A DNA stretch of 47,151 nucleotides from the NCBI RefSeq assembly GCF_006861775.1, contig NZ_VDGG01000013.1:1-47151 (forward strand), in the 5' to 3' direction. The translations under genes were made by a program, and so were the position numbers. Shown here one piece after another: positions 1-47,151 of the stretch. The DNA comes from Psychrobacillus soli (lineage in GTDB: Bacteria; Bacillota; Bacilli; Bacillales_A; Planococcaceae). The notes under the pieces are model-generated. The model did not search any database, was not told where the DNA came from, and worked only from the letters and a program-made list of their open reading frames with translations. How positions within the stretch are numbered: position 1 is the stretch's first letter; the number at the start of each line of letters is the position of its first letter.

Positions 1-28
1 ACAACTCAGAACGAAAGCAATGGGATTT

Positions 29-64
29 AAAAAAGATGGCTCCGGAAGCATACCGAAACCATCT
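29..64 (-). terminator. Rho-independent terminator downstream of valS
   Basis: Read on the minus strand, AGATGG pairs with CCATCT around an inner CGG/CCG pair, followed by a run of six T. It lies about 90 bases beyond the valS stop. The stretch 1-151 holds nothing else I can support; no folC coding sequence is visible before the window edge. Confidence 0.65.
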
Positions 65-151
65 CATCGCAGCCTAAACTGCAAACTCTCTTTTTATTAA
101 ACTGTCTACTTTAAAGGGCTCAGTTCACTCATCTCCACTCACTCTTTTTTC

Positions 152-2794
152 TTACAAGTTTTTCAATTCTTCTAAACGTTTTAATACTGTTGCATGTTTT
201 TCTAAATAATCTTGTTCTTTTGCACGTTCTTCCGCAACTACTGCTTCTGGAGCTTTGGATACGAAGCGTTCATTTGATAGTTTTCCTTGAACTAGCTTCA
301 CTTCTTTTGCCCATTTCTCTAGTTCTTTTTCTAAACGAGCTTTTTCTGCATCAATATCGATTAATCCTTGTAGTGGAAGATATAAAACTGCTCCAGTTAC
401 AACTGCTGACATCGATTGACCAGGTGCATCTAAATCTTGACCGATTACAAGAGGTTCTGGGTTACAGAAACGCTCTAAATATTTTGCGTTTGCTTCTAGT
501 ACAGCTAACGTTTCTGTATCTTTTACAGATATATATAATGGTACTTTTTTGCTCATTGGTGTTTGTACTTCTGAGCGAATATTACGTACAGAACGAATGA
601 TTTCTGCAAGTAATTTCATGCTAGCTGCTTCTTCTTTATTGGAAAGGGCTTCGTTCACGGTTGGCCAAGCGGCTACTGTAATAGACTCCCCTTCATGCGG
701 AAGGTTTTGCCAAATTTCTTCTGTGATGAATGGCATAAACGGATGTAATAGTCTCATTGTCTGATCAAGAACATATGCTAATACAGAACGAGTTATTTTC
801 TTCGCTTCTTCGTCGTCTCCGTTAAGCGGAAGTTTGGACATTTCAATATACCAGTCACAGAAATCATCCCAGATGAAGTTATAAAGAGCGCGCCCAACTT
901 CACCAAACTCATATTTGTCTGAAAGTCTTGTTACTTGCTCGATTGTTTCGTTTAGACGAGTTAAAATCCATGCATCGGCAACTGATTTTTTACCATCTAG
1001 ATTAATCTCTTCAAATTTCAAGCCATCCATATTCATCAATGCAAAACGAGATGCATTCCAAATTTTATTGGCAAAGTTCCAAACAGCTTCTACTTTTTCC
1101 GTCGAGAAACGTAAATCTTGCCCAGGTGATGAACCAGTACTTAAGAAATAACGTAGAGAATCGGCACCGTATTGGTCGATTACGTCCATTGGGTCAATAC
1201 CGTTTCCAAGTGATTTAGACATTTTACGCCCATCTTCTGCCCGAACAAGTCCATGGATTAATACATCTTCAAATGGACGAGTTCCTGTAAATTCGATTCC
1301 TTGGAAAATCATACGAGAAACCCAGAAGAATATAATATCATAACCAGTTACAAGTGCATTCGTTGGATAATACTTTTTCCACTCTTCGTCTTCAGCATTC
1401 GGCCAACCAAGTGTTGAAAATGGCCATAGTGCTGAGGAGAACCAAGTATCTAGCACGTCTTCGTCTTGTTGCCAATTCTCAGCGTCCGCTGGAGCGTCGT
1501 GTCCAACGTATACTTCGCCTGTTTCTTTATGGTACCAAGCAGGAATTCGATGTCCCCACCATAATTGGCGAGAAATACACCAATCATGTATATTTTCCAT
1601 CCAATTTAAATATGTTTTTTCAAAGCGATCAGGTACGAAGTTTACTTTTTCTTCTGCTTGTTGTAACTTAACTGCTTCTTCTGCAAGCGGCTGCATTTTA
1701 ACGAACCATTGTAATGAAAGATATGGTTCAACAACTGCTCCACTACGCTCTGAATGCCCTACTGAATGTAAATGTTCTTCAATTTTGAATAACACACCTG
1801 CATCTTGTAAATCTTTTACGATTTGTTTACGACAAGCAAAACGATCCATACCGTCATAAGATGCTGCGTTTTTATTCATCGTACCGTCTTCATTCATAAC
1901 TAAAATTCGTTCTAAATTGTGGCGGTTACCGATTTCAAAGTCATTCGGGTCATGCGCAGGTGTAATTTTCACTGCTCCACTACCGAATTCCATATCTACG
2001 TAATCATCCCCAACGATTGGAATTTCGCGACCAACGATTGGTAGTTTAACTGTTTTTCCGATTAAATGTTTATATCGGTCATCTTCAGGATGTACGGCAA
2101 CTGCTGTATCTCCAAGCATCGTTTCCGGTCGAGTCGTCGCAACGTCGATGGAACCAGTACCATCTGTCAGTGGGTAATGCATATGATAGAATGCACCCTG
2201 TACATCTTTGTGTATTACTTCGATATCGGAAAGCGCCGTTTTAGTTGCAGGATCCCAGTTAATAATGTATTCACCGCGATAAATTAGTCCTTTATTGTAA
2301 AGCTTAACGAATACTTCTTTTACCGCATTCGATAAGCCTTCGTCTAATGTGAAACGCTCACGTGAGTAGTCTAGACCAAGACCAAGTTTTGCCCATTGTG
2401 CACGGATATGGCCAGCATACTCTTCTTTCCATTTCCATGTTTCTTCGACAAACTTTTCGCGACCTAGATCATAGCGAGAAATATTTTCCGAACGCAGCTT
2501 TTCTTCTACTTTTGCTTGTGTAGCAATACCTGCATGGTCCATACCAGGTAACCAAAGTGCATCGTACCCTTGCATACGTTTCATACGTGTCAGAATATCT
2601 TGTAAAGTAGTGTCCCAAGCGTGACCTAAATGTAATTTCCCAGTTACGTTTGGTGGTGGTATTACGATTGTATACGGTTTTTTGTCACTTTCAGGGTGGG
2701 CTTCGAAGAATTTCCCTTCCAGCCACCACTCATATCGACCTTTTTCAATCGATTGAGGATCGTACTTAGTTGGCATCGTCGTCTCATTTGTCAT
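152..2794 (-). CDS. valS: Valyl-tRNA synthetase
   Basis: Charges tRNA-Val with valine in the cytosol. The 880-residue protein has the usual bacterial length. The class I signature HLGH is at residues 55-58 and KMSKS at 524-528. An editing (CP1) insertion lies between them, and the C-terminal 70 residues are a charged coiled coil typical of ValRS. The start is the ATG eight bases behind AGGAGG. The gene is transcribed alone from a T-box leader (separate entry), so uncharged tRNA-Val should raise its expression. In B. subtilis folC follows; here a terminator follows instead. Confidence 0.97.
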
Positions 2795-2810
2795 ATTTTT
2801 TCCTCCTAAA

Positions 2811-2939
2811 AAAAGAATATCAATTACGCCTCGGTGTAATTGCGTCCAGATTTTGAATCGAGCTTGCTCGATTAACTCCTTTCAAAATCTGCGACATCCG
2901 CCGGAGGCTTTATATTCATTCAACTCGTGAATGAATATA
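2811..2939 (-). repeat. Hairpin-rich element between the T-box terminator and valS
   Basis: Three strong inverted repeats sit in 130 bases. 2822-2841 has AATTACGCC against GGTGTAATT. 2847-2891 has CAGATTTTGAA against TTCAAAATCTG, with an inner 8-bp stem at 2856-2873. 2911-2939 has a 12-bp perfect stem TATATTCATTCA/TGAATGAATATA with a 5-base loop. None is part of a canonical T-box, which ends at the terminator just upstream. The element looks like a mobile or REP-like insertion into the leader. No second copy occurs in this window. Confidence 0.45.
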
Positions 2940-3196
2940 AAAAAACTCCAGTCGTCACTAAAGGACGAAGGAGTTTGTTCGCGGTACCACCTTTATTCGC
3001 AGATGCAAAAATGCACATCACGCTCTCAATTAGATAACGGCTTCAAACCGGCAATTGCTACTATAAGTTCACAAATGCTGCTCATGGGCTACCTTCAAAT
3101 GGTGATTAACAGAAACATTTCAGCAAGTTGTTTCCTTTCTTTTGATAACCAAGTCATTTTACTCTTCCCATTCATTGCATCCATATTCAATTGTTT
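2938..3196 (-). promoter_or_regulatory. T-box riboswitch (valS leader)
   Basis: Read on the minus strand, the leader contains the 14-base T-box AAGGTGGTACCGCG (2980-2993), which pairs with the NCCA end of uncharged tRNA. An intrinsic terminator follows (2941-2976, stem ACTCC...GGAGT, then seven T). Near its 5' end GGGAAGAGTA matches the conserved Stem I motif. Position in front of valS makes tRNA-Val the expected effector. I could not assign the specifier codon with confidence. Confidence 0.92.
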
Positions 3197-3202
3197 GTTC
3201 AT

Positions 3203-3232
3203 ATTGTACCTAATCTTATGATATGTCGTCAA
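3203..3232 (-). promoter_or_regulatory. SigA promoter of the valS T-box transcript
   Basis: On the minus strand a TTGACG -35 box (3227-3232) and TACAAT -10 box (3203-3208) are separated by 18 bases. They lie directly upstream of the T-box leader. Confidence 0.65.
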
Positions 3233-3258
3233 GTCAAGTCTCGTGAAAGGAGAATATT

Positions 3259-3453
3259 ATGAAAAGAAAAGGCTATAACCCATATTTATTACCTGATTGG
3301 CTGCGTAGAACGCGTTTTTACTGTAAAGGTGTTATTATTCCTATTTGCGGTTTTCAAGTAATACGTGTTTTAATTGTCCCAACCACTTGGGACATTTTAA
3401 TACTTGTTTTATTACTGTTCCTCTGTTTTTTGTTTTACAGAGACATAATTTGA
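3259..3453 (+). CDS. Small single-pass membrane protein, function unknown
   Basis: A 64-residue protein divergent from the valS leader. The ATG is well placed behind AAAGGAG, which is the main reason to accept it. The N-terminal third is basic (MKRKGYNPYLLPDWLRRTRFY), and residues about 36-60 form one hydrophobic segment (ILILVLLLFLCFLFY), giving an N-in orientation by the positive-inside rule. Its last 42 bases overlap the 3' end of the convergent SpoVID-like gene. I do not recognise a family and infer no function. Confidence 0.6.
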   Translation: MKRKGYNPYLLPDWLRRTRFYCKGVIIPICGFQVIRVLIVPTTWDILILVLLLFLCFLFYRDII

Positions 3454-4050
3454 TGGATATGAAATTTTGGAGTAGCCATCATCCAAATCCAAAATGAATT
3501 GAAGTTCTGACTCTTCTTTATTTGTACTCTCTAATTTAGTTGTGTTCTCTAGTTTATTTGTTTCTTTCGTGTCTCTTTCATCCGATATGGGTTCCAGTTC
3601 TATTTTCTTTTCAATCTCAATTTCGAATTCTACTTCTTGCTCATTGGGACCTTCAAATTGGCAATGAACAGACCATGCAATTTCAATCGCTGCATGCTCT
3701 GTTGTCTTCGCATTCACATGTTGAACGTTCAAAGTAGGTGAGCTGCCTGCCCGTATTTTATCCTTGGCAATTTCTACACTCATTGGAACAGCGTATTCAA
3801 AATAACCTACTTCACCTTGTACATCTAAATCCTCAATTTGTGTTGCTTCACTCGTAGCATGATGTGCATGTTCACCTTTTTCGAACTCAACATGACAGGT
3901 AATATGGTAAATCCCCACAATTTGGATCGATTCTGCTGTTTCACTTTGTTCAAATTGTGGAGTAACTGCCACCGTTCTTATTTCTTTTGGCACACCAAAG
4001 CTTGCAGGAAAAAGAAATTGTTCTTTTACATCCCAATTTTTCGCTTGCAT
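3412..4050 (-). CDS. SpoVID-like protein lacking a LysM domain
   Basis: 212 residues. The start ATG follows GAAGGAGG. Residues 1-150 look like an all-beta domain (alternating strands; the segment FEYAVPMSVEIAKDKI recalls the N-terminal coat-morphogenesis domain of SpoVID). Residues 150-185 are an acidic, Glu/Lys/Thr-rich linker, and a short tail ends the protein. In B. subtilis spoVID lies between valS and hemL and ends in a peptidoglycan-binding LysM domain; here the position matches but no LysM is present. Assignment rests on position and weak resemblance. It could equally be an unrelated sporulation or coat protein. A role at the forespore surface is inferred only. Confidence 0.5.
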   Translation of the reverse strand: MQAKNWDVKEQFLFPASFGVPKEIRTVAVTPQFEQSETAESIQIVGIYHITCHVEFEKGEHAHHATSEATQIEDLDVQGEVGYFEYAVPMSVEIAKDKIRAGSSPTLNVQHVNAKTTEHAAIEIAWSVHCQFEGPNEQEVEFEIEIEKKIELEPISDERDTKETNKLENTTKLESTNKEESELQFILDLDDGYSKISYPSNYVSVKQKTEEQ

Positions 4051-4110
4051 TTGTCATCCTCCTTCATATAGGACAACTTATGAAAAATTAGGTAAGAATA
4101 GAACCGCGTT

Positions 4111-4686
4111 TTACTTGTGGTTCTGTTCCTTTCCGAGTTGCTTCCATTCCGACCAATCTGAAAATCTTGGAATTGTTAGATGCTTGTTATAGGATTGTGT
4201 TTTAACATATACTTTCGTTTTGCAATCAGTTAATGTGTTTAACACATCCGGCTTGTCATCAAAATAATAATCTAACTGCAACTTTTGAATTATAGTTACT
4301 TTTTCTTGATCTTTCATTCCACAATAGAAATTTTCGTCTTTTACTGGAAAGCCTTGTTGTATTAACCAAGCTTTTGTTCGGTCCCCATGTTCTGTTGGCC
4401 TAGCAGTTATATAAAAAACTTCATGCCCTTCATCCGTCAATTGTTGCAATATTTCTACTGCATTTGGGTAAGCTGGGCAATTCGTATAATATATTTCCTC
4501 CAAAGAGTCATTCCACATTTGTGAACCTTCCACAGCAGTCATTCCAAAAGGCTCATGAATTTCCACTTTTTCTAAAGTGTGAAAAATTTCAAGCGGAATC
4601 GTTTGATTCAACTTTTTATTGTAAAGTTGAAAAGCATGTTCACGAAGATTAATCAATGTGTCGTCAATATCAAATCCAAATCTCAT
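4111..4686 (-). CDS. HAD-family nucleotidase-like phosphatase (NT5C/YqfW type)
   Basis: 191 residues. The HAD motif I nucleophile region FDIDDT is at residues 5-10. Motif II-like ITARPTEHGDRTK and a motif III/IV-like YYFDDKPDVL follow, as in small cytosolic 5'(3')-deoxyribonucleotidase-like proteins of Bacillus (YqfW/YorS group). The start overlaps the ribD stop as ATGA, so it is translationally coupled to ribD. Because ribA and ribD precede it, a tempting role is the missing dephosphorylation of 5-amino-6-ribitylamino-uracil 5'-phosphate, a step done by HAD phosphatases in B. subtilis. That role is inference; the closer family resemblance is to nucleotidases. Confidence 0.85.
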   Translation of the reverse strand: MRFGFDIDDTLINLREHAFQLYNKKLNQTIPLEIFHTLEKVEIHEPFGMTAVEGSQMWNDSLEEIYYTNCPAYPNAVEILQQLTDEGHEVFYITARPTEHGDRTKAWLIQQGFPVKDENFYCGMKDQEKVTIIQKLQLDYYFDDKPDVLNTLTDCKTKVYVKTQSYNKHLTIPRFSDWSEWKQLGKEQNHK

Positions 4687-5789
4687 TCCATGATCCCTCT
4701 TTTATATACTGGATATCCGACGAACTTAAAATCTTTCCCGATTTTAACAATGTCTGTATCCTCTAGTTCCACTGCGTCGTCCATACTTTCAATTCCAGTG
4801 CCTGCCATAAACGAAGGTGCATGTTTTCCACCGATTAATTTTGGCGCGATATAAATAATTGCTTTATCGATTAATTGGTTTTCTAAAAATGCTGCGTTAA
4901 TCGTGCCTCCACCTTCTATTAATAAAGAAGAGATCGATTTTTCTCCTAAAATGGTTACTACTTCAACCGGATCTACATGTTTTGGAGCAGTAGTATGGAA
5001 AACAGAAATACCTAGTTTCTCTAAAGCGACTTTCTTTTCTTCGTTGTAGTTTGCACTTGTAAAAATCCATGTATCCGCTAGCTTATCTGTGACTAATTTC
5101 GATTCGAGCGGTATTTTTAAAGTCGAATCTAGGACAACCCGAAGCGGATTTCGTCCATTTGGAATTCGAGTCGTTAACTCGGGATTGTCTGCAATCACCG
5201 TATTAACTCCTACTAATATCGCCATATGTTCATTTCGTAAATGATGCACATCGAGTCTTGCGTCTTCCGATGTAATCCATTTACTATGACCTGTATGAGA
5301 AGCAATTTTTCCATCAAGCGTAATGCCTGATTTCATTGTCACAAATGGTTTATTTTCCACTATGAATTTATTAAACACTTCATTCATCTTACGAGATGCT
5401 TCTTCTTCCACACCTACAATTACCCCAATACCTGCATCTTCTAAGATTTTGACTCCTCGTCCCGATACGACAGGATTAGGGTCTAGCGTCGCAATAACAA
5501 CCGTTTGAATGCCAGCTTTCACGATAGCTTCTGCACATGGGCCTGTTCTGCCGTGATGAGAACAAGGCTCAAGCGTCACATAAATCGTAGCCCCTTTTGC
5601 TTTGTCCCCTGCCATACTTAGCGCATGAATCTCCGCATGAGGTTCTCCTGCTTTCATATGAGCACCTATTCCAACAATACGATTATCATTCACGATCACT
5701 GATCCAACGAGTGGATTTGGATCTGTTTGTCCTTTCATCGCTTGCGCATTTTGAAGGGCAAGATCCATATAAAATGCATGATTAGTCAT
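4683..5789 (-). CDS. ribD: Bifunctional diaminohydroxyphosphoribosylaminopyrimidine deaminase / aminouracil reductase
   Basis: Performs the second and third steps of riboflavin synthesis. The zinc deaminase domain has HAEIHA at 51-56 and the PC...C motif at 75, 76 and 85. The C-terminal reductase domain shows NPLRVVLDS and LLIEGGGTINAAF. Length is 368 residues, normal for the family. The frame stays open upstream for 41 more codons, but those overlap ribA and match nothing. I chose the ATG at 5789, which has AGGAAGAAGG before it and begins the typical MxxxxYMxxAL segment. It overlaps ribA by eight bases and the phosphatase by ATGA. Confidence 0.93.
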   Translation of the reverse strand: MTNHAFYMDLALQNAQAMKGQTDPNPLVGSVIVNDNRIVGIGAHMKAGEPHAEIHALSMAGDKAKGATIYVTLEPCSHHGRTGPCAEAIVKAGIQTVVIATLDPNPVVSGRGVKILEDAGIGVIVGVEEEASRKMNEVFNKFIVENKPFVTMKSGITLDGKIASHTGHSKWITSEDARLDVHHLRNEHMAILVGVNTVIADNPELTTRIPNGRNPLRVVLDSTLKIPLESKLVTDKLADTWIFTSANYNEEKKVALEKLGISVFHTTAPKHVDPVEVVTILGEKSISSLLIEGGGTINAAFLENQLIDKAIIYIAPKLIGGKHAPSFMAGTGIESMDDAVELEDTDIVKIGKDFKFVGYPVYKRGIME

Positions 5790-6540
5790 GTAGAAATGTA
5801 CCTTCTTCCTCCAAATGTCCTGAGCGGTTGATCTTCGTTTGTAAATAGCTTTCATTATATTCAGAGACATCGCCCCATAGAGGCGTGCGACCTGACACAG
5901 ACAATCCAGCATCTTTCAATGCTTTTAGCTTTTTCGGATTGTTCGTTATTAACGTTACAGGTTTTGAGCGTAATGCTTTTAGTACTTCAATTGCATCACT
6001 ATAATTTCTAGAATCATCGACAAAACCTAATTTTTCGTTTGCTTCTACTGTATCTGAACCGTTTTCTTGCAAGATGTAAGCCATTGCTTTACTGAATAAA
6101 CCAATCCCTCTACCTTCGTGATTTGCTAAGTAAAATAGAGCACCCGAACCATTTTCTACGATCATTTGCATGGACTGTTTCAACTGGAAACCACAGTCGC
6201 ATCGTTTGCTTCCAAAAATATCACCTGTATGGCAAATAGAATGCATACGGATTAACGCTTCTTCATCCTGATGAAAATCACCATAAACGAGTACACTCGA
6301 TTGTTGATACTCAGCCAAATTAGCAGAAGATAAATTGTCAATGATTTGCCCGATATCCTCTGTTTCTTCTTTGCTATTTAACCAGCAATACCATTGGAAA
6401 ACGACTGTTTCTCCGTGTAAATTAACAGGAAGTCGGACAGGACCAACTAAATAGATAGAACCTTCTTCAGCTTTCAGTATTTGTATTTTATCTTTTAAAA
6501 CATTAATGGCGTCATTTGTAGCAGTTTGTATATTAACCAT
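5782..6540 (-). CDS. ribA: GTP cyclohydrolase II (stand-alone)
   Basis: Converts GTP to 2,5-diamino-6-ribosylamino-4(3H)-pyrimidinone 5'-phosphate, formate and pyrophosphate. Zinc-binding cysteines C103, C114 and C116 lie in CHTGDIFGSKRCDCG, and NHEGRGIGL (140-148) is the catalytic loop; ITNNPKK is near the C-terminus. In most Bacillaceae this activity is the C-terminal half of a RibBA fusion. Here the protein is 252 residues with a roughly 80-residue N-terminal segment that is not a RibB domain. First gene of the ribA-ribD-HAD operon. I see no FMN riboswitch upstream, so control differs from the main rib operon. Confidence 0.92.
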   Translation of the reverse strand: MVNIQTATNDAINVLKDKIQILKAEEGSIYLVGPVRLPVNLHGETVVFQWYCWLNSKEETEDIGQIIDNLSSANLAEYQQSSVLVYGDFHQDEEALIRMHSICHTGDIFGSKRCDCGFQLKQSMQMIVENGSGALFYLANHEGRGIGLFSKAMAYILQENGSDTVEANEKLGFVDDSRNYSDAIEVLKALRSKPVTLITNNPKKLKALKDAGLSVSGRTPLWGDVSEYNESYLQTKINRSGHLEEEGTFLHD

Positions 6541-6596
6541 GCTATATTCCTCTTTTCTTGTAACTAAATTGCGTTTTCATCTATATTATTCGTTAT

Positions 6597-6633
6597 AGAT
6601 TACTTTTCGTAAGCAATTATATTTTAGTAATCT
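6597..6633. promoter_or_regulatory. Inverted repeat spanning the ribA -10 region (possible operator)
   Basis: AGATTACT (6597-6604) and AGTAATCT (6626-6633) are perfect 8-bp inverted repeats 21 bases apart. They bracket the -10 box and the expected start of transcription. Placement suits a repressor, but the protein is unknown. Confidence 0.4.
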
Positions 6634-6644
6634 AATTATGTCAA
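6616..6644 (-). promoter_or_regulatory. Consensus SigA promoter of ribA-ribD-HAD operon
   Basis: The minus strand carries TTGACA (6639-6644), a 17-base spacer and TATAAT (6616-6621), an exact match to the vegetative consensus. It lies about 75 bases upstream of the ribA ATG. Confidence 0.8.
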
Positions 6645-6671
6645 ATATGTTGGACTAAATGACCCTCACGT

Positions 6672-6736
6672 ATTATAGGGATACTGCGTGGTAAAAGAGC
6701 TATTAGGTGACGCATTACCACGCAGTATCTCTATAT
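6672..6736. repeat. Palindromic repeat between ribA and hemL
   Basis: ATACTGCGTGGTA (6681-6693) pairs with TACCACGCAGTAT (6716-6728), extended by flanking TATAGGG/CTCTATA. The words AGGGATACTGCG and CGCATTAC recur together at 46911-46928, so this belongs to a small dispersed family. No promoter or gene fits it. It could act as a bidirectional structure between the two operons. Confidence 0.55.
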
Positions 6737-6771
6737 GATGACGTACCATCTACTTCATATTCCTCTTAAGA

Positions 6772-6801
6772 TAAAAAGAGCCTTGCATGTACAAGGCTCT
6801 T
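6772..6801 (-). terminator. Rho-independent terminator of the hem operon
   Basis: The stem AAGAGCCTTG/CAAGGCTCTT with a 6-base loop is followed on the minus strand by TTTTTATC. It begins five bases after the hemL stop. Confidence 0.9.
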
Positions 6802-6806
6802 CGTTA

Positions 6807-8099
6807 TTACTTGGCTAGTTTTTCAAATACAGTGTGGAATGCTTGTATTGTTTTTTCGATATGCGCTTCTGTATGTGCACTGGATAAGAACAAGCCTTCA
6901 TATTGAGAAGGTGGTAAATAAATACCCTCTTCTGCCATTAGACGGAAATACTTCGCGAATAGTTCCAAATCCGACGTTTTCGCTGTATCAAAATTAATTA
7001 CGTCTTCATTTGTTAGGAAAAATCCAATCATCGACCCAGCACGATTCACCGTATGTGGAATATTATATTTTGTTGCTGCTTCACGGAAACCTTTTTCTAG
7101 TTGGTCACCTAGTTTAATGAAATATTCATATGACTCTTCATTTAAACGAGAAAGCGTTTCATATCCCGCCGTCATTGCAAGTGGATTCCCTGAAAGTGTT
7201 CCAGCTTGATAAACAGGACCACTTGGAGCGATCATCTCCATTATTTCACGTTTCCCACCGAAAGCACCAACAGGTAGACCGCCACCGATTACTTTTCCAA
7301 GACAAGTTAAATCTGGTGTAATCCCAAAATAACCTTGTGCACAATTGTACCCAACACGGAATCCTGTCATTACTTCGTCAAAGATTAAAACAGTTCCATT
7401 TTGCTCGGTTAACGCGCGTAATCCTTCTAAAAAGCCTTCTACTGGTGGAACAACACCCATATTTCCTGCTACTGGTTCCACAATAACAGCTGCTAAATCA
7501 TCACCAAAGTTCTCAAACACATGGCGTACGCTTTCTAAATCATTATAAGGTACCGCAATCGTGTTCTTCGCAATTGACTCAGGAACACCAGGACTATCCG
7601 GTAAACCTAGCGTAGCGACTCCAGAACCCGCTTTAATAAGCAAGCTATCCCCATGACCGTGATAACTACCTTCAAATTTCAATATTTTATTTCTTCCTGT
7701 ATACCCACGCGCTAAACGAAGTGCACTCATTGTCGCTTCCGTACCAGAAGATACCATACGAACCATTTCGATAGATGGAACTCGTTCCATTACGAGTTTG
7801 GCAAGTTTGTTCTCGATTAATGTCGAAGCCCCAAAACTTGTACCAGTTTCCGCTACTGTTTGAATCGCTTTCACTACATTTGGCTCCGTATGTCCTAAAA
7901 TAAGTGGACCCCAAGATAATACATAGTCGATGTATTCATTGCCATCGATATCCGTTAAAATAGCACCTTTACCACTTGCCATGAATATCGGATCCATATC
8001 CACTGATTTAAATGCACGAACTGGACTATTTACGCCACCTGGCATTAATTCTTTTGCTTCTGTAAAAGCTTGTTTAGATAAGTCATATGATTTTGTCAT
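6807..8099 (-). CDS. hemL: Glutamate-1-semialdehyde 2,1-aminomutase
   Basis: PLP enzyme that isomerises glutamate-1-semialdehyde to 5-aminolevulinate in the C5 haem pathway. The PLP lysine is K269 in CLGKVIGGG. The signatures [10 protein letters not shown] and [12 protein letters not shown] are present. I start at MTKSYDL (8099), which has GGAGGAG before it; the frame runs six codons further up without a ribosome site. The start overlaps the hemB stop by one base (TAATG). Length is 430 residues, close to B. subtilis HemL and very similar from memory. Last gene of the operon. Confidence 0.96.
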
Positions 8100-9082
8100 T
8101 ATTTCTCCTCCAACCAACGTGCTACGTCTTTTGCATGATACGTTAAAATAATATCTGCTCCAGCACGTTTCATTCCTGTTAACGTTTCTAGTACCGTTTC
8201 TTTTTCGTTAATCCAGCCGTTAATCGCAGCTGCTTTTACCATAGCATATTCCCCACTTACGTTATAAGCAACGATTGGTGCATCAAAGTTATTTTTCACA
8301 TCGCGAATAATATCTAAGTAAGCAAGTGCTGGTTTCACGATTAGCATATCCGCACCTTCTTCGATATCAGAAGTTGCTTCACGGATTGCTTCTGAACGAT
8401 TCGAATAATCCATTTGATACGTTTTACGGTCTCCAAATTTTGGTGCTCCATCTGCCGCTTCACGGAATGGACCATAATACGCAGAAGCATATTTCACCGC
8501 ATAAGACATAATGGGCACATCTGCAAATCCTGCTGCATCTAAACCATGACGGATAGCAGTAACAAAGCCGTCCATCATATTTGAAGGGGCAATAATATCT
8601 GCACCTGCTTCCGCTTGGCTTATTGCCGTTTTAGCTAATAAATCAAGGGACGGATCATTTAAAATTCGCTCATCTGCATCCACTACACCGCAATGCCCAT
8701 GATCTGTGAATTCGCATAGACAAGTATCTGCAATGACTACTAACCCGGGATGACGTTCTTTTATAAAACGAATTGCTTGTTGAACAATGCCGTGATCATG
8801 ATATGCTTGCGTGCCAACTGCATCTTTCTCTGCAGGAAGTCCAAATAAAATAACAGAAGGGATTCCTAGTGATACAACTTCATCTATCTCTTCTCTTAAA
8901 CGGTCTAAAGAAAATTGAAATACACCAGGCATAGAAGCTACTGGGTTTTTAATATTTTCCCCATCTATGACGAAAATCGGATAGATTAAATCTTCTTTAT
9001 GTAAATATGTTTCTTTGACCATTGCTCTAATACCAGCTGTTTTTCTTAATCTACGGTGACGTTGAAATACTAACTCTGTCAT
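8099..9082 (-). CDS. hemB: Delta-aminolevulinic acid dehydratase (porphobilinogen synthase)
   Basis: Condenses two 5-aminolevulinates to porphobilinogen. The metal-binding segment [12 protein letters not shown] gives a zinc-type enzyme. The two Schiff-base lysines lie in [15 protein letters not shown] and [13 protein letters not shown] start at [13 protein letters not shown] (9082) behind AAAGGAAG, giving 327 residues, the family norm; six upstream in-frame codons are ignored. The start overlaps the hemD stop (ATGA). Confidence 0.96.
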
Positions 9083-9843
9083 TGTACTCTTCCTTTCCAA
9101 TCCGCTAATTTATTCACTACATCTAATAATGTATATGTGTCTGGCATGACTTGAACGGTCGCACCTAATAATTCCAAATAGTTTTTCGTAATATGTCCAA
9201 TCGTACAAATGGTAAATCGATCATAACCTGTATGAACGCCTATACTTCGATGAAATACATTCGCAGTAGAAGGACTTGTGAAAATGAGCGAGCAGCTTTC
9301 TCCACTTTCTAGAAGTGCTCGAACTTGTTCCGTATTCTCATCTACTTCAACTGTTTCGTATATAGTCCATGTATCGATCACATTTGGTAATCCATCAACA
9401 ATAGTATTTTTTGCAAGATTCCCTTTGAAAAATAGACAACTTTCGTGTGCAGCTGAAAATGTTGGAAACTCTTTCACAAATACATCTGCACTAAAAATAG
9501 TAGGAGTGAAACTGACGTGAAGACCTAAACTTTCTATTGCACATGCAGTTTTCGAACCAACCGCAGCAATTTTAGCTTTAATAGTAGATACGTCTATTTC
9601 ATGTGTTTCTATTTTCGAAAAAAATGCATGTACGCTACTTTGACTCGTAAAAATAAGCCAATCGTATTCGTAACAAGCAAGTAGTTTCTGTTTATCTTCT
9701 AGTGAAACAATTTCTTGCGTCGTTATTAGAGGAGCAATTACAGGAATACCCCCTAGTCGTAAAGTGAGATCCACCGCGGCGGATGATCGTAGTATTCCAG
9801 TAAAAATGACGTGCTCATCTTGTAAAGGATGCTGATTAGACAT
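9079..9843 (-). CDS. hemD: Uroporphyrinogen-III synthase
   Basis: Cyclises hydroxymethylbilane with inversion of ring D. The family diverges in sequence, but the 254-residue length, the segments [13 protein letters not shown] near the start, [16 protein letters not shown] in the middle and [12 protein letters not shown] later, plus the slot between hemC and hemB, make the call safe. It overlaps hemC by eight bases and hemB by four, so translation is tightly coupled. Confidence 0.92.
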
Positions 9844-10765
9844 TTAAATCTGCCTTTACTTGTTGGATTAAATCATATGCTCCTTGCTCTGTAACAAGTC
9901 GTGCTACTTCTTTTCCTACTGCTTCCGCATCTGTCCCTGTTACTACTTCTTTAAATACGACAGATGCATCCGGAGCTGCAACTAACCCCGTCATGGTAAT
10001 TTCTTCGCCATTCATAACCGCATATCCAGCTATAGGAACTTGACATCCGCCATCCATTGCAGCTAAAAACGCACGTTCTGCATGTACAGTATCCCAAGTT
10101 TCTTTATCCGAAAGCTTCGCAAGCTCTGCCAGTAATTCAGCATCATCTTCGCGACATTCAATCGCTAAAGACCCTTGCCCTACTGCTGGCACACAATCTT
10201 CCGTAGATAAATATTCCGTTACTACTTCATCACTCCAGCCAAGGCGTTTAAGTCCTGCTGCAGCTAAAATAATCGCATCATATTCGCCATTTTGAAGCTT
10301 TTGAAGTCTCGTATCCACATTTCCTCGAATCCACTTAATCTCGATATCCGAACGCATTAATAGCAGTTGAGCACTTCTTCGTAAACTACTCGTTCCAACT
10401 ATTGCTCCCTTTGGTAGATCCGCAAACTTTACATGGCCTGTTGAGATAAATGCATCGCGCTCATCCACTCGTTTAGGCGTACATCCCATTACTAAACCTG
10501 GAGGCATGACAGAAGGCATATCTTTCATACTATGTACCGCAAAATCGATTTCTTTGTCGTATAATGCTTGTTCAATTTCTTTAACAAAAAGACCTTTTCC
10601 GCCAACTTTAGATAATGTCACATCTAAAATTTGATCCCCTTTTGTAACGATTTCTTTTACTTCAAACTCAAAAGGTGCACCCATATCTTTCATTTGTTGT
10701 ATAAACCAATTAGTTTGTGTTAAAGCTAACTTACTTCTTCTTGAACCTACAATAATTTTACGCAT
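9836..10765 (-). CDS. hemC: Porphobilinogen deaminase (hydroxymethylbilane synthase)
   Basis: Polymerises four porphobilinogens. The dipyrromethane cofactor cysteine is in [23 protein letters not shown] and the catalytic region [13 protein letters not shown] are intact. I start at [15 protein letters not shown] (10765, GAAAGG upstream), the universal N-terminus, rather than nine codons further up. This gives 309 residues. It follows hemX by 17 bases and overlaps hemD by eight. Confidence 0.96.
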
Positions 10766-10782
10766 AACTTCGCTACCTTTCT

Positions 10783-11613
10783 TTAATACCATAGATGGAA
10801 TTGTGAGAATTGACTACCTAATAGAAAATTGATCAATACAAATAAAAATGCATATATATGAACCCAAGCATAGTTTGTCCCTATAAATCTTGCTCGTTTT
10901 TTGATTACTAAGACGACAATATACATAACTAATAAGAAGAAAGAACTAACTATTTTAAAATCAGCAATAGAAAATACCTCTAAGGATACATACGCCCATT
11001 CTAACCCAAGAACTAAACTTACAAACAATAGCGGGACTCCTACTAAAATAGATAATGTCATCCCAGTTTCTGCTTGTTTTAAAGAAGGCAATCTAGAAAA
11101 TTGCTTCGTCCATTTTTTCTTTTTAAGTACACGATATAAGATTAAGTATAATGTCGAAAAAACAAATGATAAAGAAAAAGCTACATATGCTAATAGAGCA
11201 AACGTAATATGAATAAATAGTAACTCCGATCGCAGTGTATCACCAACTGCAGACTGTTCAATCTGATTTGGCGCAAAGGTATGAATTGTCATAAAGATAA
11301 ATCCAATCACATTCAAAAAGAATGCGGGTAAATCTAAGCGAAATATAATTTGCAAAACTAAAGACAATATGATGATCAACCATGCATAAAAATAGATTCC
11401 CTCAAACAAAGAGAGTATTGGAAATCGCTTCGTTTCGACTATATATAACACTAAAAACACCGTTTGCAATAACCAAACAATGGAGAGCAGCCGAACGGCA
11501 ATTCGGTGTGCATGACGATCTTTATTCAAATAATCGATAAAATAAAAAACAAGACTAACGGATTGGAGGACGACCATTATCTCGTGCAGCCGTGTCATCG
11601 TCAAATCAGCCAT
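10783..11613 (-). CDS. hemX: HemX, CcsA-like integral membrane protein
   Basis: 276 residues with about eight hydrophobic helices, of the cytochrome c assembly (CcsA/ResC-like) fold. In B. subtilis HemX is a membrane protein that lowers HemA abundance and so tunes haem synthesis; that role is known for the family and inferred here. The ATG at 11613 has GGGAG seven bases upstream. A hairpin separates it from hemA, which may give hemA a higher transcript level than the genes below. Confidence 0.9.
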
Positions 11614-11635
11614 ATCTAATCTCCCTCTACATAAT

Positions 11636-11694
11636 AAAAAGGCGTTTTATATATCTATTAGTTTCCACACAGATATAAAAAACACCTCCTTTTT
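11636..11694 (-). terminator. Hairpin between hemA and hemX (possible partial terminator or attenuator)
   Basis: The arms 11636-11656 and 11671-11694 pair over about 20 positions with a few bulges. On the minus strand the stem ends in TTTTTATTATG. The downstream genes have no separate promoter I can see, so readthrough is expected and it would reduce rather than stop transcription. Confidence 0.5.
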
Positions 11695-11699
11695 CTTTG

Positions 11700-13064
11700 T
11701 TAAAACGACAAATTTCCTTTTAAATTTTGAGACTCCATTAAAGAATGTTTTAGACTGATTTTTGCTTTTTGAGCTTGATCAACTATTTCATTTTGTACAT
11801 CTTCTTCAATTCCAAAAATTTGTTGGAATAGTTGAAGTTGTTCAACCGAGTCTTTTGCTGTGGATAATTCTTTCACTTGCAAAATAGGCTCTTTTAAAAG
11901 CTGATTGATAATGGATTTTGTATGTTTGTTTAAAATTTTTCGTTCACGTTCTGTTAAATCTGGCATTTTATTTTCAATGGAAGCCATTGTTTCACTTTGT
12001 ATTTTGTTTGCTTTTTCGCGAAGTGCTGAAATAATTGGCACTACTCCAAGTGTTGTTAACCAATCATTAAATTGTTCAATTTCAGTTCCAATCATTTGGT
12101 TAATTTGACTAGCTGCTCGTTCTCGCTCCACTAAGTTCGCTTCGACAATTCCTTGCAAATCATCGATATCATATAAAAACACATTTGGTAAATCACCAAT
12201 CCGTGGATCTAAATCACGTGGTACAGCGATATCTACCATAAATAGCGGTTTTCCTTTACGTAAACGTTCTACTAACTGCATTAACTCATAATCAATGACG
12301 AATTCTGTCGAACCTGTTGAACTGATTAAAATGTCCGCTTCCAATAAGGCACATTGTAGCTCGTCCATTGGTTTTGCATTTCCATCAAACTTCTCTGCAA
12401 GCTCTTTCGCTTTTACATATGTCCGGTTAATAACCGTCACTTTTTCTGCACCACTACCGTGCAAGTTTTGAATGGCAAGTTCTCCCATTTTTCCAGCACC
12501 TAAGATGACTACATGTTTATGTTTTAACGCACCGAAAATTTTCTTTCCTAGCTCTACTGCTGCATAGGAAACAGAAACTGCATTTTCACCAATAGCCGTC
12601 TCTGAATGTGCACGTTTGGCGAATGTAACCGCTTGTTTAAATAATTGATTGAAAACAGTACCGGTTGTTCCATTTTCTTGCCCGTTTAGAAAGCTTTTTC
12701 TCACTTGACCTAATATTTGTGTCTCACCAAGTACCATCGAATCTATCCCTGCTGTAACTCGAAATAAATATTTATTCGCTTCATTATCCTCATGGATAAA
12801 TAAATAGCTAGATAAGTCTTCTAATGGTATATCAAACCAATTTGCTAAAAATTGCTTCACATAATATTTGCCTGTATGCAACTGATCAACAGTCGCATAA
12901 ATTTCTGTTCGGTTACAAGTAGATACAATGACATTTTCTAGTATGCTTTTTTGCCCTTGTAATGCTCGCATTGCGTTCGGAAGCTCTGTTTCGACAAATG
13001 ATAGCTTTTCTCGAATTTCAACTGGAGCAGTACGGTAATTGACACCTACCACGATTGTATGCAT
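11700..13064 (-). CDS. hemA: Glutamyl-tRNA reductase
   Basis: First committed step of haem synthesis: NADPH reduction of glutamyl-tRNA to glutamate-1-semialdehyde. The catalytic cysteine is C50 in [11 protein letters not shown]; the NADPH fold shows [13 protein letters not shown]. The C-terminal dimerisation helices end the 454-residue protein. I start at [16 protein letters not shown] (13064), matching B. subtilis; GGGAG lies ten bases upstream. First gene of hemAXCDBL. A PerR-like box upstream suggests derepression by peroxide. Confidence 0.97.
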
Positions 13065-13163
13065 GGAATCATGTCTCCCTTTCACGTTCATTTCATATGT
13101 CCAATTATAACATAGCTTCCCCTAAGGTTCTTACCCATTTGTGAACAAGCTATGAAATCTTAA

Positions 13164-13178
13164 TTAGAATGATTATAA
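13164..13178 (-). promoter_or_regulatory. PerR-type operator upstream of hemA
   Basis: The minus strand reads TTATAATCATTCTAA, 14 of 15 positions of the PerR box TTATAATNATTATAA. It contains a TATAAT that could be the -10 element, though I see no good -35 box, so the exact promoter is open. B. subtilis hemA is known to be PerR-repressed. The stretch 13079-13377 holds no gene. Confidence 0.65.
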
Positions 13179-13377
13179 AATAATATTAACAAACAACCTG
13201 ACCTATTACAAGGCAATAGCTTGAATGCGAAATATGCAGAAAATTAGCAATAAAAAGCGTGAACTTGTTGTTTTACGAAACTTTCCGCTTGCTTTCTGAG
13301 CAAGAGTTTGAGCGGCCACTTCTCCATTCAGTACAAAACGCCCCCTTATATTATACAGACTTTTATTTACTGCACAA

Positions 13378-13421
13378 AAAAAAGATTATGTAGCGTTATA
13401 TTACCCTACATAATCTTTTTT
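13378..13421. terminator. Bidirectional terminator downstream of engB
   Basis: AAAAGATTATGTAG pairs with CTACATAATCTTTT, and T-runs exist on both strands. It follows the engB stop on the minus strand. Confidence 0.85.
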
Positions 13422-13454
13422 AATCAACTAAGCAACCTGGTTGCTAAAAAATGG

Positions 13455-14036
13455 TTACATTCTACTTTCAATCTCAGCCCAAGCTGCGTCGAAGCCGAGT
13501 CCTTTTTCAGAGGAGAATACGACTAGCGGGTCACCTTTTTCCATTTGTAATTCATCTGAAACAATTTTTTTGTGTTTATCCCATTTACCTTTTGGAATTT
13601 TATCTGCCTTTGTTGCAATTACGATACAAGGGATATTATAATGCTTTAAAAAATCATACATCATGCAATCATCTGCTGTCGGCGGATGTCTTAAATCGAC
13701 GATTAATATTACCGCCTTTAGCACCTCACGTGAGGTAAAATAAGTTTCAATCATTTTCCCCCACGCCGCACGTTCTGTTTTAGATACTTTCGCATAACCA
13801 TATCCAGGTACATCCACAAACAGTAAATCTTCTTCTAATTTATAAAAATTTAACGTTTGTGTTTTCCCTGGCTTAGATGAAATACGCGCCATGCTTTTTC
13901 GACCAATCATTTTATTGATGAAAGACGATTTCCCAACATTCGAACGTCCAGCTAACGCGAATTCTGGTAAGTCCCCTTCTGGATATTGCGCTGGTCTTAC
14001 AGCACTTATAAGTAGCTCTACGTTGTTAATTTTCAT
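13455..14036 (-). CDS. engB: Ribosome biogenesis GTPase YsxC/EngB
   Basis: Essential GTPase needed for late 50S subunit assembly. The P-loop GRSNVGKSS is at 30-38, G3 is DVPGYGYA and G4 is TKADK. Length of 193 residues is typical. The start overlaps the lonA stop (ATGA), so it is the second gene of a lonA-engB operon. In B. subtilis ysxD lies between this gene and hemA; it is absent here. Confidence 0.95.
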
Positions 14037-16357
14037 TTTTTTGTCTCCTCCAATGCTAATTGAAGCACCTCTTGAGCATCGGAAACAAAATGAAACGTTA
14101 ATACTTCTCGAACACTTTCTGGAATATCTTCAATATCGCGCTCATTGTCTTGTGGACAAATAATAGTTGTTAACCCAGCGCGATGTGCACTTAATGTTTT
14201 TTCTTTTAATCCACCAATTGGTAATACTCTTCCTCTTAACGTTACTTCACCAGTCATTCCAATTTCTCGTTTGATCGGACGTTTGGACAAAGCGGATACA
14301 AGAGCCGTAACAATTGTAATTCCCGCAGATGGTCCATCTTTCGGAACTGCACCTTCTGGTACATGGATATGAATATCTTTGTTTTCATAAAATGATGCAT
14401 CTAATCCAAATTCCTCTGCTTTCGAACGGACATATGATAATGCAGTTTGTGCAGATTCTTTCATCACATCCCCGAGCTTCCCAGTTAGTTGAAGTTTTCC
14501 AGTTCCTGCTGATAAAGATACTTCAATTTGCAATGTATCGCCACCAACCGTTGTATAAGCTAGTCCTGTCGCTACACCTATTTGGTTTTCTGTTTCTGCT
14601 AAACCGAATCTGAATTTCCGTTTACCAATTGTATCTTCTAAATTTTTCGTTGAAATAGTTATCCGCTTTTTGTCGCCAGAAACAATTTGGAGTGCCGCTT
14701 TTCGGCAAACATTTGCTAATACACGATTTAACCCACGTACCCCTGCTTCTCGCGTAAAATGGCGGATAATATCAATAATCGCATCATCTTTCAATTGAAG
14801 CTGAGATTTTGTTAAGCCATGCTCTTTAATTTGCTTTGGTAGTAAATGATTTTTAGCAATTGAAAGCTTTTCCATTTCCGTATATCCAGCAAGAGAAATA
14901 ATCTCCATGCGATCTCGTAATGGACCAGGAATCGTACTTAAATCGTTCGCAGTAGCAATAAATAATACATTAGATAAATCATATGTTTCTTCAATATAAT
15001 GGTCACTAAATGTATTATTTTGCTCTGGATCCAATACTTCTAGCATAGCAGCAGAAGGATCTCCTCTGAAGTCATTCGACATTTTATCGATTTCGTCCAG
15101 TAAAAATAGCGGGTTTATCGTCCCTGCTTTTTTCATCCCTTGTATAATGCGCCCCGGCATTGCACCTACGTATGTTCGACGATGCCCGCGAATTTCGGAC
15201 TCATCGCGCACCCCACCTAATGAAATACGAACAAAATTACGGCCCAATGATTCAGCAATAGATTTCGCAAGAGAAGTTTTCCCAACCCCAGGAGGTCCTG
15301 CTAAACAAAGGATTGGTCCACGTAAGGATTTCGTCAATTGGCGAACGGCTAAATATTCTAAAATCCGTTCCTTCACAGACTCTAATCCTTCATGGTCTCG
15401 ATTTAATATTTGTTCCGAACGTTTAATATCTAATTGATCTTCTGTTGATTTCGACCAAGGAATGGACACAATCCAATCGATATAATTCCGAATAACGCCA
15501 CTTTCTGGCGCCTGGGATGGTAATTTTTCATATCGATTTAATTCTTTTAATACATTTTTTTTAGTTGTTTCTGGTAGACCTGCTTCTTCAATTCGCTTTT
15601 TTAACTCTGCTACTTCCCCAGTTTTACCTTCTTTTTCTCCAAGCTCGGTTTGAATCGCTTTCATTTGCTCACGCAGGTAAAATTCTTTTTGTGTTCGTTC
15701 CATTGCGTGTTTGACACGCGTGTTAATCTTTTGCTCTAAATTGAGTATTTCCTGTTCATTGTATAATCGTGCGATTAACACTTCTAATCGCTCTTTTACA
15801 TCCATTATTTCTAAAATTTCTTGTTTACCAGCAATTTTAAGAGGTAAATGGGACGCAATCATATCTGCTAATCGACCAGGTTCCTCAATATCAACTACGG
15901 AGTTATATGTTTCTTCTGATACACTTTTAGATACCTTTGAATACTTTTCAAAATTATGTAGTAACGTGCGCATGAGCGCTTCGTCTTCCTGATCTGCTTT
16001 TTCTGGTTCAATATATGCAGATACAGTTACTTCATCAAATGTATCAGTTTTTCTATAATCGTCCCAAATTGCGCGCTGCACTCCTTCTACTAAGACACGC
16101 ATTGTCCCGTTTGGCAGCTTCACCATTTGCTTTACAGTTGCAATAACCCCGACATCATATACATCTTCCATTACCGGTTGTTCCAAAGCCATATCTCTTT
16201 GTGCAGTTAAAAACAACTTTTCTTCACGCAACATAGCTTCATTTAACGCTGCAATTGAACGCTCACGACCAATATCGACGTGAAGAATCATTGTAGGAAA
16301 TACTAATAACCCTCTAAGGGGTAATACTGGATAGTATGTCATATTTTCGTTTGCCAT
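14033..16357 (-). CDS. lonA: ATP-dependent protease Lon
   Basis: Cytosolic AAA+ serine protease of 774 residues. The N-terminal substrate domain opens with [14 protein letters not shown]. Walker A is GPPGVGKT at 354-361. The catalytic Ser is S677 in PKDGPSAGI, with the partner lysine expected near 720 in [14 protein letters not shown]. The start has GGAGGTG upstream. Contrary to B. subtilis there is no lonB between lonA and clpX: the 174-base gap holds only the clpX terminator and lonA's ribosome site. Confidence 0.97.
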
Positions 16358-16460
16358 TTCGGGAAGTCACCTCCAACTTATTCTGTCCGAATCATATGAG
16401 AAAATACAATTCAATCTTGCTATAACCGCTCTTCCCTATTTTCTCCAAGAGGAAACGTAA

Positions 16461-16520
16461 GAAGAAAAAGCTGACATCCTTGCTTGCGCTAAGCACGCGC
16501 AGATTGGAAGCCAGCTTATA
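16461..16520 (-). terminator. Terminator downstream of clpX
   Basis: AAGCTG (16468-16473) pairs with CAGCTT (16512-16517) around an imperfect inner GCGC stem. On the minus strand TTTTTCTTCTT follows. It lies just after the clpX stop. Confidence 0.65.
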
Positions 16521-16531
16521 TCAACATCCGG

Positions 16532-17800
16532 TTACGCAGATGTTTTCTCGTTATCTTTTTCTACTTCAGTGCCGTCTTCTAACAATAGTCTTGGACGTGC
16601 TTTTTCTGTAATAGCTTCTTTCGTAATTACACACTCTACAATATCTTCGCGTGATGGCAACTCGTACATCACATCTAACATAATGTTTTCAATAATTGAT
16701 CGAAGACCACGAGCACCGGTTTTACGCTCAATCGCTTCTTTCGCAATTTCAATTAAAGCGTCATCTTCAAATGTGAGCTTCACATTATCCAATTCAATCA
16801 TTTTTTGATATTGCTTCACAAGTGCGTTTTTAGGTTCCGTTAAAATTTGGACAAGCGCTTCATTGTCTAACTGCTCTAAGCTTGCAAGCACTGGTAAACG
16901 ACCGATAAACTCTGGAATTAACCCAAATTTCAATAAATCTTCTGGGATTAACTGACCAAGCACAGAACCTGCTTCGATTTCCACTTTGTTTGGATCTGCA
17001 CCGAAACCAATTACTTTTTCACCTAGACGGCGTTTAATAATTTGTTCGATTCCGTCAAATGCACCACCAACGATAAATAAAATATTCGTTGTATCAATTT
17101 GAATGAACTCTTGGTGTGGGTGCTTACGACCACCTTGTGGTGGAACACTAGCAACGGTACCTTCTAATATTTTAAGCAGTGCCTGTTGCACACCTTCACC
17201 TGATACGTCTCTTGTAATTGAAGGGTTTTCAGATTTACGTGCTACTTTATCTATTTCATCGATATAAATAATCCCTTTTTCTGCCTTTTCAATATCATAG
17301 TCCGCAGACTGAATCAGTTTCAAAAGAATGTTTTCTACATCTTCTCCAACATAGCCCGCTTCTGTTAAGGAAGTAGCATCTGCAATAGCAAATGGCACAT
17401 TCAAAATACGTGCTAATGTTTGAGCTAGTAATGTTTTCCCACTACCAGTAGGTCCAATCAGTACTATATTCGATTTAGATAATTCTACTTCGTCGATTAC
17501 GCTATTTGAATTAATGCGTTTGTAATGGTTGTAAACAGCAACTGCAAGTGATTTTTTTGCTCTTTCCTGGCCAATTACATACTCATCTAAAATAGTTAAA
17601 ATTTCTTTTGGTTTTGGAACTTCTTTAAACTCTACTTCTTCTTCGATACCAAGCTCTTCTTCTACAATTTCAGAACATAAATCGATACATTCATCACAAA
17701 TATAGACACCTGGTCCTGCAACTAGCTTACGAACTTGTTCTTGTGGTTTTCCACAAAAAGAACATTTTAAGTTCCCTTTTTCATCATTGAATTTGAACAA
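16532..17800 (-). CDS. clpX: ClpX, ATPase subunit of ClpXP
   Basis: Hexameric unfoldase that feeds proteins to ClpP. The zinc domain has cysteines 13, 16, 35 and 38; Walker A is GPTGSGKT at 116-123; the sensor/pore region and IGF-type loop region (KVIGFGA) are present. I start at TTG 17800. It gives MFKFNDEKG, matching B. subtilis, and AGGGGTG sits six bases upstream. The GTG three codons earlier would leave no room for a ribosome site. Length is 422 residues. Confidence 0.96.
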
Positions 17801-17895
17801 AATATTCACCCCTATTCAAGCAATTATCTTACAAGATTCTCATTAAGTAATCAAATAATACGTTTATGTTTTATATCCTAATAACCTATGTATGG

Positions 17896-17938
17896 TATAA
17901 AACAAGGCACAGACAATTTGCTGTACCTTGTTTTATAT
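17896..17938. terminator. Terminator downstream of tig
   Basis: AAAACAAGG-ACAG pairs with CTGT-CCTTGTTTT. T-rich flanks on both strands make it bidirectional. It lies directly after the tig stop. Confidence 0.85.
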
Positions 17939-17958
17939 TATAACGCTTTTTTCAACTA

Positions 17959-19239
17959 TTATGAAATTTTAGCGTTTTCTACTAAGAACTCAACTGTTTT
18001 TTGGAAACGAATATCGTTTTCAAGTACTGCTGTACCACCAAGTGCTTTTTTAATGTCTTCAGCAGCCATATTGAATTGTGCAGCCATTTTTTCAAGTTCT
18101 GCATTTACATCTTCTTCTGTAGATTCCAAACCTTCTTTTTCAGCAATTGCTTCAAGTGTTAATGAAACTTTTACGCGGCTGTTTGCATCTTCTGCCATTT
18201 GTGTGCGTAAAGCTGCTTCATCTTGACCAGAGAACTGATAATAAAGATCTAGGTTCATCCCTTGTTGCTCTAAACGTTGACCAAATTCTTGAAGCATACG
18301 ATCAGTTTCTGACTCAATCATTGCTTCTGGAATGTCGATTGTTGCATTAGCTGCAGCAGCTTCTACTAAGTTGTCGCGAAGCGTTTGTGCTGATAGTTGT
18401 TTTTTCTCTTCAGCAGTTGTTTCTTTTAATTTTGCACGTAATGCGTCAATGCCTTCTACTTCAGCATCTACTTCTTTTGCAAAATCGTCGTTTAGTTCAG
18501 GAAGTTCTTTTCCTTTAACTTCCTTCACTGTTACTTTGAAGATCGCTTGTTTACCAGCTAGTTCAGCAGCATGGTATTCTTCTGGGAAAGTTACTTCAAC
18601 GTCTTTTGAATCCCCAGTTTTTACACCTACTAATTGCTCTTCAAAACCTGGAATGAAAGAGTTAGAACCAATTTCTAGTGGGTAGTCAGTTCCTGCTCCA
18701 CCTTCAAATGCAACTTCGTCTACGAAACCTTCAAAGTCGATTACAGCAGTATCGCCTTCAACGATTGCATCTTCTTTTACAACTAACTCAGCTAAACGAG
18801 TTTGTTGGCTTTTTAGTTGCTCATCGATTTCTTCGTCTGTTACAGTTTCGTCTAATTTACTTACTTCTAAACCTTTGTAGTCCCCTAAAGTTACTTCTGG
18901 TTTTACAACAACTTTTGCAGTAAATACTAAAGGTTGTCCTTTTTCCATTGTAACGATGTCGATTTCTGGTTGATCTACTGGATTAATATCCGCTTCTTCA
19001 ACAGCAGCTGAATAAGCATGTGGAAGAATGAAATCTAATGCATCTTGGTATAAAGACTCTACACCGTACATTTTTTCGAACATTTGACGTGGCATTTTCC
19101 CTTTACGGAAACCAGGTACATTAATTTGTTTTACTACTTTTTTAAACGCTTGGTCTAAACCATTAGCTACTACATCTGCAGCAACCTCAATTGTTAATAA
19201 ACCATTGTTACCTTCTTGTTTTTCCCATTTAACTGACAT
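17959..19239 (-). CDS. tig: Trigger factor
   Basis: Ribosome-bound chaperone and peptidyl-prolyl isomerase. The ribosome-docking loop GFRKGKMPR is near residue 44. The central FKBP-type domain follows [15 protein letters not shown], and a helical C-terminal chaperone region completes 426 residues. I start at [10 protein letters not shown] (19239), seven bases after TGGAGGTAG; five upstream in-frame codons are excluded. It is monocistronic by spacing, with its own terminator. Confidence 0.95.
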
Positions 19240-19362
19240 ATATTCTACCTCCAAAAAATAAATTACAATATTTTAGCAGCCTGTATAAAGTGACAGGACA
19301 GGTTTTACACTAATTATATTGACAACTTGTATATTATAGCATAGTTGAATAGACTTTCAACA

Positions 19363-20367
19363 TTATTCATGCCCTATTGCTTCTGTCGACGCTTCCAATA
19401 AACTAATCAACTCATACAACTCGTTCGATTGCACACTTTCGTTTCCAAATAATGTATCAATAAAGTTTACATATGCTTGTGCTACCGCTTCGTCGCTATA
19501 TCCTGCCCAATCGAATGGAAATAATGCATACGCATGGCTATGTACTAATCCTACTGTTAACTGCAATTTAGAAGGATCTTTTTCTAATATGTCTTGGATA
19601 TATCTATTGACCAACTCTATTCGATCAATTGCATTAGGTCTAGGTGGTGAAACTGGATTCACCATTTGTTTAAAACCAAATTTTTCAATTTGTATCTCTG
19701 TTGACTCACCATTAGCACTTAATAGTAATAAGGCGAGCGTTTGTATAGCAGGAGATACTTTTTTGCTTTGAACAATTTCAATAATATTAAGTATTGCTTC
19801 GCTTACATCTTGATGAAAAGCTTCTTGTAACAATGCTTCTTGCTCTAGTAAGTTTAATTTCACAAACTCATCCAGTACAAATCTTTCTTTATCGACGCTG
19901 GGAATGATTTCATTGTCTTCGGCAAGAAAGCTATCCTGTTCTCTTGCAAGTCGCCCACTTAGTTCTTTTAATTGTAAGAAGTTTTTCTTTCGTTCATTAG
20001 TAAACCTTTTATCCACGAGTAATTTGTTTAATACACTATCAACTTCATGATAAGCTTTTAGGTCTAGTAAAATAGTTAAGTAAAGTTCCACGATTTGTTC
20101 GAACAAAGATGATCTTTTCTTCAATAAATCCTCACATATTACTTTCGCTTCTTGTTGACGCTGAGTTTCTAACAGAGAGAGTATGTATACAATTAATATC
20201 GTGTCGTCTAGCTCAATATGTTCTTTTGCTTGATCGAAGCATTTTGCTGCTTCTATATGATTATTTTGTTCCGCAAAGGCTAATCCATCCGCAATCAGCT
20301 TTTCAACCATCCCTGGAAAATAAATAATATTTTCTTTCGTTCTTGGAACATGTTGTTTTTTTTTCAT
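19363..20367 (-). CDS. TPR-like protein, YsoA-like
   Basis: 334 residues, predicted all-helical. Residues 20-160 contain degenerate tetratricopeptide-like helix pairs (GLAFAEQNNHIEAAKCFDQA; ILSLLETQRQQEAKVICEDLL). Position next to tig matches ysoA of B. subtilis, a TPR protein of unknown function. No signal peptide or membrane segment, so cytosolic. Function unknown. Confidence 0.8.
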   Translation of the reverse strand: MKKKQHVPRTKENIIYFPGMVEKLIADGLAFAEQNNHIEAAKCFDQAKEHIELDDTILIVYILSLLETQRQQEAKVICEDLLKKRSSLFEQIVELYLTILLDLKAYHEVDSVLNKLLVDKRFTNERKKNFLQLKELSGRLAREQDSFLAEDNEIIPSVDKERFVLDEFVKLNLLEQEALLQEAFHQDVSEAILNIIEIVQSKKVSPAIQTLALLLLSANGESTEIQIEKFGFKQMVNPVSPPRPNAIDRIELVNRYIQDILEKDPSKLQLTVGLVHSHAYALFPFDWAGYSDEAVAQAYVNFIDTLFGNESVQSNELYELISLLEASTEAIGHE

Positions 20368-20474
20368 TTTATTCGCCTGCCTTTACCTTCAATATATACC
20401 TATATACTATATCATGTTGTATATTTTTTCTATATCTTATTAACTTTTTCTTCTGAAAATTTACACATTGAACC

Positions 20475-20506
20475 TAAAAACAACTGGATAAACAGAATCC
20501 AGCTGT
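20475..20506 (-). terminator. Terminator of the HExxH gene
   Basis: CAGCTGGATT and its partner AATCCAGTTG form a 9-10 bp stem with a 6-base loop, followed on the minus strand by TTTTTAGG. It lies 37 bases beyond the gene's stop. Confidence 0.75.
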
Positions 20507-20542
20507 CGATTTATATCATATAAAGTGGAGAGATAGAAGCGT

Positions 20543-21100
20543 TTAGGCTATTTGTACATGTTGTGAAGCCATAAGTTCTTCATATAAGTGCAAATCTTCT
20601 TTATATAAATTCATATATGTTGAAAGGCTATGTGCTTTCACAATTTCAAAACTTCTCTCATCCACAATTCTGAATTTTTTATTAAGTGTTTCGGCATTTT
20701 CCCAAGCAGTTTCTTCAAAAATAATATTCATCTCATGCTCTTCCATAAGCATAGCAAGTAAATCTAAATTATTATAAAGCTCATACAAAGAATGATTATT
20801 CTTTGTGTTAAAAATCTCCAACGTCCGTGTTAATGAATCTAATAATGCGTGACGGTCCATTGCATGCCCTAATTCATGTATAGTAATTATTTTAATATAT
20901 AATTCAAGAGAAATCAGTGTTTGCATTTCATTACTTACTTCTAGTAAACGGTTCACATCAAATCCAACATAATTACCAATGAAATTATAACTCATATTTA
21001 TGCCAGAATTATCTTGTTTCAATTCAACATTCATCCCGACAGCTTGCATAGTGGAATTGATCAACTGGTGAATATACGTCTCTGTGAATTTATTTTGCAT
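20543..21100 (-). CDS. Orphan HExxH metalloprotein of unknown family
   Basis: 185 residues, no signal peptide or membrane helix. HELGH at 75-79 inside IKIITIHELGHAMDRH is a textbook zinc-metallopeptidase helix. A downstream Glu-rich stretch (MEEHEMNIIFEETAWENA, about 116-133) could supply the third zinc ligand as in gluzincins. The ATG has GAGGAG upstream and the gene has its own terminator. There is no phage repressor next to it, which argues against an ImmA-type pair. Substrate unknown. Confidence 0.75.
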   Translation of the reverse strand: MQNKFTETYIHQLINSTMQAVGMNVELKQDNSGINMSYNFIGNYVGFDVNRLLEVSNEMQTLISLELYIKIITIHELGHAMDRHALLDSLTRTLEIFNTKNNHSLYELYNNLDLLAMLMEEHEMNIIFEETAWENAETLNKKFRIVDERSFEIVKAHSLSTYMNLYKEDLHLYEELMASQHVQIA

Positions 21101-21269
21101 TATTTATTCTGCTTCTCCTCGCTCTTGGTGTTAAAAACTTTATCTAGTATATGGTAAAACCCAAAATATGATTTAGTAAAATTTCCGACAAGAGTTACTA
21201 TATAATAATATTAATTTGAATTCAAGAGAGACGTCCCGAGTATTAAAAAGCATTGTACTTACGAAGAAG

Positions 21270-21350
21270 TTACCACCTAGATTTCCGCTGTAGGGCGGAC
21301 GCTTTTTAGCGGGTGAGCAATGATCCTTCACCGCCCTTTCGCTCCAATCA
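21270..21350. repeat. Remnant of a dispersed palindromic repeat
   Basis: The stretch TTTCCGCTGTAGGGCGGACG, then a CGGGTGAGC segment and TTTCGCTCCAATC, resembles the GC-richer dispersed palindromes seen between genes in many Bacillaceae (recalled, not searched). It is richer in GC than its surroundings. The whole 21101-21726 stretch holds no convincing gene, only this element and the repeat that follows. Confidence 0.45.
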
Positions 21351-21429
21351 AAAGAAATCGCTAACTTATCAGGAACGACTCGCTAAAACCAAATATTATG
21401 CATTTTTCTACATGTGTAAACCAGAAAAT

Positions 21430-21590
21430 GGCTTAGGGCAACTAACCGGTAATGGAAAGCAATCTATTCTTTTCGAAAAGCAACCATTTCAACCCGAGAG
21501 CAACCAAATTATTGGTGAAAGCAACCAATTCCTAAAATAACAAGTTCCCTTGAACTGATACGTTAATGATTGCAACGCATTATCCGTAAA
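21430..21590 (+). repeat. 21-bp-period GCAACC repeat (copy A)
   Basis: The core word GCAA(C/T) starts at 21438, 21459, 21480, 21500 and 21521, a spacing of 21, 21, 20 and 21 bases, in units like GAGAGCAACCAAATTATTGGT. About 115 bases (21471-21585) align closely with the reverse complement of 47031-47151. A 75-codon reading frame crosses it, but the 20-base unit shifts the frame between units, so the periodicity belongs to the DNA and not to a protein. Confidence 0.8.
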
Positions 21591-21640
21591 AGGTGACCTA
21601 CATTATGTTAGGGAGAGAAATTTATAATTACTAAAGGACC

Positions 21641-21682
21641 AAAAACACTCTTTAGTCGCTACTACGACTAAAGAGTGTTTCC
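21641..21682. terminator. Terminator of gsiB
   Basis: A 16-bp perfect stem (21643-21658 with 21665-21680) has a 6-base loop and T/A runs on both sides. It serves the minus-strand gsiB gene. Confidence 0.9.
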
Positions 21683-21726
21683 TTTAAATTCTATTTAATT
21701 GTAAATCTTCATTTTATCTTGTCATT

Positions 21727-22023
21727 TTAATTGTTTTTATTGTTACGTTGTCTACTACGAGCTTCTCCGCCCTTAGATCCAATTTCTTCATAAAAGTCTC
21801 TGTCATGATTTTCAGAAGTAGCTTCTCCACCTTTACGACCGATTTCCTCGTTAAAGTCCCGGTCATGATTTTCAGAAGTAGCTTCTCCACCTTTACGTCC
21901 AATTTCCTCGTAAAACTCACGATCATGATTATTAGAGGTAGCTTCTCCGCCCTTACGTCCCGCTTCTTCGACAGTCATGTTTTCATCATTGTTTCTGTTG
22001 CGATTGTTCTGTTTGTTAGCCAT
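21727..22023 (-). CDS. gsiB: General stress protein GsiB-like (KGG repeats)
   Basis: 98 residues, highly hydrophilic. Four 20-residue repeats share the core EEIGRKGGEATSENHDRDF, nearly identical to B. subtilis GsiB units; KGG occurs four times. Such proteins resemble plant LEA/hydrophilin proteins and are thought to protect against desiccation and stress. The start has AGAGGAGG upstream. A SigB-like promoter lies 55-79 bases before the ATG. The DNA repeats of about 60 bp are part of the coding sequence. Confidence 0.92.
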   Translation of the reverse strand: MANKQNNRNRNNDENMTVEEAGRKGGEATSNNHDREFYEEIGRKGGEATSENHDRDFNEEIGRKGGEATSENHDRDFYEEIGSKGGEARSRQRNNKNN

Positions 22024-22077
22024 TAATAAATTCCTCCTCTAAATTTTTTCGAGCTTGTAATCAAGCTTACTCTTTAT

Positions 22078-22102
22078 GTTCCCACCAGAAATAGAAATAA
22101 AC
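22078..22102 (-). promoter_or_regulatory. Candidate SigB promoter of gsiB
   Basis: On the minus strand GTTTAT (-35, 22097-22102) and GGGAAC (-10, 22078-22083) are 13 bases apart, near the SigB consensus GTTTAA-N12-15-GGGWAW. B. subtilis gsiB is a classic SigB gene. Confidence 0.55.
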
Positions 22103-22124
22103 ATATTAATTTCATATGTTCAAA

Positions 22125-22598
22125 TCAATCTTTATTAGCATACATAGTTTCCGTACTATGATTATAGAGTTCAATAATATTTCCATATGGATCTTCACAA
22201 TAAACCAAGTAATAAGGCTTGCCTTCCCAAACGTTCCATATATCACTTCGTCTTTTCCCACCAAAACTCTCTATTTTTTCCGCTAATCGCTCTATATCGT
22301 CCGCAATTAAACAAATATGAAAGTAGCCTTTATAATCCTTCATATTTCTATTTTTTATACTCGGTTCTTGAAATTCAAACAACTCAATTCCAACTTGATT
22401 ACCCGCCATCATATGGGGATTTCTCATTTTTATAATGTTATCGCCAAGTAGATCATTCGTCATATTATCCTTGCTTTCATTCCTTGAGTTAAACGAATAA
22501 GGACCTGCTATTAACTTAAAATCCAATATTTCTTCGTACCATTTAATAGCTCTCTCAATATCTGGCACCGATAAACCTATATGTGTAATTGCTATCAT
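22125..22598 (-). CDS. VOC-family (glyoxalase/dioxygenase superfamily) protein
   Basis: 157 residues with two beta-alpha-beta-beta-beta modules. The first opens with ITHIGLSVPDIERAIKWYEEIL. Likely metal ligands are His6, the Glu of GIELFEF, the His of YFHICL and the Glu of NIIELYNHS. The family covers glyoxalase I, methylmalonyl-CoA epimerase and extradiol dioxygenases; the substrate cannot be told from sequence. The start has TAGGAGGG upstream. It stands alone and is not clearly part of a pathway here. Confidence 0.85.
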   Translation of the reverse strand: MIAITHIGLSVPDIERAIKWYEEILDFKLIAGPYSFNSRNESKDNMTNDLLGDNIIKMRNPHMMAGNQVGIELFEFQEPSIKNRNMKDYKGYFHICLIADDIERLAEKIESFGGKRRSDIWNVWEGKPYYLVYCEDPYGNIIELYNHSTETMYANKD

Positions 22599-22693
22599 TT
22601 GTATCCCTCCTACATAACTGTTCCCTTTCTTAATGGAATGATAAACAATTACATTGGGCAGATACTCAAACTACAAAACTTCCCTATAAACAA

Positions 22694-22740
22694 AAAACGC
22701 TTCAAATCCTTACTAAATAAGGATTTGAAGCGTTTTATTG
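22694..22740. terminator. Orphan 19-bp perfect terminator hairpin
   Basis: Arms 22694-22712 and 22718-22736 match without mismatch around the loop CTAAA, with T-runs on both strands. It lies upstream of the VOC gene and no gene ends next to it on either strand. It may mark a lost gene. The stretch 22741-23139 holds no gene. Confidence 0.75.
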
Positions 22741-22920
22741 TCGGTTTTAAGTAAGTTTTTAGTACGTTTAAACCCTTCTATATCAACTCTCTTCTAGAAT
22801 TATCTAGTAGTGGTGTCCCCTGGAACTCAATGTATTTTACGTTAGTAGTCTATGGATATTAATAATAGAAAATATCCACTCGTAACTGTAGTGTAGTAAC
22901 TTTAATATAAAAAAGACTAA

Positions 22921-22972
22921 AAGAGGACTGCCTTAAAAATCATTTTTATGATTCTTGAGACAGTCCTTAAGC
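22921..22972 (-). terminator. Hairpin after the amine operon, possible terminator
   Basis: AGGACTG (22924-22930) pairs with CAGTCCT (22961-22967) with an inner AATCAT/ATGATT stem; CTCTTTTAG follows on the minus strand. It is the only candidate terminator for the operon ending at 23140. Its outer arm, GGACTGTCTCAAGAATCA on the minus strand, also resembles insertion-sequence ends of the IS1182 type. Confidence 0.45.
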
Positions 22973-23139
22973 AATAATATATAAACGCTTCCATCTGTGT
23001 AGATTTCAATTGACAGAAATCTCGCGAAAATCCCCTGACCAAGCATATAGACTAAACGCGAAGTAGTAGCGTATAGAAAAGTTAATTCAAAATGGCTTCA
23101 GAGTAGATCTATCCCTTGACTCAATAATAAGCTCTTATT

Positions 23140-24630
23140 TTAGCTAGGGAACCAGCCTACCGGTTCTACGTTTAGTCGCGTATTAATTTGCTTAATTTCT
23201 TGGAAATCCTCTATTCCATACTTTCCTAGACTTCGACCAATTCCACTTTGTTTGTACCCACCCCACGGAGCCTCTACATAAGTTGGGTGATAATCATTAA
23301 TCCAGGTAATGCCGGCACGAATTTTCTTGATAACGCGAAGAGCTTTTGCCCCATCATTTGAGAAAACACCGCCAGCAAGACCAAAGTCCGAATCATTCGC
23401 CAATCGAATTGCTTCTTCTTCTGTACTAAATTTTTGAATTGTGACAACTGGACCAAAAATCTCTTCTCGAACAATACTCATATCATTTGTAACATCTGTA
23501 AAAACGGTAGGTTTAATAAAAAAGCCTTTATCTAAACCATTTTCAGTTAAACGGTAGCCGCCTGCTGCTAATGTTGCACCTTCTTCTTTACCTATTTCAA
23601 TGTATTTTAATATACTATTCAACTGTGCTTCACTAACAATTGCACCTACATCATTACCTTCTTCCAAACCGGGACCTACTTTAATTTTATTTGCACGTTC
23701 TACGTACCGCTTAACATACTCATCATAAATACTTTCTTCTACTAAAATACGACTTCCAGAGGAACAAACTTGACCCGCTCCGTAGAAAATACCAAATAAT
23801 CCATAATCAACTGCTATTTCAAAGTCTGCATCTGCAAAAATAATATTAGGAGATTTACCACCTAGTTCAAGCGATATTTTCTTTAAATTCCCAGCTGCTG
23901 CACGCATTATTTCACGCCCCACCTCTGTACTTCCAGTGAATGAAACGACATCTACATCTTTACTTTCTGCTATTGTTTGACCAACAATCGAACCACGACC
24001 TAGCACCATATTCGCAACACCTTTAGGAACCCCTACTTCTTCCATAATTTCGAATAACTTCATCGCAGTTACAGGTGTTACTTCCGCTGGTTTATAGACA
24101 ATCGTATTTCCAGCTGCAAGTGCTGGTGCAATTTTCCAAACACTCATTAAAAGTGGGAAATTCCATGGAACAATCAAGCCTGCCACGCCTACTGGTTCTT
24201 TTACAACAATTGCTTGCACGTTATCGGGTACCTGATATGTTTCACCATCTGGATGTAAAATTATCCCCGCATAGTAACGAAAGCATGTCGCTGCATCAGC
24301 AATATCAAATACTGCTTCTGCCTTACGCTTTCCGTTATCCATTGTCTCTAAAATCGTTAGTTCTTCTGCACGCTCTTCGATTTTATCGGCAATCGCGTTT
24401 AATATAGCTGCACGTTCATGCGTCGTTTTACCAGACCAAATCCCACTCTCAAATGCTTCACGCGCAACACTAATTGCCTCTTCTGTTTCTTCTTTACTAG
24501 AGCGCGGTGCATGCGCAATCACTTCCTGGTTCGCTGGATTAATGACAACACTTATATCTCCCGAAGCTGCTGATCTCCACTCACCATTAATATAATTTTT
24601 TAGTTCTAATACGTTTGTTAATACTGTCAT
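23140..24630 (-). CDS. Betaine-aldehyde-dehydrogenase-like NAD(P)+ aldehyde dehydrogenase
   Basis: 496 residues. The catalytic cysteine is C289 (GQVCSSGS), the general base E255 (LELGGKS), and PWNFPL marks the cofactor pocket. The sequence is close to B. subtilis GbsA, including its ending in W-F-x-S, so the substrate may be an amino- or betaine-type aldehyde. It is the last gene of the sigma-54 operon, 26 bases after the reductase, with GGGGGA before its ATG. In an N-demethylase operon it might oxidise an aldehyde product; that is inferred. Confidence 0.9.
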   Translation of the reverse strand: MTVLTNVLELKNYINGEWRSAASGDISVVINPANQEVIAHAPRSSKEETEEAISVAREAFESGIWSGKTTHERAAILNAIADKIEERAEELTILETMDNGKRKAEAVFDIADAATCFRYYAGIILHPDGETYQVPDNVQAIVVKEPVGVAGLIVPWNFPLLMSVWKIAPALAAGNTIVYKPAEVTPVTAMKLFEIMEEVGVPKGVANMVLGRGSIVGQTIAESKDVDVVSFTGSTEVGREIMRAAAGNLKKISLELGGKSPNIIFADADFEIAVDYGLFGIFYGAGQVCSSGSRILVEESIYDEYVKRYVERANKIKVGPGLEEGNDVGAIVSEAQLNSILKYIEIGKEEGATLAAGGYRLTENGLDKGFFIKPTVFTDVTNDMSIVREEIFGPVVTIQKFSTEEEAIRLANDSDFGLAGGVFSNDGAKALRVIKKIRAGITWINDYHPTYVEAPWGGYKQSGIGRSLGKYGIEDFQEIKQINTRLNVEPVGWFPS

Positions 24631-24656
24631 TTCTATTCCCCCTAAATAATTTGATA

Positions 24657-25622
24657 TTAAATTTTAATAGCAATTTTTTCAGATTTAGCTCTTGAACAAC
24701 AAGTTAAAATAGAATTACGTTTTTTACGATCTTCCGCTGTTAAAAATACATCGCGATGATGAATTTCACCTTCAGCCACATCTAATTCACAACTGCCACA
24801 TCCCCCTATTTTGCAAGCATGTGGTGCATCAATACCAGCGTTTAATAATGCTTCTAATAGTGATTCATTCTCACTTACACGAATCGTTTTGTTACTATCT
24901 ACAAGCTCTACAGTGAACGCATTTTTTGGTTGATCATCTTTACCAGCAGAAAACAATTCAAAATGAATTGCTTTTGAAGGATACCCATATGATACTGCCG
25001 CATTCCGGTAGTCTTGAACCATTTTTATCGGACCACAGAAATATACATGTGTACCAATACGATGAGTCACCATAGAAGTCGGAAACATCTTTTTTGGATC
25101 ATCTCCACGAGAAAAGTAGAAGTGACATCGATCGCCATACTCATCTTTTAGCTGTTCATAAAACGCACATTGCTCAGCAGTTCTAGCAGCATAGTGAAGT
25201 TCAAACGTTTGCCACTCTTGTAAATCTTTCATCATTGTTAGAAATGGTGTTATACCTATACCTGCTGCATAAAAAACATGATGCTTTGCTTGGTAGCTTA
25301 ATGGGAAATGGTTCTTTGGAAAACTGATATCAAGTGTAGTACCAACAGTAATTTCCTTGTGCCAGTAAATAGAACCTCCTGTGGAGTAGTCATCTTGTCT
25401 AATTGCAATTTCATAGAAATTCCGTTCTGTCGGTAAGCTCACAAGAGAATATGTTCTCTCTAAAATATCGTCATCTTTATGGAGAAAAGTTTTTATATGA
25501 GCTCCACCCGTGAAAGCTGGCAATGGTAGTTTGTCTATTGGACTAAATCGAAATCGTTTTACAAATTCTGTTTCTTGTATAATTTCATCAACTTTGACTG
25601 GAATATTCCCAACAACTCTCAT
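24657..25622 (-). CDS. Flavin/2Fe-2S reductase of the N-demethylase system (VanB/DmmB-like)
   Basis: 321 residues. It is laid out as a ferredoxin-NADP reductase FAD domain (RTYSL, 56-60), a pyridine-nucleotide domain (AAGIGITPFL, 119-128; FCGPIKMV) and a plant-type 2Fe-2S domain at the C-terminus with C270, C275, C278 and C308/309. It would pass electrons from NAD(P)H to the haem subunit. I start at MRVVGNIPVK (25622), behind GGGAG; a 37-codon extension overlaps the upstream gene. It starts five bases after the DmmA-like stop. Confidence 0.9.
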   Translation of the reverse strand: MRVVGNIPVKVDEIIQETEFVKRFRFSPIDKLPLPAFTGGAHIKTFLHKDDDILERTYSLVSLPTERNFYEIAIRQDDYSTGGSIYWHKEITVGTTLDISFPKNHFPLSYQAKHHVFYAAGIGITPFLTMMKDLQEWQTFELHYAARTAEQCAFYEQLKDEYGDRCHFYFSRGDDPKKMFPTSMVTHRIGTHVYFCGPIKMVQDYRNAAVSYGYPSKAIHFELFSAGKDDQPKNAFTVELVDSNKTIRVSENESLLEALLNAGIDAPHACKIGGCGSCELDVAEGEIHHRDVFLTAEDRKKRNSILTCCSRAKSEKIAIKI

Positions 25623-25627
25623 CTTAA

Positions 25628-26143
25628 TCAACTCCCTACTTTTTGCCGTTGCACGACTGGTATAAATGGATAGCCAATATAACCTTTTCTGACTACTGAA
25701 AAGAATGATCCTACTTCTAAATGAGTACCACAACTACACTTTACAGTTTGCTCATCCAATGAAATTTCAGATGCATTAAAGCACTTCATACAGTAGACAT
25801 AGCGCTTTTTCTCATCCGTTATGAACGTTTGGATTTCTTCTTCTGAGGCACCTTCTTCAACTGACATTGAAAAAATCTTGCATGCAGTATCCCATTTGGC
25901 AGCGATATATATTTGCGTACCTATTTTTTGAGAGCTAATAAATTCACGAATTGTTTCATCCTGCAGCCACTCTGTAACTAATAGTGAACTAGTTGGTAGA
26001 TTATTGACTTCTTTAAGAAATGCTTCCGCTTGTAGTTTTCCACTTTCATCGAACATTACAGCAATTTTCGAACGCTCTTGAAGTAGTGAAAACTCCTTGA
26101 CCAATGACGTGGATTGGTCAAATAATACGGGGCGGTTATACAT
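25628..26143 (-). CDS. DmmA-like subunit of a haem-dependent amine monooxygenase
   Basis: 171 residues from ATG 26143 (AAAGGAG upstream; a TTG one codon earlier is less well placed). The N-terminal 110 residues are alpha/beta. The C-terminus has a zinc-ribbon-like pattern, C118xxC121 and C136xC138, then HLEVGSFFSVVRKGYIGYP. This resembles the C-terminal signature of DmmA, a subunit of bacterial dimethylamine monooxygenase. The place between the DUF3445 gene and the reductase agrees with such operons. Its exact task is not settled. Confidence 0.78.
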   Translation of the reverse strand: MYNRPVLFDQSTSLVKEFSLLQERSKIAVMFDESGKLQAEAFLKEVNNLPTSSLLVTEWLQDETIREFISSQKIGTQIYIAAKWDTACKIFSMSVEEGASEEEIQTFITDEKKRYVYCMKCFNASEISLDEQTVKCSCGTHLEVGSFFSVVRKGYIGYPFIPVVQRQKVGS

Positions 26144-26157
26144 CAAAATTCTCTCCT

Positions 26158-27147
26158 TTACGCTTTATTTTCTACTGCCTTTAATTTTTCTTTTTCTCGA
26201 CGTAAATATTCCACAGATTGCGGTAAGTAAGGGGCAATTCCTTTATACTCAGCCATTTCTTTTGGGATATCCTGAAGTACGCTATACGTTAAGTCGAACC
26301 ATTCTTGTCGTAATTTCAAATCTTCTAATGGTAAAAATTGTGTATTTAAAACAAATAAGATGGCATTACTTCTAGGCATACGATAGAACTTTTGCTCCTC
26401 TACTCGAAGACGAACAAGCTCACCCGCATTTTCTGGAGTGATTAAATCTCTTTCCGGTCCCCATACATCCATCGTTTCGTAGTTAACATCCCAACGATTC
26501 GCCATTAAGTTCCAATTTATTCGTGTCCATGGTTCACCTGGCTCAACGGAGAGCAGAAATCTACGAATGCGATCCGCAAGTTGATCTCCTTTTCGTGAAA
26601 CAAATGGAACAGGCCCATGAATCTCATTAAAAGACATCCCTTTATTCCAATGTGCTGAAAATAATGCTGCATAAGACACTTGTCCAACTTCTAAGTAAAA
26701 GTTGTCATCACGATGAACCATCAGAACAAAATCATTATGAAAATGACGCCCAATATAATCAAAAGGCTCTAATTCTAATGTGGATGAATCACCAAATATA
26801 AAAGAATCCACTTCACCTAAAATATTGTTTTTAAAGGTCCAATTTTGACCATCCTTAATAACTTCAAAATGTTGAGGATAACGACTAACCGCCATATCAA
26901 CAAGCATTTCAAGCACTTCCCATTGCATCTCATGGGTATGGGGGTAGGACTGGTAACGCACTTCTGGTTGTTCTTCTAATAGACGCCTCTTCGTACGTAC
27001 TTGCAGTTCATATTCCGGTGTAATTTCTACACAGTTAATATTTTGTAATTTGCGTAAATCATTTGAATAACGATAATTACCTGTAGTGAAGGGAAACGGA
27101 AATGTCTCTAAATCAGTTGTTTTAAAATCTAGTTTCTGTGTAAACAT
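26158..27147 (-). CDS. Haem-dependent oxidative N-demethylase subunit (DUF3445)
   Basis: 329 residues. The DUF3445 signatures are clear: RHFHNDFVLMVHRDD (134-148), then LFSAHWNKGMSFNEIHGPVP with IHGPVP at 176-181. In this family a PAS-like fold binds haem and removes methyl groups from small amines such as dimethylamine, giving formaldehyde and the demethylated amine. Start behind AAGGAG. 21 bases after the permease gene and 14 before the DmmA-like gene. The substrate here is unknown; a gene for glutamine-synthetase-like N-methylglutamate formation is not nearby. Confidence 0.85.
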   Translation of the reverse strand: MFTQKLDFKTTDLETFPFPFTTGNYRYSNDLRKLQNINCVEITPEYELQVRTKRRLLEEQPEVRYQSYPHTHEMQWEVLEMLVDMAVSRYPQHFEVIKDGQNWTFKNNILGEVDSFIFGDSSTLELEPFDYIGRHFHNDFVLMVHRDDNFYLEVGQVSYAALFSAHWNKGMSFNEIHGPVPFVSRKGDQLADRIRRFLLSVEPGEPWTRINWNLMANRWDVNYETMDVWGPERDLITPENAGELVRLRVEEQKFYRMPRSNAILFVLNTQFLPLEDLKLRQEWFDLTYSVLQDIPKEMAEYKGIAPYLPQSVEYLRREKEKLKAVENKA

Positions 27148-27168
27148 ATTAATTTGCTCCTTTCGGGA

Positions 27169-28599
27169 TTAAAGTGCTTTATTTTTAAGATCTTCAGATG
27201 ATAATGCAATTGGTTCACTAATCTGATCAACTTCATATTTAAATACATATTTGGCTGAAATATAGTAGGAAATCAATGCTGCAAAATAAGTTGGAATACC
27301 TGCTGACATATATAAAAACAGCCCACTCGACTCAAACGTAAGCGGGTTGTACAACCCCCAGTAAACAATTACTCCTACAATAATTGCGACAATGGCAGAA
27401 GGATTTATTCCTTTCCAGTACGTATAAGATCCTTGTGTATCATAAAGCTGCCTAAGAGAAATGTTTTGCTTCTTAACGAAGAAATAATCCGCAATAATAA
27501 TCCCGCCAAGACTCGCCATCGTGAAGGAAATAATGGACATGAATGATCCAAAGGCATTATAGAATGTGGAACTTAGTAATAGGAATACAGTTGGAATAGT
27601 TGTTGACATTGAAAAAAGCCATGTTTTTTTAGAAAACAAAGTTTTAAAGCTCACCGCTTGAGAATACATAAGAAAAATAGTTGCCCCTACATTAGCGACT
27701 GTTAATAAAATCAAACCAATTAAACCGCCGTATGTACCTGCAATAGCCATCATCCAACTTGCTGGATCTAAGGAACCTACAACTAACGCAGCAAAGGCAC
27801 CTACAACTGCTGCTAAACAAACAATGACACCATAACTATAAAAGCTAGCTTTAAATGCACTACTTTCTTTCTTAGCTAGCCTACTATATTGCCCTAAATA
27901 AGGTAGCCATGAAAATCCTAAACCAATATTAATCTCAAGGGCAGTTACAAACGAGCGTGAACTTGTCTCAAATGGTTCTGCAGGAAGAAGAGTATTTAAA
28001 GCAGGAATATGTTTACCAAACAAAATAATCCCTAATAGCCCAACTAAAAAGAGAATAAAAGCCGGTACCGCAAAAAGATTAAATTTTCGAATTGCAGCTG
28101 GTCCGCGAGCTGTTATTACAAACGCAATTCCAAAGAGTAAAATAGCAAAAAACGGTGCACCTGTAGTCTGATTACTAAAGAAAGACGGTGTATTAAGCCA
28201 CGCTGCAATTTCCACCACTGCTTGACCTGCCATAAACAAAGCAATCGACATATAACCAAGTGTTAAAATTAAAAAAATAAAGAAAAAAGCATTAGCACCT
28301 TTATAGCCAAGTGAACTACGGAACCCAACAAATGTATCAATACCATACCTTGCAAAGTAAAGAACGATGGGCGCAATTAAAAACATTGGAAATGCATTAC
28401 CAAAAAATATAGCTGCAAGGGATTCTTGTGGCCCTAGCATAGTACCCGTATAGGCACCTGTTAAAAGACCGAATGCAGATAACCCAATCACAACTTGTAC
28501 AAGCATCAAATCCCAAAAACTGAAAATACGTTCTTTTTTATCAGTTGGTAAAAATCCAAATGCAATATCTTGTGTAACAGAAGAACTCTGTTTTGACAT
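27169..28599 (-). CDS. NCS1-type (cytosine/purine/allantoin-like) permease
   Basis: 476 residues with about twelve hydrophobic helices. The NCS1 features are FWDLMLVQVVIGLSAFGLLTGA near the start, RYGIDTFVGFRSSLGYKG in the loop after helix 3 and SMISFTMASLGGIIIADYF-like residues late. I start at MSKQSSSVT (28599) behind AGAGGAGG. Known substrates are purines, hydantoins, thiamine precursors and other small nitrogen compounds. In this operon it probably imports the amine or its precursor (inference). Confidence 0.88.
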   Translation of the reverse strand: MSKQSSSVTQDIAFGFLPTDKKERIFSFWDLMLVQVVIGLSAFGLLTGAYTGTMLGPQESLAAIFFGNAFPMFLIAPIVLYFARYGIDTFVGFRSSLGYKGANAFFFIFLILTLGYMSIALFMAGQAVVEIAAWLNTPSFFSNQTTGAPFFAILLFGIAFVITARGPAAIRKFNLFAVPAFILFLVGLLGIILFGKHIPALNTLLPAEPFETSSRSFVTALEINIGLGFSWLPYLGQYSRLAKKESSAFKASFYSYGVIVCLAAVVGAFAALVVGSLDPASWMMAIAGTYGGLIGLILLTVANVGATIFLMYSQAVSFKTLFSKKTWLFSMSTTIPTVFLLLSSTFYNAFGSFMSIISFTMASLGGIIIADYFFVKKQNISLRQLYDTQGSYTYWKGINPSAIVAIIVGVIVYWGLYNPLTFESSGLFLYMSAGIPTYFAALISYYISAKYVFKYEVDQISEPIALSSEDLKNKAL

Positions 28600-28668
28600 A
28601 AAATCCTCCTCTAATATCATTCTTATCGCCAGTGTTGGAAAAATACTTTCCGCATGGTATTCTAAAAG

Positions 28669-28872
28669 TTATAGAATCGTTAGGATTAGTAATGTTGTGA
28701 TCAAGCCCATTATTAAAGTTACTCCACTAAGGTCTCTCAAATTAATATGTGCTGTTTTATCCTCTTGGTTCCTTTCGAAATATTGAATTCGTTCTTCTAA
28801 ATCTTCGTACATGCCACGAATAAATGGATCCTTAGATTGTAGATTCTTATCGATTTTAGTAACCGCTTTCAT
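28669..28872 (-). CDS. Small tail-anchored-like membrane protein
   Basis: 67 residues. Residues 1-45 are charged and probably helical (DPFIRGMYEDLEERIQYFERNQ), and residues 47-67 form one hydrophobic helix at the C-terminus (GVTLIMGLITTLLILTIL). The start has AAAGGGGGG upstream. First gene after the sigma-54 promoter and 69 bases before the permease, so perhaps a small partner of it. I know no family and infer no function. Confidence 0.7.
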   Translation of the reverse strand: MKAVTKIDKNLQSKDPFIRGMYEDLEERIQYFERNQEDKTAHINLRDLSGVTLIMGLITTLLILTIL

Positions 28873-28927
28873 TTTCTCCCCCCTTTATTAAAATATTAAT
28901 AAAATTTTCTGTCTTATACTAATCTAT

Positions 28928-28944
28928 TGCAAGTATCATGCCAA
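28928..28944 (-). promoter_or_regulatory. Sigma-54 promoter of the amine-demethylase operon
   Basis: The minus strand reads TTGGCATGATACTTGCA: -24 TGGCA and -12 TTGC with canonical spacing. It lies about 55 bases before the first gene of the operon and opposite to the activator gene. Confidence 0.88.
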
Positions 28945-28996
28945 CTATGAAATAGTCATAAATCTTAATTTAAATCCAAAAATACAAGATTTAATA

Positions 28997-29027
28997 TTCA
29001 AAAATGAAATTAATTTTCAATTCTGAA
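28997..29027. promoter_or_regulatory. Tandem TTCA-N4-TGAA dyads (candidate activator binding sites)
   Basis: TTCAaaaaTGAA (28997-29008) and TTCAattcTGAA (29016-29027) are two identical dyads 19 bases apart. They lie 53-83 bases upstream of the -24 box and just before the activator's ribosome site, so they may also autoregulate it. Confidence 0.5.
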
Positions 29028-29047
29028 ATTTTGACAGGGGTGATTTT

Positions 29048-30850
29048 ATGATAGAACATTCTATTTTACTTCAGATTTACGATCAACTAATTTTTACAAC
29101 GACTGACGGAGTAATTTGTCATATTGTTGGAAATCATTCAGAACTATTTGAAACGCCATCTACTAATAAAACAAAAACAATTAAGGACTTAGAAACCCAG
29201 TTATTTACGGAAAGTATATTTTCACAGATAGAAACGAATCCAAAAAAACAAATTTTCCTCCAAACAGCATGGGTAGGACTCGAAATACTCACAACTATTT
29301 ACAAGGATAAAAATCATTTTATTTTTGCGTATAAGATTCTTAATTCTACCTATAGAGAAATAGGTGAATCTCAACAAGTTGATTTCAAATATTTTCCCTT
29401 TATTGTTAACAGTAGAGAGATGGAAGATGTAGCTTTTAAATTACAGAAGATAGCTACTGTTGGAGCAACAGTACTTTTACTTGGTGAATCAGGAGTAGGT
29501 AAGGGAATGGCAGCAAAAGCGATTCATAAGATAGGCGCTCGTCAAAACAAGCCATTTATCTCTATTAATTGTGGGGCAATACCAGAGAACTTAATTGAGA
29601 GTGAATTATTTGGATTTGTAGACGGCGCGTTTACAGGAGCCAAAAAAGGTGGCATGGAGGGAAAATTCCGCCAAGCACATACTGGTATTTTATTTTTAGA
29701 TGAAATTGGCGAACTATCACTTACGTTGCAAGTCAAGTTATTACGAGCAATTGAAGAACGTGTAATTACCCCTATTGGAAGCACTATTTCTTATCCAGTA
29801 GATATACAAATTATTGCAGCTACAAACCAGCTTCTTGAAGAAGCAGTAGCAAAAGGTGAGTTTCGTGCAGATTTATATTATCGATTAAACGTTATTCCTG
29901 TTAATATTCCACCTTTACGTGATCGGGTAGAAGAGATTCCATCTCTTATCCATCATTTCACGCTAAAATACAATAAGCTTTACCAAAAACAAGTTAAGTT
30001 TTCTCCAGATGCAATTGATTATTTATGTATTCAACCGTGGCCAGGAAATATTAGGGAGTTAGAAAACATGGTGGATCGTCTAATTGTATTATCTAATACA
30101 TCCGTTATTACAAGCCCAATAATAGAAGCGATAGTTCCTCCAAAACCTATAATTAGAGCTAACCGACCTATAATTAATCATTTAATGCCGCTTCAAGAAG
30201 CTGTAGAAATGATAGAAGAAGAATTGATAACAATGGCTATGGAACAATACAAATCTGTGAAATTAGCTTCCAATGTACTAGGAATTAGCCAACCAACCAT
30301 GAGTAGGAAATTTAAAAAAATTAGGGAGTTACAAACAAAAGATGGTAGCTTAATGAGTAAACGAAGGATTTTAGAAGAGCAATTAAACAAACAGTTACGC
30401 TCCATTACTATAGTTACAGCAGTTACAATTTTACCTGAAGAAGTAAGAATGGCTATGAAAGATACATCTAATGCAGCACTTCGTGCACCTTTAGTCCAAA
30501 AGTTCACGGCGATTTATCAACAAGAAGGCGGAATCAAATGGGTGTTTATTTTTCAGATGCTACCTGATGGGAGAATCATTCAAATAGCTTCAAGTGATGA
30601 TTTCGTAATAAAACCCGGCGAAGAATATATTGGTCCACCAGAAATGATGAAAGTTATTTATGATGCATTTAAAGGCAAGGACGGTGTGACTCCTTTATAT
30701 GAAGATAAATACGGGGAATGGAAAACAAGTTTTGCTCCATTGTATGATGAATTAGGAGAAATCATTGCAATCATTGGCTATGATTACAGTAAAGAGTATA
30801 TTAATAGCGAATTACAACGCCTCAGCAGGCAACTTAATGTAACAATTTAA
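29048..30850 (+). CDS. Sigma-54 enhancer-binding activator with C-terminal Cache-like sensor
   Basis: 600 residues. The N-terminal 115 residues look like a divergent PAS-type domain. The AAA+ core has Walker A GESGVGKG (146-153), GAFTGA (193-198) and Walker B LFLDEIGE (215-222). The Fis-type HTH is at about 403-424 (VKLASNVLGISQPTMSRKFKK). Unusually, 170 more residues follow; WVFIFQMLPDGRII and WKTSFAPLYDELGEIIAIIGYDYS look like the strands of a Cache/PAS sensor. It is divergent from the operon and surely its activator. RBS AGGGGTG. Confidence 0.9.
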   Translation: MIEHSILLQIYDQLIFTTTDGVICHIVGNHSELFETPSTNKTKTIKDLETQLFTESIFSQIETNPKKQIFLQTAWVGLEILTTIYKDKNHFIFAYKILNSTYREIGESQQVDFKYFPFIVNSREMEDVAFKLQKIATVGATVLLLGESGVGKGMAAKAIHKIGARQNKPFISINCGAIPENLIESELFGFVDGAFTGAKKGGMEGKFRQAHTGILFLDEIGELSLTLQVKLLRAIEERVITPIGSTISYPVDIQIIAATNQLLEEAVAKGEFRADLYYRLNVIPVNIPPLRDRVEEIPSLIHHFTLKYNKLYQKQVKFSPDAIDYLCIQPWPGNIRELENMVDRLIVLSNTSVITSPIIEAIVPPKPIIRANRPIINHLMPLQEAVEMIEEELITMAMEQYKSVKLASNVLGISQPTMSRKFKKIRELQTKDGSLMSKRRILEEQLNKQLRSITIVTAVTILPEEVRMAMKDTSNAALRAPLVQKFTAIYQQEGGIKWVFIFQMLPDGRIIQIASSDDFVIKPGEEYIGPPEMMKVIYDAFKGKDGVTPLYEDKYGEWKTSFAPLYDELGEIIAIIGYDYSKEYINSELQRLSRQLNVTI

Positions 30851-30871
30851 TTCTCTCTAAAAATTCACGGC

Positions 30872-30921
30872 AAAAATAAGGTAAAAGATTACTTTCTCTA
30901 CCAATCTTTTACCTTATTTTT
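30872..30921. terminator. Bidirectional terminator between the activator and the ald remnant
   Basis: A 19-bp perfect stem (30872-30890 with 30903-30921) encloses a 12-base loop, with T-runs on both strands. It serves the plus-strand activator and the minus-strand aminotransferase operon. Confidence 0.9.
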
Positions 30922-30934
30922 ATTTCAATTAATT

Positions 30935-31394
30935 CTATTTTGCTACCAACTTCTTGGTTATATCTGATGCCAATTCTACTTGAAGATCCGTATATGGTAG
31001 TGCAGCTTGGCGATAGCCTTTATTAGCAATTTGCAAGCCGTACGGAACAGTTACATTCGACAAACCTATAGTTGATGTACGCGCAACAGCACCTGGCATA
31101 TTTGCCCACTGCGTAATGTACAACACCATATACTTCATAAGTAGGATTACTATGGGTAGTAATTCAATCAATTGTTTCAATGGAATCACCCTGATCTACC
31201 GCTACATCCACTACAACAGATCCCTTTTGCATCGTTTGTATCATTTCTTTTGAAACTAATTGTGGCGCACGAGCACCTGGAATTAGCACAGCACCAATTA
31301 ACAAATCTGCTGTTTTAACTGCCTCAGCTATATTGTAGGTATTTGATGCACGTGTACGAACACGTCCTTGGAACAAATCATCTACCCCACTCAT
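30935..31394 (-). pseudogene. ald: Alanine dehydrogenase remnant
   Basis: The translated pieces match the C-terminal half of alanine dehydrogenase: [20 protein letters not shown], then [10 protein letters not shown], then [20 protein letters not shown]. About 190 N-terminal residues are missing, and the remnant starts eight bases after the aldehyde dehydrogenase stop. A TGA (31164-31166) stands where family members have Arg after ETID. A one-base insertion near 31105 then shifts the frame. The last 20 residues are also aberrant. When intact it would have returned pyruvate for the aminotransferase and released ammonium. Confidence 0.9.
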
Positions 31395-31402
31395 TCTTAT
31401 AA

Positions 31403-32842
31403 CTAGTTTTGATTTATTACTACCAGCTTCATTTCTGTCATTTCCTCAATTGCATATTTTAGACCTTCTCTACCCATACCACTTTCCTTCACGCCACCAT
31501 AAGGTAAATGATCTAAACGGAATGTTGGTATATCATTTACAATGACACCTCCTACGTGAAGTTTTTGCGTTGCCTGTAAAGCAACATGGATATTATCTGT
31601 ATAAATACCTGCTTGCAACCCGTATCTTGAGTCATTTACTTGATTAAATGCTTCTTGAATAGATGTGAACTTCATAATAGATACTATTGGTGCGAATACC
31701 TCCTGACAGGAAACCTTATGCGCCGACTTTACATTTAATAGTACAGTAGGTTGTAATATATTCCCTTCGGATTCACCACCAGTTGCAACAATTGCCCCTT
31801 GTTCTTTTGCTTCTTCAATCCAACTTAAAGCACGTTTTACATCTTGTGGACTAATTAGGGCCGAAACATCTGTTGCGGGATCAAGCGGATCACCTAGCTT
31901 CAATTCTTTTGTAGCTGCTATAAATTTATCTACAAACAAATCGTACATTTTTTCGTGAACATATATTCGCTGTACTGAAATACATACCTGTCCTTGGAAT
32001 GCAAATGCCCCGGATACAACACGTGGGATTAATTTATCGATATTAACATTTTCATCAATAATAACGGCCGCATTAGAACCCAATTCAAGCGTTACTTTCT
32101 TTAAACCTGCCTGATTGCGTATGCCAATACCTACAGTTGGACTACCTGTGAACGAAATCTTTTTCACTCGCTCATCCGTTACTAGTTTATTTCCAATCAA
32201 GGAACCTGCACCTGTAACGATATTTAACACACCCTTTGGCAATCCTGCCTCAGCTAATAATTCACCAATAAAATAGGAAGTTAATGGTGTTTGACTTGCA
32301 GGCTTTAATACAATTGAGTTACCAGATGCTATTGCAGGTCCTAATTTATGCGCTACTAAATTCATCGGGAAATTAAATGGCGTAATAGCTGCAACAATAC
32401 CTAATGGTTCACGAACTGTATAAGCAATGCGCCCTTCTCCTCCTGGCGCAGCATCTACTGGAATTGTTTCCCCATGTATACGCTTTGCTTCTTCAGCAGC
32501 AAATTTATATGTTTGAATAGTACGTAGAACTTCCACTTTTGCGGTTGAAATAGGCTTCGCTGCCTCCAGTGCTATAAGCTCTGCCGCTTCCTCCACACGT
32601 TGTTCTAATAAAGCAGATAATTTTTCAAGAATAACCGCACGCTTATAAGCAGGCATGCTTGCCATCGTTTCACGAGCAGCATCGGCAGCAACTAAAGCCG
32701 CTTCTACTTCCTCCACTGTTGCCTTCGGTATTTCTGCAATGACTTCACCACTATACGGTGAACGTAATTCTGTATACTCTGTCGCTTCTACCCATTCTCC
32801 ATTTATAAATAAATCTTTCTTTATGATTGTTTTCTTCAACAT
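31403..32842 (-). CDS. NAD(P)+-dependent aldehyde dehydrogenase
   Basis: 479 residues. The catalytic cysteine is C287 ([11 protein letters not shown]), the general base E253 (LELGSNA), and PFNFPM marks the cofactor site. It belongs with lactaldehyde, phosphonoacetaldehyde and sulfoacetaldehyde-type dehydrogenases more than with the GbsA-like enzyme of the other module. ATG 32842 follows AGGTGGGG; an upstream GTG is less suitable. Located 19 bases after the aminotransferase gene, it probably oxidises the aldehyde made by that enzyme. The actual aldehyde is unknown. Confidence 0.9.
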
Positions 32843-32861
32843 TATCACCCCACCTTTCTAG

Positions 32862-34172
32862 TTACAGCGTAGTTGCTGTTATCTTATTCTCAACTTCTTG
32901 AATCGCTTTATCTAAAAGATTTAATAAATCTTTTAATTCTGCTTGGCTTATTGATAAAGGCGGTGAAAATACAACAACATCCTGACCATCAAGTACAACC
33001 GCACGGCATATTAAGCCTACCTTAGCTGCCTCCAAAACTATTTGTGGGGCTAGTAGACTTCCTTCAGAGAAGACTTCAAGACCTGCCATTAAACCTAAGC
33101 CTCTTGCGTTCACAATAAATGGATACTTCGCTTGTAATGCTTTTAACCCTTCTAAAAGCTCTTGACCACGAGCGGCTGAATTTGCTACTAAATTTTCTTT
33201 TTCAATAATCTCAATATTTTTCAATCCAACTGCGCAAGCCATTGGATGTCCACTATACGTATATCCATGCAATATTGTTCCTACTGATAGTTCAGAAAAT
33301 TCTCTGTGTATTTTCTCAGAAATCATTACGCCACCCAATTGTGCATATCCACTAGTAACACCTTTTGCAAAGCACATCATATCTGGTACCACGTTATAAT
33401 GTTCCATAGCAAAAAACTTACCTGTTCTACCAAAACCAGTAATAACTTCATCAGTTATCATCAATATTCCATACTCATCGCAAATTTCACGAATTTCTTT
33501 GAAGTAATTTTCCGGGGCAACATGCACACCCCCAGCACCTTGTACTGGCTCCGTTATGAAAGCAGCAATTGTTTCAGGTCCTTCAGTTTCAATTAAGTCA
33601 CGTAATGCTTTTGTTGAGAAATGATCTACGTATAAAAAATCCGGTGCATTTGAATTGGTAAAATCACGAAATGCTTTTAAACCCGTGGCACTTGTAGCAC
33701 CGATTGCTACGCCGTGATAAGATTTTGACCTTGAAATTATTTTCTTACGAGATACTTCCCCTTTTAATATCCAATAATGACGAGCCAATTTATAGGCACT
33801 ATCATTGGATTCAGAACCACCAGAAGTAAAAAACGTTGTACTTAAGTCACCCGGTGCTAGTCCTGCTAACTTTTCTGCTAATAGAATGGCAGGTTCATTA
33901 CTAAACGTTGCAAAACAAGAGCTGAAGGCTAGTTTATCCATTTGCTCTTTTGCTACTTCACCAAGTTCTGTTCTGCCATGGCCGATATTCACATTCCAAA
34001 GTGATGACATACCGTCAATTACTTTTTTGCCAGTAATATCATACAGATAAACCCCTTTTCCTTCTGTAAAAATGAATGCTGGTCCATTTTCCGTCTTTAC
34101 CGGTGAAGTAGGGTGTAGAAAATGCTTTTGATCTAACGCTCTAAGTTCTTCAATAGAATAATTTCTTTTCAT
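32862..34172 (-). CDS. Class III (omega) aminotransferase, pyruvate-type
   Basis: 436 residues. The PLP lysine is K270 (CFAKGVTSG), the Asp is in ITDEVITGFGRTG (239-251), and TSGGSESND (116-124) binds the phosphate. The sequence resembles beta-alanine- or taurine-pyruvate aminotransferases. The start is MKRNYS (34172), nine bases after GAGAGG; the ATG three codons earlier touches the ribosome site. Together with the adjacent aldehyde and alanine dehydrogenases it fits a classic amine + pyruvate scheme. The amine cannot be told from sequence. Confidence 0.9.
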   Translation of the reverse strand: MKRNYSIEELRALDQKHFLHPTSPVKTENGPAFIFTEGKGVYLYDITGKKVIDGMSSLWNVNIGHGRTELGEVAKEQMDKLAFSSCFATFSNEPAILLAEKLAGLAPGDLSTTFFTSGGSESNDSAYKLARHYWILKGEVSRKKIISRSKSYHGVAIGATSATGLKAFRDFTNSNAPDFLYVDHFSTKALRDLIETEGPETIAAFITEPVQGAGGVHVAPENYFKEIREICDEYGILMITDEVITGFGRTGKFFAMEHYNVVPDMMCFAKGVTSGYAQLGGVMISEKIHREFSELSVGTILHGYTYSGHPMACAVGLKNIEIIEKENLVANSAARGQELLEGLKALQAKYPFIVNARGLGLMAGLEVFSEGSLLAPQIVLEAAKVGLICRAVVLDGQDVVVFSPPLSISQAELKDLLNLLDKAIQEVENKITATTL

Positions 34173-34222
34173 AAGATACATCCTCTCAGTTAATTGTTAT
34201 GGAACTATACACATAAGTAATA

Positions 34223-34239
34223 TGCAAGAAGCGTGCCAA
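34223..34239 (-). promoter_or_regulatory. Sigma-54 promoter of the aminotransferase operon
   Basis: The minus strand reads TTGGCACGCTTCTTGCA, a full match to the -24 TGGCACG and -12 TTGCA consensus. It lies about 50 bases upstream of the aminotransferase start. Confidence 0.92.
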
Positions 34240-34324
34240 CTATTAAAATACGACTTACTTGTATTTCGAATATGAGTTGATTTAATTTTAAATTAATTCT
34301 TAATTTTAAGTTGATTTAATTCTT

Positions 34325-34352
34325 AATCTTAATTAAGATATTGATTAAGATT
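34325..34352. promoter_or_regulatory. Inverted repeats upstream of the activator (candidate enhancer site)
   Basis: AATCTTAAT (34325-34333) and ATTAAGATT (34344-34352) are inverted, and a 14-bp perfect palindrome ATCTTAATTAAGAT occupies 34326-34339. It lies about 90-110 bases from the -24 box, a usual enhancer distance. Confidence 0.5.
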
Positions 34353-34377
34353 ATTCAATATCTAAGGGGTTCATGGG

Positions 34378-35775
34378 ATGGAAGACTTAATTTTAAATAA
34401 GATTATTGAAACATCAAATAATAATATTACAGTTATTGATAGTGAGGGAATAATTGTCCATTCTAATCCAGAGCATTGGGTGAACTATGGTATGAAGCCT
34501 GGAACATATAAAGGTACATCCATTTATGATCTTGAAAAGGAAGGTTTATTAGCTCCATCTATTGGAGCAATTGTATTAAATGAAAAAATAAAAAAAACCA
34601 TTTTACAACATACCAAAACTGATCGAGTAATCATGTCTACAGGTTACCCTGTCTTTGATGAAAAAGAAGAATTATTATTCGTCGTAAGTTATAGTCATGA
34701 TCAGACTGAAATACTAGAGTTACAGCAACAATATGAAAAAATGGAAAGGAAAGTGAAAGGTTATCAAACCGAGGTTGAAGAATTGCGTGAAAAGGAATTT
34801 GAACAAAATGGTATTATCGCCCGGAGTAGTGCAGCACAGCATATTTTAAAAACAATCTATAACATTTCCAAGACTGATGCAACAGTGCTCCTTTTAGGTC
34901 CATCAGGTGTTGGAAAAAGTACATTTGCACGTATTTTGCATAGCCATAGCAATCGTAAAAAGGAGCAATTTATTGAAGTGAACTGCAGTACGATTCCTGA
35001 GGGGCTATTTGAATCTGAAATTTTCGGCTATGAAACTGGAGCTTTTACCGGTGCGAATAAACAAGGAAGCGAGGGATTAATTGAACAGGCGGATGGCGGA
35101 ACATTATTTTTAGATGAAATCGGGGAACTACCATTATCTATGCAAGCGAAATTATTAAAAGTATTACAAGAAAAAAAAATAAAACGGCTTGGTGGTAAAA
35201 AAGAACGCACAATCAATTTCCGTTTAGTTACGGCGACAAATCAGGATTTAGAAAAAATGGTACAAGAAGGACGATTTCGTTTAGATTTATACTATCGTCT
35301 AAATGTCATTCCATTACAAATTCCCTCTTTAGAAGAACGAAAAGAAGATATTTCTTATTTGGTTCAAGATTGTCTTCAAAAATTCAACAGTGCCTATAAT
35401 GTAAAAAAAAGAATTCATCCATCAACGTATGATGTCTTCACCAACTATAACTGGCCAGGTAATATCCGAGAGTTAGAGAACTTGATGGAGCGCCTTATCC
35501 TTACTATTGAAGATGAAGTCATATATCCTACTCATCTACCTGCAAACTTTAACACTTTCCAAACAAATAGTAGTTTCTCTTTAGATAATATAGAACAACC
35601 ATTAAAAGTAACAAATAATTTAAAGGAAATATTAGAAAATACGGAAATCCAAATCATTCTTAAAGCTTTAAAAAAATGCAAAACAACTTATGAGATGGCC
35701 ACTTATTTAGGCATTAGTCAGCCTACCGTTATTTATAAGTTGAAAAAATATAAAAATAAACTTGATCACTCTTAG
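34378..35775 (+). CDS. Sigma-54 enhancer-binding activator (PAS-AAA+-HTH)
   Basis: 465 residues. There is an N-terminal PAS-like domain (1-110, ITVIDSEGIIVHSNPEHW), a coiled coil (112-143) and an AAA+ core with Walker A GPSGVGKS (174-181), GAFTGA (221-226) and Walker B LFLDEIGE (243-250). A C-terminal HTH of the TyrR/RocR kind covers about 437-460 (YEMATYLGISQPTVIYKLKK). RBS AAGGGG. Divergent from the aminotransferase operon, whose sigma-54 promoter it should activate. The PAS domain probably senses the inducing amine or a product. Confidence 0.92.
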   Translation: MEDLILNKIIETSNNNITVIDSEGIIVHSNPEHWVNYGMKPGTYKGTSIYDLEKEGLLAPSIGAIVLNEKIKKTILQHTKTDRVIMSTGYPVFDEKEELLFVVSYSHDQTEILELQQQYEKMERKVKGYQTEVEELREKEFEQNGIIARSSAAQHILKTIYNISKTDATVLLLGPSGVGKSTFARILHSHSNRKKEQFIEVNCSTIPEGLFESEIFGYETGAFTGANKQGSEGLIEQADGGTLFLDEIGELPLSMQAKLLKVLQEKKIKRLGGKKERTINFRLVTATNQDLEKMVQEGRFRLDLYYRLNVIPLQIPSLEERKEDISYLVQDCLQKFNSAYNVKKRIHPSTYDVFTNYNWPGNIRELENLMERLILTIEDEVIYPTHLPANFNTFQTNSSFSLDNIEQPLKVTNNLKEILENTEIQIILKALKKCKTTYEMATYLGISQPTVIYKLKKYKNKLDHS

Positions 35776-35838
35776 GCCAATTCAAACCATGGAAATAACA
35801 TTAAAAAACAACCACAATTAAGTGATTGCTTTTAGTAA

Positions 35839-36060
35839 TTACAAATAGTTTCTCAATGAAACAACTACTTCGTCAGTACTAATATCCAAATACTGAGTTG
35901 TGGTAGCCAAATTAAAATGTCCCAATACTTTAGAGACTAGGGCAATGTTAGCACACTTATCATATAAACTCTTTGAGTACGCTCGCCGTATTGCGTGAGC
36001 GTTGATATTAAGTAAATCAGATCTTTTAGAATACTTGCCTCCGTTGTTTAGAAATAGCAT
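35839..36060 (-). pseudogene. Tyrosine recombinase (integrase) C-terminal remnant
   Basis: 73 residues. The catalytic HxxR is in HAIRRAYSKSL, the later GH in SKVLGHFNL and the nucleophile Tyr in TTTQYLDIST. The N-terminal arm-binding and core domains are absent, and so is part of the catalytic domain before HxxR. No ribosome site precedes the first ATG. It lies 130 bases from a tRNA-Arg gene, so it is probably left from an element that used a tRNA target. Confidence 0.85.
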
Positions 36061-36112
36061 TGTTGGTAGAGTTGGTATTTATAGTGGTTCTTTAAAAAGT
36101 TTATTTTAAGGG

Positions 36113-36140
36113 TTGATTTATGAAAAATTTCCTTTATAAT
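36113..36140 (+). promoter_or_regulatory. Candidate SigA promoter of the plus-strand tRNA-Arg
   Basis: TTGATT (36113-36118), a 16-base spacer and TATAAT (36135-36140) lie about 50 bases upstream of the tRNA. Confidence 0.5.
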
Positions 36141-36191
36141 AAAAAAGAAGCTAATTTTGGTCATTAAACTAAATGCTTCTACAATACATAG

Positions 36192-36265
<74 letters not shown>

Positions 36266-36371
36266 TAATAATAACTTAGAGCAACTTAATAGTATCAACG
36301 GTTTGCTAATTGTAGGTATTTCTAACGGTATTCTAACCTGTATGAAATATCCCCAATAAATCGTTGCAATC

Positions 36372-36404
36372 AACTTCCAATTACTAATAATTGGAGGTTT
36401 TTTG
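36372..36404 (+). terminator. Terminator after tRNA-Arg copy 1
   Basis: AACTTCCAATTA pairs with TAATTGGAGGTT, then TTTTTG follows on the plus strand. Confidence 0.8.
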
Positions 36405-36580
36405 TTTTGATCAAGAAAAAAGGAGTCTTTGATGCCTAGTGTAACTTGCGTTTTTAAGTGTGTTTAAACCCTTATATAGCAATGATTCAGTGTATCTAAT
36501 ATGTGTAAAGGCTTATCTGATAGCCCTTTATTCTCTATATGTATCATAGAAAAAAAATAAAAAACAGATCAACTGACATA

Positions 36581-36609
36581 GAAAAGCAGATACACACTCG
36601 TATCTGCCA
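36581..36609 (-). terminator. Terminator of the nitroreductase-like gene
   Basis: GCAGATAC and GTATCTGC (36600-36607 and 36586-36593) form an 8-bp stem; TTTTCTATG follows on the minus strand. It is 15 bases after the gene's stop. The rest of 36410-36580 holds nothing I can name. Confidence 0.7.
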
Positions 36610-36623
36610 TTGTAATATCGTAA

Positions 36624-37949
36624 TTACAAGTCAATGCCGTGCCATTTTTTCAAATGCTCTGCATGAGTTGATAAATAAGAGTTTTCTCCAAATAACTTAT
36701 CATAATAATCCAAATCAAGATGGTGTGATTGTAAATACATTAATGAATACACGGAAGGTATGGTAGCTGGAAATTTACCAAAAGTCTTATAGATATATTC
36801 TGCTTGTATGGTCATAAGTTCTATAAACTCTTCATCGTGAACTTGTGCGTTCCCTCTAACTTTTTCTGTATCTTTCCACACACCTTTTGTTTTACTATGA
36901 AAAGGCCCCCCTTCGCCAAACTTTCGTTCCACTAATGCTTCAACGGCATCACGCATCGTAGGAAAATGTGGCGGCGTAAATGAAGTAAATACTCCTTCGA
37001 GTCCAGTCGGATTCGGCATTGCCCAACGTTCATCTGTATCATAACGAAAACCTAGCCCTGGAACATCCGGATCACCACTTGCTCCTAGCACAGTTAGCCG
37101 ATCAATTCCATCAAACATCCAACCACCTAGACCAATCGCTTGTTGCAAAAGCATACCTGAATACGTAGCTGTTGCTAATTCGGCAGACAGTTCAGCAAGA
37201 GAATACTGATCAAGGAAGCTAAGTGGAACTGGATTATCTACGTCAACTAGGTGACTATACTTCTCCACTCCCGGAATTTTACGTTTATTAATATCGTCAT
37301 AAATTACGAGTCCATTTTGAATATAGAAAGCTAAATTTAATAGTGTATGCTGCGCCAAGTCTCCGACAGGAAAAGCTAAAAAAGTACCTGGTTTATTAGC
37401 TACCCAAGAGTTATGACCTTCCATATACGGTTCGTAATTAGGTATATGAATTCGATTATCAGATATTTTTTCAATTCGTTTTTGGTGAGCTAGTAAAAGT
37501 TCTTTTGTAGATAATTTTCCGTCATCATTTCGCCTAGTTTCAGGAGCAAAATCACGCGTTCGGAAGATGTATGTCCCTGTATCATCTGTAAAAAATACTT
37601 CCGAAGTATGGAATCCGGCAGCCGATGGATGGGTTCTTCCTGATGCGGATCCAGAATAATTGGATAAGTTAGGCTTATATCGGTCATGTCTAGTAATTGA
37701 ATGATGCCATCCAGTCACACCACTTATCCCTAGCAAAACAAGCAATTTTTCTACATTGTTTAGAGGTATTGGCTCATGCTTAGATTTGTAAGCAAGCGGA
37801 CCATCGGGAACTTCTGCACCAAGAAAAAAACGTCGAGATCGTCGTCCAAATAAGGCATCCAAAAGTGGAAATTCCGAAAGTTCCCTTAATAAGTCTTCAT
37901 TTAAATCTTCCTCTGAAATTCCCAATCCAATTGTTTTTGTTTTAGGCAT
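36624..37949 (-). CDS. Nitroreductase-fold (SagB/ThcOx-like) flavoprotein, putative
   Basis: 441 residues, soluble. The segment FGRRSRRFFLGAEV followed by a helix (VEKLLVLLGISGV) and GRTHPSAAGFHTSEVFF resembles the FMN-phosphate-binding Arg-Ser-Arg and the RT-PSaG motif of SagB-type nitroreductases; GMLLQQAIGLGGWMFDG recalls the later conserved helix. At 441 residues it is long for a simple nitroreductase. ATG 37949 has GGGGGAG upstream; the frame extends six codons further. It sits alone between two inverted tRNA-Arg genes and behind a 13-bp inverted repeat. Family call moderate, substrate unknown. Confidence 0.6.
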   Translation of the reverse strand: MPKTKTIGLGISEEDLNEDLLRELSEFPLLDALFGRRSRRFFLGAEVPDGPLAYKSKHEPIPLNNVEKLLVLLGISGVTGWHHSITRHDRYKPNLSNYSGSASGRTHPSAAGFHTSEVFFTDDTGTYIFRTRDFAPETRRNDDGKLSTKELLLAHQKRIEKISDNRIHIPNYEPYMEGHNSWVANKPGTFLAFPVGDLAQHTLLNLAFYIQNGLVIYDDINKRKIPGVEKYSHLVDVDNPVPLSFLDQYSLAELSAELATATYSGMLLQQAIGLGGWMFDGIDRLTVLGASGDPDVPGLGFRYDTDERWAMPNPTGLEGVFTSFTPPHFPTMRDAVEALVERKFGEGGPFHSKTKGVWKDTEKVRGNAQVHDEEFIELMTIQAEYIYKTFGKFPATIPSVYSLMYLQSHHLDLDYYDKLFGENSYLSTHAEHLKKWHGIDL

Positions 37950-37982
37950 TAAAACTCCCCCAATCATTTTTTAGACTTAATA

Positions 37983-38014
37983 ATAATTGATTATTTTTCT
38001 GAATAATCAATTAT
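37983..38014. promoter_or_regulatory. 13-bp perfect inverted repeat, candidate operator
   Basis: ATAATTGATTATT (37983-37995) is the exact reverse complement of AATAATCAATTAT (38002-38014), six bases apart. It lies 34 bases before the nitroreductase-like ATG and downstream of a TTGACA at about 38050-38060. The form is like MarR-family operators. Confidence 0.55.
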
Positions 38015-38169
38015 ATTAAACCTATTAAATAACTAAGTTATAGAAATTAGAATAGTTTGTCAACTAATTAAAATAAATCTGTACAGAAGAAACTATACCT
38101 TAAATCACTAAAGTTGCGTAAATTTCCAGTAAGGGTTTTAATAACATTTTTTCTAAAAAGGTAAACACC

Positions 38170-38367
38170 CTAATATTGGCAGCACTGTCCATTTAAAGAA
38201 CAGTTCAATTGCATTCTGCGGGAACGAAAAATTTCGATGATTTCATTAGCGGAAATATCGAATCGCATTGTAATTAAGTACATTGTCTTTTCTTTATTAT
38301 CTAATACACCTACGATTCGGCAGACATTGTCCATCGATCCATTGTAGACCAAATTGTCTGCCAACAC
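38170..38367 (-). CDS. Doubtful short protein with Cys-rich end
   Basis: Up to 65 residues from a GTG, or 54 from the first internal ATG. The body (NVCRIVGVLDNKEKTMYLITMRFDISANEIIEIF) reads like a genuine alpha/beta protein and ends in CSLNGQCCQY. No ribosome site precedes either start, and a TAA lies two codons upstream. A second short open piece (VILKLSTKYMLSIAQDKNAVFLVVEEF) lies just upstream in another frame. Perhaps the end of a decayed gene; no family recognised. Confidence 0.35.
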   Translation of the reverse strand: MLADNLVYNGSMDNVCRIVGVLDNKEKTMYLITMRFDISANEIIEIFRSRRMQLNCSLNGQCCQY

Positions 38368-38515
38368 GCGCTGTTATCTTAGGAAAGACCGAATTCCTCA
38401 ACTACAAGAAAAACTGCATTTTTATCTTGAGCAATTGATAGCATGTATTTAGTGGATAATTTGAGTATAACGGTTCCACTTTCACTCGTTTTCTAACGTA
38501 TTCTCACAAAACAAA

Positions 38516-38557
38516 AAAGCGCTACAAACGTTTATATTACACCGTTTGTAGCACTTT
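38516..38557 (-). terminator. Terminator after tRNA-Arg copy 2
   Basis: AAAGCGCTACAAACG (38516-38530) pairs with CGTTTGTAGCACTTT (38543-38557) with one mismatch, followed on the minus strand by TTTTTTGTTTTG. Confidence 0.85.
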
Positions 38558-38584
38558 CTTAATTTCTTCAAAAAGTCTTAATTA

Positions 38585-38658
<74 letters not shown>

Positions 38659-38697
38659 AAGTACTCCCCCACCACACAGATAGGAAAGACAAGACTT

Positions 38698-38726
38698 AGT
38701 ATATAACTTTATTCAAATATAGTCAA
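38698..38726 (-). promoter_or_regulatory. SigA promoter of tRNA-Arg copy 2
   Basis: On the minus strand TTGACT (38721-38726), 17 bases, then TATACT (38698-38703), 40 bases before the tRNA. Confidence 0.7.
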
Positions 38727-38732
38727 CACTAT

Positions 38733-39236
38733 TTAATAAATTTTAAAAATTATTTTTTCTATTATTACATGCTTGGAAGAAAAAAATAATACATTCCAAG
38801 CATTTTCCAGTTTTTCAATAATTGCATAACTTTTCTCTTTACGTCCACGCGGCTTATGTAAGCTTCCCGGATTAATATACAAAGTGCCATTCTGTAATTC
38901 CGCACCAAGTAAATGCGAATGACCGAAACAAACTATCGTAGCATCTACTTCTTCTGCACGATATTTGAGTGGCATTAGCGTCGTTTTTACTTGATGCTTA
39001 TGGCCATGCACGATTAATATTGTTTCATTTTCCAGCTCTAAAATTACTTCTTCAGAAAAACCTTCATCAAAGTCACAATTCCCTCGAACAATATGTACAG
39101 ATTTACTATCGAAATACGAAGCAGCTAATTCACTATCTCCACAATGAATGACCGCATTCACATCCGTGCAATGCTCCATCACTCGTTCCATTGTCTCTAT
39201 ATCACGATGCGTATCACTCATCACTAATATTTTCAT
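38733..39236 (-). CDS. ysnB: YsnB/YfcE-family metallophosphodiesterase
   Basis: 167 residues of the MJ0936/YfcE calcineurin-like fold. Metal ligands are in MSDTHRD (7-13), HCGDSE, RGNCDFD, VHGHKHQV and GHSHLLG. Members hydrolyse bis-p-nitrophenyl phosphate in vitro; the natural substrate is not known. It is last in rph-rdgB-ysnB, eight bases after rdgB, with only a weak ribosome site, so it may rely on coupling. Confidence 0.92.
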   Translation of the reverse strand: MKILVMSDTHRDIETMERVMEHCTDVNAVIHCGDSELAASYFDSKSVHIVRGNCDFDEGFSEEVILELENETILIVHGHKHQVKTTLMPLKYRAEEVDATIVCFGHSHLLGAELQNGTLYINPGSLHKPRGRKEKSYAIIEKLENAWNVLFFSSKHVIIEKIIFKIY

Positions 39237-39244
39237 TGATGTAT

Positions 39245-39847
39245 TTACGCTTTTCCGAGTAAATCATCTAGATTTGCAGCAAGTAAATTGATCGCATTTC
39301 CACGATGAGAAATGGCACCTTTTTCTTCCGCAGATAGTTCCGCCATCATTTTGTTTTCGGAAGGAACAAAAAAGATCGGATCGTATCCAAATCCATTCGT
39401 ACCTTTTCTTTCTTGTGCAATAATGCCTTCACATGTGCCTCTTACAGTAAATGGCTCTCTCGTCGGTGAAGCTACGGCTATCGCGCAAACGAATCTCGCA
39501 CTTCTTTCTGATTCTTTGACGTCTTTAAGCTCTTCTAGCACTTTATCGATATTTGCCTCATCACTTTTCTCTTCCCCCGCATACCTAGCAGAATAGATGC
39601 CTGGGCGACCGTCTAGTGCATCAATTTCAAGTCCGCTATCATCTGCAATGACCATTGTTTGTAAATGATTAGCAAGTGCAGTAGCTTTTAATACAGCATT
39701 TTCTTCAAAAGTTGCTCCTGTTTCTTCTACATCCATATCATCCGCTACATCTTGGAGCGTTAGTACCTCATATCCAAGTGGGCCAAATAGTGCTTCAAAA
39801 TCTTTTGCTTTTCCTTTATTTTTCGTTGCAATAATTATTTTTTTCAT
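39245..39847 (-). CDS. rdgB: XTP/dITP diphosphatase (RdgB/HAM1/YsnA)
   Basis: Removes non-canonical purine triphosphates (ITP, XTP, dITP) by pyrophosphate release. 200 residues. The motifs are [15 protein letters not shown] at the start, [38 protein letters not shown], then [12 protein letters not shown] and SHRGNAI. The start overlaps the rph stop (ATGA), so translation is coupled. Confidence 0.95.
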
Positions 39848-40605
39848 ACAGTTTCAGGACCTCCCTCGCCAATTTTAGTTGCTAATTCGCCTAATGCTGC
39901 ATGTTGTACATCCATTAATTGTTTAATTCCTATATCACCGAAATCTAATAGCTCTAATAATTGTTTCTTAGAGAAGGTCGCTTCTTCCCCTGTACCTTGA
40001 AGCTCTACGTACTCTCCACCGCTCGTTTGTACAATATTCATATCGACAGCCGCTGCGGAATCCTCTTCATAATTTAAATCCAATACGACTCCACCGTCTT
40101 CCAGTATTCCTACACTCGTTGCAGCTAAATATTCCCGCACCGGAAAATGGGATAATTGTTTTCGATCATATAATTTTCCGAGCGCAATCGTTAATGCCAC
40201 AAATGCTCCCGTAATACTTGCAGTTCGTGTACCTCCATCAGCCTGAATAACATCACAATCGATCCAAATCGTTTTTTCTCCGATTACTTCTAAATCGACA
40301 ACGGAGCGAAGTGCTCGTCCAATTAGACGTTGAATTTCCATCGTACGCCCAGTTACTTTTCCTTTAGATGATTCTCTTTGTGTGCGGGATTCGGTTGCGC
40401 GTGGCAACATAGAATACTCTGCGGTAATCCATCCTTTACCTTGTCCTCTTAAAAACGGCGGTACGCGATCTTCAATCGTCGCATTACAAATAACCTTCGT
40501 TTGTCCAACTGTTATTAATACAGAGCCTTCCGGATGGATTAAATAATCCGTTTCTATTTTTACATCTCTTAGTTGGTTTACTTTTCTTCCATCAGTTCTA
40601 ATCAT
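39844..40605 (-). CDS. rph: Ribonuclease PH
   Basis: Phosphate-dependent 3'-5' exoribonuclease that trims tRNA 3' ends. 253 residues. Conserved [26 protein letters not shown], and [18 protein letters not shown] containing the phosphate-binding GTR. RBS AAAAGGAG. In B. subtilis gerM lies between racE and rph; here the 72-base gap holds only a hairpin. First gene of the rph-rdgB-ysnB operon. Confidence 0.96.
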
Positions 40606-40639
40606 AAATTTCTCCTTTTAACTATTTAATCATGCAAAA

Positions 40640-40680
40640 GAAGACCCCGTTATTTAATGTTTCTTAAGCTAACAGGGTCA
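40640..40680 (-). terminator. Weak terminator at the murI stop
   Basis: GACCCTGTTA pairs with TAACGGGGTC over a 17-base loop on the minus strand, followed by TTCTTTTG. It begins inside the stop codon. Readthrough into rph is possible. Confidence 0.6.
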
Positions 40681-41475
40681 TTTGAATGAAATTGTTCGTA
40701 CATCTGCATTCGGTAACTCTAACCATTTTCCCACAATTGTTTTAAAGATTGGCACAGAGCCAGTCGTATAAAAAATAGGTGTTTTTTTCGCTTTTATCGG
40801 ATGGTGCATTTCATGATAATTTAAATACTCGATTACATCTTGGGCTGTTTCTTCAGCAGAGGAAAGTACTTTTACATTTTCTCCTACTGCCTCTTCAATA
40901 TACTTTTGTAATAATGGATAATGTGTACATCCGAGAATGACTGTATCAAATTGTTCGTTTTTTAATGGTAATAATGTTTCCATTACCATATTTCTTGCAA
41001 ATTCGCCTTCATATTCATTACTTTCAACAAGTGGAACGAACGTCGGGCAAGCAAGCGGAATAACTTTACTCGACGTATTTAAAGCGGCAATCGCTTTTTC
41101 GTATGCTCCACTGTTAATCGTACCGCTTGTACCTAGCACTACGATTTCATTTTTCTTTGTAGCTTTTATCGCAGCCCTTGCTCCTGGAAAAACAACACCA
41201 ATTACAGGGAAAGGCATTTTTTTGTTTAATGAATTAAGTGCTACTGCAGTTGCTGTATTACAAGCAATAACAAGCATTTTTATATTCATTTTAGCAAGCG
41301 TCGTTGCGAGTTGCCACGTAAATTTCCGCACTTCTTCGCTTGACCTTGGCCCGTAAGGACATCTAGCTGTGTCTCCAATATAAATAATTTCTTCATTAGG
41401 TAAATGTCGCATAATTTCTTTTGCAACTGTCAATCCACCTACTCCAGAGTCTATAACACCGATTGGGGCTTTCAC
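40678..41475 (-). CDS. murI: Glutamate racemase
   Basis: Makes D-glutamate for peptidoglycan. 265 residues. The two catalytic cysteines are in VIACNTATA and LGCTHYPLL; the N-terminus IGVIDSGVGGLTV is invariant. The start is GTG behind GAGGAA. It lies nine bases after the MarR gene, as racE follows ysmB in B. subtilis. Confidence 0.96.
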   Translation of the reverse strand: MKAPIGVIDSGVGGLTVAKEIMRHLPNEEIIYIGDTARCPYGPRSSEEVRKFTWQLATTLAKMNIKMLVIACNTATAVALNSLNKKMPFPVIGVVFPGARAAIKATKKNEIVVLGTSGTINSGAYEKAIAALNTSSKVIPLACPTFVPLVESNEYEGEFARNMVMETLLPLKNEQFDTVILGCTHYPLLQKYIEEAVGENVKVLSSAEETAQDVIEYLNYHEMHHPIKAKKTPIFYTTGSVPIFKTIVGKWLELPNADVRTISFK

Positions 41476-41484
41476 GTTAATTCC

Positions 41485-41943
41485 TCAGTTCTTTTTCATC
41501 TCTTGATGTAATTTTTCTAATAAAATCGATAAATTTTCTACTTGTATTTCGTCAAATTGACCGAGGATTTCTTTTAAATATTGTTGTCTTTTATCAATAA
41601 CCTCTTCAATAATACGTTCACCTTCTGCTAATAAATGAATACGCACAACGCGTCGATCTTGCTCATCTCTAATTCGTTGAACAAGTTCACTTCTTTCCAT
41701 ACGATCGATTAAATCAGTCGTTGTACTAAAAGCTAAATACATTTTATTGGAAAGATCACCGATTGTCATGTCTCCAAGCTCTAGAAGCCACTGTAGGGCC
41801 ACAAACTGCGGTGGTGTTATTGTATAGGCATTTAAAATTTGACGGCCTCTTTGTTTGATTATACCCGATATATGTCGGAGTTCTTTTTCTAAAAAAGCAA
41901 CATCTTCTTGATTATGTTCTATACTTCTTATTTCATCTGCCAT
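41485..41943 (-). CDS. MarR-family regulator, YsmB-like
   Basis: 152 residues. The winged helix spans about 55-110 (LELGDMTIGDLSNKMYLAFSTTTDLIDRMERSELVQR, then DRRVVRIHL for the wing). Flanking helices form the dimer interface. I start at MADEIRSIEH (41943), after GAGGAGTGAAGG; an upstream GTG sits inside that site. In B. subtilis ysmB holds the same place next to racE; its targets are not known to me. Confidence 0.88.
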   Translation of the reverse strand: MADEIRSIEHNQEDVAFLEKELRHISGIIKQRGRQILNAYTITPPQFVALQWLLELGDMTIGDLSNKMYLAFSTTTDLIDRMERSELVQRIRDEQDRRVVRIHLLAEGERIIEEVIDKRQQYLKEILGQFDEIQVENLSILLEKLHQEMKKN

Positions 41944-42020
41944 GTAATCCTTCACTCCTCAAAACAATTCTTCTTATTTATTATTGTGACGTGTTCTGAG
42001 GAAAATGGCAAGGATTCAAG

Positions 42021-42245
42021 TTAATTCAACGATAATTCACCTAGTCTTAATAGTTCCACAATTGCTTGTGATCGGCCAGATACTCCCAATTTTTGTATCG
42101 TATTAGATATGTGATTTCTTACTGTTTTTTCACTAATAGATAACTGAATTGAAATTTCTTTTGTAGAATTATCTTCTACTAATAACTGAAAAATTTGACG
42201 TTCTCTGTTCGTCAATATTGATCGATGCGAATTGTTATCGTACAA
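42021..42245 (-). CDS. gerE: GerE, late mother-cell sporulation regulator
   Basis: 74 residues, a bare LuxR-type HTH domain. LTNRERQIFQLL and KEISIQLSISEKTVRNHISNTIQKLGVSGRSQAIVELLRLGEL are nearly those of B. subtilis GerE. It acts with SigK in the mother cell on coat genes. The start is TTG at 42245, behind AGGGGG. A SigK-like promoter is upstream. It is firm evidence that the organism forms endospores. Confidence 0.96.
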   Translation of the reverse strand: MYDNNSHRSILTNRERQIFQLLVEDNSTKEISIQLSISEKTVRNHISNTIQKLGVSGRSQAIVELLRLGELSLN

Positions 42246-42274
42246 TGCCTTAGCCCCCTATCCACTCTCCTACT

Positions 42275-42303
42275 AACGTATGTAGCACCGGGATGGTAGG
42301 TGA
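42275..42303 (-). promoter_or_regulatory. SigK-type promoter of gerE
   Basis: On the minus strand TCACC (42299-42303), 16 bases, then CATACGTT (42275-42282) fits KMACM-N16-CATANNNT. B. subtilis gerE is transcribed by SigK. Confidence 0.65.
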
Positions 42304-42310
42304 CGGCTAG

Positions 42311-42760
42311 TTAGCACTGTTTTTGAAAAACTTCTCGTTCTTCCTCATTCCATTTGGAGGCTTTCCCTGTTTTTTTGTCAATTTGCACGACAGAACCCCT
42401 ACCAGTAAAGACAATTTCGCCTTTTTCGTTCTTAGCCATGTAATGCATATCTACGGACGAAGAACCGATCGTACTCGCTTTTACATAAATCCGTAGCTTT
42501 TCGTCAAAGAAGACTTGTTTTATATAATCGCATTGTAAATCCGCGACTACTGGAATTTTTTCGCCTCTTGGATTCAGCCAGTCATTCATGAGTTTGATAT
42601 GTTTAAAATACTCGATACGTGCATATTCAAAATAAGCAAAGGTTACTGTGTTATTCAAATGTCCATACATATCCGTTTCCGAAAAACGTACACTTACTTC
42701 CGAATAAAATGAAAATCCTTGTTCCCAACTCGCAGCATCTTCTATGTAACTAGCTCGCAT
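42311..42760 (-). CDS. YsmA-like acyl-CoA thioesterase (hot-dog fold)
   Basis: 149 residues. The segment VSVRFSETDMYGHLNNTVTFAYFEYARIEYF is the 4-hydroxybenzoyl-CoA thioesterase-type active-site region, with the Asp of TDMYGH. I start at MRASYIED (42760), ten bases after AGGGGG; an ATG three codons earlier is too close to it. Substrate unknown. Its position between gerE and sdhB matches B. subtilis ysmA. Confidence 0.9.
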   Translation of the reverse strand: MRASYIEDAASWEQGFSFYSEVSVRFSETDMYGHLNNTVTFAYFEYARIEYFKHIKLMNDWLNPRGEKIPVVADLQCDYIKQVFFDEKLRIYVKASTIGSSSVDMHYMAKNEKGEIVFTGRGSVVQIDKKTGKASKWNEEEREVFQKQC

Positions 42761-42812
42761 AAAAAACATTCCCCCTAAATGAATATTTATTCATTTATTG
42801 TAACAGAGAAAC

Positions 42813-42854
42813 AAAAAATCTGCATAGAACATTAAATTCTACGCAGATTTTTTT
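42813..42854 (-). terminator. Terminator of the sdhCAB operon
   Basis: AAAAAATCTGC-TAGAA pairs with TTCTA-GCAGATTTTTT; on the minus strand seven T and more follow. It starts a few bases after the sdhB stop. Confidence 0.9.
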
Positions 42855-42861
42855 CATTTTA

Positions 42862-43638
42862 TTAGTCAACCATATGGTCGCTTCCGAAGAAGTTTTTGAA
42901 CATTTGAACTGTTGTATCACGGTTTAATGCAGCAATAGAAGTTGTTAACGGAATACCTTTTGGACATGCAACAACACAGTTTTGTGCGTTACCGCAGTTT
43001 GCAAGGCCTCCGTCTCCCATAATTGCGTTTAAACGTTCATCTTTATTCATCGAACCAGTTGGATGCGCGTTAAATAGACGTACTTGTGAAAGTGGAGCAG
43101 GTCCCATGAAGGATGCGCCGCTATTTACGTTTGGACATGCTTCCAAACAAACACCACAAGTCATACATTTAGATAATTCATAAGCCCATTGGCGTTTACG
43201 TTCTGGCATACGTGGTCCTTCACCAAGATCGTATGATCCATCGATCGGAACCCATGCTTTAACTTTTTTCAATGAGTCAAACATACGAGTTCTGTCTACT
43301 TGAAGGTCACGAACTACAGGGAAAGTTCTCATTGGTGCTAATTGAATTGGTTGCGTCAATTGATCAATTAATGCAGAACAAGATTGACGTGGTTTACCAT
43401 TAATAACCATCGAACAAGCTCCACACACTTCTTCTAAACAACTCATATCCCATGCTACTGGAGTCGTCGCTTTTCCGTCTGCATTGACAGGATTTTGACG
43501 AATTTCCATTAGCGCTGAAATAACGTTCATATTAGGACGATAATTTACTTCGAACTTTTCCCAATATGGAGTAGATTCTGGTGTATCTTGACGAAAAATT
43601 TCAATTTGTACTTTTTTTGTTTCGGTTGCAGTTACCAT
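42862..43638 (-). CDS. sdhB: Succinate dehydrogenase iron-sulfur subunit
   Basis: 258 residues. The 2Fe-2S cysteines are in CLEEVCGACSMVINGKPRQSC-type spacing; the 4Fe-4S and 3Fe-4S ligands are in CMTCGVCLEACP and CGNAQNCVVACPKGIP. It carries electrons from SdhA to the menaquinone site in SdhC. Two bases after sdhA, with AAAGGAG before the ATG. Confidence 0.97.
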   Translation of the reverse strand: MVTATETKKVQIEIFRQDTPESTPYWEKFEVNYRPNMNVISALMEIRQNPVNADGKATTPVAWDMSCLEEVCGACSMVINGKPRQSCSALIDQLTQPIQLAPMRTFPVVRDLQVDRTRMFDSLKKVKAWVPIDGSYDLGEGPRMPERKRQWAYELSKCMTCGVCLEACPNVNSGASFMGPAPLSQVRLFNAHPTGSMNKDERLNAIMGDGGLANCGNAQNCVVACPKGIPLTTSIAALNRDTTVQMFKNFFGSDHMVD

Positions 43639-43640
43639 GA

Positions 43641-45398
43641 TTAGTTTTCTCCTTTCGTAGAATAATCACGTTTACGAGGCGGAACAAGCGATACATCGAT
43701 TTCTTCGTAATGAATGATTGGAGCTCCAGTTGCTGTATCAAATTTCGCCATTGTTGTTTTCATGAATTCTTCATCATTACGCTCTGGGAAATCTGGTTTG
43801 TAATGCGCTCCACGGCTTTCGTTACGTTGAAGTGCACCTATAGTAATAACACGCGCTAAATATAACATATTTTTTAATTGACGAGTAAACGATGCGCCTT
43901 GGTTAGACCATTTTTGCGTATCATCCATATTAATGTTTTCATATCTCTCAAGTAACTCTTGAATTTTCTTATCCGTAGCTTCAAGTCTATCGTTATAACG
44001 AACTACAGTTACGTTATCCGTCATTAACTCACCTAGTTCTTTATGAATTAAGTAAGCATTTTCAGTACCCTTCATCGCGAGCGTCTTGTCCCACTTCTCT
44101 TGCTCAAGTTTCACTTCAGCTTCAAAGATAGCATCGTCCATATCAATCGCATGAGTTTTTAAATGACTCATATATTTAACTGCATTTGGACCAGAAACGC
44201 TTCCGCCGAATACAGCAGAAAGTAATGAGTTTGCCCCTAAACGGTTCGCACCATGTTGAGAGTAATCACATTCACCTGCTGCAAATAATCCAGGGATGTT
44301 CGTCATTTGATCTTCATCAACCCAAAGTCCGCCCATTGAATAGTGAACAGCCGGGAAAATTTTCATCGGAACTTTACGAGGATCATCTCCAGTAAACTTC
44401 TCATAAATTTCAATAATTCCACCAAGTTTAATGTCCAGTTCATGCGGATCTTTGTGAGAAAGATCAAGATACACCATGTTTTCTCCATTAATACCAAGTT
44501 TTTGGTTAACACATACGTCGAAAATTTCACGCGTTGCAATATCACGTGGAACTAAGTTACCGTATGCAGGATATTTTTCTTCTAGGAAGTACCAAGGTTT
44601 TCCGTCTTTGTATGTCCAAATACGTCCACCTTCACCACGCGCTGATTCTGACATTAAGCGTAATTTATCGTCACCAGGTATTGCAGTTGGGTGAATTTGA
44701 ATAAATTCTCCATTTGCATAATATGCACCTTGTTGATAAACGATAGAAGCCGCGGAACCAGTATTAATAATCGAGTTAGTCGTTTTTCCGAAAATAATTC
44801 CAGGTCCACCAGTAGCCATAATTACTGCATCCCCACGGAAAGCACGAATTTCCATTGTTTTAAGGTTTTGTGCTTTAATACCGCGACAAACACCTTCACT
44901 ATCTTTTATTATTCCAAGGAATTCCCATCCTTCGAATTTCGTTACAAGACCATCTACTTCAAAACGACGCACTTGTTCGTCCAAAGCATATAGAAGTTGT
45001 TGACCAGTCGTCGCACCAGAAAATGCTGTACGGTGCATTAATGTACCACCGAAACGACGGAAATCTAATAATCCTTCTGGTGTACGGTTGAACATAACAC
45101 CCATACGGTCAAACAAGCTAATAATTCCAGGAGCAGCATCAGTCATTGCTTTTACTGGTTTCTGGTTTGCTAAGAAGTCTCCACCATATACAGTATCATC
45201 TAAGTGAACTGCCGGTGAGTCGCCTTCCCCTTTTGTATTTACAGCCCCGTTAATACCGCCTTGTGCACAAACAGAGTGTGAGCGTTTTACAGGAACTAAT
45301 GAAAATAGATCTACGTGCGTGCCATCTTCGGCTGCTTTCATTGTTGCCATCAATCCAGCTAAACCGCCGCCGACAACAATAAGTTTACTTTTTGCCAT
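43641..45398 (-). CDS. sdhA: Succinate dehydrogenase flavoprotein subunit
   Basis: 585 residues. The FAD dinucleotide fold is VVGGGLAGLMATM near the start, the covalent-FAD His lies in RSHSVCAQGGINGA, and the active site includes ESARGEGGRIW and HYSMGGLWVD. It oxidises succinate to fumarate at the cytosolic face of the membrane. RBS GAGGAG. 48 bases after sdhC. Confidence 0.97.
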   Translation of the reverse strand: MAKSKLIVVGGGLAGLMATMKAAEDGTHVDLFSLVPVKRSHSVCAQGGINGAVNTKGEGDSPAVHLDDTVYGGDFLANQKPVKAMTDAAPGIISLFDRMGVMFNRTPEGLLDFRRFGGTLMHRTAFSGATTGQQLLYALDEQVRRFEVDGLVTKFEGWEFLGIIKDSEGVCRGIKAQNLKTMEIRAFRGDAVIMATGGPGIIFGKTTNSIINTGSAASIVYQQGAYYANGEFIQIHPTAIPGDDKLRLMSESARGEGGRIWTYKDGKPWYFLEEKYPAYGNLVPRDIATREIFDVCVNQKLGINGENMVYLDLSHKDPHELDIKLGGIIEIYEKFTGDDPRKVPMKIFPAVHYSMGGLWVDEDQMTNIPGLFAAGECDYSQHGANRLGANSLLSAVFGGSVSGPNAVKYMSHLKTHAIDMDDAIFEAEVKLEQEKWDKTLAMKGTENAYLIHKELGELMTDNVTVVRYNDRLEATDKKIQELLERYENINMDDTQKWSNQGASFTRQLKNMLYLARVITIGALQRNESRGAHYKPDFPERNDEEFMKTTMAKFDTATGAPIIHYEEIDVSLVPPRKRDYSTKGEN

Positions 45399-45446
45399 GC
45401 TATTCTCACTCCTCGATTTTATGGTAGTTGAATGTATTAAAAGTTC

Positions 45447-46058
45447 TTATACGAATGCTAAAAGAGCTTGTACACCAACTACAGATAATGCTAAGAAGAT
45501 TACTAATGTTACATATGTAGCAATTCGTTGTGATTGTGGAGATTGTGTAATTCCCCAACTAACTAAGAATGACCAAATACCGTTAGCTAAGTGGAATGTT
45601 GCCGCAATAACCCCAACGATGTAAAAACCTAACATCCACGGATTTGATAAAATCTCAGCCATCATGTTAAAATTAACTTCTTTCGCACCAATCGCAGCTT
45701 GAAACCTTGTCTCAAAAACATGCCATACGATGAATACGACAAGAAAAATCCCAGTAAATCGTTGTAAAATGAATAAATAGTTTCGTAGTGTTCCAAAATT
45801 CTTTGGATTGTTTTTAGCGGTAAATGCAATATATATACCGTAAAAAGCATGGAACATTAAAGGTAAAAAAATGATGAAAATCTCAAGTAAAATAACAAAT
45901 GGAAGACTTGCCATGAAACCAGACGCTTTATTAAAAGCTTCTTCTCCTCTAGTAGCAAAATGGTTTACTACTAAGTGTTGCGCCAAAAACAAACCTACCG
46001 GAATAATTCCCAAAAGAGAATGTAAGCGGCGCCAATAAAATTCGCGTTCTTTCGACAA
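45447..46058 (-). CDS. sdhC: Succinate dehydrogenase cytochrome b558 subunit
   Basis: 203 residues with five hydrophobic helices and histidines for two haems b (RLHSLLG, AQHLVVNHFA, FHAFYGIY, WHVFETR, FHLANGIW). Anchors SdhAB and reduces menaquinone. I start at TTG 46058 (MSKEREFYWRR), eight bases after GAGGGGGG; the upstream in-frame codons contain that site. The 46077-46349 gap upstream has no gene. Confidence 0.95.
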   Translation of the reverse strand: MSKEREFYWRRLHSLLGIIPVGLFLAQHLVVNHFATRGEEAFNKASGFMASLPFVILLEIFIIFLPLMFHAFYGIYIAFTAKNNPKNFGTLRNYLFILQRFTGIFLVVFIVWHVFETRFQAAIGAKEVNFNMMAEILSNPWMLGFYIVGVIAATFHLANGIWSFLVSWGITQSPQSQRIATYVTLVIFLALSVVGVQALLAFV

Positions 46059-46349
46059 AACAGTTACCCCCCTCAAATTTACATTTGCTTGATATGAAAA
46101 CTATTGTAAAAGAATAAAGAATTCATATCTAGTTTACATCATCATGTTACAAATTTATGACATATCCATTGTACTCTCATCATTTTAGAGCGTCAAGGTA
46201 TCTTTAGACTTTTCAATAATCTTCTAGGTTCATTTTCAAATAATGATTCGTTTATTTTTTCACAAACTATTCCAATACCAACAAGAAAATATTTATGATA
46301 AAATAGACGAGGACAAACGATATTTACTTTTTGAAAGAAGGGTTGCTAC

Positions 46350-46763
46350 TTGAATGATAAGGAACATTCACATGTAACTTCCTTTGGATATGAATTACTA
46401 AGAGACCACGTGCTTGCTTCTATTCTCGGAAAACATGAAAAAGATATTTTATATTGGGCTGGAAAAGACCTCGCCCGTAAGTTTCCACTTTACTCAATGG
46501 AAGAAGCCGTTACTTTCTTCCAAGAAGCGGGCTGGGGAACACTTGAATTAGAGAAAACAACAAAAGATTCTGCATTTTATACTTTACATACGTTCAATTT
46601 ACCGCAAAGCGGGATATCGAGAAGCCACCGATTAGAAGCAGGCTTTTTAGCCGAGCAACAACAGAAAATTGGCGGTTACTTATCCGAGTGTTATGATGAA
46701 CAAACGAAAAAAAATGGAATTATTTCGTTTCATGTTAAATGGGATGTAAAAGCTACAAAGTAA
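46350..46763 (+). CDS. yslB: YslB family protein (DUF2507, V4R-like fold)
   Basis: 137 residues. FGYELLRDHVLASILGKHEKDILYWAGKDLARKFPL and GWGTLEL are typical of YslB. The start is TTG 46350, seven bases after AAGGG. Divergent from sdhCAB as in B. subtilis. The function is unknown; the V4R-like fold suggests binding of a small hydrophobic ligand (inference). Confidence 0.93.
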   Translation: MNDKEHSHVTSFGYELLRDHVLASILGKHEKDILYWAGKDLARKFPLYSMEEAVTFFQEAGWGTLELEKTTKDSAFYTLHTFNLPQSGISRSHRLEAGFLAEQQQKIGGYLSECYDEQTKKNGIISFHVKWDVKATK

Positions 46764-46800
46764 GCATTGTATGGCTGTTAAAGCCGTTCAATGTTTTTTT
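46764..46800 (+). terminator. Terminator of yslB
   Basis: GCATTG-ATGGCT pairs with AGCC-T-CAATGT over a short loop, followed by a run of T. It begins right after the stop. Confidence 0.8.
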
Positions 46801-46835
46801 ATTGTTCTAAATACGATTTACAATGAATGCTGATA

Positions 46836-46936
46836 AGCAATGTGCGTAGAATACGCTCTATGTGCAATATTCTAGTGCATTAATAGTACATGGATTATAC
46901 GGCACATTACAGGGATACTGCGCATTACGGAGTATC
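46836..46936. repeat. Dispersed palindromic repeat, second member
   Basis: AGGGATACTGCGCATTAC (46911-46928) followed by GGAGTATCC shares both key words with the palindrome at 6677-6718; GGATACT and AGTATCC form a short hairpin. No gene is present in 46801-47151. Confidence 0.5.
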
Positions 46937-46994
46937 CGCTTTATTTATCTAGAGTAGGATGTCAATTAATAATTGCACAACATATCAAGCGTTA

Positions 46995-47151
46995 CTCGCA
47001 ACATTGCGGTTCAATTGCGCAACATTCATACATAATGCTTCGCAATCATTGGTGTTTCAATTCAAGTAAACTTGTTATTTTAAGAAATGGTTGCTTTCAC
47101 TAGTAATTTGGTTGCTCTCGGATTTGATTTGATTGCTTTCCGAGTTGAACT
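46995..47151 (-). repeat. 21-bp-period GCAACC repeat (copy B), runs off the window
   Basis: On the minus strand GAGAGCAACCAAATTACTAG and the neighbouring units repeat copy A; GCAA words occur at 21-base spacing. About 115 bases align with 21471-21585 in inverted orientation. Beyond the shared part, TTGCG words continue with near-21-base spacing. It reaches the window edge. Confidence 0.75.

Follow-up and report, generated by a model that had tools for sequence, protein, structure and literature searches.

The window, by which we mean the whole 47,151-nucleotide stretch of Psychrobacillus soli DNA that was analysed, contains an operon of six genes on the minus strand, preceded by a sigma-54 promoter element and faced by a divergent activator; all of the operon genes were found at the place where a sequence-only reading had put them. 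The features are as follows.

23140-28872, minus strand: whole operon unit (six genes), accompanied by the sigma-54 site and divergent activator listed below
23140-24630, minus strand: aldehyde dehydrogenase, nearest to betaine aldehyde dehydrogenases (BADH) and aminoaldehyde dehydrogenases (Aldedh, BADH and solved-relative matches)
24657-25622, minus strand: flavin/2Fe-2S reductase, DmmB-like (Fer2, NAD_binding_1, DmmA-like_N)
25628-26143, minus strand: DmmA-like subunit with a four-Cys motif (NF041259 under cut-off, hhalign, AF2 model)
26158-27147, minus strand: HODM/DmmC-like haem oxygenase alpha subunit (DUF3445), clade I (PF11927, 5lte match, tree)
27169-28599, minus strand: NCS1 family permease, with ATG at 28599 after a Shine-Dalgarno-like GAGGAGG
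28669-28872, minus strand: 67-residue single-TM protein with counterparts beside NCS1 in clade I
28928-28943, minus strand: sigma-54 promoter element TGGCATGATACTTGCA (GG-N10-GC), strictly matched in homologous intergenic regions
29048-30850, plus strand: divergent sigma-54 activator (AAA+ at about 29402-29902, HTH, C-terminal Cache-like sensor at about 30347-30832)
31403-34181, minus strand: neighbouring pair of an aldehyde dehydrogenase (31403-32848) and a class III aminotransferase (32862-34181)
34378-35775, plus strand: second sigma-54 activator, divergent from this pair

The gaps within the four-gene enzyme part were measured as 14, 5 and 26 bases, in agreement with the 5-26 bases given previously, and 21 bases separate this part from the permease gene. 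Another ATG occurs earlier in the permease frame, at 28620, and the searches were run from 28602, one residue longer; if the start is at 28599, the gap between the permease and the 67-residue gene is 69 bases. The proposed sigma-54 control was borne out by the activator-operon gaps, in which the -24/-12 element was detected in 34 of 37 regions with a strict pattern and in 36 of 37 with a relaxed one, against a background rate of 0.028 sites per kb per strand. These regions comprised 36 loci plus the window; L009, L042, L046 and L047 (activator absent from the fetched stretch) and L011 (not entered) lay outside the scan. Because the enzyme gene order recurs across clade I loci and the promoter site far exceeds its background rate, the operon and its promoter are beyond chance.

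The divergent activator matched Sigma54_activat with 213.9 bits and carries the GAFTGA motif, and the genome encodes sigma-54 itself (rpoN at C7:66587, 406.7 bits, over cut-off). Inverted repeats ahead of the promoter amounted to two short pairs, with no clear enhancer site among them. The second activator is 35% identical to the first over their common part and is without the first's C-terminal domain. Two other loci, L015 (66% and 71% identical) and L016 (aldehyde dehydrogenase 72% identical), likewise have the neighbouring aldehyde dehydrogenase/aminotransferase pair upstream of their activator; the pair possibly represents downstream genes of the system, its membership being uncertain, and its aminotransferase is not GabT.

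Membership of the alpha subunit in the DUF3445 family was confirmed by profile (PF11927, 185.5 bits against a cut-off of 25), and the protein also matched 5lte, the solved HODM chain of Pseudomonas mendocina (phmmer E 2.2e-60). Among the 80 loci kept, 42 belong to a second Bacillales set (clade II) whose oxygenases share 41-47% identity with the window protein. In a quick tree containing 30 of the 42 named clade II loci together with L012 and L014, with L011 left out (L011 and L039 are seemingly one contig, both having 38,259 bases), the Bacillales clade I oxygenases formed one side of a branch of length 1.83 with SH-aLRT support of 100, separate from both the proteobacterial DmmC/HODM and clade II. 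Fifteen alpha-subunit sites are nearly fixed in clade I and different from clade II and five proteobacterial rows, and 42 sites, one His (H177) among them, are common to all three. The suggestion that such a system was new to Gram-positive bacteria was overstated, given the second Bacillales set and the annotation-based listing of dmmABC for an actinobacterium, Nesterenkonia, in PMC8875376.

The DmmA-like subunit proved to be a relative of DmmA that lies under the curated cut-offs (PF22289, 22.5 bits versus 27.4; NF041259, 48.4 bits and 9.1e-13, versus 60): a profile of 39 Bacillales rows aligned with three annotated proteobacterial DmmA proteins at an hhalign probability of 99.2 (E 3.2e-19). 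C118, C121, C136 and C138 are invariant in the 39 rows. The AF2 model had a pLDDT of 93.7, and at a Foldseek E <= 0.001 it gave one match, phthalate dioxygenase reductase 2pia with a TM of 0.40, and no clear fold relative. The flavin/2Fe-2S reductase was upheld by Fer2 (57.6 bits, 1.3e-15) and NAD_binding_1 (32.3 bits, 1.7e-7), both over cut-off, with DmmA-like_N (PF22290; 33.9 bits, 5e-8) barely above its cut-off of 33 and FAD_binding_6 (19.9 bits, 9e-4) below its cut-off of 21.1. The Dmm three-subunit set is thus present, with the alpha subunit and reductase recognised by profile and DmmA by hhalign, and from these family assignments the haem, the flavin, the electron flow and the C-N cleavage of the clade I system are predicted.

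As in HODM (5lte) and in DmmABC of Ruegeria pomeroyi, the genes for a PF11927 alpha subunit, a DmmA relative and a reductase adjoin, in the order alpha-DmmA-reductase here and DmmA-reductase-alpha in three annotated proteobacterial loci. In contrast to those systems, no DmmD, purU, folD or GmaS gene was found next to the window operon, which belongs to a separate clade and has in addition an NCS1 permease, its own sigma-54 activator and a dedicated aldehyde dehydrogenase. The clade II loci (L053-L094) have the same three genes in the window's order; NCS1 and a clade I-type activator were not recognised in them, save one activator-cluster member in L071. The comparison between clades covered 41 clade I and 44 clade II loci; the neighbour table drew on open reading frames from about 3.5-18.5 kb of each locus, and neighbours were counted up to 7 kb from the oxygenase gene at all 85 of 85 loci. 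L023 yielded no reductase, and its activator, permease and aldehyde dehydrogenase are fragmented or short. Clade II neighbours include a squalene-hopene cyclase and an alpha/beta hydrolase.

The permease belongs to the NCS1 family, as had been read from the sequence (PF02133, 93.8 bits, cut-off 23.5), and scores below the cut-off of the TIGR00800 subfamily (93.2 versus 353.1); it also matched the hydantoin permease Mhp1 (E ~6e-12). The 67-residue membrane protein, present as described and single-TM, had no family match in the profile searches. Counterparts were located by script in 29 of the 32 NCS1-bearing clade I loci, with one more noticed in L010. In L105, which belongs to a genome without any HODM match (G102), a relative (25% over 55 residues) is found ahead of an NCS1 relative as well. 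None was labelled in the nine loci without NCS1, by a low-sensitivity labelling that overlooked some of the script-found ones. Combined, these observations make the small protein a probable partner of the NCS1 permease. An APC permease occurs at ten clade I loci, nine of them without NCS1.

The operon aldehyde dehydrogenase (Aldedh, 598 bits, 1e-179) has S. aureus BetB (E 4.2e-161) and plant BADH/aminoaldehyde dehydrogenases (E ~1e-137 to 1e-130) as its closest solved relatives. Because it misses the BADH equivalog cut-off (TIGR01804, 609.6 versus 668.6), the label GbsA-like stands for resemblance only, and in contrast to BetB its setting is an amine oxygenase operon rather than choline oxidation. 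Its pocket residues are mostly common to S. aureus BetB and so do not indicate a single aldehyde. The enzyme is present at 40 of the 41 clade I loci, the exception being L041 (none beside the operon), whereas none of the 44 clade II loci gave an aldehyde dehydrogenase match in the fetched stretches (E 1e-10).

The recurrent clade I neighbours that were identified are an APC permease, hemA, GabT, an SSADH-like aldehyde dehydrogenase, GabR and rpoN. Eight of 40 genomes, from two or three lineages, have a GabT gene over cut-off next to the operon; the genomes tested cover every named clade I locus except L042 (37 of 38), plus G000, G032 and G051. In Kurthia sibirica (L027) a GabT and SSADH-like pair directly follows the operon aldehyde dehydrogenase, and each of the eight GabT genes is followed by an aldehyde dehydrogenase 67-100% identical to that of L027. 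The SSADH-like neighbours tested scored 625.8, 645.5 and 644.2, just below the SSADH cut-off of 646.35. The expected number of adjacent genomes is about 0.17 (over-cut-off copies per rounded genome size, summed to ~8.06 per Mb and applied to a stretch of 21 kb), with the eight observed genomes not being independent. GABA linkage as a universal trait was ruled out: 32 of the 40 genomes have no adjacent GabT, in 16 of them no GabT reaches the cut-off anywhere, and the window's genome (G000) has none over the TIGR00700 cut-off.

An extra hemA was found at 8 of the 41 clade I loci, and each of those eight genomes has two copies over cut-off, compared with one each in two controls; this bears at most indirectly on haem B binding by the alpha subunit. 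In a hemA tree covering seven of the eight operon loci (the L046 copy was absent and the L047 copy was entered twice, as L047_op and L117), the operon copies grouped at 76/72, and six of them, excluding Ammoniphilus (L047), at 100/100, with a program warning about long branches meeting; the Ammoniphilus copy may have been recruited separately. At the clade II locus L055, a hemA-like open reading frame lies 6.6 kb from the oxygenase gene.

Genes of one-carbon metabolism were also compared. The three annotated proteobacterial Dmm loci carry an aminomethyltransferase, purU and folD, with GmaS also in R. etli, whereas DmmD, aminomethyltransferase, purU, folD, GmaS, glutamate-synthase-type and methylamine genes were found at 0 of 41 clade I loci in the fetched stretches. 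None of 35 clade I genomes, the window's among them, had a GmaS that reached the cut-off. Aminomethyltransferase, purU and folD were likewise found at 0 of 44 clade II loci, and GmaS at only two (L085 and L094, with glutamate-synthase-type genes); GmaS was absent from four clade II genomes tested. Since most clade II loci are without these genes too, their absence is a weak contrast for clade I, and the absence of GmaS is compatible with another fate for methylamine.

Our preferred reading, to which we give a probability of about 0.45, is that the operon encodes a module, under sigma-54 control, for the use of a secondary amine taken up by the cell; this amine would be one other than dimethylamine, its identity being a guess. 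In favour of this reading are the family matches, the separate clade, the near-constant presence of the aldehyde dehydrogenase and its kinship with BADH/aminoaldehyde enzymes, the extra hemA copies, the conserved promoter, the GabT neighbours and the lack of adjacent C1 genes. Against it count the small number of genomes and lineages with an adjacent GabT, the window's genome not being among them, the SSADH-like scores just below cut-off, the weak C1 contrast and the locus L041. The activator would sense a ligand and open the -24/-12 promoter, and the NCS1 permease, probably with its 67-residue partner, would bring the substrate in. The reductase and DmmA-like subunit would carry electrons from NAD(P)H to the haem-PAS alpha subunit, which with O2 would hydroxylate the carbon adjoining the nitrogen, breaking the C-N bond to give an amine and an aldehyde. 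The aldehyde is probably an amino-aldehyde, which the co-transcribed aldehyde dehydrogenase would then oxidise to an amino acid; certain hosts may process this further with a transaminase of the GABA type and a semialdehyde dehydrogenase. The earlier proposal of a haem N-demethylase held for the family; demethylation by clade I is one candidate activity, and an oxygenase acting on a larger N-alkyl group or a ring carbon suits the GABA genes beside the operon in some relatives, and its dedicated aldehyde dehydrogenase, at least as well. A substrate other than plain dimethylamine is favoured by the gene context. A bolder version, which we consider unlikely, has clade I acting as a haem-PAS monooxygenase on saturated N-heterocycles, whose rings it would open: pyrrolidine (or piperidine) would be alpha-hydroxylated to 4-aminobutanal (5-aminopentanal), from which the operon aldehyde dehydrogenase would make GABA (5-aminovalerate), and the route would be completed either by GabT/GabD or by the aminotransferase and aldehyde dehydrogenase next to the operon. 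Literature on cyclic-amine oxidation and secondary-amine monooxygenase gave nothing relevant among the matches listed.

The HODM fold is, to our knowledge, characterised chiefly with dimethylamine as its substrate. A Gram-positive dimethylamine monooxygenase would be in keeping with the three-subunit set shared with DmmABC and with the 42 sites, H177 included, that clade I, clade II and the proteobacterial rows have in common. Such an enzyme would yield methylamine and formaldehyde, and the aldehyde dehydrogenase would detoxify the formaldehyde, taking over from the THF route; DmmABC alone suffices for dimethylamine demethylation in E. coli according to PMC5520151. The long and separate clade I branch argues against this explanation, as do the resemblance of the aldehyde dehydrogenase to BADH/aminoaldehyde enzymes and the lack of adjacent methylamine and C1 genes. 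Clade II mostly lacks C1 genes as well, which shifts some weight from our preferred reading to the dimethylamine explanation; we regard the latter as somewhat improbable. NCS1 proteins are, as far as we know, not usual methylamine carriers, and we know of none for polyamines.

The carrier bears differently on the demethylation of some other N-methylated compound, such as N-methyl-GABA, N-methylhydantoin or dimethylglycine, in which the aldehyde dehydrogenase would again serve for formaldehyde; this is the view of the sequence-only reading. NCS1 carriers include Mhp1, and the adjoining GABA genes in the eight genomes would suit N-methyl-GABA. The identified recurrent clade I neighbours, however, include no hydantoinase and nothing specific to demethylation (most other clusters are unannotated), and ten loci carry an APC permease, nine of these being without NCS1, leaving this explanation rather unlikely. 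The same GabT neighbours and the aminoaldehyde-type dehydrogenase would agree with an oxygenase that splits spermidine-type amines into a diamine and an aminoaldehyde, the latter being oxidised to GABA or beta-alanine; in addition to the carrier, the absence of polyamine genes among the identified neighbours, most of the others being unannotated, makes this very improbable.

Returning to the module for a secondary amine, its regulatory arrangement resembles that of a Bacillus thuringiensis GABA operon under sigma-54 control, in which, according to PMC4428206, gabT is found with the activator GabR; in both, a sigma-54 activator adjoins genes of amine or amino-acid catabolism. The window activator differs from the GabR system in having a Cache-like domain after the HTH and in facing an oxygenase operon. 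If ring opening were true, it would give the HODM fold a non-P450, non-demethylase role coupled with a heterocycle-type NCS1 carrier. Overall, a conserved Bacillales branch with its own aldehyde dehydrogenase, carrier, regulator and sometimes a haem-synthesis gene provides a concrete candidate for a second function of the family, and the clade I operon is a candidate Gram-positive route by which amine nitrogen and carbon may be obtained.

The six genes named by the sequence-only reading are all present, and their products were compared with Pfam and NCBIfam profiles. In order of transcription they encode a 67-residue protein with a single transmembrane segment, an NCS1 permease, the alpha subunit (DUF3445/HODM, the haem dimethylamine monooxygenase family), a DmmA-like protein, a flavin/2Fe-2S reductase and an aldehyde dehydrogenase (ALDH), with intergenic gaps of 69, 21, 14, 5 and 26 bases; the last three agree with the 5-26 base spacing claimed for the four-gene enzyme part.

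23140-28872, minus strand: operon of six genes
29048-30850: divergent sigma-54 activator, its Cache-like sensor domain placed after the HTH rather than in the usual N-terminal position
30938-31394: two separate alanine dehydrogenase remnants, aligning with 73 residues (70%) and 47 residues (68%) of the intact Planococcus protein
31403-35775: paired aminotransferase and ALDH genes, plus a second sigma-54 activator divergent from them

By eye, a protein at 21727-22023 with repeated GGEATSxNHDRxFYEEIGRKG-like units resembles KGG-type stress proteins.

A scan of a species-genome collection confirmed 201 relatives, of which the best 80, all bearing Bacillales-type names except L042, were compared together with five further loci. 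These 85 loci divide into clade I (n=41; L015-L052, L009-L011), the branch of the window, and clade II (n=44), and this neighbourhood survey in Bacillales, which had been proposed from the sequence, found the gene set recurring in clade I. A quick tree was built from 78 rows. A branch of length 1.83 (SH-aLRT 100) sets apart all 41 rows of clade I, made up of the window and 40 loci, and five proteobacterial rows form a separate group; clade II requires two changes and is therefore not one clade in this tree. A raw count gave 15 sites at which clade I is nearly invariant and differs from the clade II and proteobacterial sets, and 42 sites common to all three. PMC8694187 gives the haem-binding PAS domain of the solved chain 5lte (Pseudomonas mendocina) as 155-290, and by position mapping from the alignment about 11 of the 15 sites would lie within that range.

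PF11927, the alpha subunit family, has one match in the window's genome and none in the 18 other genomes of the genus; with the own genome counted, matches occur in 5 of 151 genomes and in 4 of 398 drawn from the phylum. A 396-kb Bacillus badius plasmid carries a relative 70% identical, with the whole gene set and an annotated hemA. The module appears to be patchy and to have moved between genomes. L042 is a clade I gene set lacking the activator; its contig was assigned by binning to Ignatzschineria (Gammaproteobacteria), reflecting either transfer or mis-binning.

Within clade I, the oxygenase is accompanied by a DmmA relative (41/41), the reductase and the operon ALDH (40/41 each), the activator (37/41) and NCS1 (32/41). 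An APC permease occurs in 10/41, one of which (L040) has both, so that every clade I locus has one or other carrier type. The small membrane protein was detected by script in 29 of the 32 NCS1 loci and by eye in L010; in the remaining two, where it was not found, the left flank extends for no more than 2.0 and 3.2 kb. A genome lacking any HODM match also has it ahead of an NCS1 relative, so it probably partners the permease and is not an oxygenase subunit.

L105:8866-18237: small membrane protein and NCS1 relative, then FAD-linked oxidase, Fe-S and ETF-like genes; no HODM at the locus (by eye)
L015:4804-6207: rpoN adjoining the activator gene (Planococcus)
L017:14984-20721: second sigma-54 activator, alcohol-dehydrogenase-like gene, membrane protein and ALDH, a few kb behind the operon (Peribacillus; names by eye)

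ORFs of the L015 rpoN cluster are also present in L016, L028 and L029.

Eight of the 41 operons additionally contain a glutamyl-tRNA reductase gene (hemA), immediately upstream of the alpha gene in seven and at the operon end, after NCS1, in Ammoniphilus. Each of these eight genomes has two hemA copies over the cut-off and two control genomes have one each; six operon copies form one 100/100 group separate from the housekeeping copies. The extra copies provide independent, indirect support for the oxygenase needing haem.

The natural reading of the family is a haem oxygenase acting on an amine. The further suggestion of a substrate other than plain dimethylamine is favored by context, and as the best reading it is given a little under even odds: the clade I ALDH and the failure to find C1 or methylamine genes beside clade I speak for it, but clade II mostly lacks C1 genes as well. 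Among the proteobacterial loci viewed, three were annotated and a fourth record was not; aminomethyltransferase, purU and folD are present in each of the three. R. etli adds GmaS (a glutamate-ammonia ligase of type III) and genes of glutamate-synthase type, and the other two have sarcosine oxidase genes. Two of the 44 clade II loci bear GmaS.

L085:12948-18585 and L094:3403-9033: neighbours of the clade II oxygenase include GmaS, genes of glutamate-synthase type and a protein of N-methyltryptophan-oxidase type

We read these glutamate-synthase-type genes as N-methylglutamate synthase, and the two loci are candidates for a Gram-positive route from dimethylamine to N-methylglutamate. BLAST (E 1e-15, 28% identity) detected none of these gene types in the stretches of the 41 clade I loci, nor aminomethyltransferase, purU, folD or sarcosine oxidase beside the 44 clade II loci. 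GmaS over the cut-off was found in 0 of 35 clade I genomes and 0 of four clade II genomes tested, with the R. etli plasmid recovered as positive control.

The nearest solved relatives of the operon ALDH are BetB of S. aureus, then plant BADH and aminoaldehyde dehydrogenases. D109, D112, F158, W165 and W456, which we take to be the counterparts of the plant substrate-pocket residues, are retained in 40 or 41 of 41 ALDH rows; as BetB is identical except for Tyr at 158, these residues would indicate only a BADH/aminoaldehyde-like enzyme.

GABA transaminase (GabT) exceeded the cut-off in the fetched flank of 8 of 40 genomes (L027, L028, L029, L031, L032, L034, L035, L038), in three arrangements across two or three lineages of the quick tree. 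A succinate semialdehyde dehydrogenase (SSADH)-like ALDH follows in all eight (the three profiled fall just below the SSADH cut-off), and a GabR-cluster ORF adjoins in all except L027 (the one profiled, from L028, is over the GabR cut-off). The L017 ALDH is 50% identical to the SSADH-like protein of L027. Across the 44 clade II loci, ALDH had no match and class III aminotransferase one weak match (L094; 27% to GabT, not GabT by profile). On the flank where relatives have the GabT pair, another class III aminotransferase and another ALDH are present in the window and in Planococcus. For the window copies, the aminotransferase has the amine transaminase 6fyq as its closest match, and the nearest solved relatives of the ALDH include ALDH21 and lactaldehyde dehydrogenase. 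Alanine dehydrogenase on this flank is intact in L015, decayed in the window and was not seen in L016. The boldest form of the non-dimethylamine reading, with pyrrolidine or piperidine as candidate substrate, is unlikely on balance; it would account in a single scheme for the heterocycle-type carrier, the ALDH of aminoaldehyde type and the GABA genes that some relatives have.
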